DNA from: Ovis canadensis
Taxonomy: Eukaryota > Chordata > Mammalia > Artiodactyla > Bovidae
NCBI RefSeq assembly: GCF_042477335.2
Contig: NC_091245.1
Span: forward strand, 112,378,501-112,442,500
Direction: 5' to 3'
DNA length: 64,000 nt
In this document: positions 1 through 64,000 of the stretch, in pieces
Numbering within the stretch: position 1 is the first letter of the stretch
Layout: every line of letters begins with the position of its first letter
Program-made: the position numbers and the translations under genes
The notes under the pieces: generated by a model
The model's database searches: none
Told to the model about the DNA's origin: nothing
Seen by the model: the letters and a program-made list of their open reading frames with translations, nothing else

Positions 1-533
1 TCCAAGGAACACCCAGGGCTGATCTCCTTTTAGAATGGACTTGTTGGATCTCCTTGCAGTCCAAGGGACTCTCAAGAGTCTTCTCCAACACCACAGTTCA
101 AAAGCATCAATTCTTTGGTGCTCAGCCTTCTTCACAGTCCAACTCTCACATCCATACATGACTACAGGAAAAACCACAGCCTTGACTAGATGGACCTTTA
201 TTGGCAAAGTAATGTCTGTGCTTTTCAATATGCTATATAGGTTGGTCACAACTTTCCTTCCAAGGAGTAAGCATCTTTTAATTTCATGGCTGCAGTCACC
301 ATCTTCAGTGATTTTGGAGACCAAAAAAATAACGTCTGACACTGTTTCCACTGTTTCCCCATCTATTTCCCATGAAGTGATGGGACCAGATGCCATGATC
401 TTCGTTTTCTGAGTGTTGAGCTTTAAGCCAACTTTTTCACTCTCCTCTTTCACTTTCATCAAGAGGCTTTTTAGTTTCTTTTCACTTTCTGCCATAAGGG
501 TGGTGTCATCTGCATATCTGAGGTTATTGATCT
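1..533 (-). mobile_element. BovB (RTE) LINE, 3' part, cut by window edge
   Basis: Minus-strand BovB carrying the C-terminal half of the reverse-transcriptase ORF; the YADD active-site codons fall near 502-525, right where the copy is 5'-truncated. The reading frame downstream is interrupted. The same consensus recurs at 23368 and 39113, which supports the family call. The 3' end lies left of the window. Confidence 0.9.
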
Positions 534-718
534 ATTTTAAATTTTGTTAGAGTATGCTATTGAGTAAATTAAGTGTACTCAGGAAGTATATAGTCTGAGT
601 CCATAAATATTTGCAAATGTCCTTACTTACTCTCTTATGTAAATAACTTAGCTGGCCCTAGACTCCATTATTGTTTTATTTTATTTTATTTAGGAATTAG
701 GCTTGCATATAAGAAAAG
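534..718. other. AT-rich spacer
   Basis: Between two BovB pieces; contains a TTTTA-rich run (674-692). Nothing else recognisable. Confidence 0.5.
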
Positions 719-817
719 TGAACTCCGGGCGTTGGTGATGGACAGGGAGGCCTGGCATGCTGCGATTCATGGGGTCTTAAAGAGTCGGACACGACTGAGC
801 AGCTGCACTGAGCTGAA
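719..817 (+). mobile_element. BovB 3'-end fragment
   Basis: About 100 bp matching the last part of BovB (GTTGGTGATGGACAGGGAGG ... GAGTCGGACACGACTGAGC), strongly 5'-truncated. Confidence 0.85.
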
Positions 818-2514
818 TAAATTTAGAAAACTCAAGTAATTGGTAATGTAGGAATCTGAACTCATATCCACAATGGCCACCGAGCTCTAGTTTGGATGTT
901 TGAACCATAGTTATTCCATTCTGATTTTTTAAACGCATTTTTTTCTTAATGGTTAAAGCAGATGTACAATGCATGTTTAAAAGGCCACAAACAGGCTATT
1001 TTGGTTAGCCTAAAGCCAGAAAGACCCTACATACCTCAATATACAAAAATTTCTTTTATGATTTTGCCCTTTTGATTCTGAATCTTTCAATAGAAAGCAT
1101 TGATGATCAGAGTATCTGTCCCTTAATGCTGGGGTAGTTCAGCTGCCTGCCACAGGGTTAGATCATGTCCTCTATTTTAGACCTCCTTTCTATTTGTCTA
1201 GTTATCCATGTTAGGGGAAAACTAATCAGATATTGCAGACAGGCTCAGAGGTATGTTAATGGGGAAACATTTTATAGGCTATACATTTTATCAATCATAC
1301 TCAATTGTCTCATGAGCATTATACTTGTGCTTTCAGCAATAAATTTTAGCCAGCAGTATTACACATCATAGTGGTAATACTCTGTAAAACTTCATTAGAG
1401 AATTTTATTTCTATCATAACTACTGAGGGCAACAGTGTGGTTTAAAAGTAAAACAGTAACTTTCTTTTCTTTTTTTACATACTGATTCTATATATATATA
1501 ATTTTAGAAAACATACATTAATCTCTAGTAATTACAAAATCAGTTGTTGGCTGAGAGTAGGAGCTGGGGCTACGGGAAGCACAGGATTACACAGTGAATA
1601 TATTGGAGATGATAAATATGTTCATTGTTTTCATTGTGATGATGTCACAATTGTATGCATACGCCAAAAGTAAAATCTATTATATAGTTTTAATATGTGA
1701 AATTTATTGTATGTCATTTGAAAGTATTTTTAAATGTTTTAAATTGTCATAAAATACATATAACATCAATTTTAAAAAAGTCAGATAAGGAACAACCTTA
1801 ATTCCATCTGTGATATTAATTTCCCTTAACCATGTAACCTAACACATTCACAAATTCTGGGATTAGAATATAATTATCTTTGGAGGGTCATTATTCTATA
1901 TACAACTCAGTAAATTGTAGCTATTAATTAGTTCTTACTTGGAATTTTTTCTAGACTTCCATTATGTGACAACATATAGTTGTTGTTACTGAAATGACTG
2001 AAACAGTAACTTTCAGTGTTGATAGGGAGAAAAACATTTGGTAAACAATTCACTTAGATTTGTATGTCAGATCTTAAGGCCTGTCTGGGTCAGTTGCATA
2101 TCACTGCTGTTGCCTTCTCATCCTGGTATTAATATTGTTTGGGGACAGCAGTCCTTTCTACAGACCAGCCCAATGTAGTGGCCCTTCTTAAGTAGGTAAT
2201 ATAAATTTAAGAGTTAATTTCCTTCAGTTTCTTAGTGCATGATGTACTTAAGGCTACCTGATGTCATCTTTCATCTAGGTTGGAGACAATCCTTTAAACT
2301 ATGCTTCTTCCGGTATGCATAATCCCCTGATTATAGATCAGGGGGCATCTGATCTTCACCCCAAAATAGATTACAGTGATCAGTTTCAGAAACAAGCTTA
2401 GAATATTTTTTAAATAACTCAATTAATTAAGCTTTACAACAATGTAACATAGTAAAAATAGCTACTTGGGAAATGAGATTTAGACAATAAATATGGATCT
2501 CAATGAACAAAACT
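818..2514. other. unannotated intergenic sequence
   Basis: AT-rich DNA with stops in all frames. The largest ORF (1165-1371, plus) has no recognisable domain. No repeat, RNA gene or exon was recognised. Confidence 0.5.
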
Positions 2515-2521
2515 AGAATTT

Positions 2522-2746
2522 AACATGGGCTTCCCATGTGGCTCAGTGGTAAAGAACCCCCTGCCAAGCAGGAGACATGAGTTCAGTCCCTAGGTCGGGA
2601 AGATCCTTTGAAGAAGGAAATGGCATCCCATTCCAGTATTCTTGCCTGAAAATTCCCACTTACAGAGGAGCCTCGTGGGCTGCAGTCCATGGGGTCACAA
2701 AGAGCTGGACATGACTCAGTGATTAAACAGCATCAGTAGCAGCAGC
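2522..2746 (+). mobile_element. Bov-tA SINE
   Basis: tRNA-Glu-like head (GGGCTTCCCATGTGGCTCAG) fused to the BovA body, ending in a short (CAG)n tail. A 7-bp duplication AGAATTT (2515-2521 and 2747-2753) brackets it. Confidence 0.9.
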
Positions 2747-3059
2747 AGAATTTTATATTGAAGCACAATCATTTTTTTCTCTAAATTACCCTAATTTTTA
2801 CCAAACACAGCCAAGTTAATATTAGTTTGTTTGCAAAATAAGTCTGGTTATCTAATCACATAGACTTTGAAAAAATCAGCTGTGCTGAAACTTATAAGGA
2901 ATCTCACATTGAGCTTTTAAAAGCCTCTCAGATTGAACTTTTAAAAGGAGTGTCAAGGTCAGTCAAGCAACACCAATGGCTTGTAACAGATTCTGCCTGC
3001 AGTATCTATCAATTTGGGTGAATTCTTCTCTTCTCAAGGTCCTCAAAATATCTTGAGAT

Positions 3060-3091
3060 ATACACATAGACACACACACACACATATATAA
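3060..3091. repeat. short CA/TA-rich microsatellite
   Basis: Interrupted (CA)n followed by (TA)n. Confidence 0.7.
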
Positions 3092-3097
3092 TTGTAC

Positions 3098-3204
3098 TAT
3101 GTATAATCCCAGTTTGCATGATTTCAGTTCCCAACCAAGGATCAAAGCTGGGCCAGAGCAGTGATGGCACTGAATCCTAACCACTAGGCCACCAGGGAAC
3201 TCCT
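3098..3204 (-). mobile_element. CHR-2-type tRNA SINE fragment
   Basis: The right end reads CTAACCACTAGGCCACCAGG then GAACTCC, the complement of the CHR tRNA-derived head. Confidence 0.75.
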
Positions 3205-3499
3205 TTGAGATTCTTGAACTTGTTAAGAGGTGACCTTCCTTACTCATTGATAAGGCTTCTGGCTCCTGAGAGTTTCTAATTTCTGGAGGGATCACGTAGG
3301 GAGGAAAGAGAAACATTTCAATCCTATTTACAAAGTATAATTTACCAAGTTGCTATAAATCATAATCAGCTTAAGGGCAAATTTTCCTTTAAATCTGAAA
3401 TACAAAGATTAAGCCAGTAATATGTCAGACAAATGTCATACAAGTTATAATTATATTTTTTGGTTCATTCAATCCTATGTAATTAATTTTTGTTCTGCT

Positions 3500-3795
3500 C
3501 AAGCCTGTTTCTTTCCATTAGTTTTGTTGACCTTGCCTCATGATTGAGGATGATAATGACAGATAGTTTCAATAAGTTTATGAGGTTTTTGTTAAGGCTA
3601 GTGTAATTTGTCCAGTGAAGGGAGTGCCTTGGTCACTGGAGATTGTAGAAAGTATACCACCAAGTAGAATGTCATTTCCTTTTTCACTGTGAGAGCATTG
3701 GCTTTGCATCACGGGAAGGATTTAACCCATCAGATAGAAAAATGGAGTTGTTCAGGGAGCTGGAAAGAGTCAAGTGACTGTCTTGGGTGTGCCAT
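3500..3795 (-). pseudogene. endogenous retrovirus pol relic (integrase core)
   Basis: On the minus strand 3605-3640 encodes SSDQGTPFTGQI, the region of the second catalytic Asp of retroviral integrases. About 50-90 bp downstream, in another frame, 3513-3558 encodes HYHPQS, a stop, then GKVNKTN, corresponding to the family's HPQSSGKVERTN-like block, with Asn where the catalytic Glu is expected. At least one frameshift and one stop are visible, so it is non-functional. Spacing and motif style suggest a class I (gammaretrovirus-like) element. A BovB insertion splits it at 3795/5148; flanking sequence to the right of 5158 may be more of the same pol but no motif was recognised there. Confidence 0.65.
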
Positions 3796-5158
3796 CAGTT
3801 CAGTTCAGTCGCTCAGTCATATCCGACTCTTTGTGACCCCATGAATCACAGCACATGAACTCCTTATTGCCAAATTCAGACTTAAATTGAAGAAAGTAGG
3901 GAAAACCACTTGACCATTCAGGTATGACCTAAATCAAATCCCTTATGATTATACAGTGGAAGTGAGAAATAGATTTAAGGGATTAGATCTGATAGAGTGC
4001 CTGATTAACTATGGATGGAGGTTCGGGACATTGTACAGGAGACAGGAATCAAGACCATCCCCATGGAAAAGAAATGCAAAAAAGCAAAATGGCTGTCTGG
4101 GGAGGCCTTACAAATAGCTGTGAAAAGAAGAGAAGCAAAAAGCAAAGGAGAAAAGGAAGAATATTCCCATTTGAATGCAGAGTTCCAAAGAATAGCAAGG
4201 AGAGATAAGAAAGCCTTCCTCAGCCATCAGTGGAAAAAAAATAGAGGAAAACAACAGAATGGGAAAGACTAGAGATCTCTTCAAGAAAATTAGAGATATC
4301 AAGGGAACATATCATGCAAAGATAGGCTCGATAAAGGACAGAAATGGTATGGACCTAACAGAAGCAGAAGATATTAAGAAGAGGTGGCAAGAATACACAG
4401 AAGAACGGTACAAAAAAAGATCTTCACAACTGAGATAATCATGATGGTATGATCACTCACCTAGAGCCAGACATCCTGGAATATGAAGTCAAGTGGGCCT
4501 TAGAAAGCATCACTATGAACAAAGCTAGTGGAGGTGATGGAATTCCAGTTGAGCTATTTCAAATCCTGAAAGATGATGCTGTGAAAGTGATGCACTCATT
4601 ATGCCAGCAAATTTGAAAAACTCAGCAGTGACCACAGGACTGGAAAAGGTCCGTTTTCATTCCAATCCTAAAGAAAGGCCATGCCAAAGAATGTTCAACC
4701 TACCGCACAATTGCGGTCATCTCACATGCTAGTAAAGTGATGCTCAAAATTCTCCAAGCCAGGCTTCAGCAATACGTGCACTGTGAACTTCCAGATGTTA
4801 AAGCTAAATTTAGAAAAGGCAGAGGAACCAGAGATCAAATTGCCAACATCCGCGGGATCATTGAAAAAGCAAGAGAGTTCCAGAAAAACATCTATGTCTG
4901 CTTCATTGACTATGCCAAAGCCTTTGACTGTGTGGATCACAATAAACTGTGGAAAATTCTGAAAGAGATGGGAATACCAGACCACCTAACCTGCCTCTTG
5001 AGAAATCTGTATGCAAGTCAAGAAGCAACAGTTAGAACTGGACATGGAACAACAGACTGGTTCCAAATATGGAAAGGAGTACGTCAAGGTTGTATATTGT
5101 CACCCTGCTTATTTAACTTATATGCAGAGTACATCATGAGAAACGCTGGGTGTGCCAT
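3785..5158. mobile_element. twin-primed (5'-inverted) BovB with target duplication
   Basis: A BovB 3' end in minus orientation (3796 to about 3853) joins directly to a BovB central segment in plus orientation (about 3853-5147). The whole is bracketed by the same 11-mer GGGTGTGCCAT at 3785-3795 and 5148-5158. This is the expected product of twin priming: a 5' segment inverted relative to the 3' end, with sequence between them lost. The coordinates include the duplications. Confidence 0.85.
4010..5147 (+). pseudogene. BovB reverse transcriptase fragment
   Basis: The inverted arm encodes the linker and N-terminal two thirds of BovB reverse transcriptase. Visible blocks are FIDYAKAFDCVDH (RT motif A) and GVRQGCILSPCLFNLYAEY (motif B) in the open segment 4737-5147; the YADD block is beyond the breakpoint and missing. 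Upstream, 4015-4272 is open in another frame, so frameshifts and in-frame stops separate the pieces. No endonuclease domain is present here. Confidence 0.85.
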
Positions 5159-6007
5159 AGCCCTGACTGTTTAATTCACAGCTATTGTTTACCCATCCTA
5201 ATTCCTCTCATTTAGGACAAACTGTTGCTATGGTTCAAGGACATCAGGATGGCCAAAGTCTGACATGAGGGGCTAATTTTTTTAAATAAGTATAATGGCC
5301 TTTATCTACCTGTGCCACAATCTTAACAGATTCTGTTTTTGCCTTTGCATGAAAGCCAGTTAGGGCATTTTCTTAAGACTTGTGTTCAGTCCATTTAGTG
5401 TGGGCCTCAATTTTGATGACAGATAACATTTTATATCAGAACATATATGATCTCCAGGAATTTCATATAATTTCTGGAACACCTATAAAATACATTTTTA
5501 TAGACATAGCATAAAGAAGGCTTAACGTTACCTTTTACTTGATGATGTTTCCCATGAAATTTAATCTACCAAATAATCCCAGTTAGTTTAATATTTTTCT
5601 GAGTTCCCTGAAGCATCCTAAAGTTAGCTAGAGAAAGAAATTCAGTGTATTATCAAAAGCAGCATTCTAACAGAACTTTGTGTTCATAATAGACAGAACC
5701 AAATTCCAACCTGTATTAGCTTACTGTTAATAACAATATTCATTTAACTAATTAATTTCAGTCTAATCTTAATAAATTCTGGCCATGTACAAAACTCTTT
5801 TTTCAAGATTCTTTTTCTACAAAATTTTCATAGCTTTCTAAATCCATTTTAATTGCTCCCATTTTTTCCCACCCTGTCTCCAACAAATATATATCCAGTC
5901 TTCATATCTTCTATCATCGACAACATATATACTGATTTCTTTAGACACCAAAATACTTTTTTTGATCATTTTAGTAGCTTTAATTACATGTATTATCATT
6001 GTAACCT
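5159..6007. other. unannotated AT-rich sequence
   Basis: Possible continuation of the retroviral pol relic near 5159-5300, otherwise nothing recognisable. Confidence 0.4.
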
Positions 6008-6156
6008 GTAAAAGCCTTGTGAGTGAAGTCGCTCAGTCGTGTCCAACTCTTTGCGACCCCGTGGACTGTAACCTACCAGGCTCCTCCATCCATGGGATTT
6101 TCCAGGCAAGAGTACTGGAGTGGGTTGCCATTTCCTTCTCCAGGGGTAAAAGCCTT
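6008..6156 (-). mobile_element. Bov-A2-type SINE with target duplication
   Basis: A BovA unit in minus orientation (6019-6145) between two copies of GTAAAAGCCTT (6008-6018 and 6146-6156). Confidence 0.85.
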
Positions 6157-6160
6157 AATA

Positions 6161-6346
6161 TCATATATGTTTGTTAATCCTGAAATACTGTTATGACATA
6201 CAGTTAACAATTACTTGCTTCTTGATTTCAAATTAAATTGATATTGATATGGTAAAAGCCTTAATATCAATTTAAAACCAAGAAGCAAGTAATTGTGAAC
6301 TGTATGTCATACCAGTATTTCAGGATTAACAAACAAACATATATGA
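6161..6346. repeat. long imperfect inverted repeat (about 84-bp arms)
   Basis: The left arm (6161-6245) is the near-perfect reverse complement of the right arm (6263-6346), with a 17-bp loop. Differences are a few substitutions and small indels. The loop and start of the right arm repeat GGTAAAAGCCTTAATATCA, which is also the sequence at the SINE end (6145-6163). Confidence 0.9.
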
Positions 6347-6349
6347 TTA

Positions 6350-7351
6350 ACTCTAAAAACATACATTTTTATAGAATAATTTTTAATGTGGTACAAGACA
6401 TGTGTCCGATAAATTCAAATATCTTAAGTTTTTTCTCTTAATCAAAGGCAAAAGTAGATAAACTTAGTTCAGAGATCTATTTAAGCCAGTTTTCGCTATG
6501 AATCATGGGAGTATTATGGCAGGATATATTACAAAGGAAAACCATCTTTTCATATTTCATTGGCTTACAGCTGAAATTCTCCATTTCTGGAAAATGTACC
6601 TCAAGGGGTTGCATTGGGAAACAAATTTGAGTTTCCCATGGCTGGCACACTTACACATAGACAAATGTAGACATACACACAAAGACCAGAATCTAATTCC
6701 TTCAGGACAAAAACAAAAGGGCGAAGTCCAACAATTTTCTCAAGTTTTTTAAGGAAGAATCTCTCCTTTAAAGAACAAATAAAATGTACATAGAAGGATA
6801 GGGGAATCATGACCATGGATATCACGGCAATTTAACTGGCAAATGCAAAACCAAAAATAACATTCAGAACAGGTTAAATTTACTTATTTGAGCTTAAAGA
6901 GTCTCTTTACACATTTTACCTTTGGTTTGCAGTTCTAAGGCCAAAGTTCTCAGGCAAAGTGGGCTGTGTTTGTATTTCAAAGACATGATTAGAGTTAAAA
7001 CTTCAAGCTTTTTCCTAGGAATACTTTTGTTGTCTCAGGGTCAGAATTCTAATTTTATCAAACTAGCTTTTTCTAACTATGTATGCAAAAAAGAACCAGT
7101 TTTGGAATTTCAAAAGAGTTTCATCTTAACAAATTTTTTCCAGAGTCTAAACAATTTTGTGACCACACAGTTTTAAATAATATTTCTTAGTCATAGGTTC
7201 ATAGCTATAATAAGATTATTTTTCCAAAATGTGACCCGGAGGGCATGCTCCCCAGAAACGAAAAACAAAGCATAAATGGTGGCTCCAAAGCCAAACATTA
7301 GCATCTAAATAAGCAAGGAATCATTTCACAAATATGATAGACGTCCAATAG
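6350..7351. other. unannotated intergenic sequence
   Basis: No recognised repeat or exon; short ORFs only. Confidence 0.4.
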
Positions 7352-7357
7352 CTACTC

Positions 7358-7783
7358 TGTAGGGAACTAGGTTTAAAGAAGGTTGAGAAGTGCTTGCAAA
7401 CGAGACTCTCAACCAGGGCTGAACATTCTTGCAAACGAGATGTTCAGCTAAGAATCCTGTTTGTTCCCATGGGAAAAGAACATTGCTTGCACACAAGGAT
7501 GTTTCTCTGATTCCTCAAAAGGAACAGACCTTGGGACAAAATGGATTCTAAGTTGATAAGGAAGTTCCCCAAAACAAAGTCTTAGCTGCAGTAAATAAGC
7601 CAACGTAAAGGTTATCTCGCCCTGTGCCTGCGGACTGTATAGTCTCTGAATCATAGTGCTTGGCAGCTTGCCCTGTAGGTTGTTGTGCAAGGGATATAAA
7701 ATAAAGCAGCTGGAAGAAGCAAGTGTTAAAATATAAAGATTTAAACCACTCTGCAGTGTAGGTGTTTCATTCCGTCGCCGGCA
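7358..7783 (+). mobile_element. class II ERV LTR (426 bp)
   Basis: Begins TGTAGGGAACTAGG and ends CCGGCA; AC and the primer-binding site follow. A TATA-like ATATAAAA (7694-7701) overlaps a poly(A) signal AATAAA (7700-7705), a compact layout seen in class II LTRs with short R. U5 would then be about 7725-7783. The U3 start contains two tandem hairpins (7381-7448). I cannot name the Repbase family. Confidence 0.85.
7381..7448 (+). repeat. two tandem U3 hairpins sharing one loop motif
   Basis: GGTTGAGA/TCTCAACC (7381-7388, 7407-7414) and GCTGAACAT/ATGTTCAGC (7418-7426, 7440-7448) are perfect stems of 8 and 9 bp. Both enclose CTTGCAAACGAGA (7393-7405 and 7428-7440). A regulatory role is only a guess. 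Confidence 0.85.
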
Positions 7784-7785
7784 AC

Positions 7786-7861
7786 TGGCACCCAACGTGG
7801 GGCTTGAACCCACGACCCTGGGATTAAGAGTCCCATGCTCTACCGACTGAGCTAGCCGGGC
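7786..7861 (-). tRNA. complete tRNA-Lys(CTT) copy captured from the retroviral primer
   Basis: Read on the minus strand it is a 73-nt tRNA-Lys with CUU anticodon followed by CCA (TGG at 7786-7788). A box TAGCTCAGTCGG and B box GTTCAAGCC are present. It differs from the usual tRNA-Lys-CTT at two sites that look like CpG decay (GTTCAAG for GTTCGAG; GGGTG for GGGCG at the 3' end). The acceptor stem still pairs, with G-U pairs. Vertebrate tRNA genes do not encode CCA, and its TGG/ACCC end is exactly the LTR primer-binding site, so this is a reverse-transcribed primer, not an ordinary tRNA gene. Pol III transcription is possible but unproven; the first TTTT downstream is near 7728-7731. Confidence 0.93.
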
Positions 7862-7971
7862 ACCTAGTTCCCTACACTGGGCAGAACATCTCGTTTGCAA
7901 GAATGTTCAGCCCTGGTTGAGAGTCTCATTTGCAAGCACTTCTCAACCTTCTTTAAACCTAGTTCCCTACA
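7862..7971 (-). mobile_element. two inverted copies of the U3 terminus
   Basis: 7862-7876 is the exact reverse complement of 7358-7372. 7877-7971 aligns without gaps to the reverse complement of 7358-7452, with one mismatch across the last 88 nt and three in the first seven. Both copies stop exactly at the U3 5' terminus. Confidence 0.92.
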
Positions 7972-7977
7972 CTACTC

Positions 7978-8299
7978 TTCTTTCCAACAGGGTACCCCAC
8001 ATCAATACAAAACAAACAGGCTTATTTGAGGAGGAAAGCCCAGGGTAGAGAGGAAGGGAGGTTTTGGTTGTACACACGAAAGCGACTTACCCTCCTATAT
8101 TGAGTCTGTCAACTCCCAAATGTCTACTAATGTTCATTTGTATAGACGAACCAAAACCAGAGCCTTGCTTCCTTCATCTCAGAATTGAAAGCACTGTGAG
8201 CCAGCAATGCCTGGTCAATGGCAAGCACTTGGGGCTGTCCCCAAGACAAAAGTGCTCAGGCAGCTTCTGGACAGTATGCAAGAATTGCCATCATTCAGG
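7978..8299. other. unannotated; possibly retroviral
   Basis: ORFs in two plus frames have no known domain. The sequence may be internal ERV DNA beside the LTR-like block at 8300; not resolved. Confidence 0.3.
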
Positions 8300-8790
8300 A
8301 ATTGATGTGTCATGGACAAGATGCCCCCTTAGGACTTCTGCTCCATCTGGGTTGCCAACATTGTTACCAAACCAAACTTGGGTCCACTTGCCTGTGTGTA
8401 GTAAAGCCAATTTTCTGACTCCGGGTTGTGGTGAAGGGAAGTGCAACATTTATTGCAGGATACCAAACAAGGAGTCTAAGTAGCTAGTGCTTAAAAGGTC
8501 TAAACTCCCAGAAGCCTTTCGGGGAAAGGTTTTTTAAGACTGGATGAGGCAGAGGATTGTAAGGTATGTGATCAGCTCATGGATATGCTTTTGATTGGTT
8601 GGTGGTGAGGTAATTGGGAGTCAATATCATCAACCTTCTGGTTCCAAATGGTCTTGAGGTCTACATGCTTGTGGACAGCATACAGTTAACTTCTTCCACC
8701 TAGTGGGGGTTTCAGCATCTGCAAAACAATAAGCCAAAGGACTTGGCTCAGAGTATTATCTGTAGTGCTTGGGGAAGAACTAAATAAGGA
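8300..8790 (-). mobile_element. LTR-like ruminant repeat (BTLTR1-like)
   Basis: I recognise this stretch as dispersed in bovine DNA. On the minus strand it has a poly(A) signal TGCAATAAA near 8449-8457. Ends and family are uncertain. Confidence 0.4.
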
Positions 8791-8947
8791 GAAATTCTCT
8801 TCTATTTCCTTGATTATTACTTCTTTTCTGGCCTCTCTAATTTTTCTTCCTGAAATTCCTATTAAAATATCTGTAGGTATCTTCCATATTGATTAATTAC
8901 TATATCCCAATTTTCTCTTTTTGTCTTTCTATTTTACATTCCAATAA

Positions 8948-9045
8948 TTCTTCTTAAGATTTATTTGTTTTTAATTGAAGGATAATTGCTTTATAATATT
9001 GTGTTGGTTTCTGCCATACATCAACATGCATCAGCCTCTTTCTGA
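8948..9045 (-). mobile_element. L1 3'-UTR fragment
   Basis: TTGAAGGATAATTGCTTTAT ... CATACATCAACATGCATCAG is the complement of a ruminant L1 3' end. Confidence 0.7.
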
Positions 9046-9481
9046 TATATTTATTTATAGATATCTTATGGGACATCTTCCAAACATGGGTTTCAACCAT
9101 ATTCATACTGATCTTCAGCTTTTTGCTTGAGTTTTAAATTTTGCTAATATACATTGATTTCCAAGAGTCTTTTCTTAGCTTTCAGTCACACTTAATTCTT
9201 GATTTGTGATTATCTTTAATTCCATGTTTGGAAATTCTCTATGCTAGTGAAAATGTAAAAAATAAAACATACTGACAAAATCCTGAGGGAAACAACTATG
9301 ATTGGAAGAGAAGAAAACTGAGAAAAAGTTGTTACAGTAGTCAGAGGAAAACAGGAGATGAAATGTCATGAAATTCAAACAAAGAAGGATTTACATAAGA
9401 AAGGAATATTGAAACATTTTTAATTCTGCAGATAATTAAAAGATAAATGAAAGAGTATATGCAATTTTTAAACTAAAGTAA

Positions 9482-9697
9482 GCTTCCCAGGCAGTGTTGG
9501 TGGTAAAGAACCCACCTGCCCATGCAAGATACATAAGAGATCTGAGTTCAATTCCTGGATTAGGAAGATCACCTGGAGAAGGAAATGGCAGCCCACTCCA
9601 GTATTCTTGCTTGCAAAATTTCATGGACAGAGGAGGCTGGTGGGCCACAGTCCATGAGGTCACAAAGAGTTAGACATAATTGAGCATGCATGCACCA
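9482..9697 (+). mobile_element. Bov-tA SINE
   Basis: GCTTCCCAGG head, GGAGAAGGAAATGGCAGCCC centre and a GAGCATGCATGCAC tail; diverged copy. Confidence 0.85.
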
Positions 9698-10650
9698 CAA
9701 GCAAAAGTTAGATTTTGAGAAAGAAATAAGCCAAATAACCAAGTAGCATAAAAAGGCTCCAAATCCATCCACCTGTATGGCCATAGATTTGACCTTAGAA
9801 ACACTGTTAAGTGGAAAGAGAATGGAGGCTACCACAATTTAAGTGAGAAACAGGGGAAAGTTATAAGATGACAATGCTGTACAAATAGTTGAAAGCATGG
9901 GAGAAGATGCACAAGACTACAGTTGCAACCCCTTGGCTATGTTACGTCAACAGTCTTTTTCTTTTTTTTTTTTTAATGATACTAGGCCTTGGTTTCCTGA
10001 TTTGTAAAATGAGGACAACCATGTGTGTTCTGCACATTCAATTAGAATGTTTGTAAACACATTGTTTTCACGATTTGTCTGTAAACAAATTGTTTATAAG
10101 CAAAGTGCTTGATACACTGACAGCATAGCACACCATAAATGTTAGTTCTTAATATTATCATCATTAAGAAGTGAATAATAAATAGCATTTGAACAACATT
10201 AATGATCAGGAAACTATCCACCAGAGGGCAACTGATGGTGAAATATCAGGTACTGGTAACACTAAGATATAATTATCATTTATTGATTGTAACAATTTAG
10301 AATTTGTTTCTAAGACTGTGTTAAATACTTCCTAATGAGAAACAGTTGAAGAAATAGGGGTGATTAGCTTGGAAAGGAGGAAATCTGGTGAGAAGGGCTG
10401 GGATTAAGACAACAAATGGAACAATGTAATAACTATGGTCAGATATTGAAACACTGTTGTTTGGATGATGGCATCAAGGTGTGTCTATAAGGCCAAACTA
10501 GTCACCAAGGATCTTGTTCCAGGAAGCTGACTTCAGTTCAACATTCAGATTGCCTCTGCTCCCCCTGCCTCTACTTACAAGCGTTTCATTCCACAAGGAC
10601 TTCACCTGGACCTCTGGAAAGCAGATGTAGTTGTGGAAATGTCTCATTTT
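9698..10650. other. unannotated intergenic sequence
   Basis: A T-run at 9961-9974; otherwise no recognised repeat, exon or RNA. Confidence 0.4.
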
Positions 10651-10709
10651 GTAGTTGAATCTTTTTTTAATATAAATTTATTTATTTTAATTGGAGGTAG
10701 TTGAATCTT
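10651..10709 (-). mobile_element. 33-bp L1 insertion with 13-bp target duplication
   Basis: GTAGTTGAATCTT occurs at 10651-10663 and 10697-10709. Between them are only 33 bp: a T-run and the complement of the extreme L1 3' end (TTTATTTATTTTAATTGGAG). Confidence 0.85.
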
Positions 10710-11399
10710 GAATGTACCCAAAGTTTTTATTTATTTATTTTATATTTTATTTTTTCTTTTTTCCCAGTGATATTACTTATTTTTATTTTGCTATAAACCA
10801 TACAGAACATTTTTTATAAATTTGTCATTGTTTTGTTTATTATATATATAGAAACCTAACTCCTAACTTACTACCACATAAATGCTACTGTGCAGAATTT
10901 TAATGGCAAGCAATAAACAGCATTGCTAATAAAATAGGTGATATTTTAACAATTGTGTACATTTATGTTAGTTAAACAATTGTTAGCTTGATTTCACACA
11001 TATATTTGATTTTAAGTATTATGAAGGTCTTTTTTTTCACTTTTTGTTTTTTTTTTAATTTTAATTTTTACTTTACTTTATTTTACAGTACTGTATTGGT
11101 TTTGCCATACATTGACATGAATCCACCACAAGTGTACATGAGTTCCCAAACATGAATCCCCCTCCCACCTCCCACCCCATATCATCTCTCTGGATCATCC
11201 CAGTGCACCAGCCCCAAGCATCCTGTATCCTGCATCGAACATAGACTGGCGATTCGTTTCTTACATGATAGTTTGCATGTTTCAATGCCATTCTCCCAAA
11301 TCATCCCACCCTCTCCCTCTCCCTCAGAGTCCAAAAGTCTGCTCTACACATCTGTGTCTCTTTTGCTATCTCGCATACAGGGTCATCATTACTATCTTT

Positions 11400-14300
11400 C
11401 TAAATTCCATATATATGTGTTAGTATACTGTATTGGTGTTTTTCTATCTGGCTTACTTCACTCTGTATAATCAGCTCCAGTTTCATCCATCTCATTAGAA
11501 CTGATTCAAATGTATTCTTTTTAATGGCTGAGTAATACTCCATTGTGTATATGTGCCACAGCTTTCTTATCCATTCATCTGCTGATGGACATCTAGGTTG
11601 TTTCCATGTCCTGGCTATTATAAACAGTGCTGCCATGAACATTGGGGTACACGTGTCTCTTTCCATTCTGGTTTCCTCAGTGTGTATGCCCAGCAGTGGG
11701 ATTGCTGGGTCATAAGGCAGTTCTATTTGCAATTTTTTAAGGAATCTCCACACTGTTCTCCATAGTGGCTGTACTAGTTTGCATTCCCACCAACAGTGTA
11801 AGAGGGTTCCCTTTTCTCCACACCCTCTCCAGCATTTATTGCTTGTAGCCTTTTGGATCACAGCCATTCTGACTGGTGTGAAGTGGTACATCATTGTGGT
11901 CTTGATTTGCATTTCTCTGATAACGAGTGATGTTGAGCATCTTTTCATGTGTTTGTCAGCCATCCGTATGTCTTCTTTGGAGAAATGTCTATTTAGTTCT
12001 TTGGCCCATTTTTTGATTGGGTCTTTTATTTTTCTGGAATTGAGCTGCAGGAGTTGCTTGTGTATTTTTGAGATTAGTTGTTTGTCAGTTGCTTCATTTG
12101 CTATTATTTTCTCCCATTCAGAAGGCTGTCTTTTCACCTTGCTTATATTTTCCTTTGTTGTGCAGAAGTTTTAAATTTTAATTAGATCCCATTTGTTTAT
12201 TTTTGCTTTTATTTCCAGAATTCTGGGAGGTGGATCATAGAGGATCCTGCTGTGATTTATGTCGGAGAATGTTTTGCCTATATTCTCCTCTAGGAGTTTT
12301 ATAGTTTCTGGTCTTACTTTTAGATCTTTAATCCATTTTGAGTTTATTTTTGTGTGTGGTGTTAGAAAGTGATCTAGTTTCATTCTTTTACAAGTGGTTG
12401 ACCAGTGTTCTCAGCACCACTTGTTAAAGAGATTGTCTTTTCTCCACTGCATATTCTTGCCTCCTTTGTCAAAGATAAGGTGTCCATAGGTGTGTAGATT
12501 TATCTCTGGGCTTTCTATTTTGTTCCATTGAGCTACATTTCTGTCTTTGTGCAAGTACCATACTGTCTTGATGACTGTGGCTTTATAGTAGAGCCTGAAG
12601 TCACGCAGGTTGATTCCTTCAGTTCCATTCTTCTTTCTCAAGATTGCTTTGCTTATTCGAGGTTTTTTGTAGTTCCATACAAATTGTGAAATTATTTGTT
12701 CTAGCTCTGTGAAAAATACCGCTGGTAGCTTGATAGGGATTGCATTGAATCTGTAGATTGCTTCGGGTAGTATACTCATTTTCACTATATTGATTCTTCA
12801 GATTAATGAACATGGTATATTTCTCCATCTATTAGTGTCCTCTTTGATTTGTTTCACCAGTGTTTGTAGTTTTCTATATATAGGTCTTTAGTTTCTTTAG
12901 GTAGATATATTCCTAAGTATTTTATTCTTTTCATTGCAATGGTGAATGGAATGTTTCCTTAATTTCTTTTTCTACTTTCTCATTATTAGTGTATAGGAAT
13001 GCAAGGGATTTCTGTGTGTTGATTTTATATCCTGCAACTTTACTATATTCATTGATTAGCTCTAGTAATTTTCTGGTGGAGTCTTTAGGGTTTTCTATGT
13101 AGAGGATCATGTCATCTGCAAACAGCAAGAGTTTTACTTCTTCGTTTCCAATTTGGATTCCTTTTATTTCTTTTTCTGCTCTGATTGCTGTGGCCAAAAC
13201 TTCCAGAACTATGTTGAATAGTAGTGGTGAAAGTGGGCACCCTTGTCTTGTTCCTGACTTTAGGGGAAATGCTTTCCATTTTTCACCATTGAGGATAATG
13301 TTTGCTATGGGTTTGTCATATATAGCTTTTATTGTTTTGAGGCATGTTCCTTCTATTCCTGCTTTCTGGAGAGTTTTTATCATACATGGATGTTGAATTT
13401 TGTCAAAGGCCTTCTCTGTGTCTATTTGCATTTATTTTTCAATTTGTTAATGTGGTGAATTACATTGATTGATTTGCGGATATTGAAGAATCCTTGCATC
13501 CCTGGGATAAAGCCCACTTGGTCATTGTGTATGATCTTTTTGTGTTGTTGGATTCTGATTGCTAGAATTTTATTGAGGATTTTTGCATCTATGTTCATCA
13601 GTGATATTGGCCTGTAGTTTTCTTTTTTTTGTGACATCTTTGTCAGGTTTTGGTATTAGGGTGATGGTGGGCTCATAGAATGAGTTTAGAAGTTTACCTT
13701 CCTCTGAAACTTTCTGGAAGAGTTTGAGTAGGATAGGTGTTAGCTCTTCTCGAAATTTTTGGTAGAATTCAGCTGTGAAGCCGTCTGGACCTGGGCTTTT
13801 GTTTGCTGGAAGATTTCTGATTACAGTTTCAATTTCCATGCTTGTGATGGGTCTGTTAAGATTTTCTATTTCTTCCTGGTTCAGTTTTGGAAAGTTGTAC
13901 TTTTCTAAGAATTTGTCCATTTCTTCCACATTGTCCATTTAATTGGCATATGATTGCTGATAGTAGTCTCTTATGATCTTTTGTATTTCTGTGTTGTCTG
14001 TTGTGATCTCTCCGTTTTCATTTCTAATTTTGTTGATTTGATTCTTCTTCCTTTGTTTCTTGATGAGTCTGGCTAATGGTTTGTCAATTTTATTTATCTT
14101 CTCAAAGAACCAGCTTTTGGCTTTGTTGATTTTTGCTATGGTCTCTTTTGATTCTTTTGCATTTATTTCTGCCCTAATTTTTAAGATTTTCTTTCCTTCT
14201 ACTAGCTCTCGGGTTCTTCATTTCTTCCTTTTCTAGTTGCTTTAGGTGTAGAGTTAGGTTATTTATTTGACTTTTTTCTTGTTTCTTGAGGTATGCCTGT

Positions 14301-15202
14301 ATTGCTATGAACTTTCCTCTTAGCACTGTTTTTATAGTTTCCCACAGGTTTTGGGTCATTGTGTTTTCATTTTCATTTGCTTCTATGCATATTTTGATTT
14401 CTCTTTTGATTTCTTTTGTGATTTTTTGGTTATTCAGAAGCGTGTTGTTCAGCCTCCATATGTCGGAATTTTTAATAGTTTTTCTCCTGTAATTGAGATC
14501 TAATCTTACTGCATTGTGGTTAGAAAAGATGCTTGGCACGATTTAGATTTTTTTGAATTTATCATGGTTAGATTTATGGCCCAGGATGTGATCTGTCCTG
14601 GAGAAGGTTCTGTGAGCACTTGAGAAAAAGGTGAACTTCATTGTTTTGGGGTGAAATGTCCTATAGATATCAATTAGGTCTAACTGGTCTATTGTATCAT
14701 TTAAATTTTGTGTTTCTTTGTTAATTTTCTGTTTAGTTGATCTGTTCATAGGTGTGAGTGGGGTATTAAAGTCTGTCACTATTATTGTGTTATTGTTAAT
14801 TTCCTCTTTCATACTTGTTAGCATTTGTCTTACATATTGTGGGGCTCCTATATTGGGTGCATATGTATTTATAATTGTTATATCTTCTTCTTGGATTGAT
14901 CCTTTGATCATTATGTAGTGGCCTTCTTTGTCTCTTTTCACAGGCTTTGTCTTAAAGTCTATTTTATTGGATAAGAGTATTGCCACTCTTGCTTCCTTTT
15001 GGTCTCTATTTGCGTGAAATATCTTTTTCCAGCCCTTCACTTTCAGTCTGTATGTGTCCCTTGTTTTGAGGTGGGTCTCTTGTCGGCAGCATATATAAGG
15101 GTCTTGTTTTTGTATCCATTCAGCCAGTCTTTGTCTTTTGGTCGGGGCATTCAACCCATTTACATTTAAGGTAATTATTGATAAGTATGATCCCATTGCC
15201 AT
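11400..15202 (-). pseudogene. L1 ORF2 (endonuclease-reverse transcriptase), broken
   Basis: Starts MAMGSYLSIITLNVNGLNAP, the L1 endonuclease start; RQETHL, INTYAPN and SRTDHIL follow. The usual GDFNTP reads TDFNTP. The frame then breaks into at least six open segments (14543-15202, 14174-14539, 13570-13938, 13422-13637, 12931-13431, 12411-12785, 12171-12383, 11400-12137). The RT signature [12 protein letters not shown] is in 12931-13431 and the C-terminal Cys/His knuckle [18 protein letters not shown] in 11400-12137. Length matches an L1 ORF2 of about 1270 codons. Not able to make a full protein. Confidence 0.92.
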
Positions 15203-15253
15203 TTACTTTATTGTCTTGGGTTCGGGTTTATACACCCTTTTTGTGTTTCCTGT

Positions 15254-16183
15254 CTAGAGAAGATCCTTTAGCATTTGTTGGAGAGCTGGTTTGGTGGTGT
15301 TGAATTCTCTCAGCTTTTGCTTGTCTGTAAAGCTTTTGATTTCTCCTTCATATTTGAATGAGATCCTTGCTGGGTACAGTAATCTGGGCTGTAGGTTATT
15401 TTCTTTCATCACTTTAAGTATGTCTTGCCATTCCCTCTTGGCCTGAAGAGTTTCTATTGAAAGATCTGCAGTTGTCCTTATGGGAATCCCCTTGTGTGTT
15501 ATTTGTTGTTTTTCCCTTGCTGCTTTTAATATTTGTCCTTTGTGTTTGGTCTTTGTTAATTTGATTAATACGTGTCTTGGGGTGTTTTGCCTTGGGTTTA
15601 TCCTATTTGGAACTCTCTGGGTTTCTTGGGTGATTATTTCCTTCCCCATTTTAGGGAAGTTTTCAATTATTATCTCCTCAAGGATTTTCTCATCGCCTTT
15701 CTTTTTGTCTTCTTCTTCTGGGACTCTTATAATTCGAATGTTGGAGTATATTCGAATGTTCATATTGTCCTGGAGGTCTCTGAGATTGTCATCATTTCTT
15801 TTAATTCTTTTTTCTTTTTTCCTCTCTGATTCATTTATTTCTACCATTCTATCTTCTATTTCACTAATCCTATCTTCTGCCTCCATTATTCTACCATTTG
15901 TTGCCTCCAGAGTGTTTCTGATCTCATTTATTGCATTATTCATTATATATTGACTCTTTTTTATTTCTTCTAGGTCTTTGTTAAACTTTTCTTGCATCTT
16001 CTCAATCCTTGTGTCCAGGCTATTTATCTGTGATTCTATTTTTATTTCAAGATTTTGGATCATTTTCACTATCAATATTTGAAATTCTTTATCAGGTAGA
16101 TTCCCTATATCTTCCTCTTTTGTTTGGTTTGGTGGGCATTTCTCCTGTTCCTTTACCTGCTGAATATTCCTCTGTCTCTTCCT
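15254..16183 (-). pseudogene. L1 ORF1, open frame but ATG lost
   Basis: The frame is open for 309 codons plus stop: basic N-terminus, coiled coil rich in E/K/I (IEKMQEKFNKDLEEIKK, EAEDRISEIEDRM), then the RNA-binding part (RIIRVPEEEDKK ... ILKAAREKQQITHKG ... RPARISFKYEGEIK-like end). At the start position, where copy B (27774) has ATG, this copy reads AGG (complement of 16181-16183). The next in-frame ATG is about 40 codons in. ORF1 proteins are trimeric RNA chaperones that coat L1 RNA. Confidence 0.85.
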
Positions 16184-18835
16184 CTTGGTTGTATTGCTGT
16201 GTTTGGGGTGGCCTTTCTATATTCTGGGAATTTGTGGTGTTCTCTTTATTATGGAGCTTCCTCACTGTGGGTGGGGTTGTATCAGTGGCTTGTCAAGGTT
16301 TCTTGGTTAGGGAGGCTTGTGTTGGAGTTCTAGTGGGTGGAGCTGGATTTCTTCTTTCTGGAGTGCAATGGAATGACCAGTAATGGGTTATGAGACATCA
16401 ATTGTTTGGAGTAACTTTGAGCCGCCTGTATATTGAAGCTCAGGGGTGTGTTCCTGTGTTGCTGGAGAATTAGCGTGGTATGTCTTGCTCTGGAACCTGT
16501 TGGCCCTTGGGTGGTGCTTGGTTTCAGTGTCGGTATGGAGGCGTTTGATGAGTTCCTATCGAATAATGTTCCCTGGATTCAGGAGTTACTCTGATATTCT
16601 CAGGATTTGGACTTAAGCCTCCTGCTTCTGGTTTTCAGTTTTATTTTTACAGTAGCCTCTAGACTTCTCCATCTATACAGCACCGATGATAAAACATCTA
16701 GGTTAAAGATGAAAGGTTTCTCCACATTGAGGGACACCCAGAGACGTTCACTGAGTTACATGGAGAAGAGAAGAGGGAGGGGGTAGTTAGAGGTGACTGG
16801 AATGAGATGAGGTGGGATCAAAAGAGGAGAGAGCAAGCTGGCCAGTAATCACTTCCTTATGTGCCCGCCACAGTCTGGACCGCTCAGAGGTATTCACGGA
16901 GTTATACAGGGAGGAGGAGAGAGAGGAAGTAGACAGAGGTGGCCAGGAGGATAAAAGAGGGAAATGAAAAGGAGAGAGACAGATCCAGCCAGTAACCAGT
17001 TCCCTGAGTGTTCTCCACCGTCTGGAACACACAGAGATTCACAGAGCTGGGTAGAGAAGAGAAGGGGGAGGGAAGAGACAGAGGCCACCTGGTAAAGAAA
17101 AAGGAGAGTCCAAAGGAGGAGAGAGTGGTCAAGGTAGTAATCTCGCTGTCAGGTAAAATTGGGTACTGAAGATTGGGTTTTTAAATGTACAAAATTGACA
17201 ACAAAAACCAAAAAGCAAAGATTAAAAATCTAGAATAGAGGTTGGATTTTCAAAAATACAATATTAAAGAAAAGAAGAAGGAAAAAAAAGAAAAAGAAAA
17301 AAGCCACAATAATTATTAAACAACAACAACAACAACCACACATAGACTATATATGCGTTTGCTTTAAAAAATAGGGTCTTTTTCTTTTGAAAAGTAATAG
17401 TAGGTTATAGAAATAAGAATTAAAGGAGAAATAGAGGACTTAACAATTTTAAACAGTTAGAAAAAAAAGAAGAAGAAAAAACAACCACACAACAACATCA
17501 ACAAAAAACAACAACAAAAAAGAAATAGTAAAGATATTTCTGGCCCTTTCTCTGGTGGTGTGGGCAGTGTGGGGTCACTTCCAAGGCGGTTCCCTCTGCT
17601 TAACTTCTGTTTGCTGGTCTCTTCAGTGTCTGATTTCCGTCCTGACACAGTGGGAGTGGTGGTGGACACTTTTTTTTTTTTTAAGCTCACTTGTTCAGTC
17701 ACGCTGTGGGGAGGGAGGGATGCTGCAAACAAATAACACTGTCGTGTGCATGCAGTGTCTCAGCCCCGCTGGGCCTGCCCCTGCTTGCAGCGCACAAACC
17801 GCTCAGGGTCTATGTTGCTCCGCTGGAAACCGTCTGAGGCCGGCCCTAGGCTGCATGCACCTCCCCAGTCTAAGCCGCTCAGGTTTGGCGCTCAGGTAGC
17901 CCTCAGAGGGACAGATTCGGTTGGGACTGCGTTTTGTGCCCTTCCCAGGTTCGAGTAGCTCAGGTGTTTGGCTAGCGCGGTCACTGAGACTTATCGCCTT
18001 TCCTGTCTCTGTTGCTCAGTTTTCTGGGTGTACCGCTGGCGCCCCTTGTGAGGCAGATGGTGACTGTCCAGCACCCCCAGAAGCCTTAGCAAAGAAGCCT
18101 GCTTGCAGTTTGGTAGGTAAAGTCTCCCCAGGGCTGCGATTGCCCCCTTCCAGCCCTTATGGCTCTGACTGCCTGTCCCCGGTGGGGGATGGTCTGCAGC
18201 TGGGTATTCCATTCCGTCCTTTGTTCTGTGCATGGTCCTGGGTGTCTTATGTTCAAGCTTTTCACATGGTAGCTATCCCACAGTCTGGTTTGCTAGCCCA
18301 AGTTAGTTCGTTCTGGTTAGTGCAGGGCGTTCCTGCCCAATTCTTAAAAAGCACTGCAGCCCGCGCCTCCTGCCCCTCCCTGCCCTGCCCCCACTTGCTA
18401 GTGGTGGATGCAGGCGTCTGCGCTGCTTTTCTGCTGGGGGAGTTACTGTTGGGCTTGTAATCTGTTTGTTTTAATTATTTATTTATTTTTCCTTCCTGTT
18501 ATGTTGCCCTCTGTGCTTCCAAGGCTCCCCACAGACTCAGCAGGGAGTGTTTCCTGGTGTTTGGCAACCTGTCTTCTTAAGATTCCCTTCCCGGGACAGG
18601 ATTCCCTTCCCTGGACAGAGCTCCCTCCCCACCTCCTTTGTCTCTTTTTTCATCTTTTATATTTTTTCCTACCTTTTTTTGAAGACAATGATCTGCTTTT
18701 CTGAGTGCCTGATGTCCTCTGCCAGCATTCAGAAGTTGTTTTGTGGAGTTTGCTCAGCGTTGAAATATTCTTTTGATGAATTTGTGAGGGAGAAAGTGGT
18801 CTTCCCGTCCTATTCCTCCGCCATCTTAGGACCGC
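16184..18835 (-). promoter_or_regulatory. L1 copy A 5' UTR
   Basis: About 2.65 kb between ORF1 and the L1 5' end, with GA-rich and GC-rich blocks. Holds the internal promoter in this family by analogy; no element was mapped. Confidence 0.6.
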
Positions 18836-18877
18836 CTATTTTTTCTATTTTTATTTTATTTTTCTAATTTTTTCCCT

Positions 18878-19048
18878 GAGTTGTTTTTATTTTTTTTAAT
18901 TTTATTTTTTTACTTTATAATACTGTATTGGTTTTGCCATACATTGACATGAATCCACCACAGGTGTACATGAGTTCCCAACCCTGAATCCCCCTCCCAC
19001 CACCCTCCGCATATCATCTCTCTGGGTCATCCCAGTGCACCAGCCTCA
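18878..19048 (-). mobile_element. L1 3'-end fragment
   Basis: Same 3'-UTR sequence as 11060-11210 (ATACTGTATTGGTTTTGCC), truncated at CCAGCCTC. It abuts the 5' side of L1 copy A. Confidence 0.85.
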
Positions 19049-20094
19049 AATTCTCTGTTTCATTGTTTGAAATTCTCCCAGCTACCTAGTGTGTGATGCC
19101 ATGAACTTAGAGGTTGTTTATCTAATAGATTTTGTTTTTCAAGTTGGCTTTAAAAACCATCAGCTGCCTGTGGGTAACCTAAAATGATAAGTATCAGAGG
19201 AGGAGGGGATAAATTCTGCAACAATTTTGATATTCTCAGCTTTCAGGCTGAAATGAAAAGAATCAATAACTTTTTATATCAACACATGGAAATCTATTTT
19301 AGGGTCATAAAAAACAAAGATGCTTATGTTTAACTGTTAATCAGAGAGAGAGTGTGTGAAACACCTGAAGTTCACAAGTGCTCTCTCTAGTTGTTTGAGA
19401 AAGATTCATGTGAAAAACAGCAAGCCCCCTACACAAACACATACACACACTCATGTGCACATCCTCCTTAAGGTATTTGCTCAGAGTCCATTATTAGCAT
19501 CTAATCCATAATTTCATTGCATAGGGACAGATTCAATTCTTAGATAAAACTCATTTTTTCTTCTTTCCTCATCTCTCTTATTCTTTTTCTCTTCTATTTT
19601 TTTCAAAAATTATTTGAGGGGAAGAGAACTAATTTAAAACTATAAGATCAATGCTAGTTTAGAAAGTATATTCTTCTAAAAAATTCCAGCAACCTGGAAT
19701 TAGAAACAGATACAAATGAGAAACTGATGAAATTCTGTGACTATGTAGCAGGAATAATTATTCTATATGTTATTATAGTTATGTGACTTACAAAAAAGTC
19801 ATAATCATGGAAATTAAGTGGAATATTTTCATAGCTCAATTGTTTTTAATAGGAGGAAAGAAAATAAAATGGTATATGGTAGAGGATATGAGGTCAGGAT
19901 ATGATACTGTGGGGATTTTTTTATAAAGCATATTTGTGTGTCTACATTACCTCAGTGATGAGGCAGAAATTGATAATGCAGGATGGCGGGGGTGGGGGGG
20001 GCGGGTGGGGAAAGGGTAGAGTCCAGAGAACAAGAATGGAGATTGACTTTTCACTCATAGTTACCATACTGTCCCTTCTGAAAGACCTATTTGT
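19049..20094. other. unannotated sequence with a G-rich tract
   Basis: No known repeat recognised except the G tract at 19986-20014. Confidence 0.4.
19986..20014 (+). other. potential G-quadruplex
   Basis: Runs of 5, 8, 3, 4 and 3 G separated by 1-3 nt. Confidence 0.65.
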
Positions 20095-20290
20095 TTTCCA
20101 GTTCTATGCCCTGACCAGTAATGCTGAAGAAGCTGAAATCGAATGGTTCTATGAAGACCTACAAGACCTTCTAGAACTAACAACCCAAAAAGATGTCATT
20201 TCATTATAGGGTACTGGAATGCAAAAGTAGGAAGTCAAGAAACACCTGGAGTAACAAGCAAATTTGGCCATGGAGTACAGAATGATACAA
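20095..20290 (+). mobile_element. BovB endonuclease-domain fragment
   Basis: Encodes LTSNAEEAEIEWFYEDLQDL and, after a frameshift, a block matching the BovB GDWNAKVG motif in which the catalytic Asp position reads Tyr (GYWNAKVG). Truncated at both ends. Confidence 0.75.
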
Positions 20291-20757
20291 TGTCAAATAC
20301 ATTGTATCTGGTTATAATTCTTTGGATATTTTGCTAAAGTTAAATGCTACAAAATTATATGCCATATTAATTCCATTCAAGTCTGGTATAGAATAAAAAT
20401 ATATCCAATTGAAAATAAGAATTTGACTCAGAAATTCTTTGCAGAAGTGCAGACGTTACAAAACATGTCTTCCACCGCCAAGTGAGATGTAGCAGTTTGC
20501 ACCATGTCAATACTGCAAAAATTTAAAACAAATTTTAAAAAGCCAGATGAATTACAAAATTTTATTCTTAGAGATATCAGCTAACTGTGAAAACAATGGG
20601 ACTCCATGACATAAAATTCCCGTGATGTAGAAGTTTTCTGAGGTGAGCTGATCATCACCAGCCATTTTTCTACCTGGAGGTAGGGGAGATTGATGTACTC
20701 CATTCACAGGCTAAATATTTAATTTGGTCCAAGTTGAGCAAGCTAGGGACAGAAAGG

Positions 20758-20779
20758 TTTTTTTTTTTTTTTTTTTTTA
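20758..20779. repeat. poly(T) run
   Basis: About 20 uninterrupted T. Confidence 0.9.
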
Positions 20780-21061
20780 CTGTGCAAATCTAGAGGGAAA
20801 ATTGGAAAACTGAGGCAGTCTCTAATACATGGCTGATTTTCTCAACATACATTTGCTTCTTTCCAGGAGTGCCTTGGATGATGATGAGTTAGACTGACAT
20901 CTTCTCAAAGAAGAGTGAACTCTTTCAGTCCTGCAGTTCTATGAAAGAGACCTACTGTGATGGTCTTTTCCCTAATTCACTTTCTAGATTTTGAAACTGT
21001 GTGGGATGGAGGCTGAAAACTAGATCTTCTGATTGTCTCTCGGATCTGAGGAGATTGATGC

Positions 21062-21142
21062 TTGTTGTTGTTCAGTCGCTCAGTTGTATCTGACTCTTTG
21101 TGACTCCTGTCCTTTCTGGTATGTTGCAGTCCATGGGGTGTA
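21062..21142 (-). mobile_element. Bov-A fragment
   Basis: TTGTTGTTCAGTCGCTCAGT start and GCAGTCCATGGGGT end. The sequence to 21354 is unclassified and may be an LTR. Confidence 0.7.
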
Positions 21143-21354
21143 GAGTGATACGTGACAGTCTCTCGATCAGAGACCTGTAGGGGCCACACCAAAGAATAGG
21201 GTAAAGCAGAGATAAATTGTCTTGTTTAAGTTGAAACTCAACCCAAACAAACTAACTCCCTGATTGCACTGAGGTGATCAGCCTTTTACCCTACCTGGCT
21301 AACAGGAAGTAAAGGGAACCCTTTCTGCTGAAAGATAACATAATCTGAAGCCTC

Positions 21355-21545
21355 TTTGGTTCTTTTACACAAACTGGTGGCTCAGCTTGCCAATGCAGGA
21401 GATGCAAGTTTGACCCCTGGGTCAGGAAGTTCATCTGGAGAAGGAAATGGCAACCTAGCCCAGTATTCTTGCCTAGGAAATTCCATGGACAGAAAAGCCC
21501 AGTGGGCTACAAAGAGTCAGACCCCATTTAGCGACTAAACAACAA
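21355..21545 (+). mobile_element. Bov-tA SINE
   Basis: Diverged tRNA head, GGAGAAGGAAATGGCAACC body and a GCGACTAAACAACAA tail. Confidence 0.8.
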
Positions 21546-21866
21546 GAATACATGACACTGAAAAAATTCTAGGCAGACAAAGCTATAATTGATAATAAAG
21601 AGAGAAAGCAGACATTAGAAACAGATCTACATATATAGGTTAAAGACTTAAAAATAACTGATTAAATAACTCTGAAGAAAATAGAGGGAAAGAAGTACAT
21701 AATAGATGAAAAGATGAAGAACTTCAATAAAGAATTTGAATCTATTAAAAAATTAATTTCATGTACTAAACCTATTAGATGATGAAATAGAAGAATATCT
21801 TTATAGCTCTGAGAGTGAGGAAATTTTTTAACCAAAATATAAAAAGCACAAATAATAAAGTGAAAA
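21546..21866 (+). mobile_element. old L1 (L1M-like), left half of split copy
   Basis: Old, stop-ridden L1 sequence ending AAAGCACAAATAATAAAGTG; it resumes at 33049 (ACTACATCAAAATTG). Together they host the nest between. Confidence 0.6.
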
Positions 21867-21898
21867 GATTGTTCTTTTTTATGGCTGAGTAATATTCC

Positions 21899-22009
<111 letters not shown>

Positions 22010-22697
22010 CTCACACCTTCCTAATCCATTTTTCTACTGATGGACATTTAGGTTGCTTCCATGTCCTGACTATTGTAGATAGTGCTACAGTGAACACTGG
22101 GGTGCATGTATCTTTTTGAATTATGGTTTTCTCTGGATATATGTTATAGGATCATATGGTAGCTCTCTTTTTAGCTTTTTAACAGCATACTGTTCTCCAT
22201 AATGACTGTACAAGTTTACATTTCCACCAACAGTGTAAGAGGGTTCCCCTTTTCCACACCCTCTCCAGTATTATTGTTTGTAGATTTTTTGGTGATGGCC
22301 ATTCTGACTGGTGTGAGGTGATACTTTATTGTAGCTTTGGGATTTTCATTTCTCTAAAAATTAATGATGTTGAGCACCTTTTCATGTACTTTTTGGCCAT
22401 CTGCGTGTTTTCTCTGGAGAAATGTCTCTTTAGGTCTTCCAATTCTTTTTTGATCAGGTTGTTTGTTTTTTAGATATTGAGCTGCATGAGCTATTTGTGT
22501 ATTTTGGATATTAATTCCTCATCAATGACTTCTTTTGCAAATATTTTCTCCCATTCTGAGGGCTGTGTTCCCATATTGTCTGTGGTTTCTTTTGCTGTAC
22601 AAAAGCTTTTCAGTTTGTGTTCCATTTGTTTATTTAATTTTTTTTTTTATTACTATAGGAGGTGGGTCAAAAAAGGTCTTCCTGTGATTTATGTCAG

Positions 22698-23076
22698 AGA
22701 GTGTTCTGCCAGGGCTTCCCTGGTGGCTCATTGGTAAGAATCCACCTGCCAGTGTAGGAGACATGGGTTCGTTCCCTGATCTGGGAAGATCCCACATGCC
22801 ATGGAGCAACTAAGTCAATGCACCACAACTACTGAGCCTGTGATTTAGAGCTGAGAGCTGAAACTACTGAATCGATGTGCCACAACTACTGAAGCTTGTG
22901 CACCCTAAAGTCTGGGCTCTGAAACAAGAGAAACCACTGCAGTGAGAAGCCTTCAAACTGCAACTAGAGTGCGGCCCCCACTCTCTGCAGCTAGAAAAAA
23001 GCCTGCACAGTAACACTCAGTGCAACCAAAAATAAAAATAAATCAATAAAAATTATTTTTTAAAAAAGAGTGTTCT
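22698..23076 (+). mobile_element. CHR-1 SINE with target duplication
   Basis: SINE 22708-23066 (GGGCTTCCCTGGTGGCTCAT head, A-rich AATAAATCAATAAAAATT tail) between copies of AGAGTGTTCT (22698-22707, 23067-23076). L1 sequence continues on each side. Confidence 0.9.
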
Positions 23077-23367
23077 ATGTTTTCCTTTAAGAGTTTTCTA
23101 GTATCTAGCCTTACATTTAGGCCCTTAACCCATTTTGAATTTAGGAAGTGTTCTAATTTCATTCTTTTACTTGTAGCTGTCCAGTTTTCCCAGCACCACT
23201 TAGTAAAGAGACTGTCTTTCCTCCATTATATATTCTTACCTCTTTTGTCATAGGTTAGGTGACCATAGATGTTGGGTTTATCTCTGTGCTTTCTAACCTG
23301 TTCCACTGAACTCAATCAACAGAGAAATAGATAAAGAAGGTATGGTACATATATACAATGGAATATT

Positions 23368-24352
23368 CAGTTCAGTTCAGTTCAGTTCAGTCACTCAGTC
23401 GTGTCCAACTCTTTACGACCTCATGAATTGCAGCACGCCAGGCCTCCCTGTCCATCACCAACTCCCAGAGTTCACTCAGACTCATGTCCATCGAGTCAGT
23501 GATACCATCCAGCCATCTCATCCTCTGTCATCCCCTTCTCCCCCTGCCCCCAATCCCTCCCAGCATCACAGTCTTTTCCAGTGAGTCAACTCTTCACATG
23601 ACGTGGCCAAAGTACTGGAGTTTCAGCTTTAGCATCATTCCTTCCAAAGAACACCCAGGGCTGATGTCCTTTAGAATGGACTGGTTGGATCTCCTTGCAG
23701 TCCAGGGGACTCTCAAGAGTCTTCTCCAACACCACAGTTCAAAAGCATCAATTCTTTGGCGCTCAGCTTTCTTCACAGTCCAAGTCTCACATCCATACAT
23801 GACTACTGGAAAAACCATAGCCTTGACTAGATGGCCCTTTGTTGGCAAAGTAATGTCTGTGCTTTTTAATATGTTATCTAGATTGGTCATAACTGGAGGA
23901 GCTGGGAGGAAGCTTTAAGCAAATACTGAAAATGTATTTGCTCCACTTATGATGAAGGTTGGAAGCTGGGATGAGCATAACAAAGGGTTATGAGCGTTCA
24001 CTGAGTGCCCAAGGCTGTGAACAGATGACGAAGGGTCAATATGCCCAGCCTTGAGGCGTTCGAAGACTTCCTTCTGACCACCTATTTCTGAGAGCAAGGA
24101 CTGTTGTTTCATGATAAGACTCCCTTTAGAGTTTCGCCAAAGCTATGTTATGGCTTGGGCGGTAGGAACTGTATTTTATGCTTGAAACTTTAATGTTTAT
24201 CTGGAATGGCTACGTGCAAGTCAGCATTATGCTCTATTTCCTGAAAATTATAAAACTACACAATTGGATCATAAACTTTGTCAGTCCACTAGAGGCTGTC
24301 CCTGAGTGTCCTTTTCAGAGTGCGGTTCTCCGAGCCTTACAATAACTTTCCT
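23368..24352 (-). mobile_element. BovB 3' part interrupted by a solo LTR
   Basis: BovB 3' end (CAGTTCAGTTCAGTTCAG) at left; sequence to 23893, then TTTCCTT after the LTR (24347-24353). It sits in L1 between GGAATATT and CTCAGCCATAAAAAG, which are adjacent in intact L1. Confidence 0.9.
23889..24346 (+). mobile_element. solo LTR with 5-bp target duplication
   Basis: LTR 23894-24341 (448 bp) starts TGGAGGAGC and ends GCCTTACA; ATAAC flanks it (23889-23893, 24342-24346). A TATA-like TTATAAAA is near 24248. Removing it restores BovB sequence as at 241-262. A perfect hairpin AGCAAATA/TATTTGCT is near its start. Family unknown. Confidence 0.85.
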
Positions 24353-24697
24353 TCTCAGCCATAAAAAGAACAAAACAATACCATTCGCAGCAATGTGGAT
24401 GGACCTAGAGATTGTTAAAGTGGGTGAAGTAAGTCAGACACAGAAAGGCAAATATCAGATAGTATCACTTATATGTGGATTGTAAAAAAAAAAAAGAAAA
24501 AAGAGTACAGATGAACTTATCTACAAAACAGAAATGGTATAGTTGTAGATAGTAAACTTATAGTTACCTGGAGATTGGGAGAAGGGAGTGATAAATTGGA
24601 AGATTGTGACTGGCATAACCACACTACTCTACATAAAATGCATAACTAGTAAGAACCTACTGAATAGCACAGGAAACTACTCAATACTCTGTAATGG

Positions 24698-27600
24698 GGG
24701 TGGTCCTAAGATGGTGGAGGAATAGGACAGGGAGACCACTTTCTCCCCCACAAATTCATTGAAAGAACATTTGAACGGTGAACATACTCCACAAAACAAC
24801 TTCTGAACACTGGCAGGGGACATTAGGCACCCAGAAAAGCAGCCCATCATCTTTGAAAGGCAATAGGACAAAATGTAAAAGATAAAAAGAGAGACAAAAG
24901 AGTTAGGTATGGAGATTCATCCCAGGAAGGGATTCTTAATAGAGGAGAAGTTTCCAAACACCAGGAAACCCTCTCATGGGCAGGTCTGGGGTAAGTTTTC
25001 GAATCTCAGAGGGCAACATAACAGAGAGGAAAAATAAATAAATAAAACCCACAGATTACGTGTCTAAAGGCAACTCCCAGCAAAGAGGTAGCCCAGATGC
25101 TTGCGTCTGCCACCAGCCAGTGGGGGCTAAATGGAGAAGAGTGGGCGGCATTGCTTAGGATAAGGACTGGGCCTGAATGCCCTGAAGGCATCTGACGGAG
25201 CTAATGTGGGATAGCAACCTAAACTGTAGGATAGCCGGGTGGGGGTGGGTGGGTGGGTAGGGGTGGCGGGGAAAGAGAGAGAGAACTATCCTGCGAAAAA
25301 CCCTAACCTGAGGCAATGCCAGGCCGCTCACAGAACAAAGGACTGAGTGAATACCAGAGGAGAGCTAGCTGGCTGCGGACCGGCCCATCCCCCACCGGAC
25401 ACAGGGGTCAGGCGGGCACCAGCCAGAGCAGGAAGGGGCAAACTCAGCCCCAGAGAGGGCATCCCCTACCAAACGGCACACAGGCTTCCAGTTTCTAACC
25501 AAAGACTTCCTGGGATTCTGGACGGTTGACATCCACTGGGAGGGCCACAGCCAGAGATCAGCTCCCCAGAAGAGACACATGGCACACTGGAGACCAGCAC
25601 TCCCGGAAACCCAAACGGCTGGGACCGGGGAGCTGATAAGACGCACTGCACCTGAGGAGAGTGTGCTCGCCACGCACCTGGTCGCCTGAGCTGCTTTAAC
25701 CAGGGAATGGCACAAAACGCAGGCCCAACTGAGTCTGCGCCATTGTGGAGTACCTGAGAACCTGAACCTGACTGGCTTAGACCTGAGAAGTGCACACAAT
25801 CCAGGGCCCGTTCCCTGCAGAGCAACCTGAAGCCTGAGCAGTGTAGACTGGGAAAGAACACACCCTATGAGCGGGGGCAAACCAATGTGGCCGAGAAACC
25901 GCAAGCACTCCCCACACACACCAGTGATATTTGTTTACAGTGTTCCTCCTTCCCCACAGCACGACTGAACAAGTGAGCCCAAACAAGAATCCACCTTTGC
26001 CCCCTTGTGTCAGGGTGGAAATTAGACACTGAAGACACCTGCAAACAGAAGAAGCCGAATAAACAGAGGGAACCTCTTTGGAAGTGACAGGTGCAACAGA
26101 TTAAAATCCCTGTAGTTAACACTGACTACATTGGAAGGGGCCTATAGATCTTGAGAAGTATAAGCTGGAACAAGGAACAATCTGAAACTGAACTGACCCC
26201 ACACTGCCTGCAACAGCATCAGAGAAATTCCTAGATATATTTTCACTATTATCATTTTTTTAATTAAAAAAAAAATTTAAGTCCTCTATTACTCCTTTAA
26301 TTTTCATTTTTATAACCTACTGCTAAGTTGCCTCAGTCGTGTCTGACTCTGTGCAGCCCACCAGGCTCCCCCATCCCTGGGAGTCTCCAGGCAAGAACAC
26401 TGGAGTGGGTTTCCATTTCTTTCTCCATGCATGAAAGTGAAAAGTGAAAAGTGAAAGTGAAGTCGCTCAGTCGTGCCTGACTCTTAGTGACCCCATGGAC
26501 TGTAGCCTACCAGGCTCCTTCATCCATGGGATTTTCCAGGCAAGAGTACTGGAGTGGGGTGCCACTGCTTTCTTCATATAACCTACTATTACCTTGCAAA
26601 AAAAAGACCCTATTTTTAAAGCAAACTTCATATATGTTTCTTATACTTTTGTGATTTTTAAAAAAATATTGTATTTTTGAGAGTCTAACCTCTACTCTAG
26701 ATTTTCAATCTTTGCTTTATAGTATTTGTTATCAATTTTGTACATTTAAGAATCCCATCTTCAGTACCCATTTTTACTTAGGAGTGTGATTACTGGCTTG
26801 ATTACTTTCTCCCCCTTTGACTCTCCTTTTTCTCCCCCAGGTTACCTCTATCTCCTCCCTCCCCCTTCTCTTCTCAACCCAACTCTGAATCTCTGCAGGT
26901 GTTCTGGGCTGCAGAGAACACTTAGGGAACAGAGGACTGACTAGATCTATCTCTCTCCTTTTGATTCCCCCCTTTGCTCCTCCTCCTCACCTCTATCTCC
27001 TTCATCCCTCTTCTCTTCTCTATGTAACTCCATGAACCTCTCTGAGGGTTCCAGACTGTGGAGCTCACATAGGGAGTTGTTTACTGGCTATATTGCTCTC
27101 TCCCTTTTTGATTCCCCCTCTTCTCCTCCTGGTCACCTCTATTGCCCACCTCCCTCTTCCCTTCTCCATGTATCTCTGTGAACCTCTCTGGGTGTCCCTC
27201 ACTGTGGAGAATCTTTTCACAATTAACCTAGAAGTTTTATTATCAGGGCTATATGGATAGAGAAGTCTTGAGGCTACTATAAGAATAAGACTGAAAACCA
27301 GAGGCAGGAGGCTTAAGCCCAAAACCTGAGAACACCGGAGAACTCTTGACTCCAGGGAACATTAATCAACAAGAGCTCATCCAAAAGCCTCCATACCTAC
27401 ACTGAAACCAAACACCACCCAAGAGCCAATAAGTCCCAGAGCAAGACATACCACGCAAATTCTCCAGCAATGCAGGAGAATTTATAGCCCTGAGCTATAT
27501 ATACATATAGCCCTGAGCTTCAATATACAGGCTGCCCAAAGTCATACCAAACCCACAGACATCTCAAAACTCACTACTGGACACTTTACTGCACTCCAGA

Positions 27601-27773
27601 GAGAAGAAATCCAGCTCCATTCAGCATAACACCAATGCAAGCTTCCCTAACCAGGAAACCTTGACAACACCACTCGTCCAACCTCACCCACAGGGAAGAA
27701 CCTCCATAATAAAGAGGAACCACAAACTGCCAGAATACAGAAAGGCCACCCCAAACACAGAAATCTAAGCAAG
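24698..27773 (+). promoter_or_regulatory. L1 copy B 5' UTR
   Basis: Contains a G-quadruplex-type tract at 25236-25272 (five or more runs of 3-5 G) and the Bov-A2 at 26322-26576. Promoter function is inferred from the L1 family only. Confidence 0.6.
26311..26587 (-). mobile_element. Bov-A2 SINE with target duplication
   Basis: Two BovA monomers in minus orientation joined by a (GTGAAAA)-like linker (26322-26576); TATAACCTACT flanks (26311-26321, 26577-26587). Confidence 0.92.
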
Positions 27774-28690
27774 ATGAAAAGGCAGAGAAATACTCAGCAG
27801 GTAAAGGAACATGGTAAATGCCCACCAAACCAAACAAAAGAGGAAGAGATAGGGAGTCTACCTTATTCTATCAGAATAATGATAATAAAAATGATCCAAA
27901 ATCTTGAAAACAAAATGCAGTTACAGATAAGTAGCCTGGAGACAAGGATTGAGAAGATGCAAGGAATGTTTAACAAGGATGTAGAAGAAATAAAAAAGTC
28001 AATCCATAATGAACAATGAAATAAAAAACACTCTGGAAGGAACCAACAGTAGAATAACAGAGGCAGAAGATAGGACAAGTGAGGTAGAAGATAGAATGGT
28101 AGAAATAAATGAAACAGAGCGGGAAAAAGAAAAAAGAATTAAAAGAAATAAGGACAACCTTAGGGACCTCTGGGACAATGTGAAACACCCCAATATTTGA
28201 ATCATAGGAGTCCCAAGAGAAGAAGACAAAAAGAAAGGCCACAAGAAAATACTCGAGGAGATAATAGTTGAAAACTTCCCTAAAATGGGGAAGGAAATAG
28301 TCACACACGTCCAAGAAACCCAGAGAGTCATAAAAAGGATAAATCCAAGGTGAAACACCCCAAGACACATATTAATCAAATTAACAAAGACCAAACCCAA
28401 AGAACAAATATTAAAAGCAGCAAGGGAAAAACAACAAATAACACACAAGGGGATTCCCATAAGGATAACAGCTGATCATTCAAAAGAAACTCTTCAGGTC
28501 AGAAGGGAATGACAGGACATTCTTAAAGTGATGAAAGGGAAAAACCTGCAGCCCAGATTACTGTACCCAGCAAGGATCTCATTCAGATATGAAGGAGAAA
28601 TCAAAAGCTTTACAGTCAAGCAAAAGCTGAGAGAATTCAGGACCACCAAACCAGCTCTCCAACAAATGCTAAAGGTCTTCTCTAGACAGG
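27774..28690 (+). pseudogene. L1 ORF1 of copy B, broken
   Basis: ATG present (MKRQRNTQQVKEHGKCPPNQ), coiled-coil start follows, but a stop occurs after 81 codons (28019). A second open segment (28009-28200) ends at TGA where copy A is open; the C-terminal block YPARISFRYEGEIKSF lies in 28528-28690. Frameshifted and non-functional. Confidence 0.88.
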
Positions 28691-28754
28691 AAACACAGAA
28701 AGGGTGTATAAACTCAAACCCAAAACAAAAAAGTAAGTGGCAACAAGACCATAT

Positions 28755-31700
28755 TTATCAATAATTACCTTAAATGTAAATGGGTTGAATGCCCCAACCA
28801 AAAGATAAACACTGGCTGAATGGATACAAAAACAAGACCCCTATATATGCTGTCTACAGGAGACCCACCTCAAAACAAGGGACAAATACAGACTGAAAGT
28901 GAGGGGCTGGAAGAAGATATTTCACGCAAACAGAGATCAAAAGAATGTAGGAGTAGCAATACTCATATCAGATAAAATAGACTTTGAAACAAAGGCTGTG
29001 AAAAGAGACAAAGAAGGCCACTACATAATGATCAAAGGATCAATCCAAGAAGATACAACAATTATAAATATATATGCACCCAACATAAGAACAATGCAAT
29101 ATGTAAGGCAAATGCTAACAAGTATGAAAGGGGAGATTAAAAATAACACAATAATAGTGGGAGAGTTAATACCCCACTCACACCTATGGATAGATCAACT
29201 AAACAGGAAATTAACAAGGAAACACAAACTTTAAATGACACAATGGACCAGCTAGACCTAATTGATATTTATAGGACACTTCACTCCAAAACAATGAATT
29301 TCACCTTTTCCTGAAGTACACATGGAACCTTCTCCAGGATAGATCACATCTTGGTCCATAAATCTAGCCTTGGTAAATTAAAAAAAATTGAAATCATTCC
29401 AAGCATCTTTTCTAACCACAATGCAGTAAGATTAGATCTCAATTACAGGAGAAAAAAATATTAAAAATTCCAACATATGGAGGCTAAACAACACGCTTCT
29501 GAATAACCAACAAATCATAGAAGAAATCAAAAAAGAAATCAAAATATGCATAGAAACTAATGAAAATGAAAACACAATGACCCAAAACCTATGGGACACT
29601 GTAAAAGCAGTGCTAAGGGGAGGGTTCATAGCAATAGAGGCTTACCTCAAGTAGCAAGAAAAAAGTCAAATAAATAACCTAACTCTACACCTAAAGCAAC
29701 TAGAAAAGGAAGAAATGAAGAACCCAAGGGTTAGTAGAAGGAAAGAAATCTTAAAAAATTAGGGCAGAAATAAATGCAAAAGAAACAGAAGAGACCATGG
29801 CAAAAATCAAGAAAGCCAAAAGCTGGTTCTTTGAGAAGATAAATAAAATTGACAGAGCGTTAGCCAGACTCATCAAGAAACAAAGGGAGAAGAATCAAAT
29901 CAACAAAATTAGAAATGAAAATGGAGAAATCACAACAGACAACACAGAAATACAAAAGATCATAAGAGACTACTATCAGCAACTATATGCCAATAAAATG
30001 GGCAACATGGAAGAAATGGACAAATTCTTAGAAAAGTACTGCTTTCCAAAACTGAACCAGGAAGAAATAGAAAATCTTAACAGACCCATCACAAGCATGG
30101 AAATTGAAACTGTAATCAGAAATTTTCCTGCAAACAAAAGCCCAGGACTGGAAGCCTTCACAGCTGAATTCTACCAAAAATTTCGAGAAGAGCTAACACC
30201 TATCCTCCTCAAACTGTTCCAGAAAATTGCAGAGGAAGGTAAACTTCCAAACTCATTCTATGAGCCCACCATCACCCTAATACCAAAACCTGACAAAGAT
30301 GCCACAAAAAAAGAAAACTACACGCCAATGTCACTGATGAACATAGATGCAAAAATCCTTAACAAAATTCTAGCAATCAGAATCCAACAACACAATAAAA
30401 AGATCATACACAATGACCAAGTGGGCTTTATCCCAGGGATGCAAGGATTCTTCAATATCCACAAATCAACCAATGTAATACACCACATTAACAAATTAAA
30501 AAATAAAAGCCATATGATTATCTCAATAGATGCACAAAAAGCCTTTGACAAAATTCAACATCCATTTATGATAAAAACTCTCCAGAAAGCAGGAATAGAA
30601 GGAACATACCTCAACATAATAAAAGCTATATATGACAAACCCATAGCAAACATTATCCTCAATGGTGAAAAATGGAAAGCATTTCCCCTAAAGTCAGGAA
30701 AAGGCAAGGGTGCCCACTTTCACCGCTACTATTCAACATAGTTCTGGAAGTTTTGGCCACAGCAATCAGAGCAGAAAAAGAAATAAAAGGAATCCAAGTT
30801 GGAAAAGAAGAAGTCAATCTCTCACTGTTTGCAGATGACATGATCCTCTACATAGAAAACCCTAAAGACTCCACCAGAAAATTACTAGAGCTAATCAATG
30901 AATATAGTAAAGTTGCAGGATATAAAATCAATACACAGAAATGCCTTGCATTCCTATACACTAATAATGAGAAAATAGAGAGAAATTAAGGAAACAATTC
31001 CATTCACCATTGCAACGAAAAGAATGAAATACTTAGGAATATATCTACCTAAAGAAACTAAAGACCTATATATAGAAAACTACAAACACTGATGAAAGAA
31101 ATCAAAGAGGACACTAATAGATGGAGAAATAGACCATGTTCATGGATCAGAAGAATCAATATAGTGAAAATGAGTAAACTACCCAAAGCAATCTATAGAT
31201 TCAATGCAATCCCGATCAAGCTACCAACGGTTTTTTTCAGAGAACTAGAACAAATAATTTCACAGTTTGTATGGAAATACAAAAAACCTCGAATAAGCAA
31301 AGCAATCTTGAGAAAGAAGAATGGAACTGAAGGAATCAACCTGCGTGACTTCAGGCTTTACTACAAAGCCACAGTCATCAAGACAGTATGGTACTGGCAC
31401 AAAGACAGAAATGTAGATCAATGGGACAAAATAGAAAGGCCAGAGATAAATCCATGCACCTATGGACACCTTATCTTCGACAAAAGAGGCAAGAATATAC
31501 AATGAAGAAAAGGCAATCTCTTTAACAAGTGGTGCTGGGTAACTAGTCAACCACTTGTAAAGAATGAAACCAGAACGCTTTCTAACACCATACACAAAAA
31601 GAAACTCAAAATGTATTAAAGATCTAAATATAAGACCAGAAACTAGAAAACTCCTAGAGGAAAACATAGGCAAAACACTCTCTGACATAAATCAAAGCAG

Positions 31701-32546
31701 AATCCTCTATGACCTACCTCCCAGTGTATTGGAAATAAAAGCAAAAATAAACAAATGGGATCTAACTAAAATTAAAAGCTTTTGCACAACAAAGGAGACT
31801 ATAAGCAAAGTGAAAAGACAGCCTTCAGAATGGGAGAAAATAATAGCAAATGAAGTATTTGACGAAGAATTAATCTCAAGAATATACAAGGAACTCCTGC
31901 AGCTCAATTCCAGAAAAATAAAAGACCCAATCAAAAAATGGGCCAAAGAACTAAATAGACATTTCTCCAAAGAAGACATAGAGATGGTTAACAAACACAT
32001 GAAAAGATGCTCAACATCACTCATTATCAGAGAAATGTAAATCAAAACCACAAAGAGGTACCATATCATGCTGGTCAGAATGGCTGCTATCCAAAAGTCT
32101 ACAGGCAATAAATGCTGGAGAGGGTGTGGAGAAAAGGGAACCCTCTTACACTGTTGGTGGGAATGCAAACTAGTACAGCCACTATGGAGAACAGTGTGGA
32201 GATTCCTTAAAAAAACTGGAAATAGAACTGCCATATGACCCAGGAATCCCATTGCTGGGCATACACACTGAGGAAACCAGAATTGAAAGAGACACATGTA
32301 CCCCAATGTTCATTGCAGCACTGTTTATAATAGCCAGGACATGGAAGCAACCTAGATGTCCATCAGCAGACGAATGGATAAGAAAGCTGTGGTACATATA
32401 CACAATGGAGTATTACTCAGCCATTAAAAAGAATACATTTGAATCAGCTCTAATGAGGTGGATGAAACTGGAGCCTATTATAAGGAGTGAAGTAAGCCAG
32501 AAAGAAAAACACCAATACAGTATACTAAGGAATATATATGGAATTT
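28755..32546 (+). pseudogene. L1 ORF2 of copy B, broken
   Basis: No ATG at the expected start. Endonuclease segment 28899-29234 loses the GDFNTP block (reads GELIPH after a frameshift). The largest open segment, 29797-30741 (314 codons), covers the N-terminal RT part with [26 protein letters not shown] is in 30672-30989; later segments 31092-31505, 31564-32040 and 32252-32546 reach the C-terminus. Confidence 0.92.
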
Positions 32547-33048
32547 AGAAAGATGGTAATGATAACCCTGTGTGCAAGATGACAAAAGAGACACAGATGT
32601 ATAGAACAGTCTTTTGAACTCTGTGGGAGAGGGTGAGGGTGGGATGATCTGGGAGAATGGCATTGAAAGATGTATAATATCATATGTGAAATGAATTGCC
32701 AGTCCAGGTTCGATGCATGAAACAGGATGCTCAGGGCTGGTGAACTGGGATGACCCTGAGGGATGGGATAGGGAGGTAGGTAGGAGGGGAGTTCAGGATG
32801 GGGAACACATGTACACCCATGGCTGATTCATGTCAATGCATGGCAAAAACCACCACAATATTGTAAAGAAATGAGCCTCCAACTAAAATAAATAAATTTT
32901 TTAAAAAAGAAAAAAATGTAATGGCCTATATGGTGAAAGAATCTAAAAAAGAGTGGATATATGTGTATGTTTAACTGTTTCACTTTGTTATACATCTGAA
33001 ACTAACACAACATTGTAAATCAGCTATACTCTAATCAAAAAGTGAAAA

Positions 33049-33860
33049 TGTATAACTACATCAAAATTGTTTTACACTTTGTGAAAGACACTATGCACAG
33101 TGTTAAAAGAGAGCTGCATGTATGTAACCAGCTGAGACTGAATATCCCAAATAAATAGGAATAATCTGAATATTATCAAGAACAGAATATCTCATGGGAA
33201 AATGAGTCAATAATATGCATATGAAATTCATTAAAGTGGAAACTAGGAAAGCAAGCAAACATATGGAGAGAAGCAGAATCCTTTAATAGGAACCAGAGGA
33301 GTCAATATTAAAACAACTATGTTAGATCACATACTTGACTGGCCAAAAACAAAACAAAATCCAGAGACTATCAAGTGCTGTTGAGGAAGGGGGAAGGAGA
33401 AACTTTGTATACCCTCAATAGGATTATAACTTTTATAGAACAATTGCGTATATCTAGAGAGGTGAGTATTTACATAATTTATTACCCAGAAACTGCACCC
33501 CTTGTACTACCCAGAGAATCACTTACATGGGTGGCAAAAGAGATATAAAAGAACGGGAATAAGGTTGCTCATCATGGCATTATATGTAATAAGAGAGAGT
33601 TAGAAAAACTTCAATGTCTATCAAAAGGGAAATAGATAGATGAAATGTAGCATGTCTGGAGGCTGTAACACTAGACATTATTTGAAAAGATGGAACTAAA
33701 TCTTCCTGTTTCAACCTGGAAAGATCTAAAAATCACAACACTGAGCGACAAAATGAAAATGAAACTGAGAAACAGAATGAGATGTCTGAATATATGTAAC
33801 TCAAAAGCAATTCTAGATATCTACATCCACTTGCAAACACACACATAAATAAATATATAG
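33049..33860 (+). mobile_element. old L1 (L1M-like), right half of split copy
   Basis: Continues the L1 left at 21866; stop-rich, ends with A/C-rich sequence near 33860. The stretch 33861-34317 is unclassified and may be L1 3' UTR. Confidence 0.6.
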
Positions 33861-34317
33861 ATAATGGTCTAAAAGGGCCCACATTAGATAGGTTCTATTC
33901 AGGGACATGAAGGTGGGAAAGAGAACAGGGTTGTGGTGTGAAGGGGGAAAGTAAGAAAAAAATGAAAACAAGGTATGAGATGTGGTACATGGACCACTGA
34001 TGATTAGCCACCATGAACTGAGGAATATGCTTAATCATATTCATCCATTTCTGTAGACTTGTGTCCAACTTAAAAGCCAAAATGATTGTATATTGCTCCT
34101 ATCGTGGAAGATAACAATTCTTAGTCTACATTGGTATATTTACATCTGAAACAGAGTTCAATTTTGAGAGCATTGATGAATCAGACTGTGTTCAAGAGAC
34201 CAGTCAGAACAATGGGAAGGGCATGTAAGGGGCTTGTGTCATGTAACAGGTAATTGAAGAAAGGGAGACTTAGACAATAGAATTTTAGGACAAGGAGACC
34301 TTTATTTTTATTTTTAA

Positions 34318-35562
34318 AATAAATTTACTTATTTTAATTGCAGGTTAATTACTTTACAATATTGTATTGGTTTTGCCATACATCAACATGTATCCACCAC
34401 ACGTATACACGTGTTCCCCATCCTGAACCCCCCCCCCCTCCCTCCCCATACCATCCCTCTGGGTCATCCCAGCGCACCAGCCCCAAGCATCCAGTATCAT
34501 GCATCAAACCTGGACTGGTGATTCATTTCACATATGATATTATACATCTTTCAATGCCATTCTCCCAAATCATCCCACCCTCGCCCTCTCCCACAGAGTC
34601 CAAAAGACTGTTCTATACATCTGTGTCTCTTATGCTGTCTTGCATACAGGGTTATCGTTACCATCTTTCTAAATTCCACACATATGCATTAGTATACTGT
34701 ATTGGTGTTTTTCTTTCTGGCTTACTTCACTCTGTATAATAGGTTTCAGTTTCATCCACCTCATTAGAGCTGATTCAATTGTATTCTTTTTAATGGCTGA
34801 GTAATACTCCATTGTGTATATGTACCACAGCTTTCTTATCCATTCGTCTGCTGATGGACATCTAGGCTGCTTCCATGTCCTGGCTATTATAAACAGTGCT
34901 GCGATGAACATTGGGGTACACATGTCTCTTTCAATTCTGGTTTCCTCAGTGTGTATGCCCAGCAATGGGATTCCTGGGTCATAAGGCTGTTCTATTTCCA
35001 GTTTTTTAAGGAATCTCCACACTGTTCTCCATAGTGGCTGTACTAGTTTGCATTCCCACCAACAGTGTAAGAGGGTTCCCTTTTCTCCACACCCTCTCCA
35101 GCATTTATTGCCTGTAGACTTTTGGATAGCAGCCATTCTGACCGGCGTGAGATGGTACCTCTTTGTGGTTTTGATTTGCATTTCTCTGATAATGAGTGAT
35201 GTTGAGCATCTTTTCATGTGTTTGTTAGCCATCTCTATGTCTTCTTTGGAGAAATGTCTATTTAGTTCTTTGGCCCATTTTTTGATTGGGTCTTTTATTT
35301 TTCTGGAATTGAGCTGTAAGAGTTGCTTGTATATTTTTGAGATTAGTTGTTTGTCAGTTGCTTCATTTGCTATTATTTTCTCCATTCAGAAGGCTGTCTT
35401 TTCACCTTGCTTATAGTTTCCTTTGTTGTGCAGAAGTTTAATTAGATCCCATTTGTTTATTTTTGCTTTTATTTTCCATATTCTGGGAGGTGGGTCATAG
35501 AGGATGGGGCTGTGATGTATGTCAGAGAGTGTTTTGCCTATGTTCTCTTCTAGGAGTTTTAA
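34318..35562 (-). mobile_element. 5'-truncated ruminant L1
   Basis: Same family as copies A and B: 3' UTR at the left, truncated in ORF2 at about 35562 (TTCTAGGAGTTTT). Confidence 0.92.
34669..35385 (-). pseudogene. L1 ORF2 C-terminal fragment (open, 238 codons)
   Basis: Open frame to the natural ORF2 stop, with the knuckle [18 protein letters not shown] and [14 protein letters not shown]. Lacks endonuclease and RT. Confidence 0.85.
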
Positions 35563-35764
35563 ACTAAAATAAGCTTACTCTCCTCACTCCTGAAGTCTGA
35601 GATTTGGGCATCTCCTCTGTACTCACTGTACATCCCTTACCCTCTGTCATTAGGGTAACTACAGATTCTAATTTGCCTCGCCATTGCCACAGTATAATTA
35701 TTAATAGCACTTCCTTTTACTTTCAAGTAGTCCCAGTAGATCAGGTGCTTGTCTACCTATGGCA
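35563..35764. other. unannotated short spacer
   Basis: Nothing recognised. Confidence 0.4.
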
Positions 35765-36247
35765 GTATTTTATTGATTTATTTTAATTTTATTGGAGTAT
35801 AGCTGGTTTGCATTGTTGGTTTCAGGTGTACAGCAAAGTAATTCAGATATACGTATATTTATTCTTTTTTAGATTCTTTTCTCATATAGATTATCACAGA
35901 ATGTTGAGTAGAGTTCCACGTGCTATACAGTAGGTCCTTGTTGATTATCAATCTTATAGATAGTAGTCACACCAAGCTTCCAATTTATCCCTCCTCCTCA
36001 CAATGTTTCCCTTTTGGTAACCATTAAGTTTGTTTTCAATATTTGTAAGTCCATTTCTATTTTGTAAATAAATTCATTTGTATCTTTTTAAAATATTCAA
36101 TTCCACTTATGAGTGATATCATATGATGTTTGTCTTTCTCTCTCTGACTTACTTAGTATGAAAACTTCTAGGTCCACATTGTGACAAATGGCATTATTTC
36201 ATTTTTTTTATGACTGAGTAATATTGCATTGTATATATGTACCACAG
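35765..36247 (-). mobile_element. older L1 3'-UTR
   Basis: TTTTATTGGAGTATAGCTGG ... GACTGAGTAATATTGCATTG, complement of an older ruminant L1 3' region. Confidence 0.8.
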
Positions 36248-36455
36248 AGGCTTCCCCAGTGGCTCAGAGGTAAAGAATCCACCTGCAATGCAGTAGATGT
36301 GGGTTCGATCCTTGGGTCAGGAAGGTCCTCTGGAGAAGGAAATGACAGTTCCCTCTAGTATTCTTGCCTGGAAAATCTTGTGGTCAGAGGAACCTGGGGG
36401 GCTACAGTCCATAGCGTTGCAAAGGGTTAGAGTGAGTGAGCACACATGCGCTGGA
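36248..36455 (+). mobile_element. Bov-tA SINE
   Basis: GGCTTCCCCAGTGGCTCAGA head; inserted in the L1 above. Confidence 0.9.
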
Positions 36456-36504
36456 TGACAATCCCTAACACTTAGTAGAAACTTAATAGCTATTTTGTGT
36501 GTGG

Positions 36505-36819
36505 GTGTGTTTATTAATTTACTTTTGGCTGTGCTGGGTCTTTGTTGTGGCACAGGCTGTTTCTCTAGCTGTGGTGAGCAGGGGCAACTCTCTAGTTGTA
36601 GTACATGGGTTTCTCATTGTGGTGGCTTCTCTTGTTGCAGAGCACAGGCTTCAGAGCATGCAGGCTTTAGCAGTTGCAGCACTTGGCTTAGTAGTCGTGG
36701 CTCCCAGGCTCCAGAACACAAGCTCAGAAGTTGTGGGATCTTCCCAGACCAGGGATCGAACCCATGGCTCCAGAATTGGCAGGCAGGTAGATTCTTTGCC
36801 ACTGAGCCACCAGGGAAAA
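36505..36819 (-). mobile_element. CHR-1 SINE
   Basis: Complement of the CHR-1 body with the tRNA-like head at right (GCCACTGAGCCACCAGGGAA). The ORFs across it are SINE sequence. Confidence 0.88.
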
Positions 36820-37211
36820 CCAGAAACTATTTGTTGAATGAGAAGGGCACTGAGGAGAATTAGGAGTTCTGTGAGATAAACTTTTGCAGTCAACTTTGAT
36901 TAAAGTCTGTTACAAACCCACAATGGACCTCATTATCTCTAAGGGGAAAGGATTGACTTTCCCTCCAGCATGTAAATGCTGTGAACTGGTGGGAATTCAG
37001 CCACCATTTCAACCAGTCCCTGATCATATCCTTCAAATACTGGCAAAGTGGTGTCGGGTATGCTGGTGTAGGGTGGACTGAATTGCTATGGCTCCCTCTA
37101 GTGGCTGCTGTGTGGAACTCTTCACAGAATCCTTTCTGGCTATAATCGTAGCCTCTAAATTGCTGCTTCTATAGATATTCACCCAGACATCATTCAGATT
37201 TGAGGTAGGGT
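36820..37211. other. unannotated sequence
   Basis: No repeat or exon recognised. Confidence 0.4.
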
Positions 37212-37431
37212 TTGGGCAAGGCTTCCCAGGTGGCTCAGAGGTTAAAGCATCTGCCTGCAATGTGGGAGACCTGGGTTCGATCCCTGGGTTGGGAAGATCC
37301 TCTGGAGAAGGAAACGGCAACCCACTCTAGTAGTCTTGCCTGGTGAATCCCATGGACGGAGGAGCCTGGTGGGCTACAGTCCACGGGGTCGCAGAGTCCG
37401 ACACGACTTCACTTCACTTCACTTGGGCAAG
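37212..37431 (+). mobile_element. young-looking Bov-tA SINE with target duplication
   Basis: SINE 37221-37422 between TTGGGCAAG copies (37212-37220, 37423-37431). It is close to consensus and has an (ACTTC)n-type tail. Confidence 0.93.
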
Positions 37432-37514
37432 GAGCTCGAAAGTAGACAACCTTCTTAATATTGGCAGATGTGGGCCATTCTTAAGTGACTAGGTGGCCAC
37501 TTTCAAAATATGAT

Positions 37515-37790
37515 TTTTTAAAAAATGTATTTATTTTCTTATTGAAGGATAATTACTTTACAGAGTTTTGCTGTTTTCTGTCAAACCTCAACACGAATCA
37601 GCCATAGGTATACATATATCCCCTCCCTTATGAACCTCCCTCCCGTCTCCTGCCCCATTGCACCCCTCTAGGTTGATACAGAGCCCCTGTCTGAGTTTCC
37701 TGAGCCACACAGCAAATTCCCGTTGGCTATCCTTTGTTTGCCTTTCCTACTGTTCTTTTCCCCTTGTAGTTAATCTTTAATGATTTTTGA
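37515..37790 (-). mobile_element. L1 3'-UTR fragment
   Basis: TCAAACCTCAACACGAATCA and GAGTTTCCTGAGCCACACAG are blocks of the ruminant L1 3' UTR. Confidence 0.8.
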
Positions 37791-37865
37791 TAGATCCACT
37801 TCTTGGTATATTCATGTATATTTAGTCTATGCAAAGACAACTAGGTGGCCAGTATGTTTCTAGAT

Positions 37866-38103
37866 CAGTGGTTCTCAGTTTGGGAGTTCTCAGTCAGTAG
37901 GAAGATTTTGCCCTGCAAAAATATCTGGTAATGTCAGGAAGCATCTTTGATTGTCATGACCAGAGACAGGGGATGTGTTACTGGCATCTAATGGGCAGAG
38001 GCCAGGGATACTGTTAAACATCATACGATGTACAGAACAGTTTGCCATGTCAAGCAGTTATCTGGACCAAACTATCAATAGTGCTGCTGCAGTTGAGAAA
38101 CCC
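37866..38103 (+). mobile_element. MER5A-like hAT DNA transposon
   Basis: Starts CAGTGGTTCTCAGT and ends TTGAGAAACCC (inverted termini); core TGCTACTGGCATCTA-like and AGAGGCCAGGGATACTG. A mammal-wide fossil. Confidence 0.85.
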
Positions 38104-39112
38104 AATCTAGATTTGCTCCACAGGGGGAAGTTGAAGAAATTCAGGGAAGGCAATAACTTTGGCAGTGACAAAAATTAACCCTTTAAAAATTGTTTCTTCT
38201 CGGTGTGGAGTGTGACTCCTGACTTTTCCCCTAGGAAAAGGACAACCTCGCAGTTCATCAAATCAAATCAGCCATCTTCAGGGCTTTACGACTATAGCTA
38301 TAGAGACACAAGGTCATGAAACCTGTTTTGCCACATTGCTATATCACATATTCTCTGCGTAACAAAGACAAAAGTACAATTTCTTGGGTGGACTGTCTGT
38401 ATTTTACTCTTTCCGGGAGGTAGAAACAAAATCTTGAGGAAGAGAAGTAACTTGCTGTAGTCAGTGGCTTCACAGTCAGCATATGGACGCTTTATCTATC
38501 AGATCCTGGTTGTGTGACTAGAGTAAGTGTCCTAAGGAAGCTTAAGGTTACGCCCAGTTTATTTCAGAAACCCTAGCCCCTTAAAACTGAGAATGGGTCT
38601 GTTCCTCCTGAGTTCTCCAGAATTCAGATATGCTCAGTCAAAAGAAAACATTAGAGAAACACGGGGAAACCAGATTCTAAAATATCAGTTTAATTTTTTA
38701 TTTTTTTTTAAGACTGAGGAAAAAGAAAGCTCCAGCTCACCCACAATGTCTTAGGGGGAAACTGGGGAGCAGTAAAAGAGTGATCTGAGGGGTTCTTTGA
38801 TTTTCGGCTGGAATCTGGGGCCTGGTGATGTAAGACATACACTGAATGCTATTTCAAGGACAGCCAGAAAGATGCCAAGACACAGCCATTCTCCCAGTGA
38901 GTTCACAAGCCTTGGTAAGGGAATTTTGAAGGGATAGCCTCTTCTTTTCCCCATTTGTTTCTTCCCTTCCGTCAGGTAGAATTCAGCCACAGGAAAAACC
39001 CAACTGCTGGGAACTGAGCTGCTAAAAAGTCTGAGTTATAGTAAACAAGTGATTGCTCATCACCCTGGGGTTTGCAAATCCTGGTTTTTTTAGTATAGGC
39101 AGCTAATGAGCT
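38104..39112. other. unannotated intergenic sequence
   Basis: A T-rich run near 38694-38711; nothing else recognised. Confidence 0.4.
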
Positions 39113-39574
39113 TCAGTTCAGTCCAGTTCAGTTCAGTCACTCAGTTGTGTCCGACTCTTTGCGACCCCATGAATCGCAGCACGCCAGGCCTCCCTGTCCA
39201 TCACCAACTCCCGGAGTTCACTCAGACTCACATCCATCGAGTCAGTGATGCCATCCAGCCATCTCATCCTCTGTTGTCCCCTTCTCCTCCTGCCTGCAAT
39301 CCCTCCCAGCATCAGAGTCTTTTCCAATGAGTCAACTCTTCGCATGAGGTGGCCAAAGTACTGGAGCTTCAGCTTTAGCATCATTCCTTCCAAAGAAATC
39401 CCAGGGCTGATCTCCTTTAGGATGGACTGGTTGGATCTCCTTGCAGTCCAAGGGACCCTCAAGAGTCTTCTCCAACACCACAGTTCAAACGCATCAATTC
39501 TTCAGTGCTCAGCCTTCTTCACAGTCCAACTCTCACATCCATACATGACCACAGGAAAAACCATAGCCTTGACT
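39113..39574 (-). mobile_element. BovB 3' part
   Basis: 3' end CAGTTCAGTCCAGTTCAG at left; open for 109 codons of the ORF C-terminus (39133-39462). 5'-truncated at CCTTGACTATAC. Confidence 0.92.
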
Positions 39575-39596
39575 ATACAAAAGTGTATAGTGGGAA

Positions 39597-39632
39597 GTGT
39601 GTGTGTCTGTGTGTGTGTGCATGTGTGCATGC
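39597..39632. repeat. interrupted (GT)n
   Basis: GTGTGTGTCTGTGTGTGTGT then GCATGTGTGCATGC. Confidence 0.85.
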
Positions 39633-40867
39633 ACCTGCCCAGCATTGAATCCCAGTCATTGTGTTTGTGAAAGACCCAACCACCACTATGAAAGTGGAAA
39701 ACGCCAGAAGTTCAATTCCCAACCTCCCTTGGAAGTAGAACATGGACGTATGTCCTGGGATCGGTCACTTGATCTTAGCTTCTGATTTAGAAACTATTAA
39801 AGAAAAAATGAAGAATGGACCCTGGAGAAGTCACTTTGGTACAGACGGTACAATAGCAATTTGGAGTCCATGTCTAGCTGAGGCAGGGAGGGAGTGGTGG
39901 AGTCTGAGTCTAGTGGTGGGAGGACAACAGGAATACAACTGGTAGCCAGCGTTGTCGTCCCTGGGCTGGTTTTATTTGGGCGGTACTCCTAGCCGCAGCC
40001 AAAGTCTCCCCTCTTCTTGCTCATTTTCAAACCATCGTTTTGACAGAACCTCCCAGTAGTTATTGGGACTACACAGCATCTTTTCAGGAGATTCCTTTTC
40101 TTTATAAACAATTCAGTGTCAGTTTCTGTTCATCACAAATTGGAATACGACTGGAATTGGTTCTAAGAAATGAGATGCATTGAACAACAGAACTCAAATG
40201 TGAATTGACTGACTAGAGAGGGTAAAGTATAAGGCTATGAGGACCTCAGAGTTTTGAGCTGGAAAGTTAGTGACCCTTGTTATATGGTTGTAAGACTGTT
40301 GGCAGTTTCTTAAAGTGTTTGCTGAGGTCATAAAAGACCCTATCAGAAAGAAGAAGTGCTGAAATTCAAGAAGGCTTGTCTGAAAGCAGAGAATAGATGG
40401 GAAATAGGACTTCACTGGAAGAGGCTCTTTCTGTCTGCAGCCTATAATTTAAACTATTAAGTATTCAATTAGCTGAAACTGTTGGGCCAAAATATGTTAA
40501 TTTTCTACTTCAGGATAGGTTTAGTGGTGAGGAGAGGTATGCAAAGATTAAGACATGTTTGATAGAGACCCTGAAGACATGAGGCCATGGTGTAAAATGG
40601 TCTCACAATCAGTTTGCAGTCTTAGTTGAGGCTCCAGGTTCGTTGCTCGATGGAACAAACAGAGAACTAGGATTTAAAAACCATTTTGGGAAGTGAAAGT
40701 CAAGTTCCTTTGTAATAGCATCACCAAACACTGGCTGATTTTCTTTAAATCTGACTGCCATTTCCACAGAACAGTACTCTTAAGAATCTTAGATTTTTTT
40801 CATTCTGTTATTCAAAGCTCAGAGACCTCAAAATCGTGTTTTCAGTTTATTGACTCTTTAGCTTCCA
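39633..40867. other. sequence downstream of SLAMF1
   Basis: Unique-looking DNA. It may contain a longer SLAMF1 3' UTR if a distal poly(A) site is used (TTTATT near 39969). Confidence 0.4.
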
Positions 40868-41452
40868 GGTTTTACAAATAAAATACTTTATTAGCTTCTT
40901 TGATAGAATAATGTCAGAGTGTTTTACATACAATGAGGAATTCACCCTTCACTGTCTGTTCAGAGAGAGAAACTGAGACACAGAACCTTGATCAAGTCTA
41001 TTTGGTGATCAGGAGCAGCTCTCAGACTGAGTCCAGGCAGCCAAGGTGTAAGCAGTTCCAGACTCTGTGGCTGGTGGTCAGCTGTGTGAGATAGGTCCTA
41101 GACATCCTGTGCTGGCTTTCTGTCTTTAGCTTTTATCATCAAGTTGCGGCAAAACACAAGACACCTGAAGGTCCAGACTCACTGGACTAGCATTATCCAT
41201 TTCATCGGCTATACCCCGGAGATGTAAAGTTGTATCAACTAGCTCTCTGCTCTGAGCCTGGGCCACGCTTGGGAAGCCTCACTTCCGTATCCATTTCACA
41301 GGTAGATGTGGAAGCAACATCACCAGGGAACCGAACCGAGAAGAATGCAGATGTGCAGATGTCACAAAATACTTGGGGTCTGGGACCAAGTTCAGTGTTT
41401 ATTTTGGCTCTTCTATATTCCTTCAGAAAGTCCTTTCACTGACTCTGTGATG
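40868..41452 (-). other. SLAMF1: SLAMF1 3' UTR (proximal model)
   Basis: From the stop codon to just past the AATAAA at 40887-40892. The true end could be further left. A second AATAAA-type match near 41398-41403 lies only about 50 nt after the stop and is less likely. Confidence 0.5.
40887..40892 (-). terminator. SLAMF1: candidate poly(A) signal
   Basis: AATAAA on the minus strand, about 560 nt after the SLAMF1 stop. Confidence 0.5.
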
Positions 41453-41503
41453 TCAGCTCTCTGGAAGCGTCACACTGGCATAGACTGTGAAGGAACCTGA
41501 TTC
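41453..41503 (-). CDS. SLAMF1: SLAMF1 last coding exon
   Basis: Seventeen codons including stop: ESGSFTVYASVTLPES then TGA (41453-41455). The acceptor is a pyrimidine tract ending CCCCTAG (41504 onward). It contains the distal immunoreceptor tyrosine switch motif TVYASV (TxYxxV), which in the family recruits SAP, EAT-2 or SHP-2. The residue before the Thr is Phe; as I recall, human has Ile there. The exon starts in phase 0, matching the donor at 43069. Confidence 0.93.
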   Translation of the reverse strand, partial: ESGSFTVYASVTLPES

Positions 41504-41689
41504 CTAGGGGAAAAATAGAACAAGTCTATAAGAGGAGGGACCAGCACTAGGTTTACAGGCTATAAAGGGAAAGTGTGATGCTTAGGAAAAGGAAAGGTTC
41601 TCAAGAATCAGGTAGCATTGCACCTTGCTCAGCATCTGTCACAGCTGGGTTTATCAAGATTGTTTTGATATGAATCATTTTAAAAGTCT

Positions 41690-41838
41690 CTGTTGAGTTT
41701 GTTACAATATTGTGTCTGTTCTATGTTTTGGTTTTGGGGGCCATGAGGCATGTGGGATCTTAGTTCCTCAATGAGGGATCGAATCCACATCCCCTGCATT
41801 GGAAGGCAAAGTGCTAACCACAAGACCTCTGGGAAACC
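41690..41838 (-). mobile_element. CHR-2-type SINE (intron)
   Basis: TTGAGTTTGTTACAATATTG ... CTAACCACAAGACCTCTGGG, complement of the CHR-2 body and head. Confidence 0.8.
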
Positions 41839-42691
41839 ATAGAGCTAGAGGCAGCACTCAGGTCCCCAGACTGCCTGCCCACAGATGGGCTACAGTTTCC
41901 TTCAAGCATATGCAAGCCATCAGGGAGACTAGGAAAACTCACCCAGGCACTCAACTTAGAGACAGAACTCAGCCAAGAGAGTTCTAAATTAGCAAGTTTT
42001 TAAAAAGGGAAGATCAGTGAGACCTAAAGAGAGAAGGAAGAAGAGGTTCAGGTGGGAGAGGGATGGGGAGGAGATGGAGACTGAGCAGAGAATTCTCGTA
42101 AGGAGAGGAGATTCAGGAGTCAGAGACACAAAGAGACAGGAGTGGGGGAATTCAGGTGGTTTTGCTGCAAAATGTGAATATATACCAAGCGCTGTGTTTC
42201 TTCCCCAAGAAAACATCATTAAAAACCTACATGATTTTTTAAAGTCAGATTTATGTTTTTACTTCCCTTTGGAGAGGAGTGTTCTGTAACTAAACCTCAA
42301 AATGAAGATAAGGCATCTTTCCAGGCATTGCTGGGTATGTGTACAGTAGGCTTGAGGAAAATAGGTAAAAGTAGGTATTTCTGTGGTCTTTTGATCCTCC
42401 ATTATCTCCTAAAATTCTTTACTTAATAAAGCCCAACTGGAGCCAAGACTTCAGCCCAGAATTTACTTCTGTTCATTTAGTAAAAGGAAGATTTTTGTCA
42501 AGTAAACTTCTTGCAATGGGATAAAACAGGTGGGCTAGGCGTCATATTCTTTACACATTTGCAGAGCTCTACTCCTAAATATTCTGATAAATAGGGCTGA
42601 ATGAAACTAGGCATGGTAATTTTTACAAAGCTCCCCTGGCTATATGCAGCTGGACTTGAGAAGTCCTGGACTCAAGATGCAGTTCCTGAAC

Positions 42692-42855
42692 TTAAGCATG
42701 CATCAGGACCACTTGGAAGATGTTGTTTTTCAATGTGCAGATACCTGGTGACCTGTTACAGACATTCTGATTGAACAGATCTTAGAGAGAAGTTTCCAGA
42801 ATCTTTATTTTTAAGAAATATGCCAACTGATTCTGATGTGGTCCTTAGACAGCTC
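42692..42855. mobile_element. MER20-like hAT fragment (intron)
   Basis: GCATGCATCAGGACCACTTG and AACTGATTCTGATGTGGTCC resemble the two halves of MER20. Confidence 0.5.
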
Positions 42856-43069
42856 CCAGAGAAATACCAGCGAAGAGAAAGCGAGCAGGGACGGCAGGTG
42901 AGAAGCCATGAGGGTTTTCCCAGAAGCCCTGCAATCAAGGCTGCAGATGCTTCTTGCTGCCTGCTTGCTAGGACCTGCGTTCTCCATTTCAGCTCCACAC
43001 AGGTTCCACCCTTTCCCAGCCTCCACCTAGTTCCTCTCTACAGAGAGGAGGCACAGAGCAATGCCTCAC

Positions 43070-43162
43070 CTGGATGGGCTCTGGGACAGGCTCTGTGGCA
43101 GCGACATAAATGGTGGTGCAGGGGTCCTGTGCTGGCAGGGGGTCAGGTCTCTTCTGAATGGA
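43070..43162 (-). CDS. SLAMF1: SLAMF1 second cytoplasmic exon
   Basis: Thirty-one codons, phase 0 at both ends: [31 protein letters not shown]. Acceptor TTTCCCTTGTAG (43163 onward), donor GTGAGGC (43063-43069). The middle tyrosine motif TIYVAA lacks the Val/Ile at +3 of a full switch motif; human SLAMF1, as I recall it, has the same sequence. Confidence 0.95.
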
Positions 43163-43527
43163 CTACAAGGGAAACAAAGTGAACAAGCCATTAGTTGAGC
43201 AGTGAGTTATTTCCCATCTAATTCTCCTCATGGAGAAGCACAGAATCAAGAAGTTAGGAGCTGCAAAGTTCTTTGGAGTCATTTGGTCCTTTTCAGGTGA
43301 AAATTCTCCCCCAGATTCCCTGGAACTCAATTCCCTGGGCTTTGCTTAAGACTCCTCGAGTGACATCTTGGAGCTTACAGACTTGTGAGGCAGCCTGATT
43401 TACCATTACCACTTCCCAACTGTGTTAAAAGTCTTCCTCATAGTGAACTGAAATTGGTGTGGCTCTTACATGGATAGCTGATGAGAATGAGATATATATA
43501 GTATTTTAGTCTCATTCATATCACCTA

Positions 43528-43730
43528 CATAGGACTTCTCAACACTCAGACTGTAAAGAATCTGCCTGCAATGTAGAAGACCCAAGTTCAATCCCTGGGT
43601 TGGGAAGATCCCCTGGAGAAGGGAATGGCAACACACTCCAGTATTCTTGCCTGGGAAATCCCATGAACAGAGGAGCCTGGCAGGCTATAGCCCATGTGGT
43701 TGCAAAGAGTCAGACACGACTGAGTGACTA
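43528..43730 (+). mobile_element. Bov-tA SINE (intron)
   Basis: AGGACTTCTCAACACTCAGA head, BovA body, GACTGAGTGACTAAC tail. Confidence 0.88.
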
Positions 43731-43849
43731 ACACCCACATACACACACGCATATCACTCATAACATGCAGAGGTCCTGCTATTCCTCACTATCATGGCTT
43801 CTCATCAATTCTCTTTCCTATCTAAATACCAAACTTAATAATAACCATA

Positions 43850-44050
43850 CATATGCAAGTGTTTTAAGTTTACAAAGTTTTTCACATATATCTTCCCATT
43901 TGTCTCACAACCACTCTATATGTTAAATACTACTGTTACTCACATTTCATAGATGAAGATGCTAAAGTCCAGAAAGGTTTAGTGCTTTCTTAATGGCATG
44001 TACAAGAAGTATCAAAGCCAGGAGTTTAACTTAAAGCACATGTACTTTCC
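43850..44050 (+). mobile_element. MIR-like SINE
   Basis: Diverged: CACATATATCTTCCCATTTG ... CATTTCATAGATGAAGATGC resembles the MIR core. Confidence 0.5.
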
Positions 44051-44129
44051 ATCATGTTCTTCTTTGGTTGCCCCAACTTATGATAACCTCTCCTTTACTT
44101 AAATTCCTTAGGTACTTAAAGCCTAATTC

Positions 44130-44300
44130 TCACTGTATACAAGGCACTCTGATATATTTATATGTTGCTTCTCCAAACAAACCATCAGTTCCTTGACAAA
44201 TAGCCTATTTTTTTTTTTTTTTTGCATTCCCTACAAAGCAGCGCTGGGCACTCAAGAACCTTCAGTTGATGTTTGTTAATGTTACTTAGAATGAATTAAA
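44130..44300 (+). mobile_element. L2-like 3' end with poly(T)
   Basis: TTCCTTGACAAATAGCC, a T-run at 44207-44223, then GGGCACTCAAGAACCTTCAG and GATGTTTGTTAATG. Confidence 0.5.
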
Positions 44301-44731
44301 ATGCACAATACCAGGACAAAATTAATGTAGGTGTCAACTGAGACCACATCTCTCTAAGATGGAGATGACATATCTGATGCCTAGAAAGTCATCCTTTCAA
44401 CATACATAGGGGCACTGGTGTTGGATAATATTATACTCTTCCTTTCCTGAACATAAAGACTTAATGATGAAGCCCATGGGTTTTAATGGGAGAGAACTTG
44501 GAATCTTGTCATCTGATGGAAGAGATAAGAAATTGGAAAAGTTTACTAGAGGGAAGAAGATTCAAGGTGTGACATGATCTTTCTTTTCATATATCTGATT
44601 AATTGCCATGTAGAAGAGGAATTACATTTGTTCTATAGAGTACTTTAGCTTTAAACCAAGGTTGGAAGCTTTAGGGTAAGATTTTGGTTCAGTATAATGA
44701 AGATTTTTCTAATAGTAAAGAAAAGAAAGAA

Positions 44732-44936
44732 AACGTTAGTCACTCAGTTGTGTCCGATTCTCTGCAACCCCATGGACTGTAGCCCTCCAAGCTCCTCTGT
44801 CCGTGATATTCTCCAAGCAAGAGTACTGGAATGTGTTGCCATTCCCTTCTCCAGAGGAGCTTCCTGACCCAGGGATTGAAGCCAGGTCTCTTGCATTGCA
44901 GGCAGATTCTTTACCATCAGAGCCAACAGGGAAGTA
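44732..44936 (-). mobile_element. Bov-tA SINE (intron)
   Basis: BovA body at left, tRNA head complement ACCATCAGAGCCAACAGGGA at right. Confidence 0.9.
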
Positions 44937-45009
44937 AGAGGTGCTCAAATGTGGGATGAATTGTCTTGAGAGGCAGTGAATTCCCCACCACTGGAAGTGG
45001 TTGGGGTAG

Positions 45010-45150
45010 AGCAGGAGTTCTCACACTTTAATGTGCATAAGAATTTCCTAGGGATCTTGTTAGAAGTTTAGTTTTATTTCAGAAGATCTGAGGCAGGAAA
45101 TTTCTGCATTTGTAATTAGGTCCCAGGTAATGCTTTTAGTAAAAGATTGT
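45010..45150. mobile_element. MER20-like hAT fragment
   Basis: AGTTCTCACACTTTAATGTG start resembles a MER20 terminus. Confidence 0.5.
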
Positions 45151-45249
45151 TTTAGTAAAAAGGAGCTAGCCAGCACTTTGGAAGTAATGTTGTAGAAGAT
45201 AATTCATGCAGTAACTGGGTGAAATTAAAGAAGATCTAAATAAAAGAAA

Positions 45250-46347
45250 GAAGATAACATTTTGTGAATTTAAAGTTCAATATTAAAACATACATGGTCT
45301 TCTCAAATTGATCAATGCAGTTCTAATTAAAATTCCAGGAAAATTTTAAGGAGGGTCTTGAAAATGGAATCTAAAATACATAGATGAAAATACAAAGGAC
45401 TAAAAATGGCCAAGAACTTGAAGAAGAACAAGTGAAAAGAAAGAGTTAGTCACTCAGTCATGTCTGACTCTGCAACCCCATGAACTGTAGCTCACCAGGC
45501 TTCTTTGTCCATAGGATTCTCTAGGCAAGAATACTGGAGTGGGTTGCCATTCCCTTCTCCAGGGTATCTTCCTGACCCAGGGATGGAACCTGGGTCTCCT
45601 GCATTGCAGGTAGATTCTTTACCATGTGAGCCACAGATTTATAATAAATCTGTAAGCACAGGTTTGTAAAGACAGTATGGTACTGGTGCAAGTGTAAAGA
45701 AATAGAACAATGGAGCAGAACAGAGAACTTCAGAATAGATCCACACATATATGGACCCTTGATTTATAATGATGTGGCACTGCAGTGGGTCAAGAATAGT
45801 CTTTTAAATATAGTCAATAGGATATCCATACGGAAAAATATAAAACAACCCATCTCATACCATACTCAAAAGACCATTTTCAGGTACATAACAGACATGC
45901 GTTTAAAAGATAAACCACACTGTTTTTAGAAGACTATAGGAGAATATCTTCTAATATTCTTAACTGGAATATCTTGAAAATTTCTTAACCAGAATACAAA
46001 AAGTTTTATCTACAAAGGAAGAGATTACTAAATTGTTCTATGCAAAAATTGAGAATGTTCCTTTATCAAAATGTATCTCTGAGAAATTTCAGAGGCAAAC
46101 CATAAGATGGGTGAAGGTATCTGATAACATATAACTGCCAAAAAGCCAAATATTTAAGTATCTAAAGAAAATCCCACCCCAAATAGACTGAGACTCAAAG
46201 GAAAAGTGAGTAAGAGATTTAATGGCCACTTTAAGAAAATATGGCAACAAACAGTATGAAAAATTGTTCAACTTGCTTAATAATTAGTGGAATGCAAAAT
46301 GAAACTATAAAAAGGTATCCAACAGAATGACTAGAATTTAAAAGACT
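45250..46347 (+). mobile_element. old L1 ORF2 fragment
   Basis: GACAGTATGGTACTGGTGCA and later blocks match L1 ORF2; many stops. Interrupted by the Bov-tA at 45434 and the BovB at 46348; resumes at 48084. Confidence 0.7.
45434..45634 (-). mobile_element. Bov-tA SINE (intron)
   Basis: BovA body, then CTGCATTGCAGGTAGATTCT and ACCATGTGAGCCACAG. Confidence 0.9.
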
Positions 46348-48083
46348 AATAAATAAGAAAGACTTCTTAAGTGAACAATGCAAAGAAATAGAGGAAAACA
46401 ATAGAATGGGAAAGACTAGAAATCTTTTTAAGAAAATTGCAGATATCAAGGGAACATTTCATGCAAGGATGGGCACAAGAGAGGGCAGAAATGCCAAAGA
46501 CTTAACAGAAACAAAAAAGATTGAGAAGAGGTGGCAAGAACAGACAGAATTATACAAAGGAAGTCTTAATGACCTGGATAATCATGATGGTGTGGTCACT
46601 CACCCAGAGCCAGGCCTCATGGAGTGTGATATCAAGTGGGCCTTAGGAAACACTACTGTGAACAGAGTTAGTGGAGGTGATGGAATTCCAGGTGAGCTCT
46701 TTCAAATCCTAAAAGATGATGCTGTTAAAGTGCTGTGCTCAATATGTCAGCAAATTTGGAAAACTCAGCAGTGGTCACAGAACTGGAAAAGGTCAGTTTT
46801 TATTCCAATCCCAAAGAAAGGCAATGCCAAAGAATGTTCAAATTACCACACAATTGCACTCATTTCACATGCTAGCAAGGTGAAACTTGCTAGAGAATGT
46901 CCAGATGTACAAGCTGGGTTTAGAAAGGCAGAGGAACTAGAGATCAAATTGCCAACATTCGCCAGACATTAGAGAAAGTAAGGGGATTCCAGAAAAGCAT
47001 CTACTTCTGCTTTACTGACGATGCTAGACCCTTTGACAATGTGATTCACAACAAACTATGGAAAATTCTTAAAGAGATGGAAATACCAGACTACCTTACC
47101 TGTCTGCTGAGAAACCTGTATGCAGATCAAGAAGCAACAGTTAGAACTGGACATGGATCAATGGACTGGCTCCAAATCGGGAAAGGAGTACATCAAAGCT
47201 ATATATTGTCACCCTACTTATTTAACTTATATGCAGAGTGCATTATGAGAAATGCTGAGCTAGATGAATCACAAGCTGTAATCAAGGTTGCCAGGAGAAA
47301 TATGAACAAATTCAGATATGCAGATGATAACACTCTAATGGCAGAAAGAGAAGAGGAACTAAAGAGCCTCTTGATGAAGGTGAAAGAGAAGAGTGAAAAA
47401 ACCTGGCTTAAAACTCAACATTCCAAAAACTAAGATCATGGCATCCAGGTCCATCACTTCATGGCAAATAGTAGGGAAAAGTGGAAATGGTGACAGATTT
47501 TATTTTCTTAGGCTCCAAAATCACTGCAGATGGTGATTGCAGCCATGAAATTAAAAGACACTTGCTCCTTGGAAGGAAAGCTATGACAAACCTAGACAAT
47601 GTATTAAAAAGCAGAGATATCACTTTGCCAACAAAGGTCCATATAGTCAAAGCTATGGTTTTTCCATGTATGGATGTGAGAGTTGGACCATAAAGAAGGC
47701 TGAGCACTAAAGAATTCATGCTTTTAAATTGTGGTGCTAGAGAAGACTCTTGAGAGTTACTTGGGCTGAAAAGAATCAAACCAGTCAATCCTAAAGGAGA
47801 TCAATCCTGAATATTCATTGGAAGGACTGATGCTGAAGCTGAAGCTCCAATACTTTGGCCAACTCATGCAAAGAGCCACCTCATTGGAAAAGACCCTGAT
47901 GCTGGGAAAAATTGAAGGCAAAAGGAGAAGGGGGTAGCAGAGGATAAGATGGTTAGATAGCATCACTGACTCAATGGACATGAATTTCAACAAACACCAG
48001 GATATAGCAAAGGACAAGGAAGCCTGGCATGCTATAGTCCATGGTATTGCAATGTGTCAGACACAGCTTAGCGACTGAAGAAC
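46348..48083 (+). mobile_element. BovB LINE, RT to 3' end
   Basis: 1.7 kb copy inserted in the old L1. It covers the linker, RT and 3' end (GTCAGACACAGCTTAGCGAC). An internal gap is visible where the HASKV block runs straight to RECPDVQAGF. Confidence 0.88.
46406..47433 (+). pseudogene. BovB reverse transcriptase, broken
   Basis: Two open pieces: 46406-46972 (N-terminal RT, NRVSGGDGIPGELF, FIPIPKKGNAKECSNYH) and 47041-47433 (YADDNTLMAEREEELKSLL, the RT active site with intact YADD). A deletion, a frameshift and the loss of the FIDYAKAFD block between them (reads FTDDARPFDN) make it inactive. Confidence 0.88.
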
Positions 48084-48900
48084 ACCACCATCAAGTTTTG
48101 ATTAGAATGTGTAACAGCTGAAACTCTGGTATACAGGTGCAAAAAAGTAAATTGATATACATATTTAGAAACACATCTTGGCCTTGTCTAGTCAGTTTGA
48201 AGACATGTATACTGTATGACTTAGCAATTCTACCTCTAGACATATCCCCAACAAAAATATGTGCACATATCTACCAAGAAGCACACATATTAATATGAAT
48301 GGCTGTAGTTTTCATAATCCCTCAGACTAGAAATAAAGTAATTGTCCATCAATAGTTAATTGGAAAAATAAACTCTAGTATATGTATACATCAATATTCC
48401 ATAAAACAATGAATATGAATGCTTTGTATCTAAGCTCAAAGACATGGATGCATCTTATAAAGGTAATATTAAGCAAAAGAAACCAGATATAGGAGGAAAA
48501 ATACTGTAGGATTCCATTTTTATAAAGTCAAAAGAAGGAGTAAACTTTATTTTTTGGAAGTCAGGATAAGGCATCTTTGAGGAGGAGACAGAAAAGAGTG
48601 ATTAGGAGACATACAAGGGGGTCTTCTAGGGGTCCAGATGATGTTCTGTTCCTTGATCTAGGGGTTCATTTTATGGTCCTAAAAGACTCAATACTGAGAG
48701 CTATAATTTCTCCTCGAATATAATAGATGTGCAGATTCAGTGCAATCCTAATAGGATTTTTTCCCTTTTTGTGATGCTTGAGAAGCTGATTCTAAAATAC
48801 ATATGAAAGTACAAAGGGACAAGGATAGTCAAAACTCTTGAAGGAAAACAGGATGAGAAGACTTTATTAGATATGAAGATGGGATAATTCATTGAGGTGA
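48084..48900 (+). mobile_element. old L1 fragments
   Basis: 48084-48640 continues the L1 at 46347 (AATGAATATGAATGCTTTG, AAGAAACCAGATATAGGAGG). 48720-48900 is another L1 ORF2-like piece. Confidence 0.6.
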
Positions 48901-48937
48901 CATTTATAGATTGTGCACTATTTAGTATGTATGTCAT

Positions 48938-49138
48938 GCTGTTAATCACTCAGTTGTGTCTGACTCTTTGTGACCCCATGGACTGTAGCCCGCCAGGCTC
49001 CTCCATCCATGAAATTCTCCAGGCAAGAATACTGGAGTGGGTTGCCATTTCCCCCTCCAGGAGATCTTCTGAACCCAGGGATTGAACCCAGGTCTCCTGC
49101 ATTGCAGGCAGATTCTTTACCATCTGAGCCACCAGGGA
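48938..49138 (-). mobile_element. Bov-tA SINE (intron)
   Basis: Near-consensus body; head complement CATCTGAGCCACCAGGGA. Confidence 0.93.
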
Positions 49139-49535
49139 GTAAAAAGAGAGATGCTAACAAAATGGGATAGAATAGATAGGGAAGGCACCATGGTAAACTT
49201 GAACCTGATTACCTAAAAGTATAAATGCGAAAGAGGTTGCTATTGGGCCTCATGTATTTAAACGGAATTTGGTTCTCAATGGTAGTCATGGCCTGTGAAA
49301 CAAATCCTCTAGGCCTCTAGGGGACAGCGGAAAGATTTTTGTCCAAGAGTTCATCTCTGGTTTACAGAAATGCATTTACTGTCATTTGATGCCATTTCCC
49401 AAGGTGTTAATCAAAACTGTATTTACCTTCACATCTTTTACTCAAGAATTTGCCTTCCCCTGTAGCCTAAAGGTCAGATTCTGGCCTATACATCACTTAG
49501 AATTGCTTTCAGTTCTGAAAAACTATATCTTCATC

Positions 49536-49626
49536 AGTTGAGTTCAGTCACTCAGTCGTGTCCTTTTTGCGACCCCATGCACTGCATCACGTGAAGCTTC
49601 CCTGTCCATCACCAACTCCCAGAGAT
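49536..49626 (-). mobile_element. BovB 3'-end fragment
   Basis: GAGTTCAGTCACTCAGTCGT ... CATCACCAACTCCCAGAGA with a small deletion. Confidence 0.85.
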
Positions 49627-50288
49627 ATAATATCTTCATATCTAACCATTATCTTTTAGCCACCCTCTTACTTCTAACATATCTGTTCCTCAACTTTATC
49701 TCGACTCTTTTTAAAAATCCAGCTCTTCTATTTCAATCCACCCATCACTCCATCACAGTTCTGCTTTCATCTCCTGCCTACATACCCTCTTCCATCTCAC
49801 CAACTCTCTAGGCAGAATCCTCAAGATCCTCCTTCTCTATCTTTTTGATGTTTGCAAACTCTTAAACTTAGATCAGACTAACACGTCACACAATAGGCTT
49901 TCTCAACCATTCCCTCTCTCCTCAAGCTGCATCTTTTTCCTTAGAGAAGGAAAGAGTTTGATAACATGGAACTGTAAACTGTTAAAATGCCAGAGGGGAA
50001 AGGAGCCATACATTACATGTTTCTAGTGTCCTCATTTTTTTCCTATGAAGAAACAGATGGCTAGACAATTACCCAGTGTTTCCCATCATTTCAAATAATA
50101 AATCATCCCATCTGATACTGAAGTTTAATGCCCTTTTAGAGAGCTCTTGTTCTTGCTTTCTGCTTTCCAAATTTCTTCTTAACTCATGTAGAACAACGAA
50201 TGTCAGGCATGCAAAATGAACTGACTGGCCAGGGAGTCCATGGGAAGCATGACAGGTCCACCCCAGACATAGAAAGTATGGAACTTAC
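49627..50288 (-). other. SLAMF1 intron sequence
   Basis: No recognised repeat. Confidence 0.4.
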
Positions 50289-50362
50289 ACCTGATTTCTG
50301 GACTTGGGCATAGATAGTAAGGCTTTTTGCTTCCATTGTTGGCTGGTAATTGTCTGTTTTAC
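50289..50362 (-). CDS. SLAMF1: SLAMF1 first cytoplasmic exon
   Basis: 74 bp. The first GT completes the Gly after RRR; then KTDNYQPTMEAKSLTIYAQV and QKSG. It contains the proximal switch motif TIYAQV, the site that binds SAP in the SLAM family. Acceptor TTCTTTTCTCCAG (50363 onward), donor GTAAGTTC (50281-50288). A donor two bases earlier (GTGTAAGT) would shift the phase and hit a stop in the next exon, so GTAAGT is chosen. Confidence 0.96.
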
Positions 50363-50519
50363 CTGGAGAAAAGAAACCATAATCGTTATCTCTCTCTCTG
50401 GTTTCCAGCATGAACTCTCTGCTTGTACTTTCTGGTCTTTGCACCTTGGTGCATACCCGCATACCCCAGGAGTACCACAGAAAAAAGCACTGAGTCCCAA
50501 ATCCCATGCACATTTGTCC

Positions 50520-50672
50520 TATGACATTAGGTTAGTCACTTGGTCTCTCTGAGCCTAATGTCCCTATCTGTAAAATGAAATTGAAATACCTGCCTCTCAG
50601 GGCTGTTGTGATGATTACATGAGATATTACCTGTAAAGTGTATAGGACGGTGCCTGGCACATAGTGTTACGT
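50520..50672 (+). mobile_element. MIR SINE
   Basis: CACTTGGTCTCTCTGAGCC, TCTGTAAAATGAAATTG and GGTGCCTGGCACATAGT are MIR landmarks. Confidence 0.88.
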
Positions 50673-51224
50673 GTAATTCATATGCCATTTAATTATTTTG
50701 ATCTCTATTGTGTGATGTGCATATCTAGTCTCCTATTAGAATTTCAAGTTTTTTAAGGGTATGGAAAGTTATTTATACCTCTTTTGTATTCTTCAGTTCA
50801 TAGAGGTTCATTCACAGCTTTCTCACCTCCTTGTTTCTGGGGAACCTGGTAGATGTGTAGTGGGAGGGGTATAAGAGGGATGATCTGCCAGGGACTATTT
50901 GAAATAAAGCTGCCATGTCATTCTAATGCCTACCATCTTTTTTTTCCCCTCTAAGTCCAGACTCTCTGAAAATTAATATGCTGCAGAACATTTACATTTT
51001 TAAATAGTTTTAATCTTTTTTCTTTTTAAATCTATAGAAATAATTCATTGCTTCAAAAGTTTAAATAGTAGAGAGCAAAAAGTACTTCCTCCTTCCTCCT
51101 TCACCCAGTAACCAGTATGATTTCATTCTCAGCAGTAATAGTTTTCAACAATTTGATGTATCTCCTTCCAGATGAACTCTGAACAACAGAACTTCATCTT
51201 TGATGATGGAAATGTTCCTTGTCA

Positions 51225-51540
51225 GCAGTCTAAGTAGCCACAAGTCTCACATGACTACTGAGCACTTGAACTGAGGCTAATGCAACTGAGGAATTGAACC
51301 TTCAGTTCAACTCAATTCAATTTTAAATTGCTTTCAATACTATGAAAAAGAATATATATAAATGCATAACTGAATCACTGTGCTGTGCAGCAGAAATTAA
51401 CACAATGTTATAAATGAACTATACTTCAATAAAAATTTTAAAACAATTGCACTTAATTCTAATTAATTTAAATTTAAATAGCCACATGTGGCTGGTGACC
51501 ACCAAATTAGGCAGTGTGGTTCTGGACACTTGTATAGATT
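51225..51540. mobile_element. unnamed old repeat split by an L1 3' end
   Basis: 51345-51440 is an L1 3' end in plus orientation (AATTAACACAATGTTATAAA, AATAAAAATTTT). The flanks (AGTAGCCACAAGTCTCACAT; ATAGCCACATGTGGCTGGTG) belong to a mammal-wide dispersed element I cannot name. Confidence 0.55.
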
Positions 51541-52794
51541 TTTTAAATGCAAATATGGTCATTCCATACACACTTCTCTGTAATACGACTTTCTCCCTTA
51601 CCATATATTGAGGACATTTTCCTTGCTAAAGCAATAGATCAATCTCATTCTTTCTGATGTTTCATGGTATTCCCTGCATGCATCATGTAGCGATGAGAAC
51701 GATGGAGGGAAAATACAGAAGCAAGGATGCCTGTTTTGGGGACTATTCCAAAATCTAAGCAAAAGCAATGGGGCTTAACGCAGAGGAAATCACAGTATTT
51801 AGGGTCGACTTATTTTAACAGCAGTTAATTTACTCTGTTAAAAAGCTAGACATGTATCTGAGGAAATAGCACCTAGGAGAGGTATATTTTTATTTGGAAG
51901 GAAAAGGCCTTGTGTGTATGTTCGTGATAAAGGTGGTGGAACGTGCTGCTTGAGGTGTGACCCTTGGGGAGGAAATGATGGGCAGCCCCAGGAGAAGCTC
52001 AGAGAATTCAAAGAAGCCGAAATATGGTTTTCCTGTGTGGGTGTGGGCATGGAGTGCCTACCTTCCTGGTGGTTGCAACTTCCCTTTTTTGGTCTGAGTG
52101 GATCATTGGCTGAGGAGTGTGCATATGTTTGGATATGGGAATGGAGAATAGAAGTTGGGTGATCAGAGGAGATAACAGAGGGGTTGCAAGTTAGTTCTGT
52201 GAAATACATCCTTTCAGTTCAAATCTGGAGTGTCTGCACAGTTATAACCCTCACTCAGCACTGTCATCAGTGTTGCAGGGGAACAGAGATGGTACAGAAT
52301 AAATTCCAGTCCTTAAGGACTTTCAGCCTTTCAGGTCAGCTCAAGCTGAAAATTACAATAGAGGGGACAGTCTTAAACGGTCAGAGAGATGCAAAAGGCT
52401 GAATGTTGCTTCTCAAAAAGACTGCTGGATCAAGATAATTCAGTCTCATGCATTTTCTCCTCAATGCAGGGACAAGTTTTCATGAGCCAGCTCAACTCTA
52501 GTCACTGAGATCTTAGGATCTAATGAAAAAGTTCTTGGCCTTCAAACTGGGGCATCTACCTTCTAGTCCTCACTAGTTGTGTGGCATTAGGTAACACATG
52601 CCATCTCAATGGATCTCTTCCCCTACCTTCACTGTAAAATAAAGGAGTGGACTGTCTACTATTCTTTTTCAGCTCTTACCTGCAGCCTTAAGTTATCTCA
52701 TGCTGCCCTAACCTCAAGTATTGATACTTTAAATCCACTCTCTGTGCCCATCTCAGAGCCTTCCAGTGCTGCCCTCTGCTGGCAACAGGATTTA
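51541..52794 (-). other. SLAMF1 intron sequence
   Basis: Unique-looking; the ORFs at 51838-52209 and 51914-52162 overlap on opposite strands with no domain. No exon evidence. Confidence 0.45.
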
Positions 52795-53000
52795 AATAGT
52801 AACGCCTGCATTAAACACTTTATTTGTGTCTGTATATGTATCGATCCATCTATTTATCCATCTATTATCCATCATTTATCAGTGCTTTCTGGTATTGACT
52901 CTTGAATCCACATAAAAACGCCATGAGTATGTATTATTATCCCCATTTTGCAGAGGAGAAGTTAGATTATCTGTTTGATCACAGAACTCATAAGTGGCAG
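52795..53000 (+). mobile_element. MIR-like SINE
   Basis: ATTATTATCCCCATTTTGCAG and neighbouring sequence fit the MIR core. Confidence 0.6.
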
Positions 53001-53049
53001 TCTGCACTTGAAGGCTAAAATCTCTGTTCTTACCCAATGTACCTTCTGA

Positions 53050-54104
53050 GCCCAGAATTTCCAGAGAGTCCATTTGAAATCCTTTGCATGGACTGCATCC
53101 TGGAAATGACACCGATAGAAGTTGCCAATAAAATCTCTTGAACCAAGTCTTATGGGGTTACAGTAATTGAGTATAGGTTTTAACCACAGATTTAAGGCAA
53201 GATTTTTGAGTGTTCCTGGCTTACAAAGAATACACAGTGATTAGAAACAAGCATGGGTATTTGTGTTGGGAAAAGTGATAGAGAATTACTGCGGGGTGGG
53301 GAGTACTAGTCCCTTCAGAGGCAACCACGTGATAGCAGCATGTAGCTGAGGACAGTGTGGGTTAGGATTCCAGGGCCTTCACCAGCAGGGTTAATGCAGG
53401 TATGTTAATCTCAGTTTTCTCATTGCTAGTATTTCAGTGCTTCTTCATCGTCTTAGCCAACAGTGGTTACCCTGCCTCATCCCCATAAGCTTTCATTGTG
53501 GTGTCTGTCTGAATCGCCCCACCCCCTCACAGTTCCTCCCCAGCTACCACTTAGATGGAGGAAATGAGACAAGGTAGGTGGCCTGCTATGACCTAGATTA
53601 TTTTATATAAGCAAAACCAACATCAGAGTGCTGAGGTAGGGCTTTTCCAAGAAGGTTGTATGTGGAGAACATTAATCTGCTTGAGAATGAGATTGGCCAT
53701 CAGATCGGTGGTGTGAAGATCAAGTTCCACCTTCCCCGTGGGCAGACCAGCCCAGGGACCTGTCCTGATTGTGGAGCAGGAGCTTCTGCTGCTAGCGTGG
53801 GCGGGTGGTGGGTAATGTGGCCAAGGAGAGCACACGGGCTTGAGATATTGAATCACAGGACAATGTGGAGGAGAGGCCAGGAGATACTAATGCTAGGCAT
53901 TGAAACTTCAAGGGAGTCATTGGATCTTAATTGTTTCAGTCCACCCTGGGTGACTTTCCATAACTATTTAGTTTGGCTTTAAGTGACCTTATAGATTGCA
54001 CGCTTGACCAAGGTGAGTCAGAATATGTGCTAAATCGTAGTAAACTGTATTCCCTCTGCTGTCTTCTGATGACCTATGGGCCTTCCCAGAGGAACATACC
54101 CTGG
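53050..54104 (-). other. SLAMF1 intron sequence
   Basis: No repeat, RNA or exon recognised. Confidence 0.4.
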
Positions 54105-54215
54105 GAGTTAGTACATATGGTTGCAGTTCTGATTCCCTCACCAACCAGTTGGGCTAACTTGCAGGAGTCACTTAGCCTCTCTGTGCCTTGGTTACCCCAT
54201 TGCTAAGTCTCAGAG
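54105..54215 (+). mobile_element. MIR fragment
   Basis: GAGTCACTTAGCCTCTCTGT and GCCTTGGTTACCCC. Confidence 0.6.
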
Positions 54216-54703
54216 ACATATCTTAAGCGTAAAAATAAAATATAGAAAGGTTTCAACCCTTGGGTAAAAACATCTTACTATAAGGTTCTTTTTGTCAGTC
54301 AGTAGATATAGCTTCACTTAAACAAGATCCAAGACTCCTCTGAACTCTGCTCCTAGTTTCAGCCTCTTATATGGCCCCCTTCAGCATCCTATACACACTT
54401 CAGCTGCAGTGCTAGTCATACTGAATTTAAATTATCTGTGTAATGTCTCCTGTGTTAGATACCTGTGGTTCATCTTTCCTTTCATCCCTATAGACTAGCA
54501 TGGGGGGGTGGGGGTAGCGATCAAGCAAGACATGTTGAATGAGACTGAATTAAGCAAGGTCTCAGGATATGTTTATTTAGTGTTTTTGCAAAGGCGCTTG
54601 CTCCCTGCAGAAAGCCAAATGGTGAGAGCAACTGATTGTGGGGAGAGGTCCCCTGCTTACCACAGGGAGCCTGATAAGAATCTCTTTGTTGTCAAACACC
54701 TAC

Positions 54704-54802
54704 CTCTTCTTCTCAACAGTAGTATCACCACTTGGAGAATCATGATAATGCCAACGATGCCCCCTAAGAAGAGCCCAGTATATAGTCCCCATTGTCTTGA
54801 TT
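54704..54802 (-). CDS. SLAMF1: SLAMF1 transmembrane exon
   Basis: 99 bp, entering with two bases of a codon and leaving with one. It encodes SRQWGLYTG, a hydrophobic run (LFLGGIVGIIMILQVVILLL) and the stop-transfer RRR. Acceptor TTCTTATTTTTCAG (54803 onward), donor GTAGGTG (54697-54703). The order WxLYxGL-hydrophobic-RRR matches the SLAMF1 membrane segment. The upstream partner exon is not in the window. Confidence 0.94.
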
Positions 54803-55044
54803 CTGAAAAATAAGAAGTTAAAGGGCAAACTCAAAAGTGCTGTGAGTTTAAAAACATCCCACGCAGAAGTGGGGAGACCTAGCCTCGTGTTTTCTGCCGA
54901 TGTTCTTTCTCAAGGGAGGCATTCATTCTCATGGCTTTAGAGATCAAATTTAGCCCACTGAAGAGTTCCAGATCTCTTTCCTTATCCTGATTTCTGTCGC
55001 TATACTTGACTTCCATACACCTAGTTTTTGTAAAGACTCTTCTT

Positions 55045-55378
55045 TTTTTTTTTTTTGATGCTTTTGTGTTTTTTTTTTTTTTAGTTTTTTATTTTTTAAA
55101 TTTTAAAATGTTTAATTCTTACATGCATTCCCAAACATGAACCCCCCTCCCACCTCCCTCCCCATAACATCTTTCTGGGTCATCCCCATTGCACCAGCCC
55201 CAAGCATGCTGCATCCTGTGTCAGACATAGACTGGCGATTCAATTCACATGATAGTATACATGTTAGAATACCATTCTCCCAAATCATCCCACCCTCTCC
55301 CTCTCCCTCTGAGTCCAAAAGTCCGTTATACACATCTGTGTCTCTTTCCCTGTCTTGCATACAGGGTCGTCATTGCTC
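55045..55378 (-). mobile_element. L1 3'-end fragment
   Basis: Same 3' UTR as 11100-11390; poly(T) at left, truncated at TCGTCATTGCT. Confidence 0.88.
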
Positions 55379-55847
55379 AGATGTTTTATTTTTCACTTCA
55401 CTTTAGACATTTTACCACGTGACTAAAGCTAAACTTATCTTTGTTTTTTCCTAAGTCAATCTCTCTGCTAGGTTTCTCTGTAAATTTCTAATGTGTCCTG
55501 TATCCATTTCGGTAAAAACAACACGATGGCTCCACATGCTGTCCCCACGCTCCCACACAGTTCTCATGAGACACCAGGAGGAAGGAGGGTCTACTTTACT
55601 TCTAAAATAAACACAATAGTGCTATTATTGTCCTTCCATGCAAATAATTGTATTGAACCCACTAGACCTGAACTGAAAGAAAAGCATGTAGTTTTCCTCT
55701 GAATCATTCCCGTGTTTAATATTAGCACTAGAGTACCAGTCACTAAGTTAAAAATCAGAGAGCCAGTTTTCATTGCTTTCTCTCCTCTCCCTCCTTTACC
55801 AAATCCTTCTGAACCTTAGTAAATAAGACATTTGTCTCAATAAGATA
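55379..55847 (-). other. SLAMF1 intron sequence
   Basis: Nothing recognised. Confidence 0.4.
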
Positions 55848-56045
55848 ATAATAGATACTTACTGAGCATTTACAATGGACCAAGCATTTTTTAGTGCATC
55901 TTGTCTATTAATGCATTTAATCCTCAGAGCAATCCTATGAGGTAGATACTCATTACTCCCATTTTGTGGATAAGGAAGCGGGCACAGAGATCCTTGAGAA
56001 CTATAAGTTGGTCTAAGAGTAGAAATATGGCTGAATATTGAAGGC
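55848..56045 (+). mobile_element. MIR SINE
   Basis: TTAATCCTCAGAGCAATCCT, GAGGTAGATACTCATTACTC, CCCATTTTGTGGATAAGGAA. Confidence 0.8.
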
Positions 56046-56757
56046 AGACTTCTTGGAGAGTCAGGGAGATATATGGGCTTGGGGTTAAGTTACATCAGGG
56101 TAATGAACAGTGGCAGACAACCCAAAGCACTAGGGTTCTAAGTGAAGTAATAGCATTCACATTCTAAGCAGAAAGACATCAGGAGGTACTGTTACATTAA
56201 TGTGTAAGGGTAACTTGTTAAGATGATTGTGGAATCAGGCTGTTTGTTGTTAAATCTGTGATGGATTTGCTGGGAAGTAACTGAAAGAAAGGAATAAGTA
56301 GGGGACAGAAGGGCAGGGTACTTACAGACACAATTCAGACATTTACAGAGTTGGCCAGGGGTATATAGCCTGAAGTTGCAACAAACTGAAAATGCATCCT
56401 GCCAAGATCCAGCTGGGCCTGATAGATGAGCAGAAGTTGCCTCCAGGATTTGAAAATATTTTTTTCTTTTTAGGTCTTTAACACATCAAGTCATCCCAGG
56501 GAATCCCACTGAACTGGGGTTTTGTAAGCTTCTTGATTATAGAGTTTCTTCCCAGAACTAAACACATTTTAACCCTGCCAGATAACAATTTTAGCAGTCA
56601 CATGACCCCCAATCAAAAACCAAGGGTGCAAGCAGAATTGTAAGAAGGCTTTTAAATTTACATAAAGCCTGAAATGAGTACAAAGTTAGTGCGGAAGCTG
56701 GAGTTGCCCTGTGAACAGCTCTAGCCTGAATGGCTGACGGTTGCTGAGAGCCCGCTT

Positions 56758-56794
<37 letters not shown>

Positions 56795-57544
56795 ATGTAT
56801 CTGAGGAATAGTGACAGATTGATTAGTGCTTATGTTGCCAACACCAGAAAACTCATGGAGAAACCTTTCGAACCTAAGATAAAGAAGCAGGGCCCGCAGC
56901 CTAAGTACCACCAGGTTTCTTCAACCCATGGGATGGACCCAGCAGACGGTTATAGTAGCACGTAGTATTTCAAGACTATTTCCTCTTTTTTCTTCCCTCA
57001 TGTATTTTGAGACCTTCTAAAACAACAGTTAATTTAAGAATAAGCACTGCAAGTACAAAAGTGAATTTAAAAAGTAGCATTTCTTTCAAATTTCTTTTAT
57101 AAAAATAATAAAACCAATAAGGTGGTGTACCTAAAACTAGAAAATAGCAAGATAGTTAAGTAAATTAATTAAAGTAAAACTAGAAAATAGAAGATGACAT
57201 AAGTGCGTAAGTAACACCTGCCAAATGAGAGTTTCTTCTGTTGTGACAGCCCAGCCACCTACCTACTCAGATAAACTAAAAATAACTGGGGCACATTACT
57301 GCCCCAGAGGACATAATAGCAACAGCTCTCTCTTTTCAGGGTCTCAGGAGGATAAAAGCTATCTGCTCCTCTTGTCCTATGACATATATGACCAACTTCT
57401 GCCAGGTCAGCCTCATCTGAAAGGCAACCTGGTCACAGTCCTGAAAGATATTTCATAAGCCCCAATTTCCCCCTTAATCTTTGGATACTGATTCATATGA
57501 ATATATTGGAGGATGTAAGTTATAGGACCACAGACTTTTTTAAC
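56046..57544 (-). other. SLAMF1 intron sequence
   Basis: Only the (GT)n at 56759 is recognised; the ORF 57225-57458 has no domain or splice context. Confidence 0.45.
56759..56794. repeat. (GT)n microsatellite
   Basis: About 17 uninterrupted GT units. Confidence 0.95.
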
Positions 57545-57640
57545 TTTAAAGGAATTACTGAGTTTATCTGACTCAGCTCACTAGTTTTATGTTGAGAAAA
57601 CTGAGACTCAGGCAAGCATACCTAGAGCCACAGAAGAGGG
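57545..57640 (+). mobile_element. MIR-like fragment
   Basis: TTATGTTGAGAAAACTGAGA plus flanking MIR-type core. Confidence 0.45.
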
Positions 57641-58009
57641 CAAAGGCCAAAACAGGTGAGAAGAGACATGAAGACTTCACCGTTTGTTCTAGCCTATGGA
57701 GGTGAGGCCTCTTACAATGAGCAGCAGCAGGGTAGGATGCCTGGCAGATATTCGGAGTCAAAAGCTCTTGAGCCCCAGCTCACCCTTCACCACCCTTCAT
57801 CCCACATCTGCAGGTGTGCTTCCTCCCACAGCACCTTCACCAGTCCCGTCGCCTGCCTAGCCCTGGTCCCAGGCCAAGCTTAGTTGCTCTGTGTAATTTA
57901 TCCTTCCACTCCAGCTCCCATTCTTCCCTCTCCTTTGGACTCTGAAGCCCCTTGATTTATGTCCTACATCTTAAAATTATCTTTGCTGTGGAGACTGTCT
58001 TCAGGGAGG

Positions 58010-58230
58010 GCACCTGAAGCCAGACAGATGGACTCAAATTCTGGGTCTACCACTTGATAGCTCTGTGACCTCCAGAGGCCGCATACCCCCTGGGGTCCCT
58101 GTTTCCTCAATGGCAAAACAAACATAAAAATATTCAGTTCGCAGAGTTGTTCTGATGAACCAATGAAATAACATATGGAAAATGCTTAGAGCAATGCCTA
58201 GAATCTAGCATGTAGTGAGTGCATGATAAA
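58010..58230 (+). mobile_element. MIR SINE
   Basis: CTTGATAGCTCTGTGACCTC, CCCTGTTTCCTCAATGGCAA, AGCAATGCCTAGAATCTAGC. Confidence 0.8.
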
Positions 58231-58247
58231 TCACTTCTGATTTATCA

Positions 58248-58467
58248 CAACAAAGAGTTGTATCCGATTCTTTGCGGCCCTAAGAACTGTAGCCCACCAG
58301 GCTCCTCTGTCCATGAGATTCTCCATCCCATGGATATTCTCCAGGTAAGAATACTGGAGTAGGTTGCCATGCCCTCATTCCAAGGGATCTTCCTGATCCA
58401 GGGATCAAACCTGCATCTCCTGCATTGGCAGAGGGGTTCCTTAACATTAGCACCACCTGGGAATCCC
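58248..58467 (-). mobile_element. Bov-tA SINE
   Basis: BovA body with an internal duplication near 58318-58345 and the tRNA head at right. Confidence 0.88.
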
Positions 58468-58829
58468 AAGGCAAGTGGAATTGATGTTTATTCACCACAT
58501 GCTTCCCAGGTGTAGCTTCTACACTTGGTGCTCACCTTTTTGGTGCTCTTATTCAATTATGATATGCATATGGAAACTAAATGTTATGGACTGCCTTTGG
58601 GAATTTAAATAAATATGGACAAAAAGCTACTTCTACAGCTTGTGGGGGTCAGGCTGCTCACGATCTCTTTAATTTCTGTCAATAACTTCCTATAGTCCCC
58701 TGAGTTTTCTCTCCTGCAGCCCTGTAGTCTGAGCTGTCCTGAGTGCAAGGTTCAGTGTCTTCACCCATTTCCACACACACACACAAATAAAACAAAACCA
58801 AAAAACCTATACTAAGAATTTTGTTGGGG

Positions 58830-58985
58830 GATTTGTTGGGGGATTGTTGGGTGATCTAGTGATTAAGACTCTATGTTTCCACTGCAGGGGGCATGAGCTC
58901 AGTAGCTGGTCTGGGAATTAAGATCCTGCCTGCTGTGTGGTGCAGCATGCTGTGTGGTGTAGCAAAAACAAACAAACAAACAAAG
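58830..58985 (+). mobile_element. CHR-2-like tRNA SINE
   Basis: GATCTAGTGATTAAGACTCT head and an (AAAC)n tail at 58966-58984. Confidence 0.65.
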
Positions 58986-59329
58986 AGAATGTCATGGGTT
59001 CAAATCCTCTACTGTAGATTTGGAAGTTCACAAGGAGCAGATTCCATCATGAAAAGGGAAGGTTTCTAACACGTGAGAGGCTCAGACCCTATCTTTCTCT
59101 TCCTATATCTGCATAAGCAACAGCTTCCCCCATTATAACACAGAAGTATTGAACCTACAGCTGGATTGTTTGGGGAAGGGAGGTCTTATCTTCTGTTCTC
59201 CATAAAGAGCAGCTTATACTCTTCATAAAGCATTTATGAAGCTCTTTATCCTAAAGAAGCTCTGTTCCCTCCCAGAGAGGAATTCTAATAGTGGTTTCTT
59301 TAATATGACCATGTGTTCTAACCCAGTAA

Positions 59330-59470
59330 GGTGTAGGAATCCTATCTAGATGGTAAACTCCTTGAAGGTAGATCCTGTACCTTATGCTTCACACGCATTC
59401 CCCTTTCCACATGACACAGTATAGCGCAGGGGGCACTCAATATGCACGTGGTGGACAAGTGATTTAAGTT
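59330..59470 (+). mobile_element. L2-like 3' end
   Basis: GGTAAACTCCTTGAAGGTAG and GGGGGCACTCAATATGCA are diverged L2 3' landmarks. Confidence 0.6.
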
Positions 59471-59519
59471 AAATTAAATTAGGAGCCATAGAATGAAGCT
59501 TGGAGAAGACTGCCATATA

Positions 59520-59620
59520 CCCTTTGGCTGGGAAATTCCATGGACAGAGGAGCCTGGAGGGCCACAGTTTGTGGGGTTGCAAAGAGTCGGACATGACTGA
59601 GCGTGCATGCACATACACAA
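59520..59620 (+). mobile_element. Bov-A fragment
   Basis: GGAAATTCCATGGACAGAGG ... GGACATGACTGAGCGTGCAT. Confidence 0.85.
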
Positions 59621-59984
59621 AATAAGAAGGTCTCAGAAGGAATGCAGGGTCACCTTCTGAATGGCCCAAGGCAGGAGTGGAAGGGAACAATCAATGACCT
59701 ACTTGGCAGTGCTTTATTATAGCCGAATGGAACCAGAAACAAGGTGTGCATCTGTGCTCTCAGCACCATCTGTGTTCCCATTTTCAAACCACCACTTCCT
59801 GTGGCAGAGACTCTGGCTCTTTTTGTTCTCCCTCTTTTTGCTCAGTCATATAGTGAGGCCCCTCAGGATGACGATGCTCAGAAATCAGATCAACATTGTT
59901 CTGGGGTCCACAGGTCCCAGGCTTTGTCCAAAAAGAATCCTTATCTGAACAGTCTTCTTTAAAAAATAAAAATAAAAAAATCAT

Positions 59985-60140
59985 TAAAAAAAATCTTTAT
60001 TGAATTTGTTACAACGTTGTTTCTGTTTTATATTTTGGTTTTTTGGCCAAAGGCACATGAGATCTTAGCTCTCCAACCAGGAATCAAACCCACACCCCCT
60101 GTATTGGAAGGAAAAGTCTTAACCACTGCCAGGGAAGTCC
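59985..60140 (-). mobile_element. CHR-2-type SINE
   Basis: TTTATTGAATTTGTTACAAC ... CTTAACCACTGCCAGGGAAG. Confidence 0.88.
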
Positions 60141-61367
60141 CTGAACATTCTTAAAGAGGAGACTTAGGACTTTCCCCCTCCGTGGAACCTCTTAGAGACA
60201 GCTGAGCAGGCTGGTTGAGAACTCCAGTGCCATTTATGAAGAGTTCTTTGCGTGAGTTTCCATCCTTTGGTCTTCTATTTGATTGGCTGTGCTTTAGACC
60301 TGATAACTCGGCAGGTAGCCACGCCTCTAAGGAAAAGGCTGAAGGGCCTTTTTTATTTATCTCTGAAAGTCTGCCGCCACAGAAACACAAAAGTCTCTCT
60401 CAAGTCCCCAAATTCTAATTGTTTAAGGGAAGATAAAGAAGAAAATAAAAAGGATCTGAGAAACAAATGTAGCTCACCCCAGGAGATACCGAGATGCTAA
60501 TATAACGGTCTGAGAGCGCCATATCTCTTTCCGGCCTTTCATGTGGTCTGTCAGCAAGGCTGTCTGCCTGGAGCACATCAACGTGAAGAAGTCAGTCATC
60601 TTCAAGAGACACCTTTTTGTTGGTGGCAGCTTCCTCTCAGAATTGGGAGTGGGGGAAGGGTGGTCCCAAACCATACACTAATTTAAGATATGGCACCACC
60701 CAAGTAAAAATTATTACACAGAGTTCTCAGCTTCCAGAAAAATCCCTCACACTTGCTATCCCACCCAGCATTGCGTTGCAGGGACGACTGGGTGTAACCC
60801 CTGGGGCCATTTTCATCCTTCCCCGACAAAGCAAGTCTTGTCCAGTCACATGACTGGCCAGCTAAGGACTCCATTTCTCAGCTTCCTGTGTAGCAGGTGT
60901 GGCCACGTGACAGGGCTCTGGTCCATGAGAGGGGACAGGTTTCATCCTTCCAAGATTGTTGCCATGTTTCCTGGGTTGGGAGTACCAGGGAGAGGGACTT
61001 GCCTGTACACAGAACAGCTAGATGACTCAGTAGCAATGGGAGCTCCCTTTTGATGAGATGGCCTTGTTAGAAAGGGGGAGCCCCCGGAGCTCACTGGCAG
61101 GCGTCAGATTTTCCTTCCACTGAGCTAACCTAGACTTGCTGAGCCAACCTTTTGCTAATCTACTGAAAGGGGTCCTCTTTTCAAAATGAGCTCCCAGGGG
61201 CATTCCCTCTGAGTTCAACTGTTTAAGGTTTAGTATTACTCACTACTGCACAGACAGAACTATTTCAGAACACAGTCATGAAAGATGGCAGCAAGTCACT
61301 CACTGTCCAGTGCTGACCCACATTAACATGACCTAGGAGAAGGCTTGGTAGCATCCTTGGATTTGTT
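60141..61367 (-). other. SLAMF1 intron sequence
   Basis: Scanned for the SLAMF1 Ig exons; none found. No repeat recognised. Confidence 0.45.
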
Positions 61368-61590
61368 TTTTTGTTGTTGTTGTTAGTCACTAAATCATGT
61401 CCAGCTCTTTGGGACCCTGTATACTGTAGCCTGCCAGGCTCTTCTGTCCATGGATTTCCCAGGCAGGAATACTGGAAAATACTGGTTGCCATTTTCTTCT
61501 CCAGGGAAATTTCTTGACCCAGAGATTGAACCCGCATCTCCTGTATTGGTAGGTAGATTTTTTTTTTTTCACCACTGAGCCACGAAGAAA
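61368..61590 (-). mobile_element. Bov-tA SINE
   Basis: (GTT)n start, diverged BovA body, T-run near 61558-61570, head complement CACCACTGAGCCACGAAG. Confidence 0.85.
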
Positions 61591-62059
61591 GTACTTTGTA
61601 GTAAAGAGGCTTCATAACAATAGATATGAAGGTATTTCTTGCTGTAAAACACTGAGATAACAAGTGGAATAAAGATGAATATATGATGGAGAGCCTGGAC
61701 AATTGTTAGGAAAAAAAGATCTTGAAAAACAAATACGTTCTTGTGTGGTTTAGTCTGAGTCCTGATGAGAACCAGTGCTGACATCATGTCACATTTGCTT
61801 TCATCACATCATTACCATTCAAATTTTTCATTAAGGAAAGTGAAAAATGTCTCAAGATCACTGTCCTTATTATAGATAACAAAGAGACCTCTAGCAAATC
61901 CTCATACCCCACCACATCATCCCAAGACTGGGATTTCCCTCCCTTGAATGAGATCTTTGTTAAGGGAACAACCAGTGCTCTGGCTCAGGACTCATCATCT
62001 CTTGATGGGTAACTGCAATAATGGGCCCTCCCCACAGCTAGTTTCTTTTTCTTCTGCTT
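61591..62059 (-). other. SLAMF1 intron sequence
   Basis: Nothing recognised. Confidence 0.4.
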
Positions 62060-62525
62060 CTTCCCCACCACAGTCTACTGTCCACACCACTGAAAATTCT
62101 CTCTGAAATGCAAAACTAATCACATTATCCTCTGTCTAAAACTATCTATTAGTTCCCATCAGAATACCATAGGACAATACAGAACAAGGCCCAGTTATAT
62201 CTGCTTTTCTCTCTGCCTTGAGTGTCTTTCTCTTATCTGTTTGGGTAATTTCTATCTATTCTTCAACACCTAGTTTGTGTCACATTCTCCATGATGCTCT
62301 TTCTGATTCCCTGAAACAATGTCAATCATTCCCTCCTCTGGGTTAACTTGCACATATTTCTGTTTTGCCCCTATTGTACTACTTAACCTGGAATAATAGT
62401 TACTTATAGAGCTATTCCCTTTCTTAAGAGCAAAGAGTGTGTCTTTTTTTTGTCTTTGTGTTCTCAGCACCTAGCACAACGTTGGAACATAGCAGAATCT
62501 CAGTAATGTTTTGTTTGTTGAACCA
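62060..62525 (+). mobile_element. L2 LINE 3' end
   Basis: AGAGCAAAGAGTGTGTCTT, CTCAGCACCTAGCACAACG and AATGTTTTGTTTGTTGAA are L2 3' landmarks; diverged upstream part. Confidence 0.7.
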
Positions 62526-62711
62526 AGCATGGTATTTTAAAAATCAGTGATATTCTTTTGCAAACCCAAATCAACGAAATAATAAAATTCTGTTTTCCAT
62601 ATTTAGGCAATCTGGTGTACTGAAAATGGCATGCCACAGACTAGCTGTGTGATTTGGTTCTCGAATGCTGTGGTTCCCCATCCCTGGAGGCAGGGCAGGG
62701 GATCTCTATTT

Positions 62712-63094
62712 GTGTTATGGGTTGACTGTGTTTCCCCAAAAATTCATATGTTGAAGTCCTTAAAATGTGACCTTATTTGGAGACTGGGTCTTTACAGAGG
62801 TAATCAAGTTAACATGAGGTCATTAGGGTGGATCTGAATCTAATCTTACTAGTGTCCTTGTAAGAGGAAATCTGGACATACAAAGTCGCTAGGGATGAGC
62901 ATGCAGAGACCACATGAAGACACAGCAAGAAGACAGCCATCTGCCGTTCAGGAGGGAGCCCTCAGGAAAAAATCAACCCTTCCAACACTTTGATAGTGGA
63001 CTTCTAGCCTCCTTTCTCCTGTGAGAAAGTAAATTTCTGTTATTTAAACCACCTCATCTGTGGTGTTTTTGTTATGGCAACCCTAGCAAAGTAA
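62712..63094 (+). mobile_element. MLT1-like (ERVL-MaLR) LTR
   Basis: TGTTATGGGTTGACTGTGTT start, AAATTCATATGTTGAAGTCC, GTTATGGCAACCCTAGCAAA end. Confidence 0.75.
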
Positions 63095-63097
63095 TTA

Positions 63098-63390
63098 TAG
63101 GTGGGTCCTAATCCAATATGACTGGTGTCATTTTAATAAGCGGAAATCAGGACAGATATATGCAGAGAGGGAAGACAATGTGAAGAGACAAAAGGAGAAG
63201 ACAGTTATCTCCAAGCCAAGGAGAGAAGCATGGAACAGCTCCTTCCCTCATGGCCGTCAGAAGAAACTTAACACTATTGACACTTTGATTTTGAACTTCT
63301 AGCCTCCAGAACTGTGAGACAATAAACTTCGGTTATGTAAGTCACTGACTTTGCAGCACCTTTTTACAACACCCCTAGGAAATGAATATA
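63098..63390 (+). mobile_element. second MLT1-like LTR, 5'-truncated
   Basis: CTAATCCAATATGACTGGTG, CTTCTAGCCTCCAGAACTGT, GAGACAATAAACTTCGGTTA. Same orientation as its neighbour. Confidence 0.75.
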
Positions 63391-63734
63391 CAAATGGTAA
63401 TCCTTCATTAGCATTTCTTATTAATGTACATAAAAATGGACTTATAGACTACTTACTCGGGAAAGAACTTCAGGAGTTCACCCTTTTCAGTTTACATATA
63501 ATGAAACAGAGGTCCAAGAAAGTGCAATGGCTGCTGAGTAGTTGCCTTAATGCCTGAGTTGAGGTCCTGACAGGGTTTTCCCATGGTTCCATGTTTCTGC
63601 TGCTTCTTGTCCCTCCCCATCTCATGAAGGCCTGCTCCATATCCAGTAAATCTGGTCACACTAGTGCATACTCGGTCCTCAAAGTGGTTTAGATGGACCA
63701 CTCAAACATCTTTACATGTTTCTTTTTTCTTTCC
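63391..63734 (-). other. SLAMF1 intron sequence
   Basis: Weak MIR-like core near 63485-63560 (ATAATGAAACAGAGGTCCAA); otherwise nothing. Confidence 0.4.
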
Positions 63735-64000
63735 TTTTTAAACATTTTATATTCAATTTTTATTTTATTTTTTGGCCATGTCATGTGCCATGTATGATCT
63801 TATTCCCTAGAAAGAAAAAGTGATGTCGCTCAGTTGTCTCCGACTATTTGCAACCCCATGGACTATAGCCTACCAGGCTTCTCCATCCATGGGATTTTCC
63901 AGGCAAGAGTACTGCAGTGGGTTGCCATTTCTTTCTCCAGGGGATCTTCCTGACCCAGGGATCAAACGTGGGTCTCCCTCATTGTAGGCAGATGCTTTAT
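63735..64000 (-). mobile_element. CHR-2 SINE fragment interrupted by a Bov-tA SINE
   Basis: 63735-63811 is CHR-2 (TTTTTTGGCCATGTCATGTG, GATCTTATTCCCTA). At 63812 a minus-strand Bov-tA begins and runs off the window. Confidence 0.85.

Follow-up and report, generated by a model that had tools for sequence, protein, structure and literature searches.

An ERVK-like element of Ovis canadensis that appears to have integrated through two U3 ends with a complete primer tRNA

How could a retroviral long terminal repeat (LTR) come to be joined to a copy of an entire primer tRNA and to an inverted piece of U3, all inside one short target-site duplication? This question is raised by a locus in the genome of Ovis canadensis (assembly GCF_042477335.2, contig NC_091245.1, positions 112,378,501 to 112,442,500 of the forward strand), a stretch of 64,000 nucleotides that was analyzed as a whole and is hereafter designated the window. 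Positions without a contig are those of the window.

Anatomy of the element and its primer tRNA

The window element is an insert of 614 bp (7358–7971) bracketed by a perfect 6-bp duplication, CTACTC, and its LTR has the termini TG...CA (Table 1). Both outer ends of the insert are U3, whereas an ordinary provirus or solo LTR is bounded by U3 and U5. Moreover, past the primer-binding site (PBS), the tRNA stands where a provirus would have its leader, and a solo LTR would consist of the LTR alone. The plus-strand order U3-R-U5-PBS-tRNA is contiguous, as expected for a by-product of strong-stop synthesis. The parts described in the initial annotation (LTR of 426 bp, AC, the complement of a 76-nt tRNA, inverted U3, and the CTACTC pair) were thus all recovered by direct reading and with ARAGORN and Rfam.

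Table 1 Features of the window element and of related elements in the host genome
Feature	Location	Strand	Basis or target-site duplication
Target-site duplication, left copy CTACTC	7352-7357	.	read directly
Complete LTR, 426 bp, TGTAGGG...CCGGCA, single head unit, ERVK-like	7358-7783	+	read directly and genome search
U3 head, two predicted hairpins; counterpart of the tandem unit in many family LTRs	7358-7452	+	
Spacer AC, 2 bp, U5 to PBS	7784-7785	+	read directly
PBS, 18 nt, tRNA-Lys(CTT)	7786-7803	+	
tRNA-Lys(CTT) 1-76 including CCA, complete; tRNA sense on minus strand	7786-7861	-	ARAGORN, Rfam
Inverted U3, contiguous 110 nt, from the beginning of an LTR carrying 2 or more head units	7862-7971	-	
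Inverted U3 part: first 15 nt of unit 2	7862-7876	-	
Inverted U3 part: unit 1	7877-7971	-	
Target-site duplication, right copy CTACTC	7972-7977	.	read directly
L059, LTR, tRNA-Lys(CTT) 76 to 15, inverted LTR	C18:41687000-41693000, about 2126-3237		
L060, inverted-LTR element, two outward U3 ends	C6:129496077-129498670		exact 6-bp duplication ATGTTT
L064, 1017 bp, two outward U3 ends	C6:107415516-107416532		no clear duplication
L065, palindrome, U3 head only, 80 bp	C1		exact 5-bp duplication
L066, palindrome, U3 head only, 175 bp	C2		duplication, 5 of 6 bp matching
L067, palindrome, U3 head only	C8		exact 6-bp duplication
L068, palindrome, U3 head only, 80 bp	C2		exact 5-bp duplication
L069, palindrome, U3 head only, 80 bp	C5		no clear duplication
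L070, palindrome, U3 head only	C16		no clear duplication
L072, palindrome, U3 head only, 80 bp	C13		exact 5-bp duplication

The two U3 copies of the insert are nearly identical. Positions 1–88 of U3 agree with the inverted copy at 87 of 88 bases, the sole difference being a CpG-type C>T change, and U3 1–15 agrees with its second inverted copy at 15 of 15; the 91-nt inverted arm has an E value of 3e-40 within the window, far above chance. At the tRNA/U3 junction, there is at most one matching base. Fold prediction for the U3 head gave hairpins at U3 24–57 and 61–91 (z −4.57), and none of 200 shuffles was as good. The window also holds another inverted pair (11082–17265 and 26665–32867; 6.2 kb each, 88% identical), the members of which may both derive from a long interspersed repeat.

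ARAGORN assigned the tRNA as tRNA-Lys with the anticodon CTT, and the Rfam tRNA match (7789–7861) scored 63 bits with an E value of 2.6e-11. The copy begins at TGG (corresponding to CCA), where the primer adjoins U5, and ends at tRNA nucleotide 1. In comparison with the mature tRNA-Lys(CTT)+CCA, 74 of the 76 bases agree, and the differences, at 57 and 72, are both of the CpG type. The CCA side runs into the PBS and LTR and the other side into U3, unlike a free-standing tRNA gene or retropseudogene. Judged by its sequence, the tRNA segment represents, in DNA form, the mature primer tRNA-Lys(CTT) over its entire length; the presence of CCA, the continuity with the PBS, and the end at nucleotide 1 uphold the earlier proposal of an origin from the mature primer. 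Copying proceeds as far as the 5′ end when the tRNA is unmodified, and the m1A58 modification normally halts synthesis after 18 nt, according to a 2026 review (PMC13191261). The base facing A58 in the window copy is the one expected for A, so that A58 was presumably either unmethylated or passed without error.

Uniqueness, target site, and parent LTR family

The genome searched was a single assembly of the host (2.97 Gb, 42 contigs). When it was searched with the chimera 7775–7890, very common words being skipped by the search, an end-to-end match was obtained at the window only among the 39 candidates, all of which were scored; the other 38 were partial tRNA-Lys(CTT)-like matches. A pattern starting on the CCA side and running past A58 (at most 2 mismatches; control, 0 matches) was found in the host genome at two places, the window and one of different structure, which carries undecayed letters at both 57 and 72. 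A fixed repeat family with the tRNA was rejected on the basis of the one full match and the structurally different second place, as the initial annotation had also held, and within the assembly, to the extent covered by these searches, the existence of such a tRNA-bearing subfamily is practically inconceivable.

From the 38 partial matches, 24 distinct places were inspected (27 loci, L030–L056, three being repeats), and the window LTR was beside the tRNA-Lys sequence at none of these 24 places; a tRNA pseudogene pasted beside an LTR was rejected on this ground. One of the loci, L039, has a tRNA copy between inverted arms of a sequence unlike the window LTR. Six others (L033, L038, L040, L044, L045, and L047) are tRNA-Lys(CTT)-like pieces with a common acceptor-side flank of the GCAAC type (ACAAC in L045), and they perhaps form a small retropseudogene family carrying the trailer of the gene. 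The abundance of such pieces (38 partial matches besides the window) would favor a stepwise genomic assembly, in which an LTR remnant was later joined by a tRNA retropseudogene and by a piece of LTR in inverted orientation. This course of events is nevertheless very improbable, because a single perfect 6-bp duplication surrounds everything, the tRNA is joined to the LTR as a primer is to U5 and PBS, with CCA kept and the end at nucleotide 1, the right end is the exact U3 terminus, and the inner junctions have no direct repeats of 12 nt or longer except the U3 heads themselves.

The target site was searched for in its unoccupied form by joining both host flanks through a single CTACTC, and five candidates were scored. 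A site on C17 aligned at 116 of 153 bases through the target, with one CTATTC opposite CTACTC, and a site on C13 aligned at 82 of 116, with TTATTT opposite CTACTC and an adjoining 1-base gap; both lack the duplication and are old diverged paralogues, not orthologues. A candidate on C14 matched the right flank only, and the remaining two were the two halves of the window itself. An empty-site pattern gave 0 matches in bacterial and archaeal genomes, and a U3-head pattern gave 0 in viral contigs, both of which are uninformative. Since each paralogous site has a single equivalent of the hexamer, CTACTC as a pre-existing repeat was rejected. Together with the duplication around the whole insert and the TG...CA termini, these two sites support the view, put forward earlier, that one integrase-type event inserted the whole. 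The structure is known from one assembly, which leaves room for an assembly artefact, but the perfect duplication, the unoccupied paralogous sites, and the CpG-type decay point to an old real insertion and make an artefact extremely improbable. On these sequence features, the window element appears to have integrated via two U3 ends, carrying a complete primer tRNA.

The parent LTR family is represented by 408 candidates in the host genome, of which the 40 scored comprise the window and 39 others with 95–98% identity. Among the 28 family loci analyzed (L001–L008 and L009–L028), including the window copy, a PBS was present in 17 of the 27 others, which are not all independent, since L002 and L003 seem to be copies produced by duplication of a single locus, and the aberrant elements L060 and L064 contribute their normal-looking ends as L017 and L027. 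An ordinary leader follows the PBS in 16 of the 17, as had been expected of the family proviruses, the exception (L008) being one end of L060. The spacer between U5 and PBS is TC in all 17, in contrast to AC in the window. TCGA adjoins the PBS in 11 of the 17 and is complementary to tRNA 58–55. In this respect, it resembles the primer over-extension sequence that adjoins the PBS in other retroviruses, as described in PMC13191261.

Many family LTRs (e.g., L002, L010, L027, and L028) contain at least two tandem copies of a 95-bp head unit, TGTAGGG...TGCCCAG, and the number of units, estimated by spacing, ranges from one to about seven among the matches listed. It differs even between the LTRs of one provirus, with three versus one in L002/L013 and one versus two in L004/L019, which were paired by strand, distance, and matching flanks; among the matches listed, one of five provirus-like clusters has four versus five units and the other four have equal numbers. 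The inverted 110 nt of the window aligns with L002 without a break at 99% identity. In the initial annotation, two separate inverted U3 pieces (1–15 and about 1–95) had been distinguished and ascribed to a growing end that switched template twice. The unbroken alignment and the tandem units in the family led us to reject two separate pieces in favor of one contiguous stretch, for which a single strand switch suffices, given a tandem-headed U3. The left LTR contains a single unit, in contrast to two or more in the inverted piece. Hence, either a different molecule served as the source of the inverted piece, or the unit number changed by loss or gain during copying.

The TG...CA LTR, the 6-bp duplication, and the tRNA-Lys PBS are those of class II elements, and the window element is without a coding region. 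By its LTR ends, duplication, and PBS, the family is classed as ERVK-like (class II, betaretrovirus-like). Among eight ordinary solo LTRs of the family, five have an exact 6-bp duplication, two an exact 5-bp duplication, and one an unclear one; their ends were placed by hand, and two provirus 3′ LTRs among the ten loci were left out.

Other elements with two U3 ends or a copied tRNA

A U3-head pattern (at most 1 mismatch; controls, 0 and 1 matches) matched the host genome at 633 positions, 291 on the plus and 342 on the minus strand. The first 100 of the 633 fall into 54 clusters when grouped within 12 kb, and heads are present on both strands in 4 of the 54, a fraction that represents one pattern in part of one genome and misses elements with decayed ends. 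In all four clusters, the heads face outward: one is the window, and the others are palindromes of 80, 80, and 175 bp that consist of U3 only. A pattern for the fold-back junction (at most 3 mismatches) was matched at eight places, that is, the three known palindromes, four more (on C5, C8, C13, and C16), and one ordinary head. The seven palindromes are counted by their structure, not by the number of matches, since the reversed control also gave 4 matches.

Two further elements, L060 and L064, came from the 40 scored family LTRs. Thus, nine family elements besides the window have two outward U3 ends, seven of them being the palindromes of 68–175 bp (Table 1). The two U3 ends claimed for the window product thereby recur elsewhere, and the claim of a single aberrant integration holds for the window locus but not in the sense of an isolated case. 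Duplications flank 7 of the 10 elements, the window included, and resemble those of the solo LTRs, but none is clear in the other three (L064, L069, and L070). L069 is flanked by an LTR end on one side and, as judged by eye, apparently by internal provirus sequence on the other. Collectively, it may be concluded that the window element is an aberrant reverse-transcription product that belongs to a recurrent class with two U3 ends and is not a one-off.

Normal plus-strand strong-stop DNA ends at the 18-nt PBS. The arms of L060 have in common the LTR, the spacer, and exactly this 18-nt PBS, the left LTR having one head unit and the right LTR two; between the arms lies 1.6 kb, of which about 0.8 kb corresponds to internal sequence oriented like the right-hand LTR. 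In L064, the order is U3 1–38, a stretch of 47 bases, inverted leader, PBS, and an LTR with three units. As for the palindromes, strands that stopped at U3 57, the end of the first hairpin, would be predicted to yield a product of 57+23 = 80 bp. L065, L068, and L069 show 0 differences from this prediction over 80 bp and L072 shows 2, and L066 shows 0 differences from the 175 bp predicted with one extra unit. The palindromes are probably not miniature inverted-repeat transposable elements (MITEs) or other DNA transposons, as their sequence is that of the family U3 head and their duplications are like those of its solo LTRs.

The tRNA of the window has a partial counterpart in L059. Its left LTR (about 375 bp) is interrupted by a later SINE-like insertion, its tRNA-Lys copy runs from 76 to 15 with 61 of 62 bases agreeing with the tRNA, and its inverted LTR spans the stretch between PBS base 4 and the end of U3, the arms agreeing at 342 of 374 aligned bases. 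The window LTR gave no match at this locus, the LTR of L059 being another sequence. Near 1907, the target recurs in tandem without an insert and with a single TTAAGT, and the insert has TTAAGT on both sides; since the second base of the left LTR has been lost or changed, the duplication is of 5 or 6 bp. These observations bear on the idea that the 5′ phosphate of the primer tRNA, while the tRNA was still on the minus strand, became ligated to a U3 fragment of the plus strand, the RNA being later copied or repaired to DNA. Such ligation would also account for the exact boundary at tRNA nucleotide 1 in the window, but it leaves unexplained both L059, in which the tRNA copy ends at nucleotide 15, and the relatives without tRNA (L060, L064, and the palindromes), and we consider it improbable.

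With a tRNA-Lys(TTT) pattern (at most 3 mismatches; control, 0 matches), five places were found in the host genome, three of which (L073–L075, extended as L083–L085) have a common LTR-like sequence, belonging to another family, and a PBS; at the other two, no LTR-like structure was seen beside the tRNA. In L083, L084, and L085 (on C2, C15, and C5), tRNA-Lys(TTT) was copied to about 44, 33, and 38, respectively, as judged by eye. At its far end, the shared sequence has a CA in each, the tRNA end joins host DNA, and no duplication was found when looked for at the three loci. At one locus, the target seems to lack about 14 bp in comparison with a repeat. A tRNA-Pro read-through pattern (at most 3 mismatches; control, 0 matches) gave five matches including L082, four of which are without TGG at the place of CCA. 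A37, a modified base according to PMC13191261, lies near the tRNA endpoints of L083–L085.

Possible origin of the insert and its significance

We regard the window insert as probably a by-product of ERVK-like reverse transcription that arose through read-through of the tRNA, extension on another plus strand, and the joining of two U3 ends to the host by integrase. A plus strand begun at the polypurine tract would copy U3, R, and U5 and continue onto the primer tRNA still on the minus strand, past A58 to the tRNA 5′ end. Its 3′ end would then be extended on a second plus strand, which had started at U3 nucleotide 1 and grown to nucleotide 110 of a tandem-headed U3, or, alternatively, on its own beginning, and copying to the 5′ end of the second strand would create the second U3 terminus. 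In the least certain step, the two strands would prime each other 3′ to 3′, yielding a duplex with a U3 end on either side, and integrase would pair both U3 ends and insert the molecule. Other stopping points on this route (U3 38, U3 57, PBS 18, and tRNA 15) may account for the palindromes, the inverted-LTR elements, and L059; with tRNA 1 included, these are the points encountered so far.

Alternatively, the plus strand may have primed itself by folding back on its own U3 5′ end, the resulting hairpin being later opened and copied. This possibility deserves attention, doubtful as we think it, since the U3 head has strong predicted hairpins and the short palindromes fit a snap-back at the first hairpin exactly. 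Moreover, U3 24–57 matches its own reverse complement at only 20 of 34 bases; pairing is thus better within the hairpin than between two strands, and two annealed short strands would have a mismatched middle. A hairpin, however, has one U3 duplex end and requires an extra opening step, and the window and L060 both have one head unit on one side and two on the other, although the unit number can change in copying. The 3′-to-3′ joining of two strands is favored because it gives a duplex with two finished U3 ends and needs no hairpin opening; the sequences predicted by the two-strand joining and the single-strand fold-back are the same.

Solo LTRs and MITEs are likewise short, gene-free, and flanked by duplications, and solo LTRs have the ends U3...U5. 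Elements of the window type, in contrast, end in U3...U3, and they consist of retroviral U3 with no DNA-transposon sequence, unlike MITEs, with which the short palindromes share terminal inverted repeats. In HIV-1, over-extension into the primer tRNA also carries the plus strand beyond the 18-nt PBS, but what PMC13191261 describes is a reverse-transcription product, whereas the window element is integrated and inherited and has the complete tRNA and a second U3 end. For ASLV and HIV-1, PMC5041404 describes aberrant integrations in which integrase made one end and the other was joined by the host. Such defective products in host DNA are similar in kind, and L083–L085 resemble this type, but the window element is flanked by a duplication and its ends are both of the integrase type. 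In a Jurkat clone, a reverse-transcribed tRNA-Gly is located beside an HIV provirus (PMC12220202, in the part available), again a CCA-bearing tRNA copied to DNA adjoining an LTR. That tRNA, however, is not the primer; 67 of the 72 nt of the tRNA gene were copied, they lie at the outer 3′ LTR/host junction, where they replace 67 host nt, and the available part of that report mentions no inverted U3. The ERVK[2-1-LTR] of cattle (PMC10924933) is also a ruminant ERVK with a PBS for tRNA-Lys CTT/TTT and 6-bp duplications; it comprises, however, ordinary mobile elements. In the titles and abstract openings of the literature surveyed, we found neither a complete primer-tRNA copy in an endogenous retrovirus nor germline elements with two U3 ends.

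There is, in our estimate, an even chance that a more general process underlies these elements. Certain retroviruses may routinely produce integrable mini-DNAs from nascent plus strands joined at their 3′ ends, and the hairpin in the U3 head may predispose the window family to do so, in which case germline insertions with two U3 ends would make up several percent of the family total (4 of 54 clusters, among the matches listed). Read-through of the tRNA past A58 would be one entrance to this process, by which full-length primer tRNA would be deposited in the genome as DNA, and the products would constitute an integrase-driven, gene-free class without the two-LTR definition. If read correctly, the window holds a germline fossil of plus-strand synthesis that missed the A58 stop and copied the entire primer tRNA. 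The window element and its relatives suggest that, in an animal germline, integrase has repeatedly joined two U3 ends, with inserts down to about 80 bp. Three questions are thereby opened to genome comparison: how frequently synthesis misses the tRNA stop in different families of retroviruses, whether germline insertion requires any U5 end, and whether short palindromes of retroviral origin have escaped notice because U3-R-U5 is the form that repeat annotation looks for.
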